A stretch of 64,000 bases of DNA from Eucommia ulmoides. Its lineage: Eukaryota; Streptophyta; Magnoliopsida; Garryales; Eucommiaceae. The position numbers were made by a program, and so were the translations under genes. This document shows positions 1 to 64,000 of this stretch, piece after piece. Numbering within the stretch: position 1 is the stretch's first letter; every line of letters starts with the position of its first letter. Below the pieces are notes generated by a model. That model had not been told where the DNA came from, made no database searches, and saw only the letters and a program-made list of their open reading frames with translations. The stretch is taken from positions 24,191,077 through 24,255,076 of the forward strand of contig CM028338.1 of the NCBI GenBank assembly GCA_016647705.1. The letters run 5' to 3'.

Positions 1-1532
1 TCAAGAATACGTTCCTAATGTTCGTGATTTGCAATCGAAATTCAGGTATATTTAAAGCGAGTCCTTCATTTTTTTCTCTTTGTAGGTGTAACTTCTGTTC
101 AATGATCTGCTCATAGCGGTTGGAAAAACAATTCTGGAAACCCAACGGCCTATGCCCTCCCCAGTTTTCATATTCTTCTCTTGCTTCATACGATATGCAA
201 GTTATCTGACAAGATGCAAACTGTCCTCTCATGCCTACTGCGCTGGGGTGAATTTTTTTGCCATGATTTGGCATTCGGTAGGTAAAAAGCAAAATTTCTA
301 CGGGACACACTTTTTTCTGAGGTTTTGAAATTGAGAATTTTACAAGAAAACAGAATAGATTAGCCATATTAATAATTGAGCGAAAAATGTTAAGAAAACT
401 TTACACTAGTCTTAATTCATAATATGACATTGGAAGAACAGAGAAAAAGATATAATTGCTCGGTCCCAAATTTATTGTCATAGATTTGACTTGGTACAAA
501 CTTTTAGATATTATTTGAATATTTCTTACTTTACCATATTAAGAATGGTGTTAAAGTGATAAAACTTTTTAAGTCTGTCATTTTACCTTTAATTTAAAAA
601 AATTCCCTTACCCAATTGCAACTTGTGTTTTAGTCCCGCGTATTAAAAAAAGGCGGAAGGCCCAAATACGTGTGCATGCATTCTCGCAGTTATATGTATC
701 TAATTTGTGTGTAAAATATTTGTTATATGTAACAAATATTACACAAATACACGCAATTATATGTATCTAACTTGTGTGTAAAATATTTGTTATATGTAAC
801 AAATATTACACAAGTACATGTAATTACAAGTAATTTGTAATTACAAAATTACGTGTAAGTTGTAACTAATATTAGTATATTACACAAGTACATGGAATTA
901 ATATTACACAGATATATGTAAACTTATTTTAAGTAGGACAAATAATAGATTACACCCGCTATTTGGGACTAATCGCCAATTATCCTTTTTAAAATTTGAA
1001 TATGAGGCTGAGAGTAGCTTTATTTTGGGAAAAATGATAAACGTATGTTTTATAAAAAAAAAAATTGGGAAAAAGAAAGAAAATTAGCTTGGAATATCTT
1101 GAAAAGGGAAGTAGGACAATTAATTTGGGATGGAGAAAGTGTTAAATATAGAAATCTTTTTACAATAGAGAAAGCTTCCCTTTGAATTGTCTCTCTAGGC
1201 CTCGGGTAATCGCGAGCAGTTTGGTTAGAGAGAATTTAAGTTTAAAAGCTGAATGGTTGGTTATGCAAAAATAGTTTTTGTTCTATTTGTTCAAGCTTCG
1301 AGATGTAAAAGAACACCCCGAGCTTGTGAAAATAATAAATAGACAGAAAGATCAGTAAATAGAATGTAGAAGGCAATTTTTGAGGATTGTTGTCCATGTG
1401 GCTCTTTTAGATAAATTGGAAATTTGAAACTTTATGCAGATTGTGCCACAGGTACTATGCTAAAGATGCTGAGTCCATGGATGAGTGATCAAGTATTCAT
1501 AGCTTAGTTTCTATAGTATCTTTGATATTGAT
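1..1532. other. Upstream region of the FRS3-like gene
   Basis: No convincing long coding frame. A GT-AG-like pair near 46 and 86 (donor after TTCAG, acceptor after TTTGTAG) could belong to 5' UTR exons or to the tail of an upstream gene; the first 45 bases are open in one frame, but the continuation stops after about ten codons. A TAG at 1500-1502 lies in frame with the FRS3 start and no ATG intervenes, which supports translation starting at 1533. The sequence just upstream (near 1441-1460) contains a CAG that could be an acceptor for a 5' UTR intron. The AT-rich part at about 630-970 has a tandem palindrome, described separately. Confidence 0.5.
691..824. repeat. Two tandem copies of a 67-bp palindromic unit
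   Basis: Units 691-757 and 758-824 are nearly identical. Each contains an imperfect inverted repeat of about 44 bp: an arm reading ttgtgtgtaaaatatttgtt is followed after a few bases by its near reverse complement. Further half-units trail to about 900. Short flanking motifs (tagtccc near 632, gggacta near 966) are inverted to each other, so the block may be a small foldback DNA element of about 340 bp. That classification is weak. Confidence 0.55.
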
Positions 1533-3782
1533 ATGGATGTTGAAGTGATTGATGTAGAAGAGGAGAACATGGAGCTGCGGCGTGACATTGTTGATGATGG
1601 AGATGATGAACCCAATGATTGTGGAGATGTGAATGACTCTGGAAACTCTTCGTGTCAGGATGAGGATGGGGAAGCTGTGCCATATGTGGGCATGGAGTTT
1701 AATTCGGAGCATGCTGCTAAGGCTTTCTACGATGAGTATGCAAGGCATGTGGGTTTCAGTACTTGTGTAGGACAATGTATCCGGTCCAAAACTGATTTGG
1801 AAGTTAGTGTTAGGGAGTTGTTATGTGCCAGAGATGGCTTGAAAAAAAAGACTAGTGCTAGATGCGATGCAATGATTAGAATAGAGTTGAAAGGTCAAGA
1901 GAAATGGGTTGTTACAAAATTTGTGAAAGAGCACAGTCACTCCACAGATATTCCTAGTAAATTGCATTACCTTCGACCACGCAGGCATTTTGCTGGTTCT
2001 GCAAAGAATATGGCTGAAACTTACCAAGGTGTGGGAGTTGTTCCCAGTGGTGTTATGTATGTGTCAATGGATGGAAACCATATCACAGAAGACACAGATC
2101 CTGGATCTAGGAATCCCCCTCCTCAAGAAACATTACGTTCAGTTAAGAATGTGGGGCCTGCTAGATATGCTGCTAGACATGCTAGTCGAAAAAGGACCTT
2201 AGGGAGGGATGCTCAAAATCTGCTGGATTATTTCAAGAAAATGCAGGCTGAGAACCCTGGATTCTACTATGCCATTCAGCTTGATGAAGATAATCGTATG
2301 GCTAATGTCTTTTGGGCAGATGCAAGGTCAAGAACTGCTTATAGTCATTTTGGCGACACCATGACACTGGATACAAAGTATAGAGCGAACCAATATAGAG
2401 TACCATTTGCTCCATTTACTGGAGTGAATCATCACGGGCAGACAATTTTGTTTGGCTGTGCATTGCTTTTAGATGAATCTGAAGCCACGTTTTTTTGGCT
2501 TTTCAAGACATTTCTCGCTGCAATGAATGATCGTGCACCTGTCTCTATAATTACAGATCGGGACAAATCCATACAGACTGCTGTTGCTCAGGTGTTTCCT
2601 GTAACCCGCCATTGTATTAGCAAGTGGGATGTATTAAGAGATGGCCAAGAAAGGTTGGCTCATGTATGTCATGCACGTCCTAATTTTCAGGTGGATCTTT
2701 ACAACTGTATAAACTTGACTGATACAATTGAGGAGTTTGAATCATCTTGGGATTCCATCCTAAATAAATATGACCTCATAAAAAATAATTGGCTCCAGAA
2801 TTTATATAATTTACGCAGACAATGGGTCCCAGCATATTTTCGGGATTCTTTTTTTGCTGCAATTTATTCCAATCAAGGATTTGAGAGCTCCTTTTTTGAC
2901 GGTTATGTGAATCAACACACTACTCTACCTATGTTCTTCAGGCAGTATGAAAGAGTTTTAGAGAATTCCTTTGAGAAGGAAGTAGAAGCAGATTTTGATT
3001 CTATATGCACTACACCGTTATTAAGAACTCCATCACCTATGGAGAAACAGGCAGCAAATGTTTATACAAGGAAAATATTTTCGAAATTTCAAGATGAATT
3101 AGTTGAGACATTTGTCTATACGGCAAATATGATTGATGGTGACGGGACTACCAGCACTTACAGAGTCGCTAAATTTGAGGATGACCGGAAGGCATACATT
3201 GTATCGCTAAATGTTTTAGAGATGACAGCAAATTGTAGCTGCCAGATGTTTGAGTATTCAGGAGTACTATGCAGACATGTTTTGACAGTTTTCACTGTGA
3301 CAAATGTACTTACTCTCCCACCCCATTACATCTTGAACAGGTGGACAGTATCTGCAAAAACTGGGGTTGGATCAGATGTACCTGGTGAACTACATGGACA
3401 AGAGACACTGACAAAGAGATACAATAATCTCTGCAGGGAAGCAATTAAGTATGCAGATGAAGCTGCTATATCTTCAGAGACCTATAACGTGGCAATGGAT
3501 GCTGTTAGAGAAGCAGTGAAAAAGGTAGCTGCTGCAAAAAAAAATATTGCGAAAGTTGCGCCTCCCAGCTCACAAGTTATTGGGACCGGTTATGATGATC
3601 GGCAAGTCACCTCTACTTTGGCTCAGGAGGCAACTCCTTTATTGTGGCCACGCCAAGATGAAATGACTCGCCGGTTCAATCTTAATGATGGTGGTGTTCC
3701 AGCTCAACCTGTTGCTGATTTGAATCTTCCACGCATGGCGCCCGTGTCTCTTCACCGTGATGATGGCCACATCGATAATATG
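1533..3782 (+). CDS. FRS3: FRS3-like exon 1 (codons 1-750)
   Basis: Holds the acidic N-terminus, the FAR1 zinc domain, the MULE transposase domain and the SWIM finger. It ends ...HIDNM before the donor GTAGGC at 3783. Reading through the donor stays open to a TAA at 3897-3899, so retention of the 167-bp intron 1 would give a 788-residue protein without the C-terminal modules and NLS-like end. Confidence 0.95.
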
Positions 3783-6700
3783 GTAGGCATATTCTTTTTC
3801 TTTTGTGGGATTGTTTTTGTGCAGGTTTTTATTTTATTATTATTTTTAAACCTTTGGGTGTTTTTTACCCTCTCATTCAAAACATTTATTAATTTCTAAT
3901 TGAGGTATGTTAGTTGATTTGGTTATCAAATATATGACCTTGTATGTAGGTTGTTCTTCCGTGTCTTAAGTCAATGACCTGGGTGATGGAAAATAAGAAT
4001 TCTGTTCCCGCAAATAGAGTGGCTGTAATTAACCTAAAGGTACGCATCTCATAGCATAACACATGGTTCTGTTTGATGCTCGGTTCCTGCTAATGTGAAT
4101 TAGGTGAGCATGAAAGTGAGAAACTTGTGGGAATTTTATATATAGATCATCGAATAAGTACTTGTATGATTCCTATGGTATTAAATAATATTGGCTTGGG
4201 TGACTTTGGCTTGTTTGGTTGTGAAGTGCATTTAATGTAAGTGATTTAGCTGTTCATGCTCCCTAGCGGTAGATTTTAATATGCTTTCCAAATCCTTGCA
4301 GTTGCAAGATTATTGTAGGACAGTATCTGCAGAGTCGGAGGTTAAATTTCAGCTCTCAAGGGTCACATTAGAGCCCATGTTGAGGTCTATGTCCTACATC
4401 AGTGAGCAGCTTTCTGCACCAGCAAATAGAGTTGCAGTCATCAATCTGAAGGTATGACTATCTGTGAAATCAAATTGACAAATCCAAAATTCATTTCCAT
4501 AAGTCAACTCACCTTTTTTTTTTTTTAACAAAAGAAAGGTTTTTAATATATGACCTAGCCTTCATTGGTTCTAATTTCACAACAAGACCTTGCCATGCAG
4601 GGTGTAATGCCTGATATATTTAATCCTCTTTAAATGACGAATAGCCTCTTCATTTTCTTTTTCCTTCTTCAGAACTAACAATCCATTACAACTATGTTTG
4701 AAAGGCAACATTAACTGATACACAGTGCAACATTATCTTACCATTTTGAGATGATGTTCTTTAGTAGTCTAGTCACTAGTGCAAACAATAGTTACTAGAA
4801 TATAATACCCTTGCGAACTGCAAATCAATGCAGCCATTTCAAATATTCCCTTTAAGTTATGGGATGACAAACATAATTTTTGCTCTCAAATTTCCATTTT
4901 TGTTTTGGTTCGAACACATTCAACATTCTATAGATGTATGCTTGAGAGTATGTATGAGACATAATGAACTCTAATTATAATTTATAAGACAGCATATTTA
5001 TACTCAAATTTTACACCTTAATAATATATACACAAAAAGATGTTATATGTCGATAGCTAAGCGAAAAATAAGCTATCATTGGTGGATGTTTTGACAAAAA
5101 TTAGCTAGCCAGCTAGCGTAGGCAAAACCATTTAGACAAAACAAATAAACTGTTTAATAGTAATGTAACAAATAAAACATTAAAAGATTAGGGAGTTTAA
5201 TATAACTACACTCAAAACTTTAAAACTAAAGGCAGTAATTTATGCTGTTTAAAATGGGCAATATCTGCACTCCTAAAATCAACTAATACACTTTATTCAA
5301 AGTCAAATTACGAAAGACCCATTATTTAATGTCAAATTATGAAAATCAACTGCCATACTCGTTCCACTTTATTTATTGTCAATTTTTACAATGCATTTCA
5401 CATTTGTAGTGCAATATTATTCTCTTAACAATAAAAAAACTAAAATGAAAAAAAAAATCATAATAATAATTTTTTAATAAAAAATTATTTGTATCAATAC
5501 TTTAAAAAATCACTTTTGTTTTTTATTGAATTGGAAAAGTAAATGGAGCGTATCATTTGTTCAACCATTGGGTCAAATTATATTATAATACATCATCAGA
5601 AAAAAAACAATATTTTTTTTTTTTTCGTTTTTTTCTTTAAATATCAATTTCGAATGGCAATGGACAATACTAAAATCCGAATAATGAATGTTAAAAGTTT
5701 GATGGAAAATAGAATTTTTTGAACAAGAATCACAAAAAATGTTAAATTGGTAAAAGACGAATTAGAAGAAAATAAGAACATGCTAAACATTTAATAGTTT
5801 AGATTAAGTGATGGGTCTTTTTGTAAATTAGCTTTGAATAAAGTGGGTGAAATAGTGTAATAGTTGATTGTAGGAGTGCTAATAGCGTTGCCCTATAAAA
5901 TTGACTTGCTTAATTGAATCTGATTTTATTTAGCTACTTTTAGCCAGTAAAATAAAACATTAGCCTGTAAAAAATTTAAAAAATTAAGGTCTAAATTTTT
6001 ACCTCATATAAACTATAAAGTAATAAGTGTAGTTATACAATTAAAATGATAACTATTGAAGATTTTGACTAATTAGACAGAAAAATAATATATTTTGGAG
6101 CAATATGCAAATATTTAAAGATTGGGAGTAACATGCAACTATGGCCAACTTTGAAGATAAAATCTAAAATTTAATCAATTGAAGATTGAGCAACTTGATT
6201 GCATTTAATTGGCGGCTGATCCTTTTATATATACTATAGATTTGTCACTAGACACACCCAAGGTACCCTTTTACCATTTTCACTTGTCTCAGCACCCACA
6301 CATAGGTCTTAGAATCAGCATCTTTTACCACTCTCTATAGGAAACAGACAGTTTACTGACTGGTTTCATTCAATTGGAAATTCTTCAGAAATATAGCCAG
6401 AGTCAATGAGGAAAAATCCCCAAAACAAAATTAGCCCTATTACCCCCTTCAATTGACCAACAAACGGGGAGTAGTTTGCATTGAAAAGAAAAATAAAGGA
6501 GCGCGCATGCTGGCCTCTAGAAGACAATTGGAAGATCTACTGGATAAGGGGACCGGTGGCAGCTAAACGATTGGAGAAAGAGGCAGTGAGGCAATGAGCA
6601 AGGGCCCCAGGATTCTGATTCAGACGATCTGTGGAGAGGTTAGTCTAGAAGCCGGTTTGGCTAACAAGAAGACTATTGCTTAATGGGCCTCTTTAAGGAC

Positions 6701-9700
6701 CACCTAAGTAGAGGTGGCCAAGAATCCAGGGTTTTGTGGGCTTGGCCTTCTTGACCTGGCCCAGGAGGAGGTGGTTGAAGCTAGTTAGCTAGAAAAGTTA
6801 GAAGTCGTCTATTTTGAACATTGGGTCGATTGTTAGGTCTTATAATGGATGTGGGTAAAAAAATAGATAGGCACTTGCGGTAGGGCCAAGATGCTCATGA
6901 GAGCGATGCATGTGTTTGTGGCATGTTGTCTGGACCGACAGAGCTGAAAGCAGAGGATATGGACTTATGACCTTGTCATGGAATCCCTGATACACCACAA
7001 ATCAATTCCAACCCCCACTAATTCTGGAATTCTAGCGCCGGCCGACTAACTACCAGCCCTAGCCATCCCATTTGTAAGGAGCTCAGTGGAAGATGTCCAA
7101 ATCCAGTTCATACCGTAAAGATCCCGAGGTCATGAACCTGACTGATCCTAGAAGAGAATTGGGAGACCCACCACTCTGATCCATAACTCTTCTTCCAAAT
7201 CTCATTTTTGGTTCACATTCTCGCGCTATTCTACTTAGTCAGACAAACATCAATATCATTGATGGAGTGATGACCTACTTTTAGAATATGGTCCTCTTCT
7301 TGCTTTAATGGAAAGATGAAGAGAAATGGGCAGCTACATGGGTCTTTATCTCCACTCTGGTTGGAACAACCCATTGGAGGTTGGCCCACTGAGAGATGCA
7401 GGAATCGAGCTTTCTGCATGCAATGCTCACGTTCAACCGGCTAAAAATCACTTAGAGGAGAAGCAGCCCTGGCATATGATTGTTGCGCAGAGAGGCTTGT
7501 TGAATGGAAGTTACAGCGATGAGAATCAGAACAAAGGAGGGATTGCTAAGCATTAACTGAATTTGGACAGACCTGCGGAATGCGACAACAATCTTATCCA
7601 ACCTAGGTTTCTTACAATGAAGGACTGAATCACAAATGAGGTTCTGCCCTCTGATGGCAGCTCTGAATGAGCACAAGAACCTGACCAAGATGTTGAGTTG
7701 CCAAGGTTACTGCTCTGGCCCTTGAAGCCTGCTTCCATGGAGGTGCAGAGTCATAACACAGCCTCCCCCTGCAAGCCAAATTGCTCCCTTGGCACCTGCC
7801 ACACCCCTATTCAGCGACTGATGAGGCTGAAAAGGAAGTGGCTAGCCACTTTCAATTCCAGCAAGCTATCTTCTACCCAATCATGGAGATTTCAGTTCAC
7901 ACTCTCATTCTCTCTCTCTCTCTCTCTCTCTCCCTCCCTCTCTCCCCCTCGTCTATTTGGGATATAAACTGGGAATCTTATACACTAACCTTTACCAAAT
8001 TTATCTTGCATTGAAATTTAATTGTGGCTTTTTCATACAACTGTTGAAAGCATATGAGGCAGTTCACCCAGACGCTGGTTATAACTGTAATACTAATTTT
8101 CGTATTAATTTATCCCTAGTGTGTAGTAGTACAATGTTTAAATTTGTTCTCTGAGCTTTATACTCTGTCATAGCGGCGCCTTAGTTTTCCTAGTGCTTTC
8201 CACTGGATAACCTAACAAATCTGGTGGTATTATGGAACTCACTGTTTCACACTGCATGGTTCTGGATTATTAGTTTTTATTATGACCTGGAGTCATTTAA
8301 TGGGTTAATTATTTGGTCTTTATGCCCAAGCCTTGGTGTTTTTGGACTGCCAATCAGGTTTGCTGGTTTAATTAGATGATTTTAGAATGCAGGATTTGGA
8401 TAATTCCTGATTCTAAGGATGAGCCTGCTACTAATCTGTGATTCAGAATGGATCTATTTTTTACGGGTTCCACCGGTTCCATGTTTTTGGAGCTTTAATT
8501 GTTGAACATTCTGCATCGGACAACGACCCTATATAGTAGCAATGGATTGGTTGTGGTTCGGGTTTTTGGTTTACTAGTTATAATCTAGCAAACAAACCTA
8601 AGGTATACTTGCTTTCTGTGTATGAATTTAAAAAGTTTCGGTTTTTGTCCCTGTTCAATTTTTTTTGCTTTTCTGTTTGGTCTCTATAGCTTGTCTTGAT
8701 GGGGTTAACTACTCTTATTGTGCTATATTTAGGTGTTTGGTTGCTGTTTCGAGCTTACATTTATGTCTGTGATTAAGATTGTATATATGTTTTTCTTCAA
8801 CCCATCATAAAAATACACTTATTAAAAAATAAACAATATTTTAAGATTGAAATATCCTATAGCAATCCTACAATCTCTCTCCATGTCGGTATAAAAAGGA
8901 AACACATAAAGCAAATAGGAGATTTAAAATTTAAAATTAATTTACCTATCATTTTCATAAAATAAATCTTCAACAAAAAAAATCAATTTATTTGTATTTT
9001 CTGATTTTTTATAAGAATAACAAAATGGATAGAAGATATATAAAGTACTACGATGACTATTCGTTGTGGAACATATTCTCTACATGCTGTAATTTCATAA
9101 GTAAAATTCGCCGTCTGAATTTCAAAATTAGAGAGAGAAAAGTTAAAGACAATAAATATTTACTGCGAATAACATTCTCTATGTGATGAACTTCTATGGC
9201 TAAAATTCACTGTGTGAATTTCAAAATTGTAGAGCGAATAGTTAAGAATGACTGTAAATACATTCGAGAATGGAATACTTAAAATTTACTATAAATAACC
9301 GCAATTGGTTGTCGATTTTCAAATCTTTGCTATGGATAACTGACGTGGGCAACGGGATGGTCAAGCGAATATAAATTGTTAATGGGGAGGGGGTGGGGAG
9401 ACAATTTGTTGATGGAGAGAGATGATAAAAAATTGTTAATGGAGAAATGGAGAAAAATTCGTTAATAAATACAGAGATAGTTATGGAGGGAGAGTGAGTG
9501 AAATTTACATTGAAGAGAGACAGAAAGAGAGAAGGATGTTTGAAAGATAGACAAAGAGAGATGTTTGAGAGAAAGGGAGTTTATTATGGAAGAACGTGAG
9601 AGATTTATGGAGAGAGATAAACACTACTATTTTTAAGGAGACAAATAAAGAGAATTTTTTCCCATGGAAAGAGAGAGAAAGGGTATGTTTGGTAAAAATA

Positions 9701-12700
9701 TTTCTCACAATAATAATAATTTGCATTATGTTGAATTGAATAAAATAATCAATTTTATTATTTTTCTAATTGTACAATGAGACTACATATAAGAGTAATT
9801 ATGAATAAATAAAGAAACTAACTAATGACTAATAATAACTTTCATAATCTACATATTTGACTTTCCCTATATACAAATAATAATAATATTGAATATTCCA
9901 ACTCTCCTCCTCAAGTTGGTATGGAGATTTCTTCCATTGTCACCTTGCATACTAGATAGTCGAATATCTTTTCTGGTAATTTTTTTGTTAGAATGTCTGC
10001 GATCTGTTCGGTAGTCGGTACATATGGCATACATATTTGTCCACTATCTTTTCTTTGATGAAATGCTTGTCCACTTCCATATGTTTTGTCCGATCATGCA
10101 GCATCGGATTGTGAGCAATTGCAATAGCTGATTTGTTATCACAGTAGACTTTTATAGGTGCTGAATTAGATATCTTCAACTCTTCTAGTAATCTATTAAT
10201 CCATAACACTTCACAGATGTCGTGAGCCATTGATCTGTACTCCGCTTCTGTGCTACTTCTAGCTACGACATTCTGTTTCTTGCTCCGCCATGTGATGAGG
10301 TTCCCACCAACAAAGGTATAGTAACCGGAGGTCGATCTACTGTCCGTGACGCTCCCAGCCCATTTTCTGCATCGGTACAAACCTCTATAAGTTGGTGGCC
10401 ACGTTTCTTATACAAAATTCCCTTTCTGGGGGTACCCTTTAAGTACCTTAGGATTCTATAGGCGGCCTTGAAGTGTTCCTGTCCTGGTGAGTGCATAAAT
10501 TGGCTGACCATGTTTATGGCAAAGGCTATATTCAGACGGGTATGTGATAAGTAGATCAACCGCCCCACTAGTCTTTGATATTGTTCTTAATTTATCACAG
10601 CTACAGGTTTGGCCGGTTGTAGCTTCTTATTCGGTGCGCTTGGAGTTTCTGCAACGTTGCATCCGAGTAACCCTGTTTCATTCAGTAGGTCGAGTATATA
10701 CTGTCTTTGACTCACAAATGTGCCTTCCTTTGTTCTAGCAAATTCCATTCCAAGAAAATACTTTAACGGACCTAAGTCTTTGATTTCAAAATTATCAGCA
10801 AGTTTTCCTTTAAGTCTTTCCAACTCGTCACTATCACTTTCTGTTAAGATGATATTATCTACATAGACAGTTAAAATGACAATCTTACCATCAATTGAGT
10901 GTCTATGGAATATTGTATGATCTGCTTGGCTTTGTTGATAACCATGACCTTTTACAGTGGTTCCAAAGCGTTCAAATCACGCCTTAGGAGACTATTTTTG
11001 GCTGTATAGTGACTTTTTTAGCTTGCGCACCTTTTCTTGCCCCATCTTTCTTTCAAATCCTAGTAAACTCATGAACATTTCCTCCTCCAAATCTCCATTT
11101 AGAAAGGCATTTTTTACGTCTAATTGGTGTAGTAGCCAATCAAGATTCACCGCTAGGAACAATAGAACCCGAATCGAGTTTATCTTAACAACTGGAGCAA
11201 ACGTTTATTGGTAGTCTATCCCATATGTCTGTGTGAACCCTTTAGTTACGAGCCTTGCTTTCTATTGTTCTATGCTTCCATCTGCTTTACACTTGACTGT
11301 GAATACCTACTTGCACCCGACTATCTTTGTATCTTTTGGCGAATCAATTATTTCCCACGTACCACTCCTTTTAAGAGCATTCATCTCTTCCAAAACTGCT
11401 AACTTCCAACCTGGATCACCTAGTGCTTCCTCAATATTCCTTGGAATAAACAGATTAGTAACTTTAGAAATAAAGACTCTATAAGGTTCGGAAAGTTTTG
11501 TGTAGGATACATATCTAGATATGGGGTGATTAGTGCAGGTTCTGACTCCTTTCCTAATGGTTATAGAAATATTGAGATCTGAAGGAATACTGGAATGAGA
11601 AGGTTCATTGGGAGGTGGTAAAAAGATAGGATTACCTGGGTGTGAGGGTTCATTGGGAGATGACAGAGAGATAGGATTACCTGGATCATTGCCTGGGGAG
11701 TCAGATTGACCTTGTGCTAGAACGGTAGGCTGATCATGATTGTGGTATTTCTTCATCTGTTCGTGAGGGAATTATGCTCAGTACTAGTAGGGATCCCTTT
11801 TTGTTTTTCAATATTTTCATCACTTGTTTTTGACTGATTTGGAGTAAAATTTCTAAGATTGTGATAGTGAGAGGATCATCAGTGACCCAAAAATTCCCTT
11901 CCATTCGATTCTCTCCCTGAAGGAGATTTTTGTCAAAGAAACATTTTCCATAAATGTGACATCCATACTACTATAAAAAACATGATTTTTTTTTTGTTTA
12001 TGGATTGTAATACTTATACCCTTTTGATTTGGTTCATAACCGATGAACACACATTTTTCTGCTCTAGGATCAAGTTTAGATCGAAATTGGATAGGAATAT
12101 GAACATAGAATGTGCAGCCAAATACTTTAAGAGGCAAGTTAGTTGATATCTTAGAAGCTGAAAAATGTGTTTTGCAATTATCAAATGGTGTGTAGTTTAC
12201 AATACGTGTAGGCATGCGATTTATTAAATATGCAATTGTTAAAAGAGTATCGCTCTACAAGTATTTTGGAATATGCATAGAAAACATGAGTGCACGTGCA
12301 ATTTCGAGTAAGTGTTTATTTTTTCGTTCAGCAATGCCATTTTGTTGGGACGTGTCACGACATGTGGATTGATATTAAATACCATTTGTTTTCAAAAAAC
12401 TGCCTAAACATTCGTTGAAACATTCTGTTCCATTATCTATGCGAAGAATGCTAGATTTTATTTGAAATTTGTTTTCAAGCATAATGCAAAAATCTTTAAA
12501 TAAAGTTTCTACATCAGATTTTGCACGCATCAAATATGCCTAACATAAATGTGTGTGATCATCAATAAATGTCACAAACCATATTTTTCTGGATGGTGTT
12601 GTGATTTTTGAGGGACCCCATACATCGTTGTGAATTAAAGAAAAAGATTTGGTTGCACGATATGATTTTGAAATATAAGAAGTACGCTGACTTTTTGCAA

Positions 12701-15700
12701 ACAAACAACTTTCACAATGAAAAGAAAAACAATCCAAATTCTTAAAGAATGTCGCAAACAAATGTTTAAGATATTGAAAATTTGGATGTCCTAGTCTAAG
12801 GTGCCAAAGTATGATTTTATCACGAATAGACGTTGAACTCATACTACTGGGATCGTGAGTTGTTTTATTCCTTAAGGAGTTATCATCGAAGTAATAAAGG
12901 CCATCTACCAGTCTAGCATTGCCAATTGTCTTCTCGGAGCTTTGGTCCTGAAATAAACATTGAGATGCAGAGAACATGGCTTGACAGTTAGAATTTTGCA
13001 ATAGTTTACTTACAGATAAGAGGTTACAAGTAAGTTTAGGAACGTGAAGGACCGTTTTTAGATTAATACTAGTTGAGATTTTTATTTGATCTTTTCCTGC
13101 AATGGGTGAAAAACTAACGTCTGCAATCTTAATTCTTTCGTTACCAGAACAAGGTGAATAAGTATTGAAAATGTGATAAAAACATGTCATATGATCAATA
13201 GCACCTGAATCGATAATCCAAGGCGCTGAGTTTAAGGAACAAGAAAAGGCTCTAGAGTTGCTACATGTTTGAGCTAAAGACGCATTAGAAGTACCAAATG
13301 ATAGATTGACAGTCAGCAATTTCAGAAGTTGATCAATCTGCTCTTTGTTGAATGGAATGGTTGCAGCTTCATGCGCAGAAGGATAAGATCGGTTAGATTT
13401 TTCTCCCGATTTGTTGCTCTTCAAATTTGTCGGTTTCCCATAGATTTTCCAGCATGTTTCCCGTGTATGACGGGGCTTGTTGCAGTAGTCGCACCATATA
13501 CGAGGGGGTTCTCCTGCTCGGCGTTGAAACCTATTGGAGTTAGCATTAGCAGTAGCCAAAGCAAACTGGTCAATTGGAGCAGCTGTTGGACCGATAATCT
13601 GCGGCTTGTTGAGCATAACGTTCCGACGAGTCTCCTCCCTTCGGACCTCTGAGAAAACCTCATTGATTGAGGGACGAGGCTGACGACCAATGATTCGTCC
13701 CCTAACTTCGTCAAGTTCCGGTTTCAGTCCTGTAAGGAACTTAAAAACACGATTATCATCCACCAATTTTTTATAGTGGTTATAATCCTTGGTTGAATGC
13801 CATTCATGATCGTCGAACATATCCTGATCCTGCCATATTCTCTTCAATGAATTGAAATACTTGGTGATATTGTTTTCGCTTTGACGAACATCACGAAGTT
13901 TTAGAGTCAACTAATACTTTTGAGATTGGTTTCCCAGGTCAAAATACATCTTATTGATATTGTCCCAAAGTTCATTTGCCGTAGGGTAGCACATTTAGTT
14001 GGAGCTGATTTCTTCATCCATAGAGTTCACGAGCCATGTCGTAACCATGGAGTTTTCAGCATCCCAAGTTGTATGCAACGGATTTGTGATGGCGGGCTCC
14101 TTTACATTTGCTGTTAGATATCCCATCCGTCTTTTCCACGGACATACATTCGCACCGATTGAGACCAACGCAAGAAATTGGTTCCATTCAATCGAAGATT
14201 CGGATGGCGTGGGATTCGGAAGGGAGATTCTTTGGTTTGGTGAGTTGGCAGGATCTTGGGGTGGATTTCGAGGTAACGTCGAACATGGTGAAGGCAGGAG
14301 AAATATCATCAGAGGCTTAGGATCGTCAGGTTAACCTTCAACGAGCTAATCTCGCGTGACAAAGGCCTGAACTGCAATCGAACTAATCTCGCGCGACAAG
14401 GCCTAAACTGCAATCGAACGAATCTCGCAAGATAGGGCCAGTGTTGCACTTGAACGAACCTCGTGAGATCGATTTCGTCGGCTGTTAGGGTTCCGGCAAG
14501 ACTGTTGGCGGTTGTAAGGGACCAACGCGAAGTCGTCGTCGGCTGTTAGGGTTCCGGCGGGTGCTATCGATGGCTTGTAGAGGACCAACGAGGCTTCATC
14601 GTCAGTTGTAGAGGGCCGCGAGTGTTCGTCGGTGGTTGTAGGGGACCGGCGAGTGCTATCGACGGCTTGTAGAGGACAGACAAGGCTTCGTCGTCGGTTG
14701 TAGAGGGTCGTGAGTGTTCGTCAGTTGTAAAGGGAGCTTGTCGTCGGCTGTAGGAGGGCCTTTGGTTGTCGCTTGGCTATAAGGAATGCTGGCGAAGCTT
14801 TGTCGGCTGTTGTAGGAGGCCGGCGACGGTCGTCGACAGCTGTAAAGGGCCGGCGGCGGTCGTCGATGGCTTGTAAAGGGCCGGCGGCGGCTGCAAGGGA
14901 AGTGGCTAGCTAAGGTTTAGTTTTAGCTCTGATGCCAAATTGAATAAAATAATCAATTGTATTATTTTTTTAATTGTACAATGAGACTACATATAAGAGT
15001 AATTAGGAATAAATAAGAAAATTAACTAATGACTAATAATAACTTTCCAAATCTACATATTTGACTTTCCCAATATAAAAAAAATAATAATTTCGAATAT
15101 TTCAAGATGTTTTTTGTTTAGTAAGATAAGTTTATTAAAAGGACGCAAGGCATGTCAAGCCAAATATAAAACAAGAAATCTAAGCCAAATATAAAACAAG
15201 AAATCTCAAGCTCCTCAAGAAAGTCGAGGGGAGCGAGGTTCCCCATGGGAAAATGACCCCTAGACCAAAAGAAGAGCAAATACCCCCCAAAAACAGATGG
15301 TTTAAGAAAAGGCAAAGATAAAGAAGTGCACCAAATGCTCCATAACAGAGCTGTATAAATCATCTTCCAACTTCCGAGACTTGCAGAAATCGTCATAATG
15401 ATAATAGGTTATTGTAGAGATTTGCATGCACCAAGAAATCCTACCCAAAGAGAATAGCTTGGACTGGAGGTCACTGTATTGAATAGAATAAAAAGAGATG
15501 GGTGAGAGTCTCTTCTCACACGGACACATGCTGCCATCTATTGGGGAGGTGGAAGCTCCTCCAGTGAAGATTGTCTAGAGTGAGGATGGCATTTGAGGTG
15601 ATTGTCCATCCGAAGAAGGTTGTTACCGTAGGAGTTTTAGTCAACAAATTACTTTCTAAAAAATAATCTCTTGGGTTGGTTCCAAGTTCCAACGAAAGTG

Positions 15701-16789
15701 AGTAAAAGGATTCAACTGAGAGTTGACCCTTCCTGTCGTGCAACCAAAACAAAATGTCAGCCACAAAATGTCATCCTCCTTGTATATCAAGGAGGATGCA
15801 GGAAAACCTACTAGGGAGTTGGTCCCTGCACCAAACATCAAACCAAAAGTGGACTCTCTTGCCATCACCGATATCAAAACGAACGAAGTCTCATAAGTTC
15901 AAAACATGAATTAAGTACATGGCAAAGAACCAATAGGGCACCACGAGGCATAGGCTGGAACTTCCATGTTTTCTACCTTATCACTAGAGACGATCTCTGA
16001 TTTGTTGAAATTCACCTTCAAGCCCAAAATAAATTCAAAATAGATTAGGACACAACTGATAAACTTTTGTTGCATCTTGGGTTGGAAAAATTTGAAGTAT
16101 CATTTACGAAAAGGAGACGAGAGACAAACACCTAGGCCATATGGATTGCACACCTCAAACCACGGAACATGTCAAGACTTTTGCTCTAGAAAGTAAGTTG
16201 CAAGAGCTTCCATTGAGGAGCAATAAGTTGAGCAAGACTGGAGACCGGGCCGTCACTCTGTTTCTCCTAAAGAAAATAAAACTAAAACTGAACAATGAAT
16301 ATTTTAATACCCATAAATCTGATCAATAATAAAATAATAAACAAAGAATATAATTATTACAAAATTAAAAATCCAAATTCAAATATACTTTCAGTTTGTG
16401 GTGCAGCTCCATTTTCATCGACTCTGCATCAAATACTATGGGGTTGTGAGCCAAAGTTTTGTAAAATTTTAACTCCTTTAGCAGGTGGATTCAACCAACC
16501 CAACAAATAACATGTTGGCAATCTCACATAATTGCTACATAACACATGATCATGAATAATTCAGGTATAATTAAAGAACAATTAGAGCATAAACTATATA
16601 ATAAATAAGAAAGTTAAATACAAATATTAAAGGGATTAGAAATCTTACCTGAAATAAAAAATTGATAATCAACCGCAAGTGAAATGGAAACTTTTTTTTT
16701 TCTTCTTTCTTCTTCTCTTTTCTTCCGCTTTATTCTTACTTCCTATTTTTCTCTTATTCTCTTCTTTTTGTTTTTCGTATTCCTATAAA

Positions 16790-16827
<38 letters not shown>

Positions 16828-16999
16828 CAAACACATACACCATATAAATAAATAGTGGGACATACTTTTTTTTTTTTTATATATATAATCCTTATCTTTT
16901 CAATTTCCTTCTTTTCGTTATCTTTTCTTTTGTTTTTCCTTAACTCTAAGCTTTTTCTTCCTTTTCAACCCAGCTCTCTATATTTAATCGCCTCATATA

Positions 17000-17033
<34 letters not shown>

Positions 17034-20000
17034 GTATGCACACCATCCAAAGGCATCATCATATCACTTTCCTTGTCATTCTATCTTCTTTATTTTTCTT
17101 ACACGTGGCACACCCATAAAATCCCACTTTTACACCTCCAACAACGACAACAACAACTAAGCTTTCCCACTTTTACACCTCCAACAACGACAACAACAAC
17201 TAAGCTTTTATCCCACTTATGTAGGGTCGACTACATGAATCCATTTACGCCATAGAGATCGATCAAGGGCCATCCCCTCCGTCAGGTTTAATGTCGCCAC
17301 ATCATTTCTAATAGTCTCGTCTAATGTCTTCTTAGGTCTACCTCTCCCTCTAGTAGTCCTCTAAACTTGAACTAAATCACATTTTCTCACTGGTGCTTCT
17401 ATGGGTCTTCTATGCACATGCCCAAATCATCGTAAACAATTTTCTCTAATTTTCTCTTTGATGGATGCTATTCTTAAATTTTCTCTAATAGTTTCATTCT
17501 TAATTTTATCCATTCTTGTCTTTTCACTCATTCACCGTATCATCCTCATTTCTGTCACACCAATTTTCTGAACATGATTCGTTTTTACCGCCCAACATTC
17601 TGAACTATAAAGAAGAGTTGGTCTTATAACAGTTTTGTGGAATTTTCCTTTAAGTTTCAACAGAATCCTACGATCACAAATCATCCCAACTGTACTTCTC
17701 CACTTTAACCAACCTGCCTTGATTCTATGCATAATATCCTCGTCGATTACGCCATTGCTCTGAATCATTGAACCTAAATATCTAAAACAATCAACTTTTG
17801 GTAACTCCTTATCTCCAATTTTGACTGAACCATCGTTTCTTCGGGCATTACTAAAATTGCAATGCATGTATTCTGTCTTGCTTTTACTAACCTTCAAACC
17901 TTTAGACTCTAACGCTTCTCTTAATCTTTCTAATTTTGTATTAAGACCTATTCTACTTTTGTCTACTAATACGATGTCAACCACATACAATATACTCCAA
18001 GGTACTCCATCTTGAATATGTTTTGTGAGCTCATCCATCACTAGAATGAAAAAGTAAGGACTTAAAGATAATCCTTGATCTAAGTCTATATTAAATAGGA
18101 AATGCACAAGTATTGTCTCCTCCTATTCGAACACTAGTAACTATACCTTCATGCATATCCTTAATTACCTCGATGTACACATTGGATACCTGTTTCTTTT
18201 CTAGTACCCACCACAAAACTTCTCTGGGTACCCTATCGTAAGTCTTTTCCAGGTCTTCAAATACCATATGTAAATCTCTCTTCTTTTCTCTATATTTTTC
18301 TATTAATCTCCTGAGTAAATAAATAGTTTCAGTGGTGGATCGGCTGGGCATAAATCCAAATTTATTCTCTTCTGTGCTCGTTTCATGTTTTATTCTATAT
18401 TCTATCACTTTTTCCCAAAGTTTCATAGTATGACTCATAAATTTTATACCTCGATAGTTCGTGTAACTTTGAACATCCCTTTTTTTTTTTATAGATGGGC
18501 ACGAAGATACTCCTCCTTCAGTCGTCAGACATTCTGCCATTGAAAAGTCTAGTTAACCACTCTATCCCAATATCTCCCAAACTTTTTCACACCTCTATAG
18601 GGATTTCATCTGGCCTTACTGCTTTTCCAATTCGCATATTTCTTAGTGTTATTCTAACTTTTGAAGCCCTAATTCTTCTATGAAACCTATAAATCTTAGC
18701 TGAATATAAACTAGGTATCTCTAGTCTAGATTCTCTAACGTCATTCTCATTAAATAAATTATAAAAATAATTTTTCCATCGTTCCATAATCTCTTCATCT
18801 TTCACCAGTACCTTGTCATCAGTGTCTTTGATGCATCTGATACTTCCAATATTTCTAGTTTTTCGTTCATGTCACCTAGTAAGTTTAAATGTATCCCTCT
18901 CTCCCTCCTTTGTATCTAACTTTTGATATAAATTATCATACACCCTAAATTTTGATTCCTTAATTACTTTTCTCGCTTCCGTTTTTGCATGTTTATACTT
19001 CTCCAAACTCTCTTGATTTCGATATTTTTGTCATTCTTTATAACTTATTTTTTTTGTCCCGAATGGCTTTTTGGACCTCTTTATTCCACCACCAATTTTC
19101 TTTATATCGTGGTTCTCCTTCTCTACAAATTTCTAAAACTTCTCTTCCTATCTCTCTAATACGATTTGCCATATCAATCCACATTTTGTTCACATTCTCA
19201 TGTCTCTTCTATAACTCATCATTGCTAATTTTATCCTTAACCAACTTCATCTTTTCACCTCTTAGATTTTTCCAATGTATCCTTGCATGTCTACTTATCT
19301 TAGACTCTTGTTTCCCCCTCAAAAACTTGAGATCAGTTACCATTAGTCTATGTTGGGTAACAATACTCTCTTTGGGTATGACTTTACAGTCCTTACATAT
19401 TAAATGATCACTCGCCCTAATAAGGACAAAATTTATCTAGCTATTCCTCTGACCACTCTTAAGTGTGATAAGGTGTTCATCCTTTTTCCTGAAGCATGTA
19501 TTTAGAAGAACTAAATCATATGTCATAGTAAAATCTAAAATCATCTGACCCATTGCATTCATCTCCCCAAATCCATAACCACCATGTACTTTCTCGAAAG
19601 TCTCTCTTTCCTTCTCGATATGTCCATTCAAGTCTCTCCCAATAAATATTTTTTTTTAGGTATATTTTGAACGACTTCGTCCATCTTCTCCCAAAATTCT
19701 CGTATAACATTTTCTTACAATCCAACTTGGGGAGCGTACACACTAATAACGTTAATCACCTCCCCTTCAATCACCAACTTCATAACCATTATCCTATCGC
19801 CAATCCTCCTAATATCAACAACGCTATCCTTTAAATACCTATCTACCATGATGTCCACCCCATTCTTATGTTTGTTCTTCCTCGTATACTATAATTTATA
19901 TCCCGTACTCTCAATTTCTCTAGACTTCTCTTCAACCCACTTAGTTTCGTGCAAGCATCGAATATTAATCCTCCGCCTACACATCACATCCACCAATTCT

Positions 20001-23000
20001 CGAGTCTTACCCATTAGCGTTCTTATATTCCAAGTTTCCAACCTAAGTCTATTTTCATGGACTAACTTCTTTATCCATACCCATCCACCATAATGCGGCA
20101 ACCCTCGTTCATTTGACACCATATCCGGGTGAAAACATGGTGCGTCGCATTTGGGCGACGCCCTAGCCCACCCTAACCCATTATTCACTACATCCGGGCG
20201 GTGGAAATGTAGTGCGTTGCTAGTAGGGAACGCCCCAACGTTTAATATCTTTGGATTAATGTCATAAAAGTTCTGACAAAGTTTTCTGCTGGCTGTCAGC
20301 TACTTAACGCAACCCTTCTCCTTTATCTGGGCTTGGGACCAGCTATGTGTAAATAATAAAGTATCGAATCCCATAGACGGAGTTGCCCACTTTTACACCT
20401 CCATAACAAACAAATCATAATCACACTTATAACTCCAAAAGTTATCAAATATCCATTTATACCCTAATGTCTTCATAATATATCAAAATCACCTCTTAAA
20501 ATTTTTAACTTTAAATAAAATATTATTTTCAAAAATATAAATTTTTGGGGGTATTATAAAGACAATTTTGAATATTTGCAAAATTGCTCTGCACAGTCTG
20601 CTGACTTAAGAAACTTATCAATTCTCAAGAAGCATTTAAAATCTTTTATCATAACTCCAAGTGAAACTACCACTGTTGATGACATCAAACTCATCATTGT
20701 GCTCAAATATGGCTCTCATGGAAATTGAGTCGTGCGAGTATACCCGGTTTTTTCCTGCGGGAATAGCGTTTAAATCTAGGAAGAACGTACACTTGCCAGA
20801 GAGTTTCCATACGCATGTCGGACACGGGCACAACTGGGGACATGCAGGATACATATCAAAGTGTCCTAGAGAATTAAAAATTTAAATTTCAAATCAAACA
20901 CGTGTGGGCACGACATAGTAATGTTGAATATTTTAAAAAACCTATAGGGTAACAATTGTAAATAAACTAAAGGCTAGAAAATGCAAAAAGGTAAAACCAC
21001 TTATACCACGTCACATCTAAAAACTACCAACTACACCGCCTTATAAGAAGAAATTGACTATATTGCCTTTTTATTTATTTATTTATTTATTTTTTAAAAT
21101 TTAGTATGAAACATATAGAATAATTATTTTAATGACTTTTTAATCCTCAATATGAATAATTTCTGAACTTAAAAAGAACATTTGTTAAGTATATTATGCC
21201 TTGCTTACCAATTGTCTCCCTCCATAGATTAGTTTTCTACAATTTTTTATTTTCAGCAATTTAATAGTTAATTTTCTAAACTTTTTCTATTCTAGTATTT
21301 GTGTATGTTTTGATCTATTTATGTATTTATTATTTTTATGTAATGATTGATTTTGTGAAATTTGTTGGTATTCTAAATGCATGAGTAATAATAAAATTAA
21401 AAATATTTATAAAAAATAATAATATATTGCCATATCCTACTTGTACCCATATCCTGATTTTTTGAAATTTTTCGTATCCTGGCGTCGTACCTGACATGAA
21501 TATCAGTGTCCAAACTTCCTAGGTTGAAATCACCCAAGTACACACACGAAAAAAAGAAAAGAAAAAGAAAAGTGAAAACAGAGAAAAAGGAAAAATTGCT
21601 TGGCCCATCTCAAAGAAGCATTGCGTCTTAATCTATAAGGTGTTAAGGACACCTCTCTTCCTACCTTAAAAAGGTACTAAAATTCACTAGAGAACCCATT
21701 CAAATTCATCATCCATTGATTTAAAAAGACAAGGCACGTTGTGATTGTCAGACAAGGAATCTAGCTTACTGACCACATGGGGATCCCAGAGAATGATGAT
21801 GAACATTATTCGGCGTAGAAGAATCTAGAGCACATGAGTCTATGTAGTTCCCTTGCCTTGCCCCCATTTTGTTTTTGTGTGTCACCATCAATAACCCTTT
21901 CGTTTGGGTCATTAAGACCTCCCACATCCAAGAGAGAATCTTCATTCTCATTGTGATCATCAACAGCGATTCATTTGCCCCATTGCGACCACTGTGGGAA
22001 CTTTTTCCTTCATAATTAATGCTAAAAGTTAAATTTCTAACCTCCCGGGCTAGCTTACGACTCCTCCTTGGTGTTGTAGCCAGACTTCTTAGGACTCTTT
22101 TCAGTTGCAAAAAGAGATCCATCATGTCTCCCTCAATCCCGTGAACAAAAACACCCAGGGTGCAAGGGACCATTTTCATTATTATCATAACTCAAGCTGA
22201 TGCCTTAGAAGCGGTATCATTTCCATCTGAAACAAAACCAGTCACTTCTGTGCAGAACAAAATTCAATGAGGCCACAAGTTGATTGGATTGGCTGCAATT
22301 ATTTGGCTCAGAAAAATTCTCAGTATCAGCTGTTAGCAAATCCTGTGCTGATCCTCACAGTGACAACGATAAGACCAATAGATTGGGATGGGTTGTTGGC
22401 CTCTTGAAGACTGCCTAACCTACTGACAGGTCACTGCCTACATTACTCTTGTTGAGGACAACTCATTCCAAATGAGCAATTACTAGTGGGTCAGTGGCGG
22501 TAGAGATGAGTTTGGTGCTCGAGTGCGACCCGGGAACAGGAGCCCGAAGTGTGGTGATCTGACAAAAACGTGCAGGAGTAGAAAAGAACTTAGAGATTTG
22601 AGTTAAGCCCAAAGTGTCATCTGGGATGGATACTCCAGTTTGCAGGCCTGGAGACCCAATAGTGACATAAGCTTGATGAGTGGGTGGGTCCAAAGAAAGG
22701 GGCTGGGATCAGGTGTCTCTAGGACAAACATGCTGGTTGTTTGGGCTTGTCCCGTGATTGAAAGTGAGGCTGAGCCCATCTTCTGAAAAATCTAGATGAG
22801 TGAAATTGGGCGGGGATAGAAACCGAAAGCTATTAGTAAAGAATCCCAGAGTTGGGCACAACCGTAGGTCGGGCCCCATTATTGTACAAATTAGAGCTTT
22901 TTCTCCTGAAATTTCTGGAAGTTTGTTGTGGTCTATTAACTGTAAGAAGCACCTGAGAACGTGCGGTTACAGTTATGAGGAGGAATCTGAGATCGTGGAG

Positions 23001-26000
23001 GGAAACAATCATGCCAACTGCTCTCCTGCCTCCACCCGGCATGACGATAAAACATTTGAGCGTCCTGATGTTGCAAACTGGACGTCCATGCAACCTAGGC
23101 GCTTGGAAAGGACAGATCATCTTCTCCGCAAGTTCTGAACTAGTTGAGGAAGGGTCTTATCCCTTTGATGAGCCATGACATATCCTCTCTTCAAACGGCC
23201 CTCTAAGCTCATGTGTGGAAAGGACGCACCATCTTCTCCGCGAGGTCTGAACCAGTAAAGGAAGGGTTTTATCCCTCTGATGAGCCATGACCATGATATA
23301 TCCTGTGTCCAAACAGCTCTCCAAACTTACCATGAAATATTGCAACTGGCAACCAATGCTGATCACCATTGATGGATGCTGGAATGGGGAAATATGACTG
23401 ACAATTCGCAAGTTGGTAGCAGTGTCAATCTCCATGAAGCCTCAAAAATGGTTGCTGATTGCATGGAAAATCTTTGTTGTACCTGAGAAAATGGGTTGGC
23501 CAATCAAACATATCCAGAGATAGTTGTCTAAGGAGCCAGATGTGGACACCTCTGCCCCACTTGACCAGTGAAATTAAGCACCATTTATTTTTTGGAGGAC
23601 CCAACCTAAGGATGCAGTCTGCCTCTTGCTTTGACGGGAAAACAAAGAGAAAAATTGAGTGGTCCAACTCCTTGACTTGCCCTTTGTTGGGACTACCCAA
23701 CAAAGATTGACCCATTGCAACAGAGCAACCGCTGATGGTGGATGCCAAAGACCCGGCCATCGGAGATAATGAGCCTTCTGGAAATAGAACTCTCTCTCAA
23801 CCACGAAGTCATCGCCATCCCGTTTGGTTCTTGCAAATTTAGAGTGCCATTGGTCCAGGGGAGCTGCTCAGGCATATGATTGCCGCAAGAAGCAGATGAA
23901 GGAGCGGGAACAAACAGCATAGAAGAAATGCGAAGAGACATTAAACCTACAAATAATGGTGGCAAGTTCTGGCCAACAATGGTTTGAATCAATAGCAGGT
24001 AAACTCACAAAGAAGGATCTCCCGTTGGGATGGTTCTTCTATGACCAAGAAACGAGAGTCAGTGCGCCCACTAATGGAGGCCACGAGGAAAGCTCGGGGT
24101 CTGGACAAAGAGGACAAGAGCAGGAAAAGAAATCACGATGACTGCTACCTTGGAAAGCAGCTTTAATGGTGGAGCGGATACAAAGAAGGACTTTGTACTC
24201 CAACCTAATTTCGCCTGCAGCTATGAAGATGTGTAATTAAATGCCCGGTTTCGTGAAGTCCAAAAAACAATCAGCAACCTGAGCATGGAGGTTGCTGTTG
24301 GATCACACACTCTCATGCCTCAATCTTTCTGTCAATCTCTTTGAGACACAATTAAGTTCCACAAATTCCACGGCAATACAGCATAAGGATTTAGATTATT
24401 TGCATATACGTATGTCACCACCTTTGCTGCAAATATTGCTATTGGACCAACCCTGAATCAATTAATCAATGTTCTTCTGCAGTTTTGAATGACTTGGTGT
24501 TTCATGGGAAAGTAATTTGTTTTTTCTGACTTTCAGCTTCAAGATACCGAAACAACTTCAGGAGAATCAGAAGTGAAATTTCAGGTGTCCAAGGACACCT
24601 TAGGTGCCATGCTGAGATCAATGGCTTATATACGTGAGCAGCTATCAAATGTGGTGAGAATTCCCAAATTTTTGTTCTTCCATATCCCGCGTGTGGTATG
24701 TTTTATTTAATAACAATGATTCATAAAATTGAGATGAGATTGCAATAAGAAATAGTCAAACAATTCTGACTCATTTAGTGCCTAACAGTTCCCTTTAGTG
24801 CTGTTGCACCTTCTATTCAATGGTTGATGAAATCTTTCTTCTGGCTGTTTTTCTGATTTCTGGTGTAAAATCCAAAATCTTTCCTGCCAGTTTTATACAA
24901 TACCACTAAATCTCACCTTTAGTTGTTGGGTTTTCTTGGCTGTAAAACCTTCTGTTCTATTACGGTTCGATCTTGATTTTCTATTTCGATTTTGATTTTG
25001 ATTTTGATTTTGATTTTGATTTCGATTTCAATTATGATTATAATTTTCATTTATGGCTGTCTAACTTTATTGTTTTTCTTTCTGTGCTTATTTCACGCAC
25101 ATAAACTCGTGTGTAATGTGATGTTGTTTCTCTTCTGGTATACACTTCTTTCCTTATCTTCTGATCATGGGGCTGTCAGTTTGTTGTAAGAAATCAACTG
25201 CTACTCTAGAAGTCATGACTGCTGGAATTGTTAGCTCCTAGTCTGTTTCTAGTTTGTGTTCTTTCTGTGGTTATTAGTCATTTATTTTGCTTGTCAAGAA
25301 TTGGAGTTGGTGGTGGCAGTTTGTGTTTTGATTGTTTGATTGAACTTTATGATAACAGTTTGGATGAGTAAGGTGACAGGTTTGGGGTGGGGGAAGTATT
25401 AAATCATGAAAGCCATTGGATTTGGTTTAATAGTTATTGTAACTGGTCGATCTGGGTTTGGGTTATTGTTTAGTGGGTAGGAGATGGATTTTGGTTGCTG
25501 GGTTGGCGGGGATTCGTATGTCGCTAGGGGCGGGATTTTTGCCAAAATGTATTTTTGAGCTTCATGTGTCTTCACGTGGTTATGACAACCAGCCTTAAGT
25601 TCAGGAGGGAAGCTGTAATTCACCCTTATTTGATGTATTTAATTAAACTAGTTTCACATGTGCTATTGCTGAGGTGAATTTTGCTTTAGGTTCTATTGTG
25701 TTAATGGTGCCTCGTCCATGGAAACTCTACGAACTGCTTAGGTTAGGACTGCCAGTAGTGGCTGGTCAGTTTCCTGCGGCCTAGCTGTGCGAAATGGCTG
25801 CCTTGTCTCCTTCAATCCATCCCTGTTCATCTTTGTCTTTGCAGCTCCTTTCTGTTTGGCTGCTGGGGCAAGCTCTCGTACTTCGCCTCAGTCTTCGCAG
25901 CCATTGCCCACTTTTGAAAACAAGTCCTATGCAGAGATCTTTCCGTCCACACCCTCTTAATACCCTTTTATCCCTTTGAAGCCTCTAGACCCTATAAGGG

Positions 26001-29000
26001 GGAGCGAACATTGTTCTACACTGAACCTGATGTCAAAACTCTAGCCATGCCTCTGAAATATTTCTCACTAGGAAGTTCTGTCATTGCATCCCTCGTGGAT
26101 TTAAACAAGTTTCCATGCCCTGGGCCTTCAATCCTCTTTCAAAGTTGGGTTTCCTTGCCTTTTCTCCCCATGCATTTCTGCAACAAAAGTTTTCTTATCT
26201 CCGTTGTAAGAACACTTGTGAACTGTTGGAAATTACATGCACCAACTGTGGAAATGTCACAGCCAAGCATAGGCAGAGACTTTTTGTGGGAATATACCTC
26301 CTCAAAGCTAGGCATCTTCGAGTGAGGATTAGGAATGATTGGTCTTGTTTTTGCAGGCTAATAAGTTTGATAGAGGTCAATTATATTGCAGCCACTGCCC
26401 AAGACAAGGATTTGTTTGCTTAAAAAAAAAAAAGAAAAAAAGAAAAAGGAGAAGATTTTTTTGCTCTATCAGCCTGATGGGGGTAATTAAAAAGTTTTGC
26501 TCAAGGTCGAGCCGTTCATCTAAGGAAGGTTATAAATACTCTTATTTCAGAGGCTCATAATGTTTTTGTGGGGGCTCATGCAGATTTTGGATGGTGTTCA
26601 TATTGCAAGGAAAGGGTGGAGGATAGACTTAACAAGGTGCCTTGGGTTCTGTACAAATTGGACATTAAGAAGGCTTATACTTGTGCCAATGGGGTTTCTC
26701 TCTTTAAGCTTCGGAAAATGGGGTTTGGCTTGATGGGAGTGGTGTATAGAGTGGCATATTTCTACCGCGGAATTTTTGATTCTGGTTAACTGTTCCTGGG
26801 CAGGGTTCCTATTTTAGGAGGTTGAAATAGGGGGACCAGTTATCTCCGCTCATATTCCATTTCGTGATGGAGATCATTGCTTTACATTCTAGGCCGGCAA
26901 CAACAGGCCTATTTCATTGCTCTTTGATTTGTAGATGTCACTGTTTGAGAGTGCTCATCTCACACATGTTTTATACAATGTTGTCTTATTTTTCAATTGA
27001 GTGGGATGCAATGGAGATATATTAGATATGTTTTGAAGTGGTGTCAGGGTTGAAGATGAATTTGGGTAAATTGAATATTTTGCCGGTTGGTGATGTTAGA
27101 AGCCTGGAGACTGTAGCCTTAGCTTTGGTTTGCATAGTAGGCACCCTATCTTATACCTATCTTAGCTTAAGCAAGTCTAAGGTGTTGTGATTTGGAGGTT
27201 GAGATATTGCGAAGTGGTTAGCAGGGTGGAACTTGATGTATTTGTTGAAAAAGGGGAGGCTTGTTCATTGAAAAGTACTCTTTCGAATCTTCCGATGTAT
27301 TTGATGTCATTGTTCCCTAGTCTTGCCTCAACAGCTTAGTCATCGGTGAAGCTGCAAAGAGACCTTTAGGATCCTCTTGTTGTCTAGAGTGGAGAAGAGT
27401 AGTGTTAGCTAGGTTGGAAATATGCAAAAATCTGCAATTTGCTAAGTAAATCAGCAAGGAGTTTGGGGATGACATGCTTAAAGATTGTTGAGGGGACAAT
27501 GCTTGTTTTTGGCTTGATATCTGATGTGGTGATACTATGCTGATGATTTTTCTTCCCCTTTTTGATTGTTAATGCAAAAGAGAGAGCATCAGAAGAATAA
27601 GGTGGCGTTTGGTTAGTGTTTCCACTTTTTTGAACCCAACTGGAATGGGTTGGGTTGAGTTGAATTGGGTTGGGTTGAGAATTTTGGGAACAGAATTGCG
27701 TTTGGTAACGACAATTCTTATTTTGTACTGAGAACATAATGTGTTTGGTAACGATTTTATCCTAAAACTAATTTTTTTTTTGAATTTTTTTTTTGTTTGG
27801 CGGCGGCGCTGGCGGTGTCAGACGGTGGCGGACGCCGGCGCCAGCGGTGGTCGGACGGCCTGCGGGCGGCGGAGGTGGCCGGCGACGGTCGCCGGCGGCG
27901 CTGACGGTCGCCGGTGGCAGCGAAAGGTCGCCAGCGGTGGCCGGAGACGGGGGCGGTCGCCGGATGGTGGCCGGCGGCGGCGGATGGTGGTGGTCGGCCG
28001 GCAGATGAAGTAGGAAGTTGAGAACTTTGGATTGAGTTTTTTGGGCACAAAAAGAAACAACTTTTTTTTGTTTCTGGTTTCTTTAGGATTTTGAGAATCA
28101 ATTCCTATTTTTTGGGTTGGGTTGGGTTGGGTTGAGTTTTGTGTTTACCAAACGCGTTCCCAAAAATCAAACCCAAAATTTTTGGGTTGGGTTGGGTTGG
28201 GTTGGGAACACTAACCAAACGGGGCCTAAGAGGCTTTAACCTTGATGGTTAGCCTTCACCTTTATTTTTGATTGGTTAAGGTCGTGTTTGGTTAGTGTTC
28301 CCACTTTTCCCATTCCACTTGGGATGAGATGGGATGGAATGGAATGAGATGAGAATTTTGTTTCCTTTTGGGAACGGAATTGCATTTGGTAATGAAATAA
28401 TTCTATTTCTTTCTGGGAACAGAATTGCGTTTGGTAACGAATTATTCTGGAATTGTTTTCTCAACAATTGTTCTTTTTTCAATATATATTTTTCTTTAAA
28501 TGTATGTTAATAAATATCAAATTACACCAAATTAAAGAAAAAAAACATTAATTAAAAATAGAGACTCATGCACACAACCTGTTTGTGATAATGTGCCAAA
28601 GAAGAAAACCGAGACCCAGTTGGAAAATGTAAACGAAATCGATGTTAGTCCAATTGTACATAAGATAACTCAAATTATTCGGGGAGAAAACGGCTCTTTT
28701 TCAATGGAGGAGAAGTTGGAAGCCATGGATTTCGACCTCAATGCAGAGATTGCCGATAAAGTTATGAAGAGATATTCTAGAGTTCCGCATTTAGCATTCA
28801 AAATTTTCAGTTGGGCGAATCATAGAAACGGGTTTTCTCACACTACTCAGACATACAACACCATGATTCACATCGCTGCTCAAGCAAATCAATTCGAATT
28901 AGTCGAGAAATTGGTGGAGGAGATGGAGAAGAACTCTTGCCAAAATGATACCAAGACATGGACAATTCTTGTCTCTCACTATGGGAAATCAAAATCAATC

Positions 29001-29151
29001 GCAAAAGCCCTGGACATAAACCCTAAATTGATTTGCAAAATCATTTTTCTGAACCCTAAACCTAAAACAATTTCGTGAACGGAATCGATTTCGTCGATTC
29101 AACAAAGAGAGAGAGAGATGGCGATGCAGATGAATGAAGTAGTGATTTAAC

Positions 29152-29189
<38 letters not shown>

Positions 29190-32100
29190 TGATTTCGTCG
29201 GGATGGCGATGCAGATGAATGAAGAAGGAGCGATGGAGATGGTGATGCTGATGAACGAAGCGGGCGGTGGCGAGCAACAATGAGCGGCAATGGAGCGAAG
29301 CTAAGAGAGAAGGCGAAGCATGATAGGGAAAAGGAAAATAAAAATGATAAGGAAAAGGAAAAAGAAATAAGGCTAACAAAAGTTGAACAAGGACTTCATT
29401 AGACAATTTCAAAAATTCCAAGCGTGTCCTTTTGCTTGGGATGGGTATTTTGAGAATGAAAAAAAAACTACTTTTTTTTTTTATTCTACTTTCTTTAAGA
29501 ATTCAAGAATTAATTCTCACATTTTGGGATGGGATGAGAACATAATTGGGTTTGCCAAACGCATTCCCAAACATCAATCTCAAAAATTTTGGGATAGAAT
29601 GGGTTGAGTTGGGTTGGGCACACTAACCAAATGGGACCTAAGTTGCTCTTTTCACCCCTGAAGTTTTCGTGTGATCTCACTTTACCCCTGATATTTTAAT
29701 TTTTGCAATTTTCCCTTGAAGTTTACATTTTTGCATTAATTTGGTCCAATTTCTTTATTCCAATCAATTTTATTGCTGTCATTAGTCATGTAACTTGCAC
29801 ATGAGAGAAAAGTCTATAATAAATTAGGACAATTTTTTTAAAACGTCTTTTCTTTAAAGGTTGGGATTGATTTGAGGGAAACAGATGAAAAGATTGGATT
29901 ATAAAAGTTTTTTTTGGGGAAAATTCCCTCCCAAAAATTTTACACCCTTTTACATTTGTATTTAGTGCCTTTAGGCATGGGGAATTCCTAGTAGTATAAT
30001 ATAAAAAATATTGTGTTATTTTGCATGCGTGTAGTTTGATTATTGTTGCACTTTGGTCCTTCCTTTGGCAAAAATTGATAGCAACTAATCAATCGGACCA
30101 AACTGATACAAAAAGAAAATTTTAGGGGGCAAATTGCAAATGAGAGACAAATAATAATATGTAAAGTAAGTTGTTTGAGCCAACATTCTTGATGTAATTT
30201 AATGGCGAGCTAAATGAAACAGTAAGAGAGAAAAAATCGTAGAAAGGTGAGTTTCGCAACAGGTGAAAACTTCTTAGAGTAATCAAGTTCATACATTTGA
30301 GTGTAACCTTCAACTAGAAATTGGGCCTTTAGTCAATTAATGGTGGCATAAGGATGAAATGTGACCATATACCACCATTGCAGCAAATAATGGTCTTACC
30401 CGAAGGAGTGATACGAGGTTTCAAGTGTCAAGTCAACATGGTGTAAGCAAGCATTTCTCTGCCATTGTGGTTTTCCAGTTAGAATGAGAAATGGCCTATG
30501 AATTAGAATTAGGAAAAGAAACAAAGGCAAAGAAGCCAAAAAGTAGTAATTGGCTAAATATAAGTATGAGACAAAATAAGGAGGAAATGTGTGGTCCAAC
30601 TTTCGGACAATATTGGTCGGTTGAAATCATATGTTGGTGTGATAAGCAGATGAGGATTTGAGGACACTAGGACAATTTGTACAACTAATGTTAAGGGTGC
30701 CAACGCAACCTTTTGATGATGAGTGTGGGCCTACCGTGGAGGATGAGGGGCAACTTGGGGGGATGGGGTCAGGGAATGATGAAGATGGACTAGGAGTACA
30801 AAGGCTATCAGAAGGAGAAGCATAATATTAAGATCATTTTGGAAGTGGGGCTCGGAGAAATAAGGACTTGATTCGAAGAAAGGTGATATAGCAAGCCCAA
30901 AGAAACAATATAAGGAGGTATTGTAACAATAATACATTTTTGACTGCGAGAATAGCTTAAGCAAATATTTTTTATTTATTTTTTGATCTGAGTGCCCAAC
31001 TTGTCCCCTACAGACAACAACAAAATATATGGGGAGTTAATTTGAAGAATGAAGAAATTGATAAACAAGGAAGTGCGGGATATTATCATACAAGGTAGAT
31101 GGTGGCTTTCAATATATTAAGTGACAAGATGTGAGAATTGCATCACCCAGAGGTGCTTAGGAATATGCATATGAAAAGTGAGAGTGACCCTAAGAAGGTA
31201 GTTATTCTTATGATCACGATCACGACCACGACCACTCTGAGAGCCACTAATATGACCATCACGAAAGCTAGCACTGCAATCACGACCTGTATGATCACCC
31301 AGAGAGAAATGTCTAGAAGGGGTGTGTGGGGAACTAAAGTTGAATGATCTGTCAGACAGATTTGTTGACTCAGAATTCTTTGGAGTAGTGGCACGCTGAA
31401 ATCAAGAATAGTTCTCACCAGAAAGATGCGAGGGTAGCCATCCAGAGAATGGAAGATCAAACTAGCTCAATTTTGGTCTGTAGGTTGGCCAAAAACTTCA
31501 TGACAACCATCAAGAGTGGCAAAGTATTCAGCAAGAGTATGGGTGATCTGCTAGACATGAGATTAATCAATCGATTCTTTATACATGCCATGAGATGGTT
31601 CGCAAACAACAATCAAGCATCCTATTGCCCTCTTGAAGGCTCCACGCGAGTGCCCGTACCAGCTACATTAGTTTCCATCGAGTTTTACGATTTGAGTCAT
31701 AATTTGCCCATCTGATTTAGTCTACTGGTGAATCTTCTTTATATCCTTAGTTGAATCATCTTGTATCCTCTGTTGAAGTAGACCCAATTAGATGACATTG
31801 TTTTCCATGTTGGTTTAGGGCCAATCTCGGCCTGCCCGAATTGTAATTAATTACTCCCATTCAACTTGCCATTAGTAACAGGTATTAGCAAAGAGAATGA
31901 AAATTCAACTGAAAAACAAACTATTGTTATAAAAAATAAAGGGCCGTTCACCTAACCACAATGAAAGATGGAATAAATATAATATGATTCAATTAAAATA
32001 TGGGCCAAGGAACTCAAAAATACATGGATGAAGAGATGTAACCAGCGAATATGCATTTTTTTTTTTGGTAATTCAAAGAGAGGGATTGGATTAGCTCATG

Positions 32101-35100
32101 CACAACGTTAGAGATGCGGAGATACATGGTTCTTTTGGCGATAGTGGTGACTGATCTGTGGTTGCCAAGTGGTGCTCGCAGTCGGGTGGACAACGGAGTT
32201 TGGAGGGTGGCTGTTTGGGTTTGATGGGGTGACATACTTTTTTCAGCAAATGATTCCCCCTAATGATTCTAAACTTCCATTCCCTTTTGCTGCAAAAAAA
32301 GGAATAGATGGAAAAAAAAACATGTTTCAATTGAGAGTTCTGACTATATCACTATATACCGAATCGGTAGAATTTTTAAATTCTTGGTACATGACACAAT
32401 TTGAAGTTGGGTCGAATGAATAAATGGATAAAGCCCAAAGGCTTTAACTCATTATATTATAGGGAAAGGAAATTTGAGCTTTTGTTCTAAATTTGAATAA
32501 TTACCTGATCAAATTAGATGTTAAAATGTATTAGTGCCTGATGCGGGAAGGACTTCTCCCATGATTGGATTCTCGATTGATGTGGTGGTGATGCTGTGCT
32601 CCAAGCTGCAACAATGGAGGCATTGCTAAATACATAATGAAAACTAAACTTAAAAACAAACAACGTTAAAAAAAAAAGGGCCGGTAATCGCAATATGAGA
32701 GAAGCAATGAATGGAGAACATAAATGAGTTTAATTATGGGACAAGGAAAACAATAATACATCACTAAGGAGAGACAAAGCGATGTAAATTTGTTTTCTCA
32801 ATAATAGTAACAGAAAAAGAGGGAATAACTTACCTCTTACACAACTTCGAAGATCTTCTTCTGGCAGGGATGGTGACAAATCGGTGGTCGCTAAGTGGTG
32901 GCCCTTTTGACCCGTGAGGATACACGCATCCATCCATCAATCTCCCTTCTCTCGATTTTTCTTTAGTTGATGGCCTCCAATGGTGCTGGTAGGTGGAATC
33001 AAATGAGCAAGGAATGGAGGGGTAGATTTCTTTATATTTAGTCGATCGTGTATTAATAAATATTTGTAACACTTTGAAGTTTAGTTGTTATCTTTTTTAT
33101 GACTCTAGTTTAGTAGTTTGATGCGTATGACCATATGTGTGTATATATATATATTAGGAAATTTCTATATCCTAACCGTATATGTATCCTATATTTTAGA
33201 ATTTGGCGTGATGCTGTGTCCGTGCCTTGCCATTACCGTTTCTCGTATCCATGTCTGTGCTTCGTAGATGGTCAACATCTCCCTTTATAAACCTTAAAAT
33301 AAATACAATGACTAAAATAACCTTCTAATAGTGATGACTTACAAGATCTTTTTTGGGGCATACTGTCTCTAGGTTGAGGACTTCTTTGTTGTCATCCCCT
33401 AGAATTAGAGATCTGTTGGTTTTGGAGATTCTGGATATGGTGGATATACTGTTATCTTTTTTGGAGTTTCGAGTTGGCAGGGATGTGGAGGACTGGTTGT
33501 TCTAAGATTGAAGAGGTTGTTCATAGTGAAGTTCGACTATTCCTTGATTCGTGCTGGGGAGAATGATTTCCCTTGGAAGGATATTCAAAGATTGAAACTT
33601 TTAATGAAAGTGGTGGCTTGGTCTGTCAAAATAGATGGAGAATGTGCTATGCGGAGGAGTCATCCATTTCACACATATCGCTTTTATGTCTGGGAGTGGG
33701 AATTGATTTGCGGGTTACGGTGTTTCCATTACTGAGAATCTCATGTTCCATGCGGGATTCTCGTAGGGGTTTTCAATCTTGCTGGAGCTGTATGCCTCAA
33801 TAGCAAATGGGAGAATTTGTGAAAGATGATTTTCTTACCAGGGATCTGGAGCATTTGGAGAGAAAACAATGTTTCCGAGGATTATTCTTTACCTCTGCAT
33901 GTTCTTAATGCACATGCTTCGATTTTTCCAAAGGTATTCTTTTCCTTCATGAGGTTCTTCATTCTGCGAAGTTGTGGAGGTTGATTTTTTTACCCGTGTT
34001 CAGGAGTGTTTGAAGAGGGCGCAATGTTTCTGAGGATGTTTCATTACCTTTGCATGTCCATGTCCTTATTGTACATTTTATTTTTTTTTATTTTGACACA
34101 ATGGTTCTTTTCCTTCTTGAGCTCTTCGTTCTGCTAATTTATGGATGACTTGGAGGCTTCAACGCTTTCCTTTTTGATGCTTCTACTGTCTGCGTAATGA
34201 AATCAAATGCTTAGTTGGCAGAAAAAAAAGAAGAGAATAGGAAATGTTTTAGAGTTGGTGTAACTTATGTTGTTCATGTATACTAGTAGAAAACCACGAT
34301 GGGCATCCCAATTTTTTTATGTTTATTTGCTCATATATAATACTTATAACTAATAAAATATTTATTCGTGCTCAAGAGAATTACGATATGTAATATAAAA
34401 TAAAAATTGATTATTGATATTAAGCTTGTAAGAAAAAGTTTATTGTGTAAATTCCAATGCAGATATACAAGTGAATTGTGATTTTTCAATGTTTAAAATT
34501 TTGATATGCGAGTTTGAAGACCATGTGAATTAAGGAGTTTTAGGATTGTTATTAATGAAGTATTTTTTTTGGTTTCCTATTGAACGGTCCATTCTCTCAC
34601 TGTAACATCGTAAGAAGTTTAGTAATTTTGTCAAAAGTCCAAGTCACTGCACTATAAGCGAGTGAGTTGGGTGAATAGTGGGCTGTGAAAATTGAGGCCA
34701 TGGAAAAAAACCCTATTTAATCTACAAGCTATCTTACTCTTGAAGCATTTCAGATTAGGCTACCAATGTTTAGACACGACTTGCACTGACCAATATCTCA
34801 TTTGCAATATCATGTTTCTCCTCTCCCTCAAACTTCCAAATCCGCCTCTAGCACTTTGCTCTATTCTCGTATGATCACCCGATCCCAAAGTAAAACCAAT
34901 CACTATAATCTATGTGTTTAAGTTCAATTGTTGAAATATTAGAGGTACTAGTCACAAAACAGCCTTCTTGCAATCGTTAAGGATCATAAGCCTCCTCTTG
35001 TTCGCATACTGGAACCCATTTGCAATCCGTCTAATATTTTCTGCGTTGCTCATTCTCTTCATCTCCCCTAATTTCATGTCAACTTTCATGATGAGCGGAA

Positions 35101-37021
35101 GATCTGGCTTTTCTGGTCTTCTTGTTTGCAGTTGCAGATTCATAATGAACATCCCCAATCCCTTATTATGTTCATTGCTTCCCCATACGTATCATCTTCC
35201 TTGCCAAACATTTGGTTTGTATGGGCAGCTTGTGAGTTCTCTTTGCGTTTGGCATAGACTCTCTTCCTAATTCTTCTCCTTTGGCAGTTGGTGATTTTAA
35301 TGTGGTTGAAAATATTTCAAAGAGATTACGCAACTATACTGCTCACCTGGCTTCCATGGGGGACTATAGTGAGTTCATTATTAGGATTGGGCTTCGATGC
35401 TTCAACGATGGGTAGTAGGTTTACATGGTGCAACCTGACATAATCCATGCTGTATAATTTTTTTCATCAAAGGTGCACATTCTCTGCGTGTAGAGCCCTT
35501 AATATGACAACCGTTCTTCTTATTCCTAAAGTGGATGATCCTTTGACCTTCTATGACTTTACACCCATTAGCTAGTACACCTTTTCCTTTAAAATTATTG
35601 ACACATATCTTTCTACCATACCCATTAGCTGACAACACCTTTATTTTCTCTAATGTTGCAAAACAATCCATCTGGGCTCCTTTCAATTTGCTTGTGTCCT
35701 ATTGTTTGAGTTCGGGGCAGATCATCAATTAGAGGAAACATTCGCTTTACGTCTCCCTCAAAATGATCCCTTTTTAGGAGGCGACCATTGCTTCATTTGC
35801 TACTATTCCTTATCCGGATTTTCCTTTCACCTACCTGTGGCTCTGTGAAGGCAGACATATTTCACCACTGATGATATGCCATCTCCTCTGTTATGGGGCG
35901 TGTGGTGTTGGCTAAAAATATTGTCCTATGAACCAATGCATAGCTGCTCATAAGATCAGGATCATAAAATCAGGAAACCTATGGAAGAGGGTGGCTTGGG
36001 CATTCGAGATTTAAAGGAATTGGTGTTGGCGTTCATAGTAAAGCAACCTCTCTGTTTTTACTTCTTTTTGGGCTAAGAATCTGCATGGTGGGGACGTCAT
36101 TGGGGCTACAACCCTCATTGGAAGTTCATATTTATGGTCCTCCGTTTTAGATCTTTGATATTGTTGTGAAAACTTTTTTACGGATGCTCAGGGTACTCAA
36201 GTAAATGTCTTGTCAGGATCAGTGGTGTGATTATTCTCCTCTGATGCAATTTCTGGAGCACCCCATACCACCTTTACCACGGTTGCTGCCCAAGCATCTT
36301 TCTGGTTGGGGACAAATTTCACTTAATCATTCTCATTCATTTCTCAGCTTTTGTTAAATCTTTTGAGGAGGAGGATACCTGGAACTGCACTCCCAGAGGT
36401 TCCTTCTCTCTTTCCTCCGCTTGGCAGGGCATTAGGCTGTGAGGTATCTCTTACTCTACGGAGCACGGCTGTTTCTGCTTAGACACACCGGATGTGGGTA
36501 ATTTGGGGATTCTCTAGGGTGCTTGTTTGGCTCTTCATAAATATTTTAAAATTAAAAGTGAACTAAAATTTTAAGGGACACTTTTTTTTTGGGGGGGGGG
36601 GAATGTGGGGATACTCCAGAATTGATTTACTAACTGTTTTTGATTTGTTTACTTTTTCATACTCGAATAAAGAACACCAATTGTTTGTTTTTTTTGTTTT
36701 TTTTTAATTCATTTTTTTAACAATGAAGAGAATCTGGAGGTTACTACAGATTGCAATTTACTAGTGCAAAACTTTTTCTGTTCTCTGAACTGACAGCAGG
36801 CCAAGCAACCCCACTACTGATTGCAATTTACAAACCAATTAACATAAAAATTTCTGTCTTGTCAATAGGTATTGATGATAATACGTACATTTAAACTTGT
36901 AACTCTTAAATTTTGACTAGTATTTAAAAACAAAATTAAAATAAAATCATGACATCAACGAGTTGTGTTTTGGCAGGCTGATTCCCAATCGGAAACTCCA
37001 TTGAAAAGGCAAAGGAAATAG
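1533..37021 (+). CDS. FRS3: FAR1-RELATED SEQUENCE 3-like transcription factor (five exons)
   Basis: Joined coding sequence: 1533-3782, 3950-4039, 4302-4451, 24537-24653, 36977-37021; 883 codons, all introns GT-AG and phase 0. The family are nuclear DNA-binding regulators (light, circadian and development genes) domesticated from MULE transposases. Residues ~56-137 form the FAR1 domain, with Zn ligands C98, C111, H134 and H136. A MULE transposase core lies at ~265-380 with aspartates D280 and D342. A SWIM zinc finger uses C568, C570, C580 and H582. The C-terminus carries repeated modules (MLRSMxYIxEQLS, [11 protein letters not shown]) and ends in the basic NLS-like PLKRQRK. The repeated C-terminal modules and N-terminal MDVEVIDVE match FRS3 proteins as I remember them, which are of similar length. 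An in-frame TAG at 1500 supports the start. KWDV occurs at ~366 where I expect KWHV. Introns 3 and 4 are 20,085 and 12,323 bp and full of transposons; whether both are still spliced efficiently is not visible here. Confidence 0.93.
3950..4039 (+). CDS. FRS3: FRS3-like exon 2 (30 codons)
   Basis: Acceptor TATGTAG ends at 3949 and donor GTACGC begins at 4040. The exon begins [16 protein letters not shown] and ends [11 protein letters not shown], the first half-copy of the C-terminal module. It is symmetric, phase 0 on both sides. Confidence 0.92.
4302..4451 (+). CDS. FRS3: FRS3-like exon 3 (50 codons)
   Basis: Acceptor CCTTGCAG ends at 4301 and donor GTATGA begins at 4452. It starts [17 protein letters not shown], contains [13 protein letters not shown] and ends in the same [11 protein letters not shown] as exon 2. 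It is phase 0 on both sides and looks like a duplicated module exon. Confidence 0.92.
4452..5255. other. AT-rich intron DNA, nothing recognised
   Basis: First 800 bases of intron 3. No long reading frame, clear repeat or RNA gene seen; includes short homopolymer runs such as the T run near 4513. Confidence 0.5.
5256..5893. mobile_element. MITE with long terminal inverted repeats, non-coding
   Basis: The left end begins gggcaatatctgcac and the right end finishes ctaatagcgttgccc. Inverted similarity extends over about 70 bp inward (5256-5330 against 5805-5893), including a shared CACTCCTA-AATCAAC block and a GACCCAT block. The interior is AT-rich with no coding frame. Flanks tttaaaat (5248-5255) and tataaaat (5894-5901) agree at 7 of 8 positions and could be an 8-bp target duplication, which would suit a hAT-type origin. 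The family is unknown to me. Confidence 0.65.
6400..7900 (-). mobile_element. L1-type LINE ORF1 remnant, antisense
   Basis: GC-richer than its surroundings and broken in all frames. On the minus strand, a stretch at about 7231-7420 gives [16 protein letters not shown], like the DUF4283 domain of plant L1 ORF1 proteins. The stretch around 7440-7560 resembles part of the second ORF1 remnant near 23800-23900 (shared catatgattg block). No reverse transcriptase was found beside it. Boundaries are approximate. A CT-repeat at about 7908-7932 lies just outside. Confidence 0.42.
7940..8990. other. Intron DNA, no feature recognised
   Basis: About 1 kb of T-rich, low-complexity-free DNA. It could be non-coding LINE sequence or original intron. 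No frame, inverted repeat or homology noted. Confidence 0.4.
9000..9720. repeat. Degenerate ~100-bp direct repeats and GA-rich stretch
   Basis: A block starting aacatattctc near 9070 recurs, diverged, near 9171 (both continue into a gaatttcaaaatt motif). From about 9470 to 9700 the sequence is purine-rich (agagag-type). Not assigned to a family. Confidence 0.4.
9737..9900 (-). repeat. 3' LTR of the Copia fossil
   Basis: 164 bp, bounded by TG/CA in the plus view. It is bordered on its internal side by a polypurine tract (complement of 9901-9915). Same length as the partner at 14941-15104. Confidence 0.8.
14440..14900. repeat. GC-rich leader repeats inside the Copia fossil
   Basis: Many imperfect copies of a motif around gtcgtcggctgtagaggg, with spacing of a few tens of bases, fill the untranslated leader between gag and the primer binding site. 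It is GC-rich against an AT-rich element. Confidence 0.5.
14926..14937 (-). other. Copia primer binding site
   Basis: The minus strand reads TGGCATCAGAGC, one base from the initiator Met-tRNA complement TGGTATCAGAGC used by most plant Copia elements. It lies three bases inside the 5' LTR. Confidence 0.75.
14941..15104 (-). repeat. 5' LTR of the Copia fossil
   Basis: 164 bp copy of the other LTR, next to the primer binding site. No clear 5-bp target duplication was found outside the two LTRs. Confidence 0.8.
15118..16130 (-). mobile_element. L1-type LINE 3' fragment, antisense
   Basis: Minus-strand pieces carry the zf-RVT-like C-terminal region of plant L1 ORF2. Around 15500-15770 a frame reads [17 protein letters not shown] and continues to [15 protein letters not shown], the pattern seen before the cysteine-rich end. 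Farther upstream (15780-16130) are remains of the segment after the RT. Broken by several frame changes; boundaries approximate. It abuts the Copia fossil. Confidence 0.6.
16140..17122. other. SSR-rich intron DNA
   Basis: No gene. Contains an (AC)17 run at 16791-16824, a CT run at about 17000-17017 followed by a TA run to about 17033, and pyrimidine-rich tracts around 16690-16780 and 16865-16970. It ends at the RTE LINE target site. Confidence 0.55.
16791..16824. repeat. (AC)17 microsatellite
   Basis: Uninterrupted AC dinucleotides. Confidence 0.95.
17123..17208. repeat. Tandem 43-bp unit: target duplication plus LINE tail, twice
   Basis: Units 17123-17165 and 17166-17208 are identical. Each starts with the 18-bp target duplication cccacttttacacctcca and continues with the last 25 bases of the LINE tail. 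The copy at 17123-17140 is the outer target duplication. Confidence 0.9.
17141..20385 (-). mobile_element. RTE-clade LINE, near full length, degenerate
   Basis: 3.25 kb on the minus strand between 18-bp target duplications. The 5' part (about 20190-19430) encodes an APE-type endonuclease, with [18 protein letters not shown] and CLHETKW. Reverse transcriptase follows (about 18810-17530), with [28 protein letters not shown] and LYVVDIVLV in different frames. The 3' end gives the plant RTE signature (GTCGACCCTACATAAGTGGG) and a TTG-rich tail instead of poly(A). The reading frame is broken in several places, so it is not active. It lies antisense in FRS3 intron 3. Length agrees with full-length plant RTE elements as I know them. 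Confidence 0.88.
20386..20403. repeat. Target site duplication at the LINE 5' end
   Basis: cccacttttacacctcca, an exact 18-bp match to 17123-17140 and 17166-17183. It fixes the 5' boundary of the RTE LINE. Confidence 0.92.
20790..21530. mobile_element. Possible foldback element with GTGTCC-type ends
   Basis: The stretch 20800-20880 (catgtcggacacgggcac, then ggatacata) has an inverted, diverged counterpart at 21440-21530 (ggatacga, catgtcaggtacgac and ggacactgat on the minus strand). Between them lies AT-rich DNA with a (TTTA)n stretch near 21078. A related but single motif lies near 33190-33270. The edges are not defined and I see no target duplication. The preceding 20404-20790 holds nothing recognised. 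Confidence 0.4.
21766..24240 (-). mobile_element. L1-type LINE ORF1 remnant, antisense
   Basis: Minus-strand pieces resemble the nucleic-acid-binding ORF1 protein of plant L1 elements. A DUF4283-like part lies at 23450-23800 ([16 protein letters not shown], then [12 protein letters not shown]). Next come [12 protein letters not shown] at about 23400-23435 and a long linker with [14 protein letters not shown] near 22020-22060, the junction usually found before the endonuclease. The endonuclease and RT that should follow to the left are missing. Two short direct repeats (cttctccgc...aagggt) occur near 23115-23165 and 23230-23285. Many frame breaks. Confidence 0.55.
24537..24653 (+). CDS. FRS3: FRS3-like exon 4 (39 codons)
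   Basis: Acceptor TGACTTTCAG ends at 24536 and donor GTGAGA begins at 24654. It starts [16 protein letters not shown] and contains [15 protein letters not shown], clearly paralogous to exon 3. The exon is an isolated 117-bp island between a 20-kb and a 12-kb intron. It is symmetric, so skipping it would keep the frame. Confidence 0.9.
24960..25060. repeat. GATTTT hexamer repeat in otherwise unassigned intron DNA
   Basis: Several direct copies of gatttt, some altered to gatttc, around 24972-25035. The surrounding 24654-25790 has no gene; it may include the 5' untranslated part of the L1 that follows. Confidence 0.6.
25790..27400 (+). mobile_element. L1-type LINE, internally deleted
   Basis: The ORF1-like part at about 25800-26330 includes [15 protein letters not shown], matching the WVxLPxLP segment of plant L1 ORF1. 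After a poly(A)-like patch (26420-26450), the ORF2 reverse transcriptase is recognisable: [11 protein letters not shown] near 26650, a GDQLSPL...MEII stretch near 26840-26880, and [19 protein letters not shown] near 27040-27100. The endonuclease and much of the RT are missing and the frame is broken repeatedly. Confidence 0.65.
27601..28226. mobile_element. Tourist/Harbinger-like non-autonomous element 1, GC-rich interior
   Basis: 626 bp. The left end ggtggcgtttggttagtgtt and the right end (complement ggccccgtttggttagtgtt) form terminal inverted repeats of about 23 bp. Direct TAA copies flank it (27598-27600, 28227-28229), the 3-bp duplication expected for PIF/Harbinger elements. Subterminal DNA is rich in tgggttgggttg and ggaacagaattgcgtttggt. 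The middle (about 27797-28010) is very GC-rich, with repeated gccggcgg motifs, unlike the AT-rich surroundings. Open frames there are low-complexity Arg/Pro or Gly/Arg and I do not believe they are genes. Confidence 0.8.
27797..28010. repeat. GC-rich cgg/gccggc low-complexity island
   Basis: About 210 bases, strongly GC-rich, built of imperfect ggtggccggcgg-like steps, inside element 1. Either captured from a GC-rich exon or a local simple-repeat expansion. The sequence does not decide. Confidence 0.6.
28593..29078 (+). pseudogene. Captured PPR gene fragment
   Basis: Open frame of about 160 codons, with no ATG before an internal Met at 28704; the frame extends upstream of 28593 without a proper start, so this is a fragment and not a complete gene. 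It encodes the N-terminal part of a P-class pentatricopeptide repeat protein: [16 protein letters not shown], then [19 protein letters not shown], a 35-residue PPR motif, then [22 protein letters not shown] spread over the second PPR. Similarity ends near 29010; the last residues are unrelated. PPR proteins normally bind organelle RNA and have many more repeats. No intron is seen. Being uninterrupted for this length suggests recent capture. Confidence 0.75.
29153..29187. repeat. GA microsatellite inside element 2
   Basis: Uninterrupted run of ga dinucleotides following the PPR fragment. Confidence 0.9.
29702..30141. mobile_element. Small foldback (MITE-like) element
   Basis: Arms of about 45 bp at 29703-29748 and 30094-30140 are inverted and diverged. 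The left runs tttgcaattttcccttgaag to atttggtcc; the right complement runs ttgcaatttgccccct to gtttggtcc. The interior is AT-rich and non-coding. The sequence 29642-29701 (cacccctgaag, tttacccctga) may be its outer left end. No sure target duplication. Confidence 0.5.
30145..31140. other. Intron DNA, nothing recognised
   Basis: About 1 kb without a coherent frame, inverted repeat or known motif. It may be part of the Copia-derived debris that follows. Confidence 0.4.
31150..31720 (-). mobile_element. Copia-type gag fragment, fossil
   Basis: Minus-strand pieces resemble a plant Copia gag: a KLDG segment near 31670, a RAFKRAIG-like segment near 31630, EYFATLDG near 31520, and an Arg/Gly-rich tract SGRGRDRD near 31215-31245. 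Short, broken in several places and without LTRs here. Assignment is tentative. Confidence 0.4.
31900..32930. repeat. Diverged direct repeat, offset about 735 bp
   Basis: 31905-32200 and 32645-32920 share order and content: aaaaacaaac, then aaagggccg, then gatggaataaat/gaatggagaaca, then gtgacxxatcxgtggt and aagtggtg. The two copies may be remains of terminal repeats or a local duplication. Neither has a supported gene. Confidence 0.45.
33350..34230 (+). mobile_element. L1-type LINE 3' end
   Basis: A + strand frame reads [14 protein letters not shown] near 33555-33600, the segment that precedes the cysteine-rich zf-RVT domain of plant L1 ORF2. Further pieces near 33830-33880 (IWSIWRENN) match the ORF2 end. 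It terminates in an A-rich patch near 34220-34235. RT is not present here. Broken. Confidence 0.55.
34240..34900. other. Intron DNA, nothing recognised
   Basis: AT-rich stretch between two L1 pieces; no supported frame or repeat. Confidence 0.4.
34930..36500 (+). mobile_element. L1-type LINE, endonuclease to C-terminus, internally deleted
   Basis: The endonuclease part ends with [13 protein letters not shown] (about 35287) and GSRFTWCN (about 35410), the usual DFN and RFTW boxes. An RT start like [20 protein letters not shown] follows near 35515-35575, and [19 protein letters not shown] near 35975-36030 belongs to the segment after the RT. The central RT is largely missing. Frames are interrupted. 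It shares strand with the host gene. Confidence 0.6.
36977..37021 (+). CDS. FRS3: FRS3-like exon 5 (last 14 codons and stop)
   Basis: Acceptor TTTTGGCAG ends at 36976. The frame reads [14 protein letters not shown] and stops with TAG at 37019-37021. The basic end resembles a nuclear localisation signal and matches the C-terminus I expect for FRS3 proteins. The exon is tiny, but the phase, the acceptor and the peptide all agree. Confidence 0.85.
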   Translation, partial: ADSQSETPLKRQRK

Positions 37022-38280
37022 GTACTGCCATTTGTGTGTCCATCTCACCTCCATGGATGCCATCTGTAAGTTGGTCCTATATTTGGCCTCCAAGCCAAAC
37101 CGGTTAAGCTAGCTTGACTTTCATGTAGGGTAGTCTCCCTTCCATTTCCATGTTAGTTTGCTGCTCCTGCATAATTGTTGATATTTGTACATGTCAGTTA
37201 ACAGACAAGCCTACAGCCATAGCCATATTTCAGTAGGTTTGGGTATTGTGATTTTAGTGAAAAGCTTGTTGTGTATCTCTTTTGTATGTTTTTTTTCTCT
37301 TTTTTTTTTTTGTCGTTTCTAGAAAGTAGATAGTTGTTTATCAGAATAATATGAGTTGTTTACTTGTTCTGCCTGCTGAAGTCAACAAATATATGATGAT
37401 TTTGGGTGCGTACTGGATGATTTCATGTTGTTGGCGACTCATGTTGTCATTTTCCTTCATGTTAGTTTTTGTGACACATTCTTTCCGCAAGTAGCTACTA
37501 ATTATTTATTCTACTGCAAACTTGTTGATCGACTTGTGTTATCCGTATTGTCTCTAACCATGAGGGGACGCAATTTATGCTAGTTATGGTCTCACCGCAG
37601 GTTTTTGTTGAAACAGAAGTACAGGAAGCATAACAGAAACAATGCAATATCTGAGAGAAGTTGGGTTGGATTCAATCCATTTTAATCGGTTTTGTCAATT
37701 ATGCTTTCAGGATCATTTTGTTTCTAGTGGTTGCGTCTAGCAGGTGCTTCAGTCCATGGTTTTCCTTTTAGGGCCTCATTGTCAAAGTTGTTCATGAGCA
37801 GAAAAACAAGCCATTGATTTGGTGCTTGTCTTATTGCATCTGGAACTCTGCTTGGATATGCGGCAGCAACATGCTCACCTGGCAAATCAACCAAGTCTGC
37901 TTAGAAATGCGGCAACAAAATGCTCACCAGGCATATCAATCACTCTTTTGCACAATGATCGTGAAATTTATTGACGGAAGGGATTGTACTCATAGTGAGA
38001 AAGTAAGCATTCCTATGGAAGGGTTTACTGTTTAGTTGGCAATTAGCAATTTCTTTTTCCTTTTCTCTTATGATGGATGATGACATGGGAAAAGTTGAGA
38101 TGAGTAAAAGATGAAGTGAGCTCGAGAACTGTGACCAACTAAACTGAGCTCGAGACATAGTAGAAGGATAAACCAATCCTCATACTCTTCACTGAACTGG
38201 ACTCAAAATAAGGGTAGCTCATTGAGTTCAGCATGCCACTCCAACTCAGTGAGCTCAACATTTGTTGTTTTAGCTTGGTG
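37022..38280 (+). other. Downstream of the FRS3-like stop: probable 3' UTR, then unassigned DNA
   Basis: Directly after the TAG the sequence is T-rich and not repeat-like, as expected for a 3' UTR of several hundred bases. I cannot place the cleavage site. No further gene is supported up to the Gypsy fossil; small frames at 37814-38035 and on the minus strand are not coding by any sign I see. Confidence 0.45.
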
Positions 38281-38632
38281 TACCGCTCGAGTCGTTTAGG
38301 TGGTTCCTAATGTTTGGGATATGCTACCGCTTGTACGAGATCTCTCGAAATATGGGCGATATTCTCAAAAACATGAGGGATACGAGACTCAAATATCTCA
38401 ATAAATATGCTTATATAGGTATTGAACACTAATCAATGGAGGTAACTAAATTCTACGCCTAAACCCTCAAAAATTTCCTGAACAAGTTAAATTCTCTTTT
38501 GAGAATCTAACTTGTTCTCATGTGAGCTTCACTGAAAACAAAGTCCTCGATGTTACTTTATTTCGTAGGCCCTTGGTAATCCTCTTCCAATACTCAACTT
38601 ATCCGTCCTATATCATATGTTAACACCATCAG

Positions 38633-38653
38633 TTTGCCGCTATCCATGGAAAC
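38633..38653 (+). other. Primer-binding region of the Gypsy fossil
   Basis: Diverged version of the plant Gypsy sequence following the LTR. It is placed just before the untranslated leader and gag. Confidence 0.5.
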
Positions 38654-39383
38654 ACTAAAAATGTCGATTATTATTCAACGCTTCGCGATCAGATTTGATC
38701 AACTTCATGGTAAATATGAGATTTCCGAAGATGACGATAGAAATAACAACAATGATAATAACGAACAACTTCATTAGGAGCGAATCACTGTCTACATTGC
38801 ATTATAGCAACTAGGGAACTTTGGTGAAAGCATCGCCTTGTTGGCTCAGATGCTCCAGGAAATGAAGTAGCAGACACAGATGAATTGACAGTTAATACAA
38901 GAGGTGTTACACCGATCTTAGGCTACCACCCTTCCATTGGGTGCCTGAACCTCACGAGTCTCAGTGCCCTTGCCAGGAAGTTCTCAAATTGGCAGGGACT
39001 CAACTAAAGGTTAATAATGGCTTGACTGATCTTGGCACAAAACAAGCTTTGTCTCAACCAACCAAGAGCATACACAACTGCCTCGGCATGAGGATAATTA
39101 TCTATGCGAGATTGTTGATCTCCCATGCTGACATATATTGACATGATTGTTCGTGTCATGGAGGACACCAGAAAAATACAAAGCCACGTGTCAGAAGGGA
39201 AGATGTTAAATCTTCGTTCTGGAGCGGCATTCTCGACGTTGAAGCAACGTGTCCAAGAAAAGGGGGTGCTGTGAAGACCTCGGACATAAGATCAATGAGA
39301 CCTACTGGTGCATGGATTGAGCACCTAGAGCTGAGTCAAACATGGTGGATCTTGTGAAGTACCACGATCCCCAGTTTTCAGCG

Positions 39384-40522
39384 TGAACTAAATCAAGCCG
39401 TACAATGGTCTAACCAACCTAGGTGAGAACCTTGATTCCTACCTCACTAAAATGGGTCTATTGGGAGTGTGGGTGGAATCAAGTGCACAGAGCGTTCTAG
39501 GCAACTTTGGCGGGAACAACTTGGGAGTGGTACAAGAATTTGAGTACAAGGGCCTACCACAACTTCAAAGAGTTCAACTATTCTTTTGCCCATCGCGTTA
39601 GTGGCAATAACAGGGCTAAAAATCCATCACACTTATTATGGGTGAAGCGAAGGAAAGATGACACCTTTCGTACTTGGAAAGGTCCAAATTAGAAGATAAC
39701 CCAATTGACAACCTGGAAGACGGGATGGCCATGGCTGCCCTAATGAGAGGAGTACGGAAGGGTCTGTTCGTGTAGATGGCCCCGTCGCCACCAAAATCCT
39801 TGACAGACGCACTGGCCTTTGTAGTGGGGTACATTTCAGTAGAGGACATATACCTAGCTCTCAATGAAGAAGATGAGGTCAAAAAAGGAAAGAGGAAAGA
39901 TGGTGAGCAAGATCCATCTCGACAAGACCGAGAGAAAGGTCAAGACTAAAAGAACTAAATCAAGCCGTACAATGGTCTAACCAACCTGCGTGAGAACCTT
40001 GATTCCTACCTCACTAAAATGGGTCTATTGGGAATGTGGGTGGAATCAAGTGCACAGAGCGTTCTAGGCAACTTTGGCGGGAACAACTTGGGAGTGGTAC
40101 AAGAATTTGAGTACAAGGGCCTACCACAACTTCAAAGAGTTCAACTATTCTTTTGCCCATCGCGTTAGTGGCAATAACAGGGCTAAAAATCCATCACACT
40201 TATTATGGGTGAAGCGAAGGAAAGATGACACCTTTCTTCCTTGGAAAGGTCCAAATTAGAAGATAACCCAATCGACAACCTGGAAGACGGGATGGCCATG
40301 GCTGCCCTAATGAGAGGAGTACAGAAGGGTCTGTTCGTGTAGGAGATGGCCCCGTCGCCACCAAAATCCTTGACAGACACACTGGCCTTTGTAGTGGGGT
40401 ACATTTCAGTAGAGGACATATACCTAGCTCTCAATGAAGAAGATGAGGTCAAAAAAGGAAAGAGGAAAGATGGTGAGCAAGATCCATCTCGACAAGACCG
40501 AGAGAAAGGTCAAGACTAAAAG
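39384..40522 (+). repeat. Tandem duplication of about 568 bp in the Gypsy gag region
   Basis: Copies 39384-39952 and 39953-40522 lie head to tail and differ at only about ten places by eye. Each contains the same gag piece (TTWEWYKNLSTRAYHNFKEF). The close match contrasts with the strong decay of the rest of the element. Confidence 0.85.
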
Positions 40523-42280
40523 AAGAAAAATTCCTCAAGAAAAAGACAAGTGAGAACGGGAGTGTGGTGATTTTCTATTGCAGTTCACTATTTATATCCA
40601 GTTGACAGCCACGATCGGGCACATCCTGATGGGATTCAGTGACAAGAATTATGTACGTTGGTTAAAGCCTGGGAAGCCAAGATGTTGCTACCTAAATAAT
40701 ATTGTGATTTCCATAAAGATTTATCACGCGACTGAAGAATGCAACCACATGAGGAACGAGGTAGACAACTTTGATCAGAAGAGGACACTTGAGGCAAAGC
40801 TGGGTAAATCATTATATGTTTTCACCTCAGTTACATCGGGAAGACCCCTTGAGGTACGGGGTACCATCCACGCCAGCCATGGTGATCTAATCGTTGGGGG
40901 CAAAACCATGGCAGACTGAAAGAAGTAAGCCAATGTTGGAAAGCGCAAAGCCGAGGAAGAAGTCTACTACCTCTCGAAACAACCAACGTCGGAGAGGTAC
41001 ATACTGACTTATTAAGAAGAAGACTTAAGAGGATTCCACTCACCTTAGAGCGATGCCTTGGTGTAATCCTTCTAATTGCGAATTACGATGTTAGTCGTGT
41101 CTTAGTGGACACAGGTAGGTGGGCAGACTTCATCTACCTCCCTGCCTTCATGAAAATGGGTTCGAGCACAAACTAATTAAAGCTTATAACATCACCCTTA
41201 GTAGGATTTGGAAGTAGTGAGACCCAGGGAGGGGGGATGGATAATCTTGTAGTTGATAACGGGTAAAATACATATCACCATAATTTGTGACGTTCTGGTG
41301 GTAGGTACACCATCATCCTACAATCTTATTCTGGGGGGAGGGGGGGGGGGCTGACTCTTAAGTAAATTGAAGGTGGTAAGTGGTAATATCGACATAACAC
41401 CTTTGCTTCAAGTACCCCAACTCCTAATGGGGTAGAGAAGTTCAAGGCAATCAAACAACAACCCGAGATTGTTTCGTGAACGAAGTAAAGAGAATGTAGG
41501 CATAACAATCAAAGCATGAGGACGTAGAAATGATCGATATTAGAGATAGACTGCCACAGAACCCTAGATAGGCGAAATCGAAGTGGGGGTATTATGATTC
41601 TTGATATAAGCGAAGAAAGTAAGAAGAATCTAAGGCTTGAGCCTTCGAAGGAGCACGAGTCAGTGTAGATACATCCCACGGATGCGAGTCGAATCATCCA
41701 GATAACATTAAACCTTACAAATGAGTTGAAGGAATTGTTGACTGCACTACTATGGAGCAGTTACGACGTTTTTGTCTGGTCGCATACTAATCTCGTAGGA
41801 TTGATCTATAAGTCACAGTTCAATTGATGCACACCGATCCGAACGACCCACTGTTACTACAAAAGATAAGGAAGTTCATACCAGAAACACATAAGTTGTT
41901 GGACCCAAACATTGGGAAAGAGGTAAAATTTCACCATGGCTCTTGAATGTTGTTCTCGTTATTAAGAAAAGTGGATAGTAGAGAATGTATGGGTCTTTAT
42001 TGAACTTAATAAGGCTTACCCCAAATACCTTTTCCTTTGCTAACCATTGATATCATTGTTGATGACAAGACATGAAAACCTAAATTTTCTGGGTGCCTTT
42101 CTTGTTTACAACAAAATTAGATTGGATAAACATGATCATGAGAAAACAACTTTCATCACGGCCGTGGAAATTTGAAATTATGCTATTGAAGCTGTACATG
42201 GGGTTGTACTGATATTAGATGATGTCATTTGGGTTGAAGAATGCTGGAGGACGTACCAATGTCTTGTAATAAAATTTTGA

Positions 42281-42598
42281 GGTGTTTGTACTTGCACCCC
42301 TTAAGTTTTGAAGAAATTCTACTTTAGCCTCTGTACTTTCAATTTGAATATATTAAGTTTTGAAGTATTCAAATTGTGTGAAATCAGTTCAAATTGATAA
42401 CTCTGTATGACGAAAATGAGCCATGTGTCAAAACAGAATCTCCCACATAGGTGAATTCCGTTATAAAAAATGATTGAAGGCCCGCCTTGACACGATTTAG
42501 ATATTTCAAGTTTAATGTGTTCAAACTGAAAGAACATCGGTTAAAGTGAGTTTTCTCTGAAACTTTAGTAGTGCAAAGTGAAAAAAAAAAAAGCACTA
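42281..42598. mobile_element. Small Mutator-like MITE nested in the Gypsy RT
   Basis: RT similarity stops at about 42280 and resumes near 42608 (YIDDML follows). The insert begins ggtgtttgtacttgcacccc and ends with an inverted, diverged counterpart (complement agtgcttttt...ttgcactactaaagttt). Flanks aaaattttga and aaagttttaa agree at 8 of 10, like the 9-10-bp duplications of Mutator elements. Non-coding. Confidence 0.5.
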
Positions 42599-44499
42599 AA
42601 AGTTTTAATGACTTGATAGGGAAAACTATGTCTACATCGATGACATGCTAGTGAAGAGTCTTCGAGTTGGAGAATGCTTTTTGCATCTTCAAAGTATTTA
42701 GCTTGCTAATACAACATGGAACGAAGTCAAATTTGAGCAAGTGAATCTTTGGTGTAGTCGTTGGAAAGTTCCTAAGCTACATGGTGATCAACAGAGGAAT
42801 AATGGTCAATTCAGACTAGATTAAAGCAATCATGGACATCTCATCAACCTGGAATGTTAAGTGCAAACCTTGGCGGGATGGGTTGCCATGATCAATAGGT
42901 TCATGTTGAAGTCTTTAGAAAAGTGCCTTTTGTTCTTCAAGCCTTTGAAGGAGGCAAAATCCCTTGGAGAATGGAGTGTGAGGAAGAATTTTGGAAGCTA
43001 AAGAAATACATTAACTCTCCGTTAATCCTGTTTATCCTGAAGGGGGTGGAGAGTTGTTCTTCTTATACCTCTGAGAGTTAGGCATGGCAATAAGTTCGAC
43101 ATTGATCAGAAAGTAAGTTAAAGTGCAAAAATTGGTTTTCTATGTAAACAAGGTGCTAGAGCAGTTGAAACATTGAAATATTGCGAGACGCAATCTTGGA
43201 AGAAGTTAAACTAGTTGTTTCCAATTCGGAATTCGATGTAATAATCATTTGTTGGATTCATCAAATCAACCAATTCATCTATATTGGAGAACTCCCTGAA
43301 GATTGTCTTGTAGTATGGAGAACAAGATACCGAGCGACGAGGTAGACACTCATCAATAACATCTTGTACAAAAAGTCTTACACAGGTCCTTGCAGTGCCT
43401 CAGACATGAAGAGGCAAGCTATGCCCTAAAAGAGATTGATGAAGAAATATGTGGTAACCACTCCGGAGTTGGGTCATTAGCAAAGAAGGCATGGAGGCAA
43501 GCATACTTTTGATCTACTATGGAGCACATTGCAAAAGATTTAGTAAGAAAATGTGACAACTGTTAGATATTCACATGCCTCTGAATGAGCTCATGCCTAT
43601 TGTAGGGTTGTGGTCATTTGCCCTGCGCAGGGGTGGGGGTAGACATCTTCGGTCCACTTCTGGTAGGAGTTGGATTGAAAAAGTTGCTAATGGTGACTAT
43701 TGACTATTTCATAAAATGGGTTGATGTTGAACTACTAGCACACCTGATGGGGAAAAAAATAATTCAGAATTTCACATGTAAGAACATAGTGTGCCGGTTA
43801 AAAATTTCAAAGGTCGCCATCAAAGATAGTTGTATGCAATTAGAGGAAATATTGTATGAGACTTCTGCAAAAATATTCAAATTTCGTTAACACTTCTCTT
43901 CTGCAAGTCATATGCAGCAGACAAACGGCCAGGTGGAAGTAACCAATTGAATGATTCTTCACAACCTGAGCACAAGACTTGAAAGATCAAAGTCACTTTG
44001 GGTGGATGATCTGCCTTCGGTACTGTACGGGGCGTATCATACAACGAGCCAAATTGCTATTGGACAAACCCTTTTTCTTAGGAACTGAGGCGATGATCCC
44101 TGTGGAGGTCGGACTCCCGACGTTGTGAATTCTCAGCGAAGAGAATGAAGCGGGGATGAGGATTAACGTAGACTTCTTGGAAGAAAAAGAGAATAAACGC
44201 ATCTAAGGCAAGAAACATACTAGCAACATATGGCAAATATACTACAATAAAAGTGTAAAGTCGAGGTCATTCCAAGTTGGGGACTTGGTGTTGAGAAAGA
44301 TAACCCTGCATAACAAAGAAAAGGGTATTGGAAAGCTTGGAATGACTTGGGAACGACACTACTAGGTAATCCGAGCTATTTGCCCCCAAGACATACGAGT
44401 TCGAGACTTTGGATGGAATAAAATTGGTTCACCCACAGAATGATAAGCACCTGAAGAAGTACTTAGTATTTTTTTGACTTTTTTTTTTTTTTTTTGGTA

Positions 44500-45100
44500 G
44501 TTATTTCAAGATTCAATAAAGCTTAAATATTTTTTAATATGGTTTCTTCCAATTTTGGTTGTTTGAAACATAACTAACGCCAAACTAGGGCCATCTGAAC
44601 TTCAGGGCATATTTGTTCTATACGGTTGAAGCATAACTAAACTGAACAAGGGGGCTGGGGGAGTCTTTTGTTCCATATTAGGGTGAAATAAACTAAGGCC
44701 AACAATCCTTAGATTGAAATAGAGGCAAAAATCTGTAGTTAAAATTAAGGGCAAGAAGTCTTTGATAAGAATTTTAAATTAAGGGCAAAAAAAATTAGTC
44801 ACAGTTAAAGCGAGAAAAATATGAAAAACGAAGCTACTCGAATTACCGGTGGCTCAATGAATTCTATAGTGAGAAATCTAAATGAAAGCACTACTCTTTT
44901 GAGTGGCTAGCTTGAAAAGTGACAAAATAAAATTGAGAGAAGATAAACACAGAGTCATGGAAAACGAAGAAAGTCTCTCATCAATATGATTTGAGTTACA
45001 TCGTCAGGTATATATATCCATGTACACAAAATTTTGCAGAAGAACTATCCCTACGGATTCTGCCTCCTCCTTGCTATGAAGCGAAAAACTTGTGTTCAGA
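44500..45100. other. Probable 3' tail of the Gypsy fossil, non-coding
   Basis: Follows the integrase end. Includes short repeated phrases (agggcaaaaa-like near 44715-44790, and caagggggctgggggagtc at 44647) of the sort found between integrase and 3' LTR in Tat elements. No LTR recognised. Confidence 0.35.
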
Positions 45101-45108
45101 CTCTTCGC

Positions 45109-45710
45109 TAGGACTGACAAAACAGGTAACAGGTTGTGTAACAGGTCATTACACGATAACACGAAACACGATAAGATCCAAATACGAACACGACACGATA
45201 AGCTTATTGTGTCAAACTACCCAAACACGAACACGACATGAAAATTATCGTGTCAACACGGCACGACACGATAATTTTTCGTGTCACACAATGACACAAA
45301 ACATATCAGGTAAACACGACACGATAAGACTTGATAGGTTTTCATTACACATTAATCTACTCATTACACGTTAACCCATTACACGTTAATGACCTGTTAA
45401 CCTGTTAAGTTGAATAAATGAGTAGGGTTAGGGAAATATGAATATATATATATATATATATATATGAGGTACTAAATTATAATATTTGATAATTTGAGAA
45501 TGTAAAAATAATTTATTAAATTAACGGGTAACCTATTAGATCTCAGGTTATCGTGTAACCTGAATATACGAAATTTTTATCGTGTAATCTATTGAGTTAT
45601 CGGGTTTGACACGATAACGACCTGATACCTGATAAGCAAAACTTAGACCTGATAATTTCGTATCAGTCTCGTATCGTGTCATCGTGTAAATACTTGTTTT
45701 GCCAGCCTTA
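45109..45710. mobile_element. hAT-type MITE with 8-bp target duplication
   Basis: 602 bp. Ends taggactgacaaaacaggt and complement taaggctggcaaaacaagt match at most positions. Flanks ctcttcgc (45101-45108) and ctcttcac (45711-45718) agree at 7 of 8, the hAT duplication length. The interior has many copies of acacgata/cacgacacgata and its complement, so it can fold extensively, and a TA run at about 45440-45464. It has no transposase. Confidence 0.8.
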
Positions 45711-45719
45711 CTCTTCACC

Positions 45720-47380
45720 CATGCCTCTCTTTCGATTCTGAATCCTTCATCTCCATTCATAACTCTAGCTAATGAAATCTTTGCTTCCTTTGATGGCTAT
45801 CTTGCATCATCATTAAACATCTGCAACCATTGTTCTTGTGGTCTATGTTGTGGTGTAGTTTCTTGATCTTCTTCCGCAACGAGCCTTTTGGCTTTCTTCT
45901 TCTTGATGGTTTTTTTCTCATTCCGTGTGTTATCTTAGTCTTCTTGTACCTTCCATCCTTAGTTTCTTGTTTCACTAGTGAATTTGTGCTTTTGATTTGC
46001 TGCTGAATTACTTACTCGAAAATCCTATCACGATTAGTAAATGGTTAGTGCAATCAACATATTCTATGATATATATGTATCCGAATGATCATGTTTGTAC
46101 ATGTATCATATATGCATGAATAATCATATGTTATGTATGGCATAGATTGTTATGGCATAATTATATATTCACATAAGCTATGTAGACGTGTAAACATGAT
46201 ATAACTCAATCTATTACATTTATATCCGTAGTATGATGTCATCAAATCTTAATATCTCAACATGGGGGACTCTCGATCGTGCATTCGGCCCCTTTTGCTT
46301 GGATAGGCTGATTAGCTACATTAATTTCCATGCTTTGTGCTTTGTCCCACGGTTTGTTCTTCAACCTTGATACACTTTTAATAGTACAACTAAGTGGAGT
46401 TCTGGTTCAAGAGACTTTTCGAGATTTAATATTGAGCCTTATGAGAAAAATACTATGATGACACAAAAGAAATTTTCATTTGAAAAAGTACGTCTCGAAT
46501 TTTCAATCTAGAGATGCTTGGTATGATTACAGCTCTAAATTTTGAAAACAATGGAAATTATCTACCGTGCTTGCAACTTGGCTTATTATAAAATATCAAA
46601 ATGTTTCGCTTGATTCTTAACTCTTTACTGACGCAAAGAATTAAAGCAATATGAAATGCAAAAGGAAGTTTTGGACCAATTCACGTACGATATCCTTAAA
46701 CTTGATAGAGTAAAAATCAAACAAAACAAGGATTTCTTATTAACTTCCATGGTTCATGTCTGACAGTTGAAAAAAGGATTTTTGTTTACAACAATCTTAT
46801 CGAGAAAATTAGGAAGTAGATGGATTTTTATTTTTTTTTGGTTTGGACTAAACCTCAAGCAGGCTTATTTGGGTCCAAACTCTTAAACGTTCTAAACATG
46901 AGTCATTTAACAATTTAAATCTCCTTTCATATCCTACATCACGGTCTCCTATAAGGGTTTGGGCAATACATCGACTTAGGATATTTATACGATACTCATA
47001 GATTTTGTCTAATGCAACTTATTCCTAGATCTTCATATCTCCTGTGTCTTGTAGGAACAATCATCTTAAGTTATACCTAGTCCTACAAGGTATCATTATT
47101 GGGACTATGCAGACGTAATGTAATGTCTTCCTGCCTCGAAGGGAATCACAATTATAACATAATGCATAAATGTAAAGTAAAAGCAAGTAAAGATATGTAA
47201 GTAAGTGAGGAAAGTAAACTGAGCTCCCACATCCTAATTAGAAATAAATTGAGAAGAGTAAGAAATATCAAAGTAATGACTGGATAGCATAAAATCAATT
47301 GGACTTGGGTTAATTTTAATTTTATTTGACATCCTAAACTTGGCACTCGAATCATTCTCAGCGGAGTCGCTAGTTGATGC
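45720..47380. other. AT-rich DNA, nothing firmly recognised
   Basis: No supported gene or repeat. 46850-47150 has a less AT-rich composition and might already belong to the LTR debris that follows. Confidence 0.4.
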
Positions 47381-47499
47381 ATTCAGCTTTCAAATTTATT
47401 TATTTTTAAGTGTCCTTTGAAACAATTTTGGAAAAAAATGATTTTGTCAAATCTTTTTATTTTGAAAAAAAAAAGTGTGGCACTTTCATATGCACCAAG

Positions 47500-48348
47500 T
47501 TTTATAAAAGGATTTGCGCAGAATTTTAAAAAAAATGAGTCACCACCTACCTTTGAGTTCAATTGGTGTGTTAGGCCATGGGGATCTTTTGAAAATATTT
47601 CTTTTATTTTGAAATGACCCAAAATTTAACTCCAAGAAAAGAAACAATCTAACCAAAGTTCGGAAGTCGGTTATGTTCGAGGAAGGACATTACGTACCCA
47701 AGACACCCGTCCAAAGACAGTACATTTGTCTAATAAAATTTTAATTAATTTTAGTCCGAATGTTTTGATTTTATCCATACAAAACTTTGAGATTCCTTTC
47801 TGAACAAATTGGAAAGTTTTTTTTTTCAATTTCTAACGACATGATGAAATATTTTTCAGTTGGATTTTTTTTATGTTCGCTGGTACAACCGCTTCTCAAT
47901 TATGCTTGAAATTGATGAGTTTGGTCCCCGAACGTTTGATATGGACAATATGCATGAAAATATTTTTTGATTTATGTTTTTCGGAGGAAAAAAAAGTTCG
48001 ATCCTTTTCAAATTTGTTTTTTTTTAGAGGAAACATGATTCAATTTTTATTTTTTTTGAAAAGAACTTTGGTTATTTTTTTTAGGAAAAAGATAAGTTTG
48101 ATCTTTTTTATTTAAAAAAAAAAAAAAAAAACATGATTTTGATTTGATGGTTTTTTTGGGGGAAAAAAAATCTTTGATCTTTATCTTTTCTTTTTCATTT
48201 TATTTTTTCGAAAAAAAAAAATAATTGATCTTTTGTTTTGTTTCTACGAAAAGTTTTATTTGGAAAATATTTACTTCTTGAATTAAAAAAAAAAAAAAAG
48301 AAAAAAAAATGATTTCATTTGATTTGTTTTGGGATTTTTTTTTTTTTA

Positions 48349-48382
<34 letters not shown>

Positions 48383-49890
48383 CAGGGAAAAGAAAACTTT
48401 GGTCTTTTTGTTTTGTTTTTAAGAAAAGTTTTACTTGGAAATTATTTAGTGAAAAATTACATGATTTGATTTGATTTCTTTTAAGAAAAAGAAAACTTTG
48501 ATCTTTTGTTTTATTTTGAAGAAACATTTTAGTGGGAAAACATTTCTTCTTGAATTAAAAAAACAAAACAAACAAACATGCTTTCATTATTTTTTATCCT
48601 TTTTTTAGGAAAATAAATCTTTGATTTTTTTATTTTTTTTAGGTGAAAGAAGACTTTAATGTTCTTTCGTTTTGTTTTGTTTTAGAAAATTTTACTTGGA
48701 AACATTACTAAAAAAACTTGGGTTTATTTATTTATTTTGGGAAAAAGAATGATTTCTTGGGAAACATGATTTTTTTTAATTAGGAAATATTTTTTCCCCT
48801 TCTAGAAATACATGATTATATATATATATATAAAATCTCCATGCGATTTTGATGCATTTCAAACATTTGGATGGAAAGACACTCAAATGAAAAGGCCAAG
48901 TACGTGGAAAATTTGGTGAATTCCAAATTTCTAACTTAAAATTCAACTTTGACAATTGTTTTCATACACCTACCATTTTGATGATAATAAGTTGTGACAT
49001 ACAACATTTTATTGGATCCATTGAATATGAAAAAACACTTAAAAGTTGCTTGTCGATTTCACAAATTTTGAAAAACAAATGAAACTGGGGATAAAAATTG
49101 ATTTTTTTTCAAAACATTGATTTCAATTGTTTTTATCAAAATTATTTTTTGAAAAATGAAATTGACCAGTTAAAATATAATATGCTTAAAAAATTTGACT
49201 CCAATTTCATCTATTTGGCCCGGAAACCAACTTTTACAAAATTTAAATTTTGATCCCAAAGTTTTCTTTTGACCCTCCAAATTTTAATTGGCTATCCAAT
49301 TTGATTTTTTGTGGAATTAATTTTATTCTCCTAGGATTTAAATTCATTATTGGAACCCCAATCCGCCTCTTAGAATTCCAATGGAAATTTATCAAAATTC
49401 TAATCAAATCCCTAAATTTTTCAAGTTGAAGAATTATTTCAATTAGTTTACTTGGGACATAACGGGGATTATAGAACGTCCATTGAACTTGTTTTGAGAT
49501 TAATAAACTCTGCAAATATTAAATTTAAACCTAAAGAAAAATTAACCTTTTAATTTTCCCCCAAAACTTGTTAAATTGTAAAGAATTTTCAATCCACTTT
49601 CAATAAGGCCCAATTATGGTTCAAAATCCTTAATTGAATAACTTTGGACTCAATCCGACCTTTTTAACATTAATTTAAAATCTTGTAGTTTTAATTTTGT
49701 ACTTCAAGTTTTCAATTTAGTCCTAAAAGTTTTCAATTGCAATTTTAAAGCTCAAATTAATTCTCAAAACTTTTGGATTGGAAATTTCCATTTTAATTTT
49801 GATATTTTTAAATTCATTAAAACTCGACTTGTCATTTTTTTTTTTAATGTAAATGATGCAGGACAAAACACGATGTCTGTAGGGGTAAGT
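47500..49890 (+). mobile_element. Tat-type Gypsy LTR debris
   Basis: 47531-47720 (gagtcaccacctacc, gttatgttcgaggaag, caagacacccg) lines up with 59606-59790 of the intact solo LTR downstream. The right end near 49859-49885 (aggacaaaacacgatgtctg) corresponds to that LTR's 3' end (gacaaaatgtgatgtctaca). In between, 47860-48800 is made of A and T runs with a loosely repeated ~130-170-bp pattern (ggaaaacatttcttcttgaa recurs). The left edge is not defined. Old and broken. Confidence 0.5.
48350..48382. repeat. Long T homopolymer
   Basis: Near-pure T tract within the LTR debris. Length may be uncertain in assembly. Confidence 0.8.
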
Positions 49891-49899
49891 ATCTATTTT

Positions 49900-51130
49900 T
49901 CTTCAAACTATTTTGAGCCCTCTAATGAGTCATTCAAAAAATATTCAAAATCTTTGTCAGTTGTCGTTTTGCCCTCAAAGAATCCATTTCAAAAATAAAT
50001 CCAAATCTTTACAATTTCAACAAACTGAAGGGATTGTTTTAGGGAAGAAAAAAATATCAAAATATTTGCCACCCCACGAATGGGTCTTTTAAAAAATTCA
50101 TAATCTTTTCTGCACATTCAAAAATAAGATATAAAATCCGTAAAACCCATTGAAGTGGTCATTTTAAAAATTCAAAGCCTTTCCGACCCTATGAAGGGGC
50201 CAATTCAAAAACATTTCAAAACAAATCAAATCAAATTCTATTCATCCCCGCGTAGGGTTAGTTCCAAAAGATGAAGTCTTTTAAATTGAGATCTCATTAA
50301 GGGATCATTTAAAAAATGTCCATGACTTTCCTATTCTAATCTTGCGAACGGGTTATTTAAAAAAAAAAAAAAAAATCATCTCCGCAGAGGGGTCATTTAA
50401 GAAGAATCAAAATCTTTTCAACTTCGTGAAGGGGTAATTTCAAAATTCAAAATCTTCAGAGCTTGAGAAGGGAGTCATTTAAAAAAAATAAATTAAAACC
50501 TTTCCAACCTCACTAATGGGTGGTTTTATAAGTATTTTCAAATATGTTTTCAACCCTGAGAAAGGGTCATTTAAAAGATTCAAAATCTTTCCGCTCCCTC
50601 AAAGGGGTCATTTTAAAAGGAAAAAAATACAAGTTTGTTCAATTCCAACCCCATGGAGAGGTCATTTAAAAAGGATTCAAAATCTTTCCATCCCCACGAA
50701 GGGGTCAATAAAAAAAATCAAAGTCCTTCCAACCGCGCAAATAGGTTATTTAAAAAAAAAATCAATCAAAATGTTTCCAACCCTGTGCAGGGGTCATTCC
50801 AAAAGATCAAGTCTTTTCAATTTCAATCCCATGAAGGAATAATTCAAAAAATTTCCAAGCCTTTTAAAATTTGATCTAGTGAAGGGGCCAGTTCAAAAAA
50901 ATCAAAATTTTCAATCCCGCGAAAGGGTCATTTCCAAAAAAAATAAAATGTTTTCAAATTTGCGAATTTTAAAATTTAAAATCTTCCCAACCACCTTGAA
51001 TGAGGTCATTTCAAAAAATTCAAAGCTTGTCCAACCCATTGAAAGGAGCCGTTTTAGAAATATTTTCAAAAACTTTTCAACCCAAGGTATTGACTTGATA
51101 TTGGGCATCGCCAAGGTACGTAGGCAAACC
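49900..51130 (+). repeat. Degenerate ~55-bp tandem array (gaaggggtcatttaaaa)
   Basis: About twenty diverged units of the pattern cccxcgaaggggtcatttaa + aaattcaaaatctttccaac, spaced roughly 45-65 bp. It directly follows the Tat LTR end and precedes gtacgtaggcaaaccgagg (51116) and ggatatgtaggcaatccacc (51453), phrases typical of these elements, so it is probably the leader of the same fossil. An open frame at 50516-50842 merely translates the repeat (PxRGHxKRIxNL). Confidence 0.65.
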
Positions 51131-53467
51131 GAGGAGGTTTAGTCCCCCGAGGCAAAACGTCTCGTAAATATCATCCCCTTGCCTTGGGATGGGCCACATC
51201 ATACTTTAATTTGGTTCTTGCTATGAAATTTATTTCTTACATACCCCAACCCCGTGTTGAGGCACATTTTACCCAAAATAGACTTTCGATTTTTCTTTCG
51301 GTGAACATTTTACTTCTCTTGCTACGAAGTGCCATGAATCATTTGCATCTCTGAGGCTAACTGCCTTTGTCCCACCACTTCATTCCCTTGTCCAAGGCGG
51401 AAAGAGTCATTCATTTGTACAAACTATGTTTCGACTTGATTTTTGAAAAGATTGGGATATGTAGGCAATCCACCTCGGGTTCGGTTTCCCTTCTTTATTC
51501 ATTTAGTGTCCTAGATGGTGAAACAAAATAAAATATGATTCTTGTCTTTATCACAACGAGTAAATCCATATAACAAAGAAGGGCAGTTGTAGAAATCGTA
51601 TCTTGTTCCAGTATTACATCAAATTTTATTTAACTTCAATTTTTTTTTTTCCAACTCGATTTTTCTCAACATTAAAAATTTTCAATTCAAAATTGGAGAT
51701 CTCTAATTGGATATTTCAAGGACAGTTCGATAAATTGGTCTTCAATTTTAATTTAGAAAATTAGTGGTCAAACTTGAAATTTACCAAGTATTTGGTTTTG
51801 GGTCTAATTAACCCAATTGGAAGCATTTTTCAATTACACAACAAGTTTTAAGGGAGACAGTTGAATTTTTAAATAATTAATGTCATGAAAATCAATTAAA
51901 ACCAATCAAGCAAGTTTAATTTTTGTTTCAATCTGGACTAACTGCAAATTTTGTTAACGAAATTGGCTGAAATGTCATTAATATAGGGATATTTTTGTCA
52001 TTTTTCTCATTTTGGTGGATTTTTAAATCGACCACGAGGTTTTCAAAGGTGACACATTTGATCTTTTATAGATTATTTGTTGGTTTTAATAGAGTTGATG
52101 ATAGATTATGTTAATTTTATTTTTTTGAGAGAATGAGTGAGATATTTACTCAAGTGTTTGTGAGATAATTGGGTAATTTCTTTACAATATAGTAAAAAAT
52201 TGTATTGCTCTCAAGTAATTTCTACCCAAAAAGTACGGTTACTTTTTAGTTACTTTTGATTCTTCTTTTATGTTTTTTAATTAGGGGTTATATGAGAACT
52301 TCCATTTTCTAATTGTTAATTTTAGAAATTTAATTTATCATATGACAATTTGTAATAATTGTTTTTTGTAGCAGTGAAAATATTTTGTTGATAAATAAGT
52401 TAATCTTAGAAGTGAGATAGACATTGTAAAAATCCTTTCAATAAGATTCCACAAATTTAGTTTATTTTTATTTGAAGGTAAACACTAGACAAATTTATTA
52501 GAATTTGATTATATAGCTACACTATTTTAACATAAACTGGTGCAAGATTTATTTGTTGTTTTAATTACGTTCAGAGATCAGTTCTAGTATTTTGAGCTTT
52601 ACATCTTTTAGTTTCTTGATTTTAATTTTAATAATAGTCTATATAATCTTTAGGAGTACGATTGTTGTGCTCCATTATTTACTAGCTTATCTTCTATTTA
52701 ATTTTTTTGAAGTTTCTCTTATAATAATTTAGCCTAACTAAAGTTAATCTTATCGAAGCCCATTGAAATTAAAAAGTACTTTAACACAATAAACGCACAA
52801 ATTATCTCAATGTTGCATTGAATGTCGATGATATCGAGAATACTATCACTTTTGCTATATTTTGTAGTTGAGTTTTTTGTATTTAAACAACTATCAATTG
52901 ACTTCGACTGTGATATGTTGTGATGACGATCATATAAATGGAAGATTCTTTGTTTTGTATTTTTAAATTTGGTGTATTTTTTTAAAATAAATATTAAATA
53001 ATTGGTTTGTTCTTGCACTTTTCTATGTATAGTTCACTTGATTCAAATTTATTTTTCTTTACTGTGTTTGATATTATGTTTTTTTCTAAACTATGATATT
53101 AAAAGGTTATTCGAATTCTAAATTACTTCAATTTTATGTTTTACTTGATTTACTTCAAATTTTTGTTTTCTTTCTAACTTTGTCTATTGTTTTATGTTTT
53201 TTTTTTACAAGTGATCAATAAGAATCGTAATTTCTTTTCTGATTTTTTTTTTAATTAGACCAATAAAAAATATTTCATATACTTCTCATATTGTATTTCT
53301 TATTTTTCTCCAATTATTTTGGATTTTTTTTTATTTCTTGTAAATACATGCATTAATTACGTTTTTCTATTCTTTCTTTTTATTTTTTTACTAGCACATA
53401 ATCTGTGCCTCAAGCTCCAATTTAAAAAAATAGAATTGTTTCATATTCCAGTTTTTTTTTAAAATTG

Positions 53468-53470
<3 letters not shown>
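51130..53470. other. End of LTR-element leader, then AT-rich DNA with nothing recognised
   Basis: 51130-51500 still reads like Tat-element leader (caaaacgtctcg, tgtaggcaatcc). From about 51600 to 53470 the DNA is very AT-rich, with no supported gene, inverted repeat or homology. Confidence 0.4.

Positions 53471-53471
<1 letters not shown>

Positions 53472-53511
<40 letters not shown>
53472..53511. repeat. (TA)20 microsatellite
   Basis: Uninterrupted ta dinucleotides. Confidence 0.93.
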
Positions 53512-53516
<5 letters not shown>

Positions 53517-53573
53517 ATTTAAAAATAAACAAAGAAAGACAACAAAAAAACGACAAATTTAGGCGAGTACCTG

Positions 53574-53663
53574 ACCTGCGTTGCAGGTTTGTACAACCTG
53601 CAAGGCAGGTTGAAGATCCTGGGGTGGGTATGCCTATAAAAGGCAATCCCCAATGCCCACCCC
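53574..53663 (+). promoter_or_regulatory. Two hairpins around a TATA-like box, then a CT tract
   Basis: First hairpin: acctgcgttgcaggtt (53574-53589), a 5-base loop, then aacctgcaaggcaggt (53595-53610); 15 of 16 positions pair. Second: ggggtggg (53621-53628) pairs with cccacccc (53656-53663), enclosing TGCCT-ATAAA-AGGCA (53631-53645), which itself pairs and contains TATAAAA. A CT run (53668-53699) follows. This resembles a core promoter with a pyrimidine-rich leader, perhaps of a lost short-LTR element. No gene clearly follows. Confidence 0.4.

Positions 53664-53667
<4 letters not shown>

Positions 53668-53699
<32 letters not shown>
53668..53699. repeat. CT microsatellite
   Basis: Uninterrupted ct run after the hairpins. 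Confidence 0.9.
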
Positions 53700-53701
<2 letters not shown>

Positions 53702-53989
53702 CAAAGAACTATCATTTTTCCAACTCCCCTCTATTCTCCTATTTCCTACCCTCTCCTCCCTTAAACATTTGCCTCATTAAATAGAAATAGACCGAAAAAG
53801 GAAAAAAAATGGTCAAGTTTCATCTTCAATAAGAACAAGTGCACAAGAAAAAATTGAAGTGTTTTCACTTCAAAAAAGAAAATCATGGTATATTCACTCT
53901 CTAATCTCCTTTAAATTACATTTTAAATGAAGATAAAAAAAAAAATAAACAAGAACACACTTGTAATCCCTCCCCCTTATCTCATGTTC

Positions 53990-54320
53990 TTTATTTTCTT
54001 TTCTTGTAAAAAATATTAAAAAAATCTTCTTATGGAATTTGTGTAGTTGGACCCTTGTGAACACAATGATTTTTTGTAGGATAAAAAAAATCAACTCATA
54101 TTCTCTATGGTACTTATGTAGTTGGACTTCCTTGTGGATACACTGAAATACCATTAAAAAATTATTTAAACTTGAAACAAATTCTTTATGGTACTTGTGT
54201 AGTTGGACTTCTAAGTGAATACAATGAAATAACATAAAAATGAAAACTAAAAAATTCAAACCACATTTTCCACTGTGAGTACATGGTTGAATCATGTTGT
54301 CGATACAACGAAAAATCATG
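53990..54320. repeat. Tandem repeat of about 75 bp, three to four copies
   Basis: The phrase ggtacttxtgtagttggac recurs near 54040, 54108 and 54190, with a worn copy near 54275. Each is followed by gtgxatacaxtgaaatxxcat. A minus-strand open frame of 186 codons (53894-54454) is mostly this repeat translated (CIHxEVQLHKYHKE) plus an Arg/Glu run from the adjacent CT tract, so I do not call it a gene. Confidence 0.65.
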
Positions 54321-54330
54321 AAAAAAGGAA

Positions 54331-54341
54331 CATCTAGGTTC

Positions 54342-54379
<38 letters not shown>

Positions 54380-54860
54380 GTTCCTCTTTGATTTCAAAAC
54401 CCTATATTTTGAAATAGAGGGATTAGGGTTCTCTATTTTGATTCTCAATTTCATTTAAGTTTATTATTAGCTTCGATTAGTTTAGGAAACATTTGTTTAG
54501 GGTTTTGGATTTTAAAATTGATTTTTAATTTGAGTTGGGACACCGATGGTTGCTGCTCTCTCTCCTTCTTTTGGTGTAATGGTTCCATCGTCAAGAACAT
54601 CCCCTTCACTGAACCGCGACCACCGTCATTGTCAAGAGCAATAGAGGTTCGTCTTTTTTTTTTTCCCTCTCTCTCTATCCCTCTTCCTCTCTGCCTTTTG
54701 AATTTTTGATTTGATCAAATTTGAAAATCGATCATCTCTGTTTTGATTCTCAATTTCATTTAAGTTTATTATTAATTTCGATTAGTTTGGGATTTTTTTT
54801 AACAAATTTTGGATTTTGAAATTGATTTCTAATATGAGTTGGACACTGATAGTAGCGTTG
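54331..54860. repeat. Direct repeat, two copies offset by about 305-315 bp
   Basis: Both copies start aggttcgtct followed by a pyrimidine tract (54331 and 54645). Both contain ttgattctcaatttcattta, gttggaca-like and aaattgatttxtaat blocks in the same order. They are diverged but clearly related. Confidence 0.6.
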
Positions 54861-55162
54861 GTTTGGCGTATGAATGGCAACATGGCGATAAGGGTAGTGA
54901 ACTATTGCAGTAGTGGTAGTTGAGAACACCATCACTTTTAAGCATAGCGAAACAACATCATTTTTAAGCACGATGCACTGAAAATACCGCATTGTTCTTG
55001 ACAACGAGTTTCATGGTTGTTCTCTCTAACTTTCTCTCTTCATTTATCTGAAAATTAATGTTTGAATCATGTGATACAATTTGTTAGTTAATGGTATATG
55101 GTTTTGATGGAAAAATAAGTTTAGTTTCAATTAAATGCATTTTGGTATGATAAAGTAACTTA

Positions 55163-56177
55163 GGGCTCGTTTGGTAACCATTTCGTTCCCATACCATGTA
55201 GTGAGATGAGAATGAGATGGGATGAGAATCCTGTTTCTTTCTTGGAAACAAAATCGCATTTGGTAACGACAACTGTTTTTTGGATCTGGGAACAGAATCA
55301 CGTTTGGTAACTATTTTATTCAAGAAATCAAGAATGATCTCTAAACGACAATTAATAAATCATCAAGCAATCAGCCCTAAACCACAATAAAAAAAAATCA
55401 TAAAACAATCAAACCCTAAACCCTAATCGAAATTGAAATCTTAAACCCTGATCGAAATTAAAATCAAAATCCTAAACCCCAATCGAAATCGAAATCCTAA
55501 ACCCAAATCGAAATCGAAATTGAAATTCTAAACCCCAATCGAAATCGAAATCCTAAACTCCAATCGATTACATCTTGAAATCGAAATTGAAATCGAAACC
55601 CTATTTCAAAATCGAACCTCTTGTTCGATTTAGATTTTGAAATCGAAATTGATTTCATTTTCAAAATCGAACCTGTTGTTCCATTTCGATTTCGAAAACG
55701 AAATCGAAATCAATCGAAACCCTTTCAATTTTGATTTTGTTTTCGAAATCAATCAAAATCGAAATTAGGGTTTCGATTTCGATGCTAATAAGACAACGAA
55801 GATGATGATAGAGGAGCAATAGATGACGGCTGGAGAAGAAGCAAACGACGGCGATGAAGCAGACGATGGAAGATGACGAAGAACAATGATGAAGAAGGAC
55901 GGACGACGAGAGGATAAGAAAGCCGGAAAAGGACGACGAATAACAGATGACGGCGATGGAAACACGATTAAGAAGGTCATTGAAAATAGGATGGGAATAG
56001 GTAGAAACAAAATTTTTTTGTTTCTCATTTCTAAAGAAGAAAGAGGGATGGATTCTAGTTTTGGAATAGAATAGGAACGGAAACAAAATTTACCAAATGC
56101 TTTGCCCAAACAGAAATCCTAAAAATTTGGGAATAAGATGAGAATTTTTGGGATGAGAATGGTTACCGAACGAGGCC
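55163..56177. mobile_element. Tourist/Harbinger-like non-autonomous element 3
   Basis: 1015 bp. Left end gggctcgtttggtaaccatt and right complement ggcctcgttcggtaaccatt match at 18 of 20. Flanks tta (55160-55162) and ttg (56178-56180) are a probable worn 3-bp duplication. Subterminal DNA matches elements 1 and 2 (gggatgagaa, gggaacagaatcacgtttgg). The interior differs from both: telomere-like aaaccctaaaccctaa (55411-55426), a minisatellite of cccaatcgaaatcgaaat units to about 55600, inverted versions of it to 55780, and a gacgacg/gatgacg-rich block (55790-55960). No transposase. Confidence 0.75.
55411..55780. repeat. Telobox and aatcgaaatcgaaatc minisatellite
   Basis: Starts with aaaccctaaaccctaa, then about eight irregular units of ctaaaccccaatcgaaatcg. 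After 55600 the same words appear mainly as complements (gatttcgatttc), so the two halves can pair. Confidence 0.7.
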
Positions 56178-56360
56178 TTGGTTTTTGATTGAGAGAACTA
56201 TTTTTACAAGTTTAAATTTAAGTTTGCAGTTTATAATTTTTATTCATTTAAATCAATGCCTATTTTGGTTTGATGTTTCATTCATTATGTTATGATATTT
56301 GTGAAGTCAAATACTTTAATTTTTTGAGAAAAAATGTTGTTGTTGATGAAAGTAAAGGAG

Positions 56361-59300
56361 ATGGACAGTAAGATAAGAAACAAAAGAGACCGAAAGCGCA
56401 AACTTGAGGTGCGAAATTTATCTACGTAAATGTTTCTATGAAAATTAATCATTTTGTTGGTATTTATTTAGATATGCCTCTAGTGCTTGTTGAACTCTCG
56501 TTAATATTGTAGCTCTGAGGCCACTTGTAATGATGACAACCTTAGATTGGAAGAGAAGGCAAATCTCTTAGGTTATGAGTCAATGTTAAACGCGAAAGAT
56601 TATAAGGTAAGTTATATATCCTTGATTTAACCAATTGCGTCATAGAATTATTTATAAGTTGAGTTATTTATTTCTAAATAAGTCAATAATGTTATAGAAT
56701 TATTAGTTGTTCATTTATACAGTGTCCCATTGAGTAATGAGTTATTGCTCCCTGGTTAGACCAAATGTGTTAATCCTAGTGGCACATTAGCTTAGGTTCG
56801 ATGCCACCAATACACTGTTAGATTGTCAATTTCATTTGAAGAATGTTAAAAATTCTTTGTTACAAGTTTATTTGAATAATGTTACAAGTGTTTTGTCCGA
56901 TGTTACAAGTTTTCTATCCAATATTACAAGTTTAATTTGTCCAAGTTCAGGATTTTTAATTATATTGGAAGCAAGTTACAAGTTCTTTGATAAATGTTAC
57001 AAGATTTATTTGTCCTAGATACAAGTTATGAATTTTATTTGAATAATGTTAATGGTTCATTGTCCAATGTTATAAGTTTTTCATCAAATGTTACAAGTTT
57101 AGAGTCAATAGTTACATGTTCTTTGACGAATGTTACAAGTTTTTGTATCCAACGTTACAAGTTTTCTATCCAATGTTACATGTTTCGGGTTAATAGTAGC
57201 AAGTTTCATTTGTCTAAGTTTAGGATTTTTAATTATATTGGACGTATGTTAGAAGTTCTTTGACGAATGTTACAAGTTTTCTATCCAATGTTACAAGTTT
57301 AGAGTTAATAGTTATAAGTTTCATTTGTCCTAGATACAAGTTGTGAATTTTATTTGAATAATGTTACAAGCTCTTGGTACAACATTACAAGCTTTCTATC
57401 CAATATTACAAGTTTAATTTGTCCAAGTTCATGATTTTTAATTATACTGGAAGCATGTTACAAGTTCTTTGATAAATATTACAAGATTGATTTGTCCTAG
57501 ATACAAGTTGTGAATTTTATTTGAATAATGTTAATGGTTCATTGTCCAACGTTATAAGTTTTTCATCAAATGTTACAAGTTTAGAGTTAATAGTTACATG
57601 TTCTTTGACGAATGTTACAAGTTTTCTATCCAATGTTACACGTTTCAATTATCCTAGATACAAGTTGTGAATTTTATTTGAATAATTTTACAAGTTTTTT
57701 GTCTAATGTTACAAGTTTTCTATCAAATGTTACAAGTTTAGGGTCAATAGTTACAAGTTTACAGTTTGTCCAAGATTAGGATTTTAATTATATTGGAAGC
57801 ATGTTACAAGTTTTTTGATGGATGTTACAAGTGTTCTTACCAATGTTACAAGTTTCATTTATCCTAGATACAAGTTGTGAATTTTATTTAAATAATGTTA
57901 CAAGTTCATCATCCAACTTTACAAGTATTCAATCTAATGTTGCAAGTTTAGGGTATTAAGTTACAAGTTCTTTGACGAATGTTACAAAATTTCTATCCAA
58001 TGTCACAAGTTTCATTTGTCCTAGATATAAGTTGTGATTTTTATTTGAATAATGTTACAAGTTCTTTGCTCAACATTACAAGTATTCTATCCAATGTTAC
58101 AAGTTTAGGGTTAATAGTTAAAGTTTTAATGAATTTCCTAAGACAATTAATAAATATACGATGTTTCTAAAATTTTAAATTGTTTGTTTTCGGAACCCCC
58201 CATTGGGACGAGGCTAACTCTCATTACCATATTGGATGTAATAGTGTCTTTGACCTAATCGTAGATAGTAGTTGTCCATGAAATGAGGGTTTGGAGGTGT
58301 TCTAGGGTTAAGATTTAAGAGATTGTCTTTAAAGTTCTTGCTATGGTTCTTTGTAAGATTTGATTCTATTTCTTGCTCTCTGAATGCTCAAGGTAGGAGG
58401 TTGAAAATTACTTCCAAGGATGTGCACCACATCCTTGGAATAAGTTATAATGGACCTATCATCAAGAAAGATGGTACAATCGATGAAATTAAGGAATTTC
58501 AGAGTATGCCTAGTTTAGGAGGCTAATTTGTAAAACTTGAGGACCATAGGCGAGAACCATGTAACATGGAATCGGCCGGGATAGAATTCTGGGTAAAGTT
58601 TTCGTTATTATTGATTCGATGCTTTTTGTGTTCAACAATGAGTACAAAATTATCGCTATCCTACTTGCATGTCTTGAATCCCTTGGACACAATCACCAAC
58701 AGGGATTGGGCAAGCTTGATGTACCATTTTATTTGTGCTGTTTTGAAGAAGTGGCTAAAATACGACACACATTAGTCATCCGGATGCCTATTAATGTTGA
58801 TGGTAAGTGATAGTAGAGTAGAATTGGCATATTATTTTCAACCTATTAATCTCGCATCCAATTAACCTTTTATTCTCTTTTTGCAAAGATTTTTTACTTC
58901 GATCATTTATGCCTGTAGAGGATGTTGTTCGTCATCCCCAAGATAAAAGGGCGTATCCCCGGTTTCTGGCTTGGGATAAGGATAAGATAAAACAACAAAT
59001 GGATCATCTAGAAGAATTAAAAGTGTTTGATAAGGAAGAGGCATTTTTGTTTTTCACATTCTTCATTTTTTTCCATTCATTTGTTTTTTTTTTTCCAATG
59101 TTTTGGTAATTCTTGTTTGTATTCCATTTTTATTTGGTTTAGATCTTGCTCGCGCCGGTTGTCGATCCATAAAATACGGAGGAAATGGCAGAGAATTGGA
59201 ATATGAAGAAAGAGAGTAAACAAAAGATGAAAGAAAAGGTTGGGAAGGGTGATCTTCATGTATTTGAAACTAGGATGAAGAGGTGTGAATCGGAGCTGAA

Positions 59301-59430
59301 GGCAGTTTGGGATGAGGTAGCCGGTCTGTGAAAAGATGTCTGCGAGCTCAAAGAGTTCGTGATTGGATTGAAGGACTTCATGACAGGCGAGCCCCATAGG
59401 CTGTCGGTTGTGCGGGAATCGTCGGTCTAA
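56361..59430 (+). pseudogene. Broken transposon-associated gene, mobile-domain/Ulp1-type
   Basis: Pieces read in order on +. An exon-like segment encodes KIRNKRDRKRKLE (56361-56408, then GTGCGA). A second encodes RLEEKANLLGYESMLNAKDYK split around a stretch ending before GTAAGT at 56607. Then comes a region with LNAQGRRLKITSKDVHHILG (58383-58440), followed by an in-frame stop at 58525 before ESAGIEFWVKFSLLLIR, SYLHVLNPLDTITNRDWASL (to about 58770) and RAYPRFLAWDKDKIKQQMDH (from about 58945). The ITxxDVxxILG pattern is common in plant proteins carried by Mutator-type and Ulp1-bearing transposons. The family name is my inference. It is interrupted by a satellite and cut by a solo LTR. Confidence 0.5.
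56836..58125. repeat. ATGTTACAAGTT satellite with higher-order structure
   Basis: About 1.3 kb built almost entirely from aatgttacaagttxxxtxtcc-like units (~22-24 bp) with variants. A longer phrase, gtcctagatacaagttgtga then attttatttgaataatgtt, recurs near 57015, 57325, 57495, 57650, 57865 and 58018, giving a second-level repeat of about 150-310 bp. It lies in what looks like an intron of the broken gene. Open frames just translate the repeat (NVTSxLSNVTSF). Confidence 0.85.
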
Positions 59431-62329
59431 TGACACACCCCCGATTTTGGAACCAGAAGAAGTAGATGACGGGTAGAAAAGGAAAACAAAGTTTTATTCC
59501 TCCATTTCAAAATTCTCAAAAATTAGTTCATTTTTAGAAAATAAGTTTCAGGGGCTTTTCTAGGCGCCGATTTTGAAATGGTCTTTGGGCTGAGACTTTG
59601 TTTAAAAAGGAGTCATCACCTAACATAGAGTTAAATGGTGTGCTAGGTCACCGAGATTTTTAGAATTTTTTTTTCGCTTGAACATGGCCCAAGTTTTGAC
59701 TCAAAAATAGTTGGTCTTTTACCATAGATTTCTACAAGGTTCGAGGGTTGGTTATGTTCGGGGAAGGTGCTAGACACCCTAAGACACCCGCCTGAAGGCG
59801 GTACCTAAGTTTAATTGAATTTTCACGTTTAAACAAATCCAAGTAATTTCCTTTGGTTTTGTTTAGCACAATAATTTCATTTTTTTCAATGTTTTTGTCT
59901 TTTTATGCATCTTTGATATAAGGAAACAAGAAAAATTTACTATCTAACAACAGCAATAGATAAAACAGATTTAATGAAAAAAATTTATTTGTGTTTTTTT
60001 ATGATGACCGAACCTATAAAGGTTGCCTACGTATCTCGATTTTCATGGGGAATCAGGTCGAAATGTAATTCGTCATTTCAAGATGATTTTGTTTACACAG
60101 GTGACTAAACCCGTGTATAGGTTGCCTACATTTCTCAGATATCTGAGAACTAGGTTAATACATAGTTTATCTCTAGATGAACTGATTTTATTTTTTATGA
60201 GATAAAGACATGAATCGCACCAATGATAAGTGGATATACATTTTTGATTTTGTCAAGAACACTCTAACCGAACTCACTTGCTTAGGCAAGTTTAGTATTT
60301 TGGTTTAGGTTATTAGTTCAAGAAGAAAGAAAGATATATCGTATATGTGCCAATCCTACTCATAACTAAGAAAACAAAAATATTTCTGAAGAGGTGCACA
60401 CTTATCATTAAAGGAATAAAGATCATCACTTTATTACAAATTTTAGCCACAAGGGTCTCGACAGAATAATATATATGTATGTATATATAAGGTGCCAGTC
60501 CACAAACCCGTGACTTAGTGCCAGACTGTGATCTAGACTATTGCAGTAAAATAAATGTTAGTTGTTAATAGTTAGCAGTCCTTTGTCGGAAGTTTTATCG
60601 GAGTTTGGTTTCATGTTCTCTTGAGAAGATCAAAGATGCTATACATAACTCATGGTGTTCTTGATGTTTTTAACATGTTCTTGATATTCTTGATATGAAT
60701 TTGATATTTTTGACATGTTCTTGATATTCTTGACATGTTTTTTTTTATATATATATATACACTATGACCATGATCTATGCATCTAAGAACTAACCAAACA
60801 CACTATGTACAAGCAATATAGCGATATTTAAAGAAAATTAAAGAGCGGTTTAAGAGGACTTACCTAACTTAGGGGAATAGTCTTTCCCTAAGTGATTTCT
60901 TTCTTTTCTTCCTTTGATATTCTTGGTTGCTGTTGATATTTTCTAAACAACTTCTTGAGATCTTATTCTAAGAATCCCAAGAACACATTTTTGAAGTTTT
61001 TTTTGATAAGATTTGGGAGTGTTTTTCAGGTAGAAAGCTTGAGAATTCCCTATACCCGAGAGAGATTTTCGAGACTAGAGAGAGAAAGTCTATGATCAAG
61101 CCCCTCTCAGAATGAAAACAGGTAGCCTATTTATAGGCTCAGAGAGCCTTCGCATTCTCAAATGCGTCGGCCTACCCAGTTTTTTTTCTTAGGGTCTGAT
61201 TTGTCTAGGTAAAGCCTTTTGATGTCTTCCACTTTCATAGTTAGAGCTAACTCTTGAAGATTTACTAAGATTCTCTAGGTAATCATTATATTTTGTAATG
61301 ATTACACAATCTTCAAAATATCTAGGTAATGGTTGCTCATGATTTTCAATTATTATTCATCATTGGTCATCATTAGCCATCATTAGTTGGCACACGAGTC
61401 ATTTAATGATTGATGTGATATTTTTCGGTTCGGTTTGCTTGATAAGCACTAGTTACTCGAAGTCATTCGGTTACTTGCATTAAATGCCATCTCAGATTCA
61501 ATGCATGCAATCTTTACATATATCATGCATTTAATACTTGATTTGATGGGTATTTAATGCCTTGAAGGGATGAGAATTGATCTGGTTAGTTTTGTAACCG
61601 TTTAGTTACTTTTGAAGTAACTAAGTTTTCTTAAGATATTTTGATGAAAATATTTTCATCCTTTGAATGTAGTCTCTAAAGATTGATACAATCATTAAAT
61701 GCTTGACGTGACCTTGACTTGATGGATCATTTAATGCATAATGTGATGAAAAACCGGTTCAGTTAGTTTTGTAACCGTTAGTTACTTTCAAGTAACTAAG
61801 TTTTCATCCTAGATATTTTGCTAGAAATATAAAATATCTTCTCATTAAATGCTTATTAATGAAGTATTTAATTCTTTATTAGGCCTTGATGTGATGGGCT
61901 TTAAATATTTGTCATGATGACATTTGGTTTGATTGGTTTTGAATCATGTCTTTAACATTAGTTACTTTAGATAACTAGATTGGTCATGGTAGTTTCTTTG
62001 GATAAATTAAGGATTTTGGCTTGATTTCTTGAAGATTATTACGTTACACAAAAAATTAGAGATGTATTTTTTGTGTAAAAAAGACGAAACCAATGATAAT
62101 AAAAATTTCAAGGGTCAAAAAGGGAAACAAGGGTAAATTGGTAAAATTTCCTTAAGTTAAAGGATAGTAACTAATTTTTATTCATAGTAAAAGTGATTTC
62201 ATGAAAATCAGCCTTTAATAATATCATTTTATTCCCCCTTAACTTTGGAAATTTTGAGGTTGACTTGAAATTTTTACTTTTACCAAATATAATCAAATTG
62301 ACCATTTTATACTTTCTTGTAGTTTTTGT

Positions 62330-62365
<36 letters not shown>

Positions 62366-62483
62366 TAGTATTCATTGTAATCTAAGGAAGAAATTTGTTC
62401 TCTTTAAATCTTAGTTTAAAGTTTATCCAAACTTGCGCTTTAGATCCGATACTAAATAGTTGGGACAAAATGTGATGTCTACA
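59431..62483 (+). mobile_element. Solo LTR of a Tat-type Gypsy element, 3053 bp
   Basis: Begins TGACACACCCCCGATTTTGG and ends TGTGATGTCTACA. Flanked by tctaa (59426-59430) and tccaa (62484-62488), a 4-of-5 target duplication. Internal landmarks of the family: ggagtcatcacc (59609), caagxcacccgcc-like (59780) and ggttgcctacgtatctc (60023). There is no internal coding region and no second LTR, so it is a recombination remnant. It lies inside the broken mobile-domain gene. Contains a long T run (62333-62364) and internal short repeats (ttcttgatattc near 60640-60740; gtaaccgttagttact-type at 61590, 61775 and 61950). Confidence 0.78.
62333..62364. repeat. Long T homopolymer in the solo LTR
   Basis: About 30 consecutive T residues. 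Confidence 0.85.
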
Positions 62484-62657
62484 TCCAACCGATGTTTAAA
62501 GGATTTAACCTCTCACTGTCTACGTTCATCTAAGAAATGGAATAGGAGATGAAAGAAAATAATGTTGTAGGTGATTGAGATGTGGGTGGGCTGAAAACAG
62601 TGATCTCCCTAGAGACATTGGTCAGGGATCATTTGGAAGTATATAAGAGAATTAACC

Positions 62658-64000
62658 TGTCACACCCCACCCCAGACACCCTTCATGTGGGGCCGGCATG
62701 ACGTCGATATGACATCACCTGACAAACTAACCAACCCCAAATATGACAATATAAAAAAAATTTCATCTATAACATATACACGATTACATCTAATAGGGAT
62801 ACACTGTCCCAATTATAAGAACAACCAAACTAATCTCATGCATCTCACTTAGATTTATCTCTGACACCTCGTCTCAAAATTCCTCTCAAATGACTTTACC
62901 GCGGGATCCGCATAATCTAACGCCAGTAGGGGACCGACCGACTCCTAGTCATTTCACCTGCGAGTGTACTGCTTTCTTAGTAAAATATTTTTATAATAAT
63001 AATAATTTATTCTGCGACATCTAAATGGATCAAGCTTAAATATGTAAACATCACGTAACTCGTAAAAGTTTTCCTAATATTAGCAGTGAGAATAAAACAC
63101 AATATATATATTCCATGCAAAGTCATTTAGTATAAGAGTCATGCCAATCACCATAATAAATAATAAATCACCAAGTATAAGCAAAATACCACATCTCAAA
63201 ACACCACTCGCAAACACACACACGCTGGCCAGCCTTAGTGATCGTTTTAACCTCACGATCGGGAGTTGCAACGGTACCGTACCATCCGTAGGATATGCCT
63301 TCCTACGAACACCCATCACTCCGCAGAAAGCGGATAATCACTGCACAGTATAAATGTCTAACATCACTCTGCCGAAGCAGATAAACATCACTCCGCCGAA
63401 GCGGATAACATCACTCCGCCGAAGCGGATAAATACTATGGCATCATCAAATTAAATATAGCATCATCGAATCACAACTCAATAAATATCGTATACTCAAC
63501 ATTGTCAAATCACCACACCTACCACTTTTCTTCAAAACCAGCTTTTAAATTCAATAATCATATTTCACACCTTCTTTTAAAGAAAACGTCCGATTTTATC
63601 AAAACCACTTTTCCATCCTTTATTTTTAGAAAACCAGGCATTTTTAGAAAAATAGATGTTTCTTATTCTCTTTTTAAAAACACCGTCCAATTTTACCAAA
63701 TTCAGCGGAAATTCATTTCCAACTTCTTTTTGAAATCTATCGAAGTCCAGTTTACCAATTCATTCAAATCCTGCTTGATCCATATCGTTTATAAATTCAT
63801 ACAGTTTAGGTAATCACAAATGTCATCTCATATATATATATATATAGAAAATAGTTTGGTAAGAAGACAGTAGACTCACCTTGTTATCCTTTCTCCAAAA
63901 CCTTTACTGACCATACTCCATCAAGACACCGGTGCCTGCGAACCTAATAGTAACAGAGCCTAAATTAATATCCTATCTAAAATATCTGAATCACGCAATG
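62658..64000. mobile_element. Partial LTR-type repeat running off the window
   Basis: Begins tgtcacaccccaccccag, the kind of TGTCACACCCC terminus seen on plant Gypsy LTRs, followed by catgtggggccggcatgacg. It has no open frame of note and includes a hairpin repeat at 63314-63432. The other end lies beyond 64000, so strand and family remain open. The stretch 62484-62657 before it probably belongs to the broken gene. Confidence 0.4.
63314..63432. repeat. catcactccgccgaagcggata repeat, four units
   Basis: Units of about 23-24 bp: one at 63315, then three at 63362, 63386 and 63409 in tandem. Each contains tccgccgaagcgga, a 5-bp stem (tccgc/gcgga) closed by a cgaa loop. The middle unit is diverged at both arms. 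Confidence 0.8.

Follow-up and report, generated by a model that had tools for sequence, protein, structure and literature searches.

Tourist-like MITEs derive from PIF/Harbinger transposons. Pack-MULEs, the carriers of gene fragments in the Mutator superfamily, have longer target duplications and other ends. Gene capture by PIF/Harbinger elements is also known and fairly ordinary. In grapevine, the transduplications of Pifvine-3 were described in 2008 (PMC2528002) as PIF elements that had captured exons and introns of host genes, sometimes common to several copies. Pack-PIF elements, among other Pack-TYPE elements, were surveyed in maize and rice (Gisby and Catoni 2022, PMC8903248). In the sections of the survey consulted here, the majority show TAA/TTA duplications, and the gene pieces in the maize example are 163 and 58 bp. 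The same sections present a model of capture by the fusion of neighboring elements. The first-pass annotation of the DNA studied here regarded Pack-type Harbinger families as less described. This is fair relative to Pack-MULEs, but such elements have been in print since at least 2008 and were surveyed in 2022.

The window (the whole 64,000-bp stretch of DNA analyzed) contains two adjoining elements, element 1 and element 2. Their features are as follows.

27598..27600, no strand: TAA target duplication, left of element 1
27601..28226, plus strand: element 1, a 626-bp Tourist-like MITE with ends GGTGGCGTTTGGTTAGTGTT... / ...AACACTAACCAAACGGGGCC
27791..28015, no strand: GC-rich (76%) island of element 1, an interior common to the short subfamily and diverging faster than the arms
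28227..28229, no strand: TAA target duplication, right of element 1
28277..28279, no strand: TAA target duplication, left of element 2
28280..29638, plus strand: element 2, a 1,359-bp Pack-type PIF/Harbinger element
28280..28562, plus strand: left arm of element 2, common to other long members
28369..28440, plus strand: two subterminal repeats (TGGGAACAGAATTGCGTTTGGTAACGA-like), 45 bp apart, in the left arm of element 2
28567..29012, plus strand: captured pentatricopeptide-repeat (PPR) gene fragment; the donor-like sequence is C11:12835720-12836165, minus strand
29018..29638, plus strand: right arm of element 2, common to other long members
29639..29641, no strand: TAA target duplication, right of element 2

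The two elements have the same orientation, and both have ends of the type GG....GTTTGGTTAGTGTT and perfect TAA/TAA flanks. The spacer (28227-28279) is 53 bp, with two of the TAA duplications counted in. The earlier description of two elements 53 bp apart with common ends and TAA duplications is borne out by these coordinates and flanks. The TGGGAACAGAATTGCGTTTGGTAACGA-like subterminal repeat is present in one to four copies at the left end of all six elements examined.

The genome-wide search for the end of elements 1 and 2, with up to three mismatches, gave 2,851 + 2,915 = 5,766 matches, against 14 + 7 = 21 for the reversed pattern used as control. Among 26 delimited elements, 19 have identical 3-bp flanks: 17 TAA/TTA, one ATA, and one GTA. 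The share of TAA/TTA is somewhat inflated, because the script placing the ends preferred TAA/TTA among four offsets. The other seven lack identical 3-bp flanks, and several of them are poorly delimited.

A Harbinger element with the same ends, which the first-pass annotation had proposed as a check, was found. L059 (248-5104 of its locus) is a 4,857-bp copy with the ends of elements 1 and 2 and the flanks TAT/TAT. Its open frames were searched separately and gave profile matches to the PIF/Harbinger transposase domain PF13359 in two pieces (7.1e-14 and 2.3e-7) and to the Myb-like domain Myb_DNA-bind_3 (1.9e-18). The arms of element 1 are 84-85% identical to L059, and the right arm of element 2 only 67%. 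L055 is a 2,499-bp copy without ~2.5 kb of the middle of L059; its DDE_Tnp_4 remnant (5.4e-5) is slightly below the curated cut-off. In L040, 5.6 kb lie between family ends. Sequence comparison thus places elements 1 and 2 in one large family, assigned to the PIF/Harbinger superfamily through the same-ended L059. Another transposase-bearing relative, L061, shows 90.5% identity with positions 28489-28562 of the left arm of element 2, a match ending 4 bp before the PPR junction. L061 was rejected as a full-length partner of element 2, as it is decayed and has no recognizable ends within the 5.4 kb fetched.

The first-pass annotation had stated that element 2 carries a gene fragment, and this was confirmed together with a donor locus. 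The 446-bp fragment is identical to a gene on C11 at 414 of 446 positions (93%) without gaps; other sequence, 4 bp on one side and ~5 bp on the other, separates it from the arms. It matches the PPR_2 domain (1.7e-10). The donor-like PPR gene has a stop-free open frame of 1,053 aa. When the donor peptide was searched against the genome, nothing came near the C11 match: the third match was another repeat block within the C11 gene itself (34%), and elsewhere the top-scoring locus reached 29% identity (E 1.5e-12). The fragment in element 2 was single-copy in the genome search. No family ends were found at the donor locus (L010) in the 3.4 kb fetched. Element 2 is non-autonomous and contains an internal piece of a host gene that is present elsewhere without element ends, as is characteristic of Pack-type elements. 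Given the same-ended, transposase-bearing L059 and the donor-like gene on C11, element 2 is best read as a Pack-type Harbinger.

The common ends and duplications, the same-ended copy with predicted transposase domains, and the sharply bounded donor match all point to one reading, to which we assign a probability of about 0.87. In this reading, elements 1 and 2 are two non-autonomous copies within a single PIF/Harbinger family, element 1 being an ordinary MITE and element 2 a Pack-type derivative with a PPR capture. Their mobilization would have been provided in trans, presumably by same-ended copies bearing transposase. Element 2 would come from a longer element that lost its transposase-coding middle and acquired in its place a 446-bp copy of part of a PPR gene, either the C11 gene or a close relative of it now missing. 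The copying may have taken place during the repair of a break or an excision gap inside the element, with a template switch to the PPR locus. Elements 1 and 2 probably came to lie side by side by independent insertions.

Under the neighbor-fusion model, two nearby elements would instead have moved as one with the gene DNA between them, and their inner ends would have been lost later. Elements 1 and 2, with their common orientation and 53-bp spacer, would then represent the next unit of this kind to form. Close pairs are indeed in excess. For the 100 listed end matches, all exact and located on C1 or in the first 14 Mb of C2, uniform placement would give 0.36 neighboring pairs no more than 2 kb apart, and five were counted; two of the five are in a single cluster, and some represent nested insertions. 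Four of the five are on the same strand. In the maize part of the survey, too, local PIF pairs on the same strand are overrepresented (PMC8903248). However, a search of element 2 allowing up to three errors recovers its two outer ends alone, with no remnant of an inner end next to the PPR piece. The PPR gene is on another contig, and the 3.4 kb around it has no such ends. Fusion of neighbors is therefore an unlikely origin of element 2.

Microhomology was not seen at the PPR junctions, with 4-5 bp of other sequence at each; it is often reported for such captures in animals, according to the portion of PMC8277862 consulted. Since no intron was seen in the PPR piece, RNA-mediated copying is possible for it. 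Two other long copies, L012 and L036, have both family ends, TTA duplications, and pieces of a second multi-exon gene including intron sequence. In L036, one unbroken match spans an inferred exon, intron, and exon of this gene, which points to genomic DNA as the template in that case.

Two further ideas on the long copies were abandoned. A cargo slot fixed at one position in every long member does not fit L014, L036, and L052, whose left arms extend beyond the point where the element 2 arm stops; the same is seen, less clearly, in L012. The interiors of L014 and L052 were considered as new gene captures, and no donor gene was recognized. At least seven further sites carry the L052 interior, with 89-94% identity across 430 bp or more. 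The L014 interior begins with Harbinger sequence: at 15 sites, matched by eye, this part lies no more than ~0.5 kb from a transposase hit.

Between the PPR fragment and the C11 gene there are 20 synonymous and 12 nonsynonymous differences (dN/dS 0.13). Such mostly synonymous divergence is an oddity, not expected of a simple neutral copy. Neutral drift since the split from the C11 gene matched the pattern in 0 to 1 of 1,000 simulations per setting. Because a neutral copy is rarely this synonymous-biased, the fragment may have come directly from a source other than the C11 gene, or it may be under constraint. In the latter case, selection would have kept the captured frame as a short PPR-like protein, or as a transcript acting on the donor gene. 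The frame bearing the fragment is stop-free over 180 aa. For comparison, the second captured gene gives a dN/dS of 0.42 in L012 and 0.44 in L036, and stops are present; these two copies have a largely common history, and the values are based on only 8 and 9.5 synonymous changes. The single copy in the genome search argues against selection. A recent capture from a diverged allele or paralogue that has since been lost would also produce the same pattern: in this model, up to ~12 neutral mutations on the copy branch are compatible (P 0.14), and 16 give P 0.04. Retention by selection is thus quite improbable, and it is equally doubtful that the frame has been constrained at the protein level ever since it left the donor gene. 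If it has, the element long carried a working PPR-derived product or decoy, not a dead fragment.

Element 1 presents a different case. The first-pass annotation took its GC-rich island as cargo; the island is present, but it is not private. The interior of element 1 (the element minus 150 bp at either end) is 100% covered by each of the nine short copies among 15 elements sampled from C1, so the island was rejected as cargo captured by element 1. Its mean pairwise identity among 10 copies is 74%, against 93% in each arm. The island has no significant match in L059 (best E 0.16). The right part of L059 has a stretch with up to 59% GC. On these alignments, element 1 is an ordinary MITE with a fast-diverging interior. 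The island may go back to an ancient capture preceding the amplification of the family.

The third element is located further downstream in the window.

55163..56177, plus strand: element 3, non-autonomous, 1,015 bp; its end group is related to that of elements 1 and 2 but distinct from it; flanks TTA/TTG

Elements 1, 2, and 3 had been read as one cargo-capturing Harbinger family with common ends and unrelated interiors. Element 2 fits this reading, and related subterminal repeats are present in all three: the left arm of element 3 and its subterminal repeat, spaced at ~45 bp, are related to those of the family of elements 1 and 2. However, element 3 starts with GGGCTCGTTTGGTAACC, unlike GG....GTTTGGTTAGTGTT, and its duplication is imperfect. 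Its end group is separate and abundant (1,167 + 1,178 matches, against 4 + 3 for the control), and it has at least eight near-full-length relatives at 68-75%. It was rejected as a third family member on ends, flanks, and relatives. Five of 100 listed places with the element 3 end (2,345 in total) are 0.65-1.3 kb from a transposase hit, against 0.05 expected; these pairs, identified by eye, are oriented as in L059. Interiors aligning across copies over full length, which the first-pass annotation itself had named as evidence against its reading, were found for elements 1 and 3. Because element 1 has no private cargo and element 3 has different ends and its own relatives, the claim of three members with unrelated interiors fails, and one capturing family of three is highly improbable; its Pack-type character holds for element 2 alone. 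Elements 1 and 3 appear as ordinary non-autonomous or MITE subfamilies.

The locus offers a well-delimited gene capture by a PIF/Harbinger family, for which a single genome yields the donor-like gene, the ends, the duplications, and a transposase-bearing copy. Adjoining copies with common ends can differ in kind, one a plain MITE and one a Pack element. Because its divergence is mostly synonymous, the PPR piece is well suited to testing whether captured frames ever persist by selection.

Element 2 is a further case of a known phenomenon. Like the Pack-PIF elements of maize and rice, it is a non-autonomous PIF/Harbinger element with common ends and an internal gene piece, and here too an end family includes Pack and non-Pack members as well as same-strand close pairs. 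Unlike those in the sections of the survey consulted (PMC8903248), it has a 446-bp PPR cargo, is apparently single-copy, and is accompanied by a same-ended transposase-bearing copy read in the same genome. In the grapevine study, as far as its consulted text goes, a PPR fragment was captured too, but by a CACTA element, and Pifvine-3 was described as a family that has transposase and an additional 5' region, whereas element 2 has no transposase (PMC2528002). Element 1 resembles Tourist-like MITEs in its short length, many copies, TAA duplications, and arms as in the transposase-bearing copy; it is unlike them in its central GC-rich island, which diverges much faster than the arms. With Pack-MULEs, element 2 shares a gene fragment within a non-autonomous DNA transposon.

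Elements 1 and 2, two Tourist-like elements in the window, which spans C14:24191077-24255076, lie in one shared orientation and are separated by a 53-bp spacer, which includes two of the target duplications. Element 3 lies farther downstream.

27601-28226: element 1, 626 bp, TAA on both sides
28280-29638: element 2, 1,359 bp, TAA on both sides
55163-56177: element 3, starting with GGGCTCGTTTGGTAACC, flanks TTA/TTG

The left ends are GGTGGCGTTTGGTTAGTGTT (element 1) and GGTCGTGTTTGGTTAGTGTT (element 2), and the right ends, read inward, are GGCCCCGTTTGGTTAGTGTT and GGTCCCATTTGGTTAGTGTG, respectively. These coordinates, flanks and ends bear out the first-pass annotation, which had described two elements 53 bp apart with shared ends and TAA duplications. 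Across the genome (947 Mb, 391 contigs), the left-end pattern with up to three mismatches shows 2,851 + 2,915 matches, against 14 + 7 for the reversed pattern as a control. Identical 3-bp flanks were found in 19 of 26 delimited elements (two in the window, 14 in the contig C1 sample and 10 at other loci), and 17 of these 19 have TAA or TTA, a share affected by the end-placing script, which favoured TAA/TTA-type flanks.

The family of elements 1 and 2 is assigned by sequence to PIF/Harbinger, because a transposase-bearing copy has the same ends. L055, a 2,499-bp copy with GTA flanks, retains a DDE_Tnp_4 remnant (5.4e-5; 23.3 bits, below the cut-off of 24.8) and a Plant_tran match (6.7e-4), likewise under its cut-off. 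Its relatives were sought by protein search, and the one locus read, L059, yielded a transposase-bearing Harbinger with the same ends, as the annotation had proposed to look for. The ends of L059 are at 248 and 5104, with a TAT flank on each side. Its domain matches are DDE_Tnp_4, split over two segments (7.1e-14 and 2.3e-7), Myb_DNA-bind_3 (1.9e-18) and HTH_Tnp_4 (8.4e-5, below cut-off). The arms of element 1 match L059 at 84% and 85%; in element 2 the left arm reaches 78% and the right arm 67%. L055 is a relative of L059 in which ~2.5 kb of the central part is missing. Genome-wide, DDE_Tnp_4 matches number at least 152.

Element 2 is best described as derived from a Harbinger element in which a gene piece took the place of the middle, because a pentatricopeptide-repeat (PPR) piece sits between arms shared with long members of the family. 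The left arm (to 28562) and the right arm (from ~29018) are common to other long members, and over its final 74 bp the left arm is 90.5% identical to L061, a decayed transposase-bearing relative. Positions 28567-29012 align to C11:12835720-12836165 (minus strand) with 414 of 446 nucleotides identical and zero gaps, which confirms the proposed gene fragment and supplies a donor-like locus. The Pfam search of the piece detected PPR_2 (1.7e-10). At C11 the reading frame runs open for 1,053 aa, and no family ends were found in 3.4 kb of this locus. Only the C11 locus and element 2 are close matches to the PPR stretch in the genome search. The protein match that follows (34%) falls in a different repeat block of the C11 gene; the best at another locus is 29% identical (E 1.5e-12), and shorter matches reach at most 37%.

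Between the PPR piece and the C11 gene there are 20 synonymous and 12 nonsynonymous changes (dS 0.27, dN 0.035, ratio 0.13). In simulations of free drift of the copy since the split, nonsynonymous changes were as few in no more than 1 of 1,000 runs per setting, and a stop was present in ~60% of copies. The piece fits a history of divergence mainly under constraint. In the simplest version, a diverged allele, or a second copy, that is absent from the assembly would be the immediate donor, and the capture would be recent. In a bolder version, the PPR frame was constrained inside element 2. The data do not separate these two versions.

Gap filling with template switching, an explanation that PMC8277862 argues for in single-copy Pack-type elements of animals, is ranked first as the process that would have put the PPR piece between two family arms. 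It would also explain why the coding middle is gone and why the junctions hold short extra bases, 4 bp on the left and ~5 on the right, which match neither neighbour. Breakpoint microhomology is usual in the animal elements (PMC8277862); none was seen at the PPR junctions of element 2. The published alternative for Pack-TYPE elements is the fusion of neighbours (PMC8903248). Close same-strand pairs of the kind formed by elements 1 and 2 are indeed over-represented, with five neighbouring pairs under 2 kb among 100 listed matches against 0.36 expected; four of the five are on one strand, and two come from one cluster. However, the PPR piece has no remaining inner ends next to it, and we place gap filling above fusion.

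A second gene was also captured. L012 (C9) and L036 (C14), both with TTA duplications, have a common stretch of a gene whose donor-like locus, L060 (C15), codes for parts of a multi-exon coiled-coil protein. This protein presumably resembles the nuclear matrix constituent (CRWN/NMCP) proteins of plants; a Pfam search with it returned nothing above cut-off. The match of L036 to L060 (333 bp, 89%) spans exon, intron and exon, the exons being inferred from reading frames, and so genomic DNA was probably copied there. L012 retains parts of introns, and by coordinate comparison its breaks are not at exon edges. Both gene copies contain stops, and their dN/dS of 0.42 and 0.44, based on few changes in two copies that are not independent, is about what is expected for dead copies of a conserved gene. 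Another copy, at L034 (C11:607261-610365), with dN/dS of 0.22 and stops, is a damaged coiled-coil gene with introns close beside a GTTTGGTAACC-group end. It may represent capture by the GTTTGGTAACC sister group.

The C1 sample consists of 20 regions of ~6 kb each around exact left-end matches, corresponding to the first 22 of 64 exact C1 matches listed (one region holds three of these 22). A right end within 3.5 kb was found in 15 regions, 14 by the script plus L041, where both ends are visible and which the script omitted, apparently through a chance internal match. None was accepted within this distance in the remaining five (L040, L050, L053, L057 and L058). Of the 15 elements, nine are copies that measure 533-701 bp and are GC-rich in the middle (L042, L044, L045, L047, L048, L049, L051, L054 and L056). 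Element 1 is an ordinary MITE of this type, the commonest in the sample, because each of the nine covers 100% of its interior (150 bp trimmed at each end), with arms alike and the island diverged. Among these ten sequences, mean pairwise identity is 0.93 in both arms versus 0.74 in the island, and the gap fraction is 0.03-0.04 versus 0.13. The island as private cargo of element 1 is rejected; it is a quickly diverging interior common to the short type. The island (27791-28015) and the equivalent stretch in the nine copies are visibly rich in CG dinucleotides.

Tandem left ends were observed in L044 (C1:4275270-4281300; positions 1569 and 1636), where the sequence ahead of them is ...GGAAACACTAA, and in L042 (5500-5572). 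The family end itself includes the target TTA/TAA; therefore, copies seem to insert into one another's ends.

Element 3 probably belongs to a sister group and is not a third member. The pattern of its end has 1,167 + 1,178 genome matches against 4 + 3 for the control. It aligns over nearly its whole length with eight other places at 68-75% (40 of 5,211 candidates scored), although simple sequence in its central part may contribute to some of the alignments. Elements 1 and 2 and L059 have a left arm and subterminal repeats, spaced by 45 bp, that are related to those of element 3. Transposase matches lie 0.65-1.3 kb away at 5 of 100 listed element 3 end places, against 0.05 expected. No captured gene was seen in element 3. 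Thus, the annotated local family of three with unrelated interiors, one carrying a GC-rich island and another a gene fragment, holds for element 2, the gene fragment being the PPR match, but not for element 1, whose interior is shared by nine copies, or element 3, with its other end, TTA/TTG flanks and eight relatives. The subterminal repeat (~27 bp, spaced ~45 bp, one to four copies) was seen at 28354-28448, in elements 1 and 3, and in L014, L055 and L059. In the six elements examined it occurs only at the left end, and it is perhaps bound by the transposase or the Myb-like protein.

Other features were observed in the window.

1533-3896 (+): 788-aa open frame with FAR1, MULE transposase and SWIM domains, a putative FAR1/FRS-like or Mutator-derived gene
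12543-13910 (-) and 17535-18107 (-): retroelement remnants, with Pol_BBD and gag_pre-integrase domains and a reverse transcriptase fragment
56827-58111: diverged tandem-repeat array, motif AATGTTACAAGTTT, periods such as 21, 63, 115, 157 and 482

Gene capture by PIF/Harbinger is already known as a kind. A 2008 study described grapevine PIF elements that hold captured exons and introns (PMC2528002), and one from 2022 described Pack-PIF elements of maize and rice (PMC8903248). Element 2 is likewise a PIF/Harbinger element with a captured gene piece, and adds a further case.
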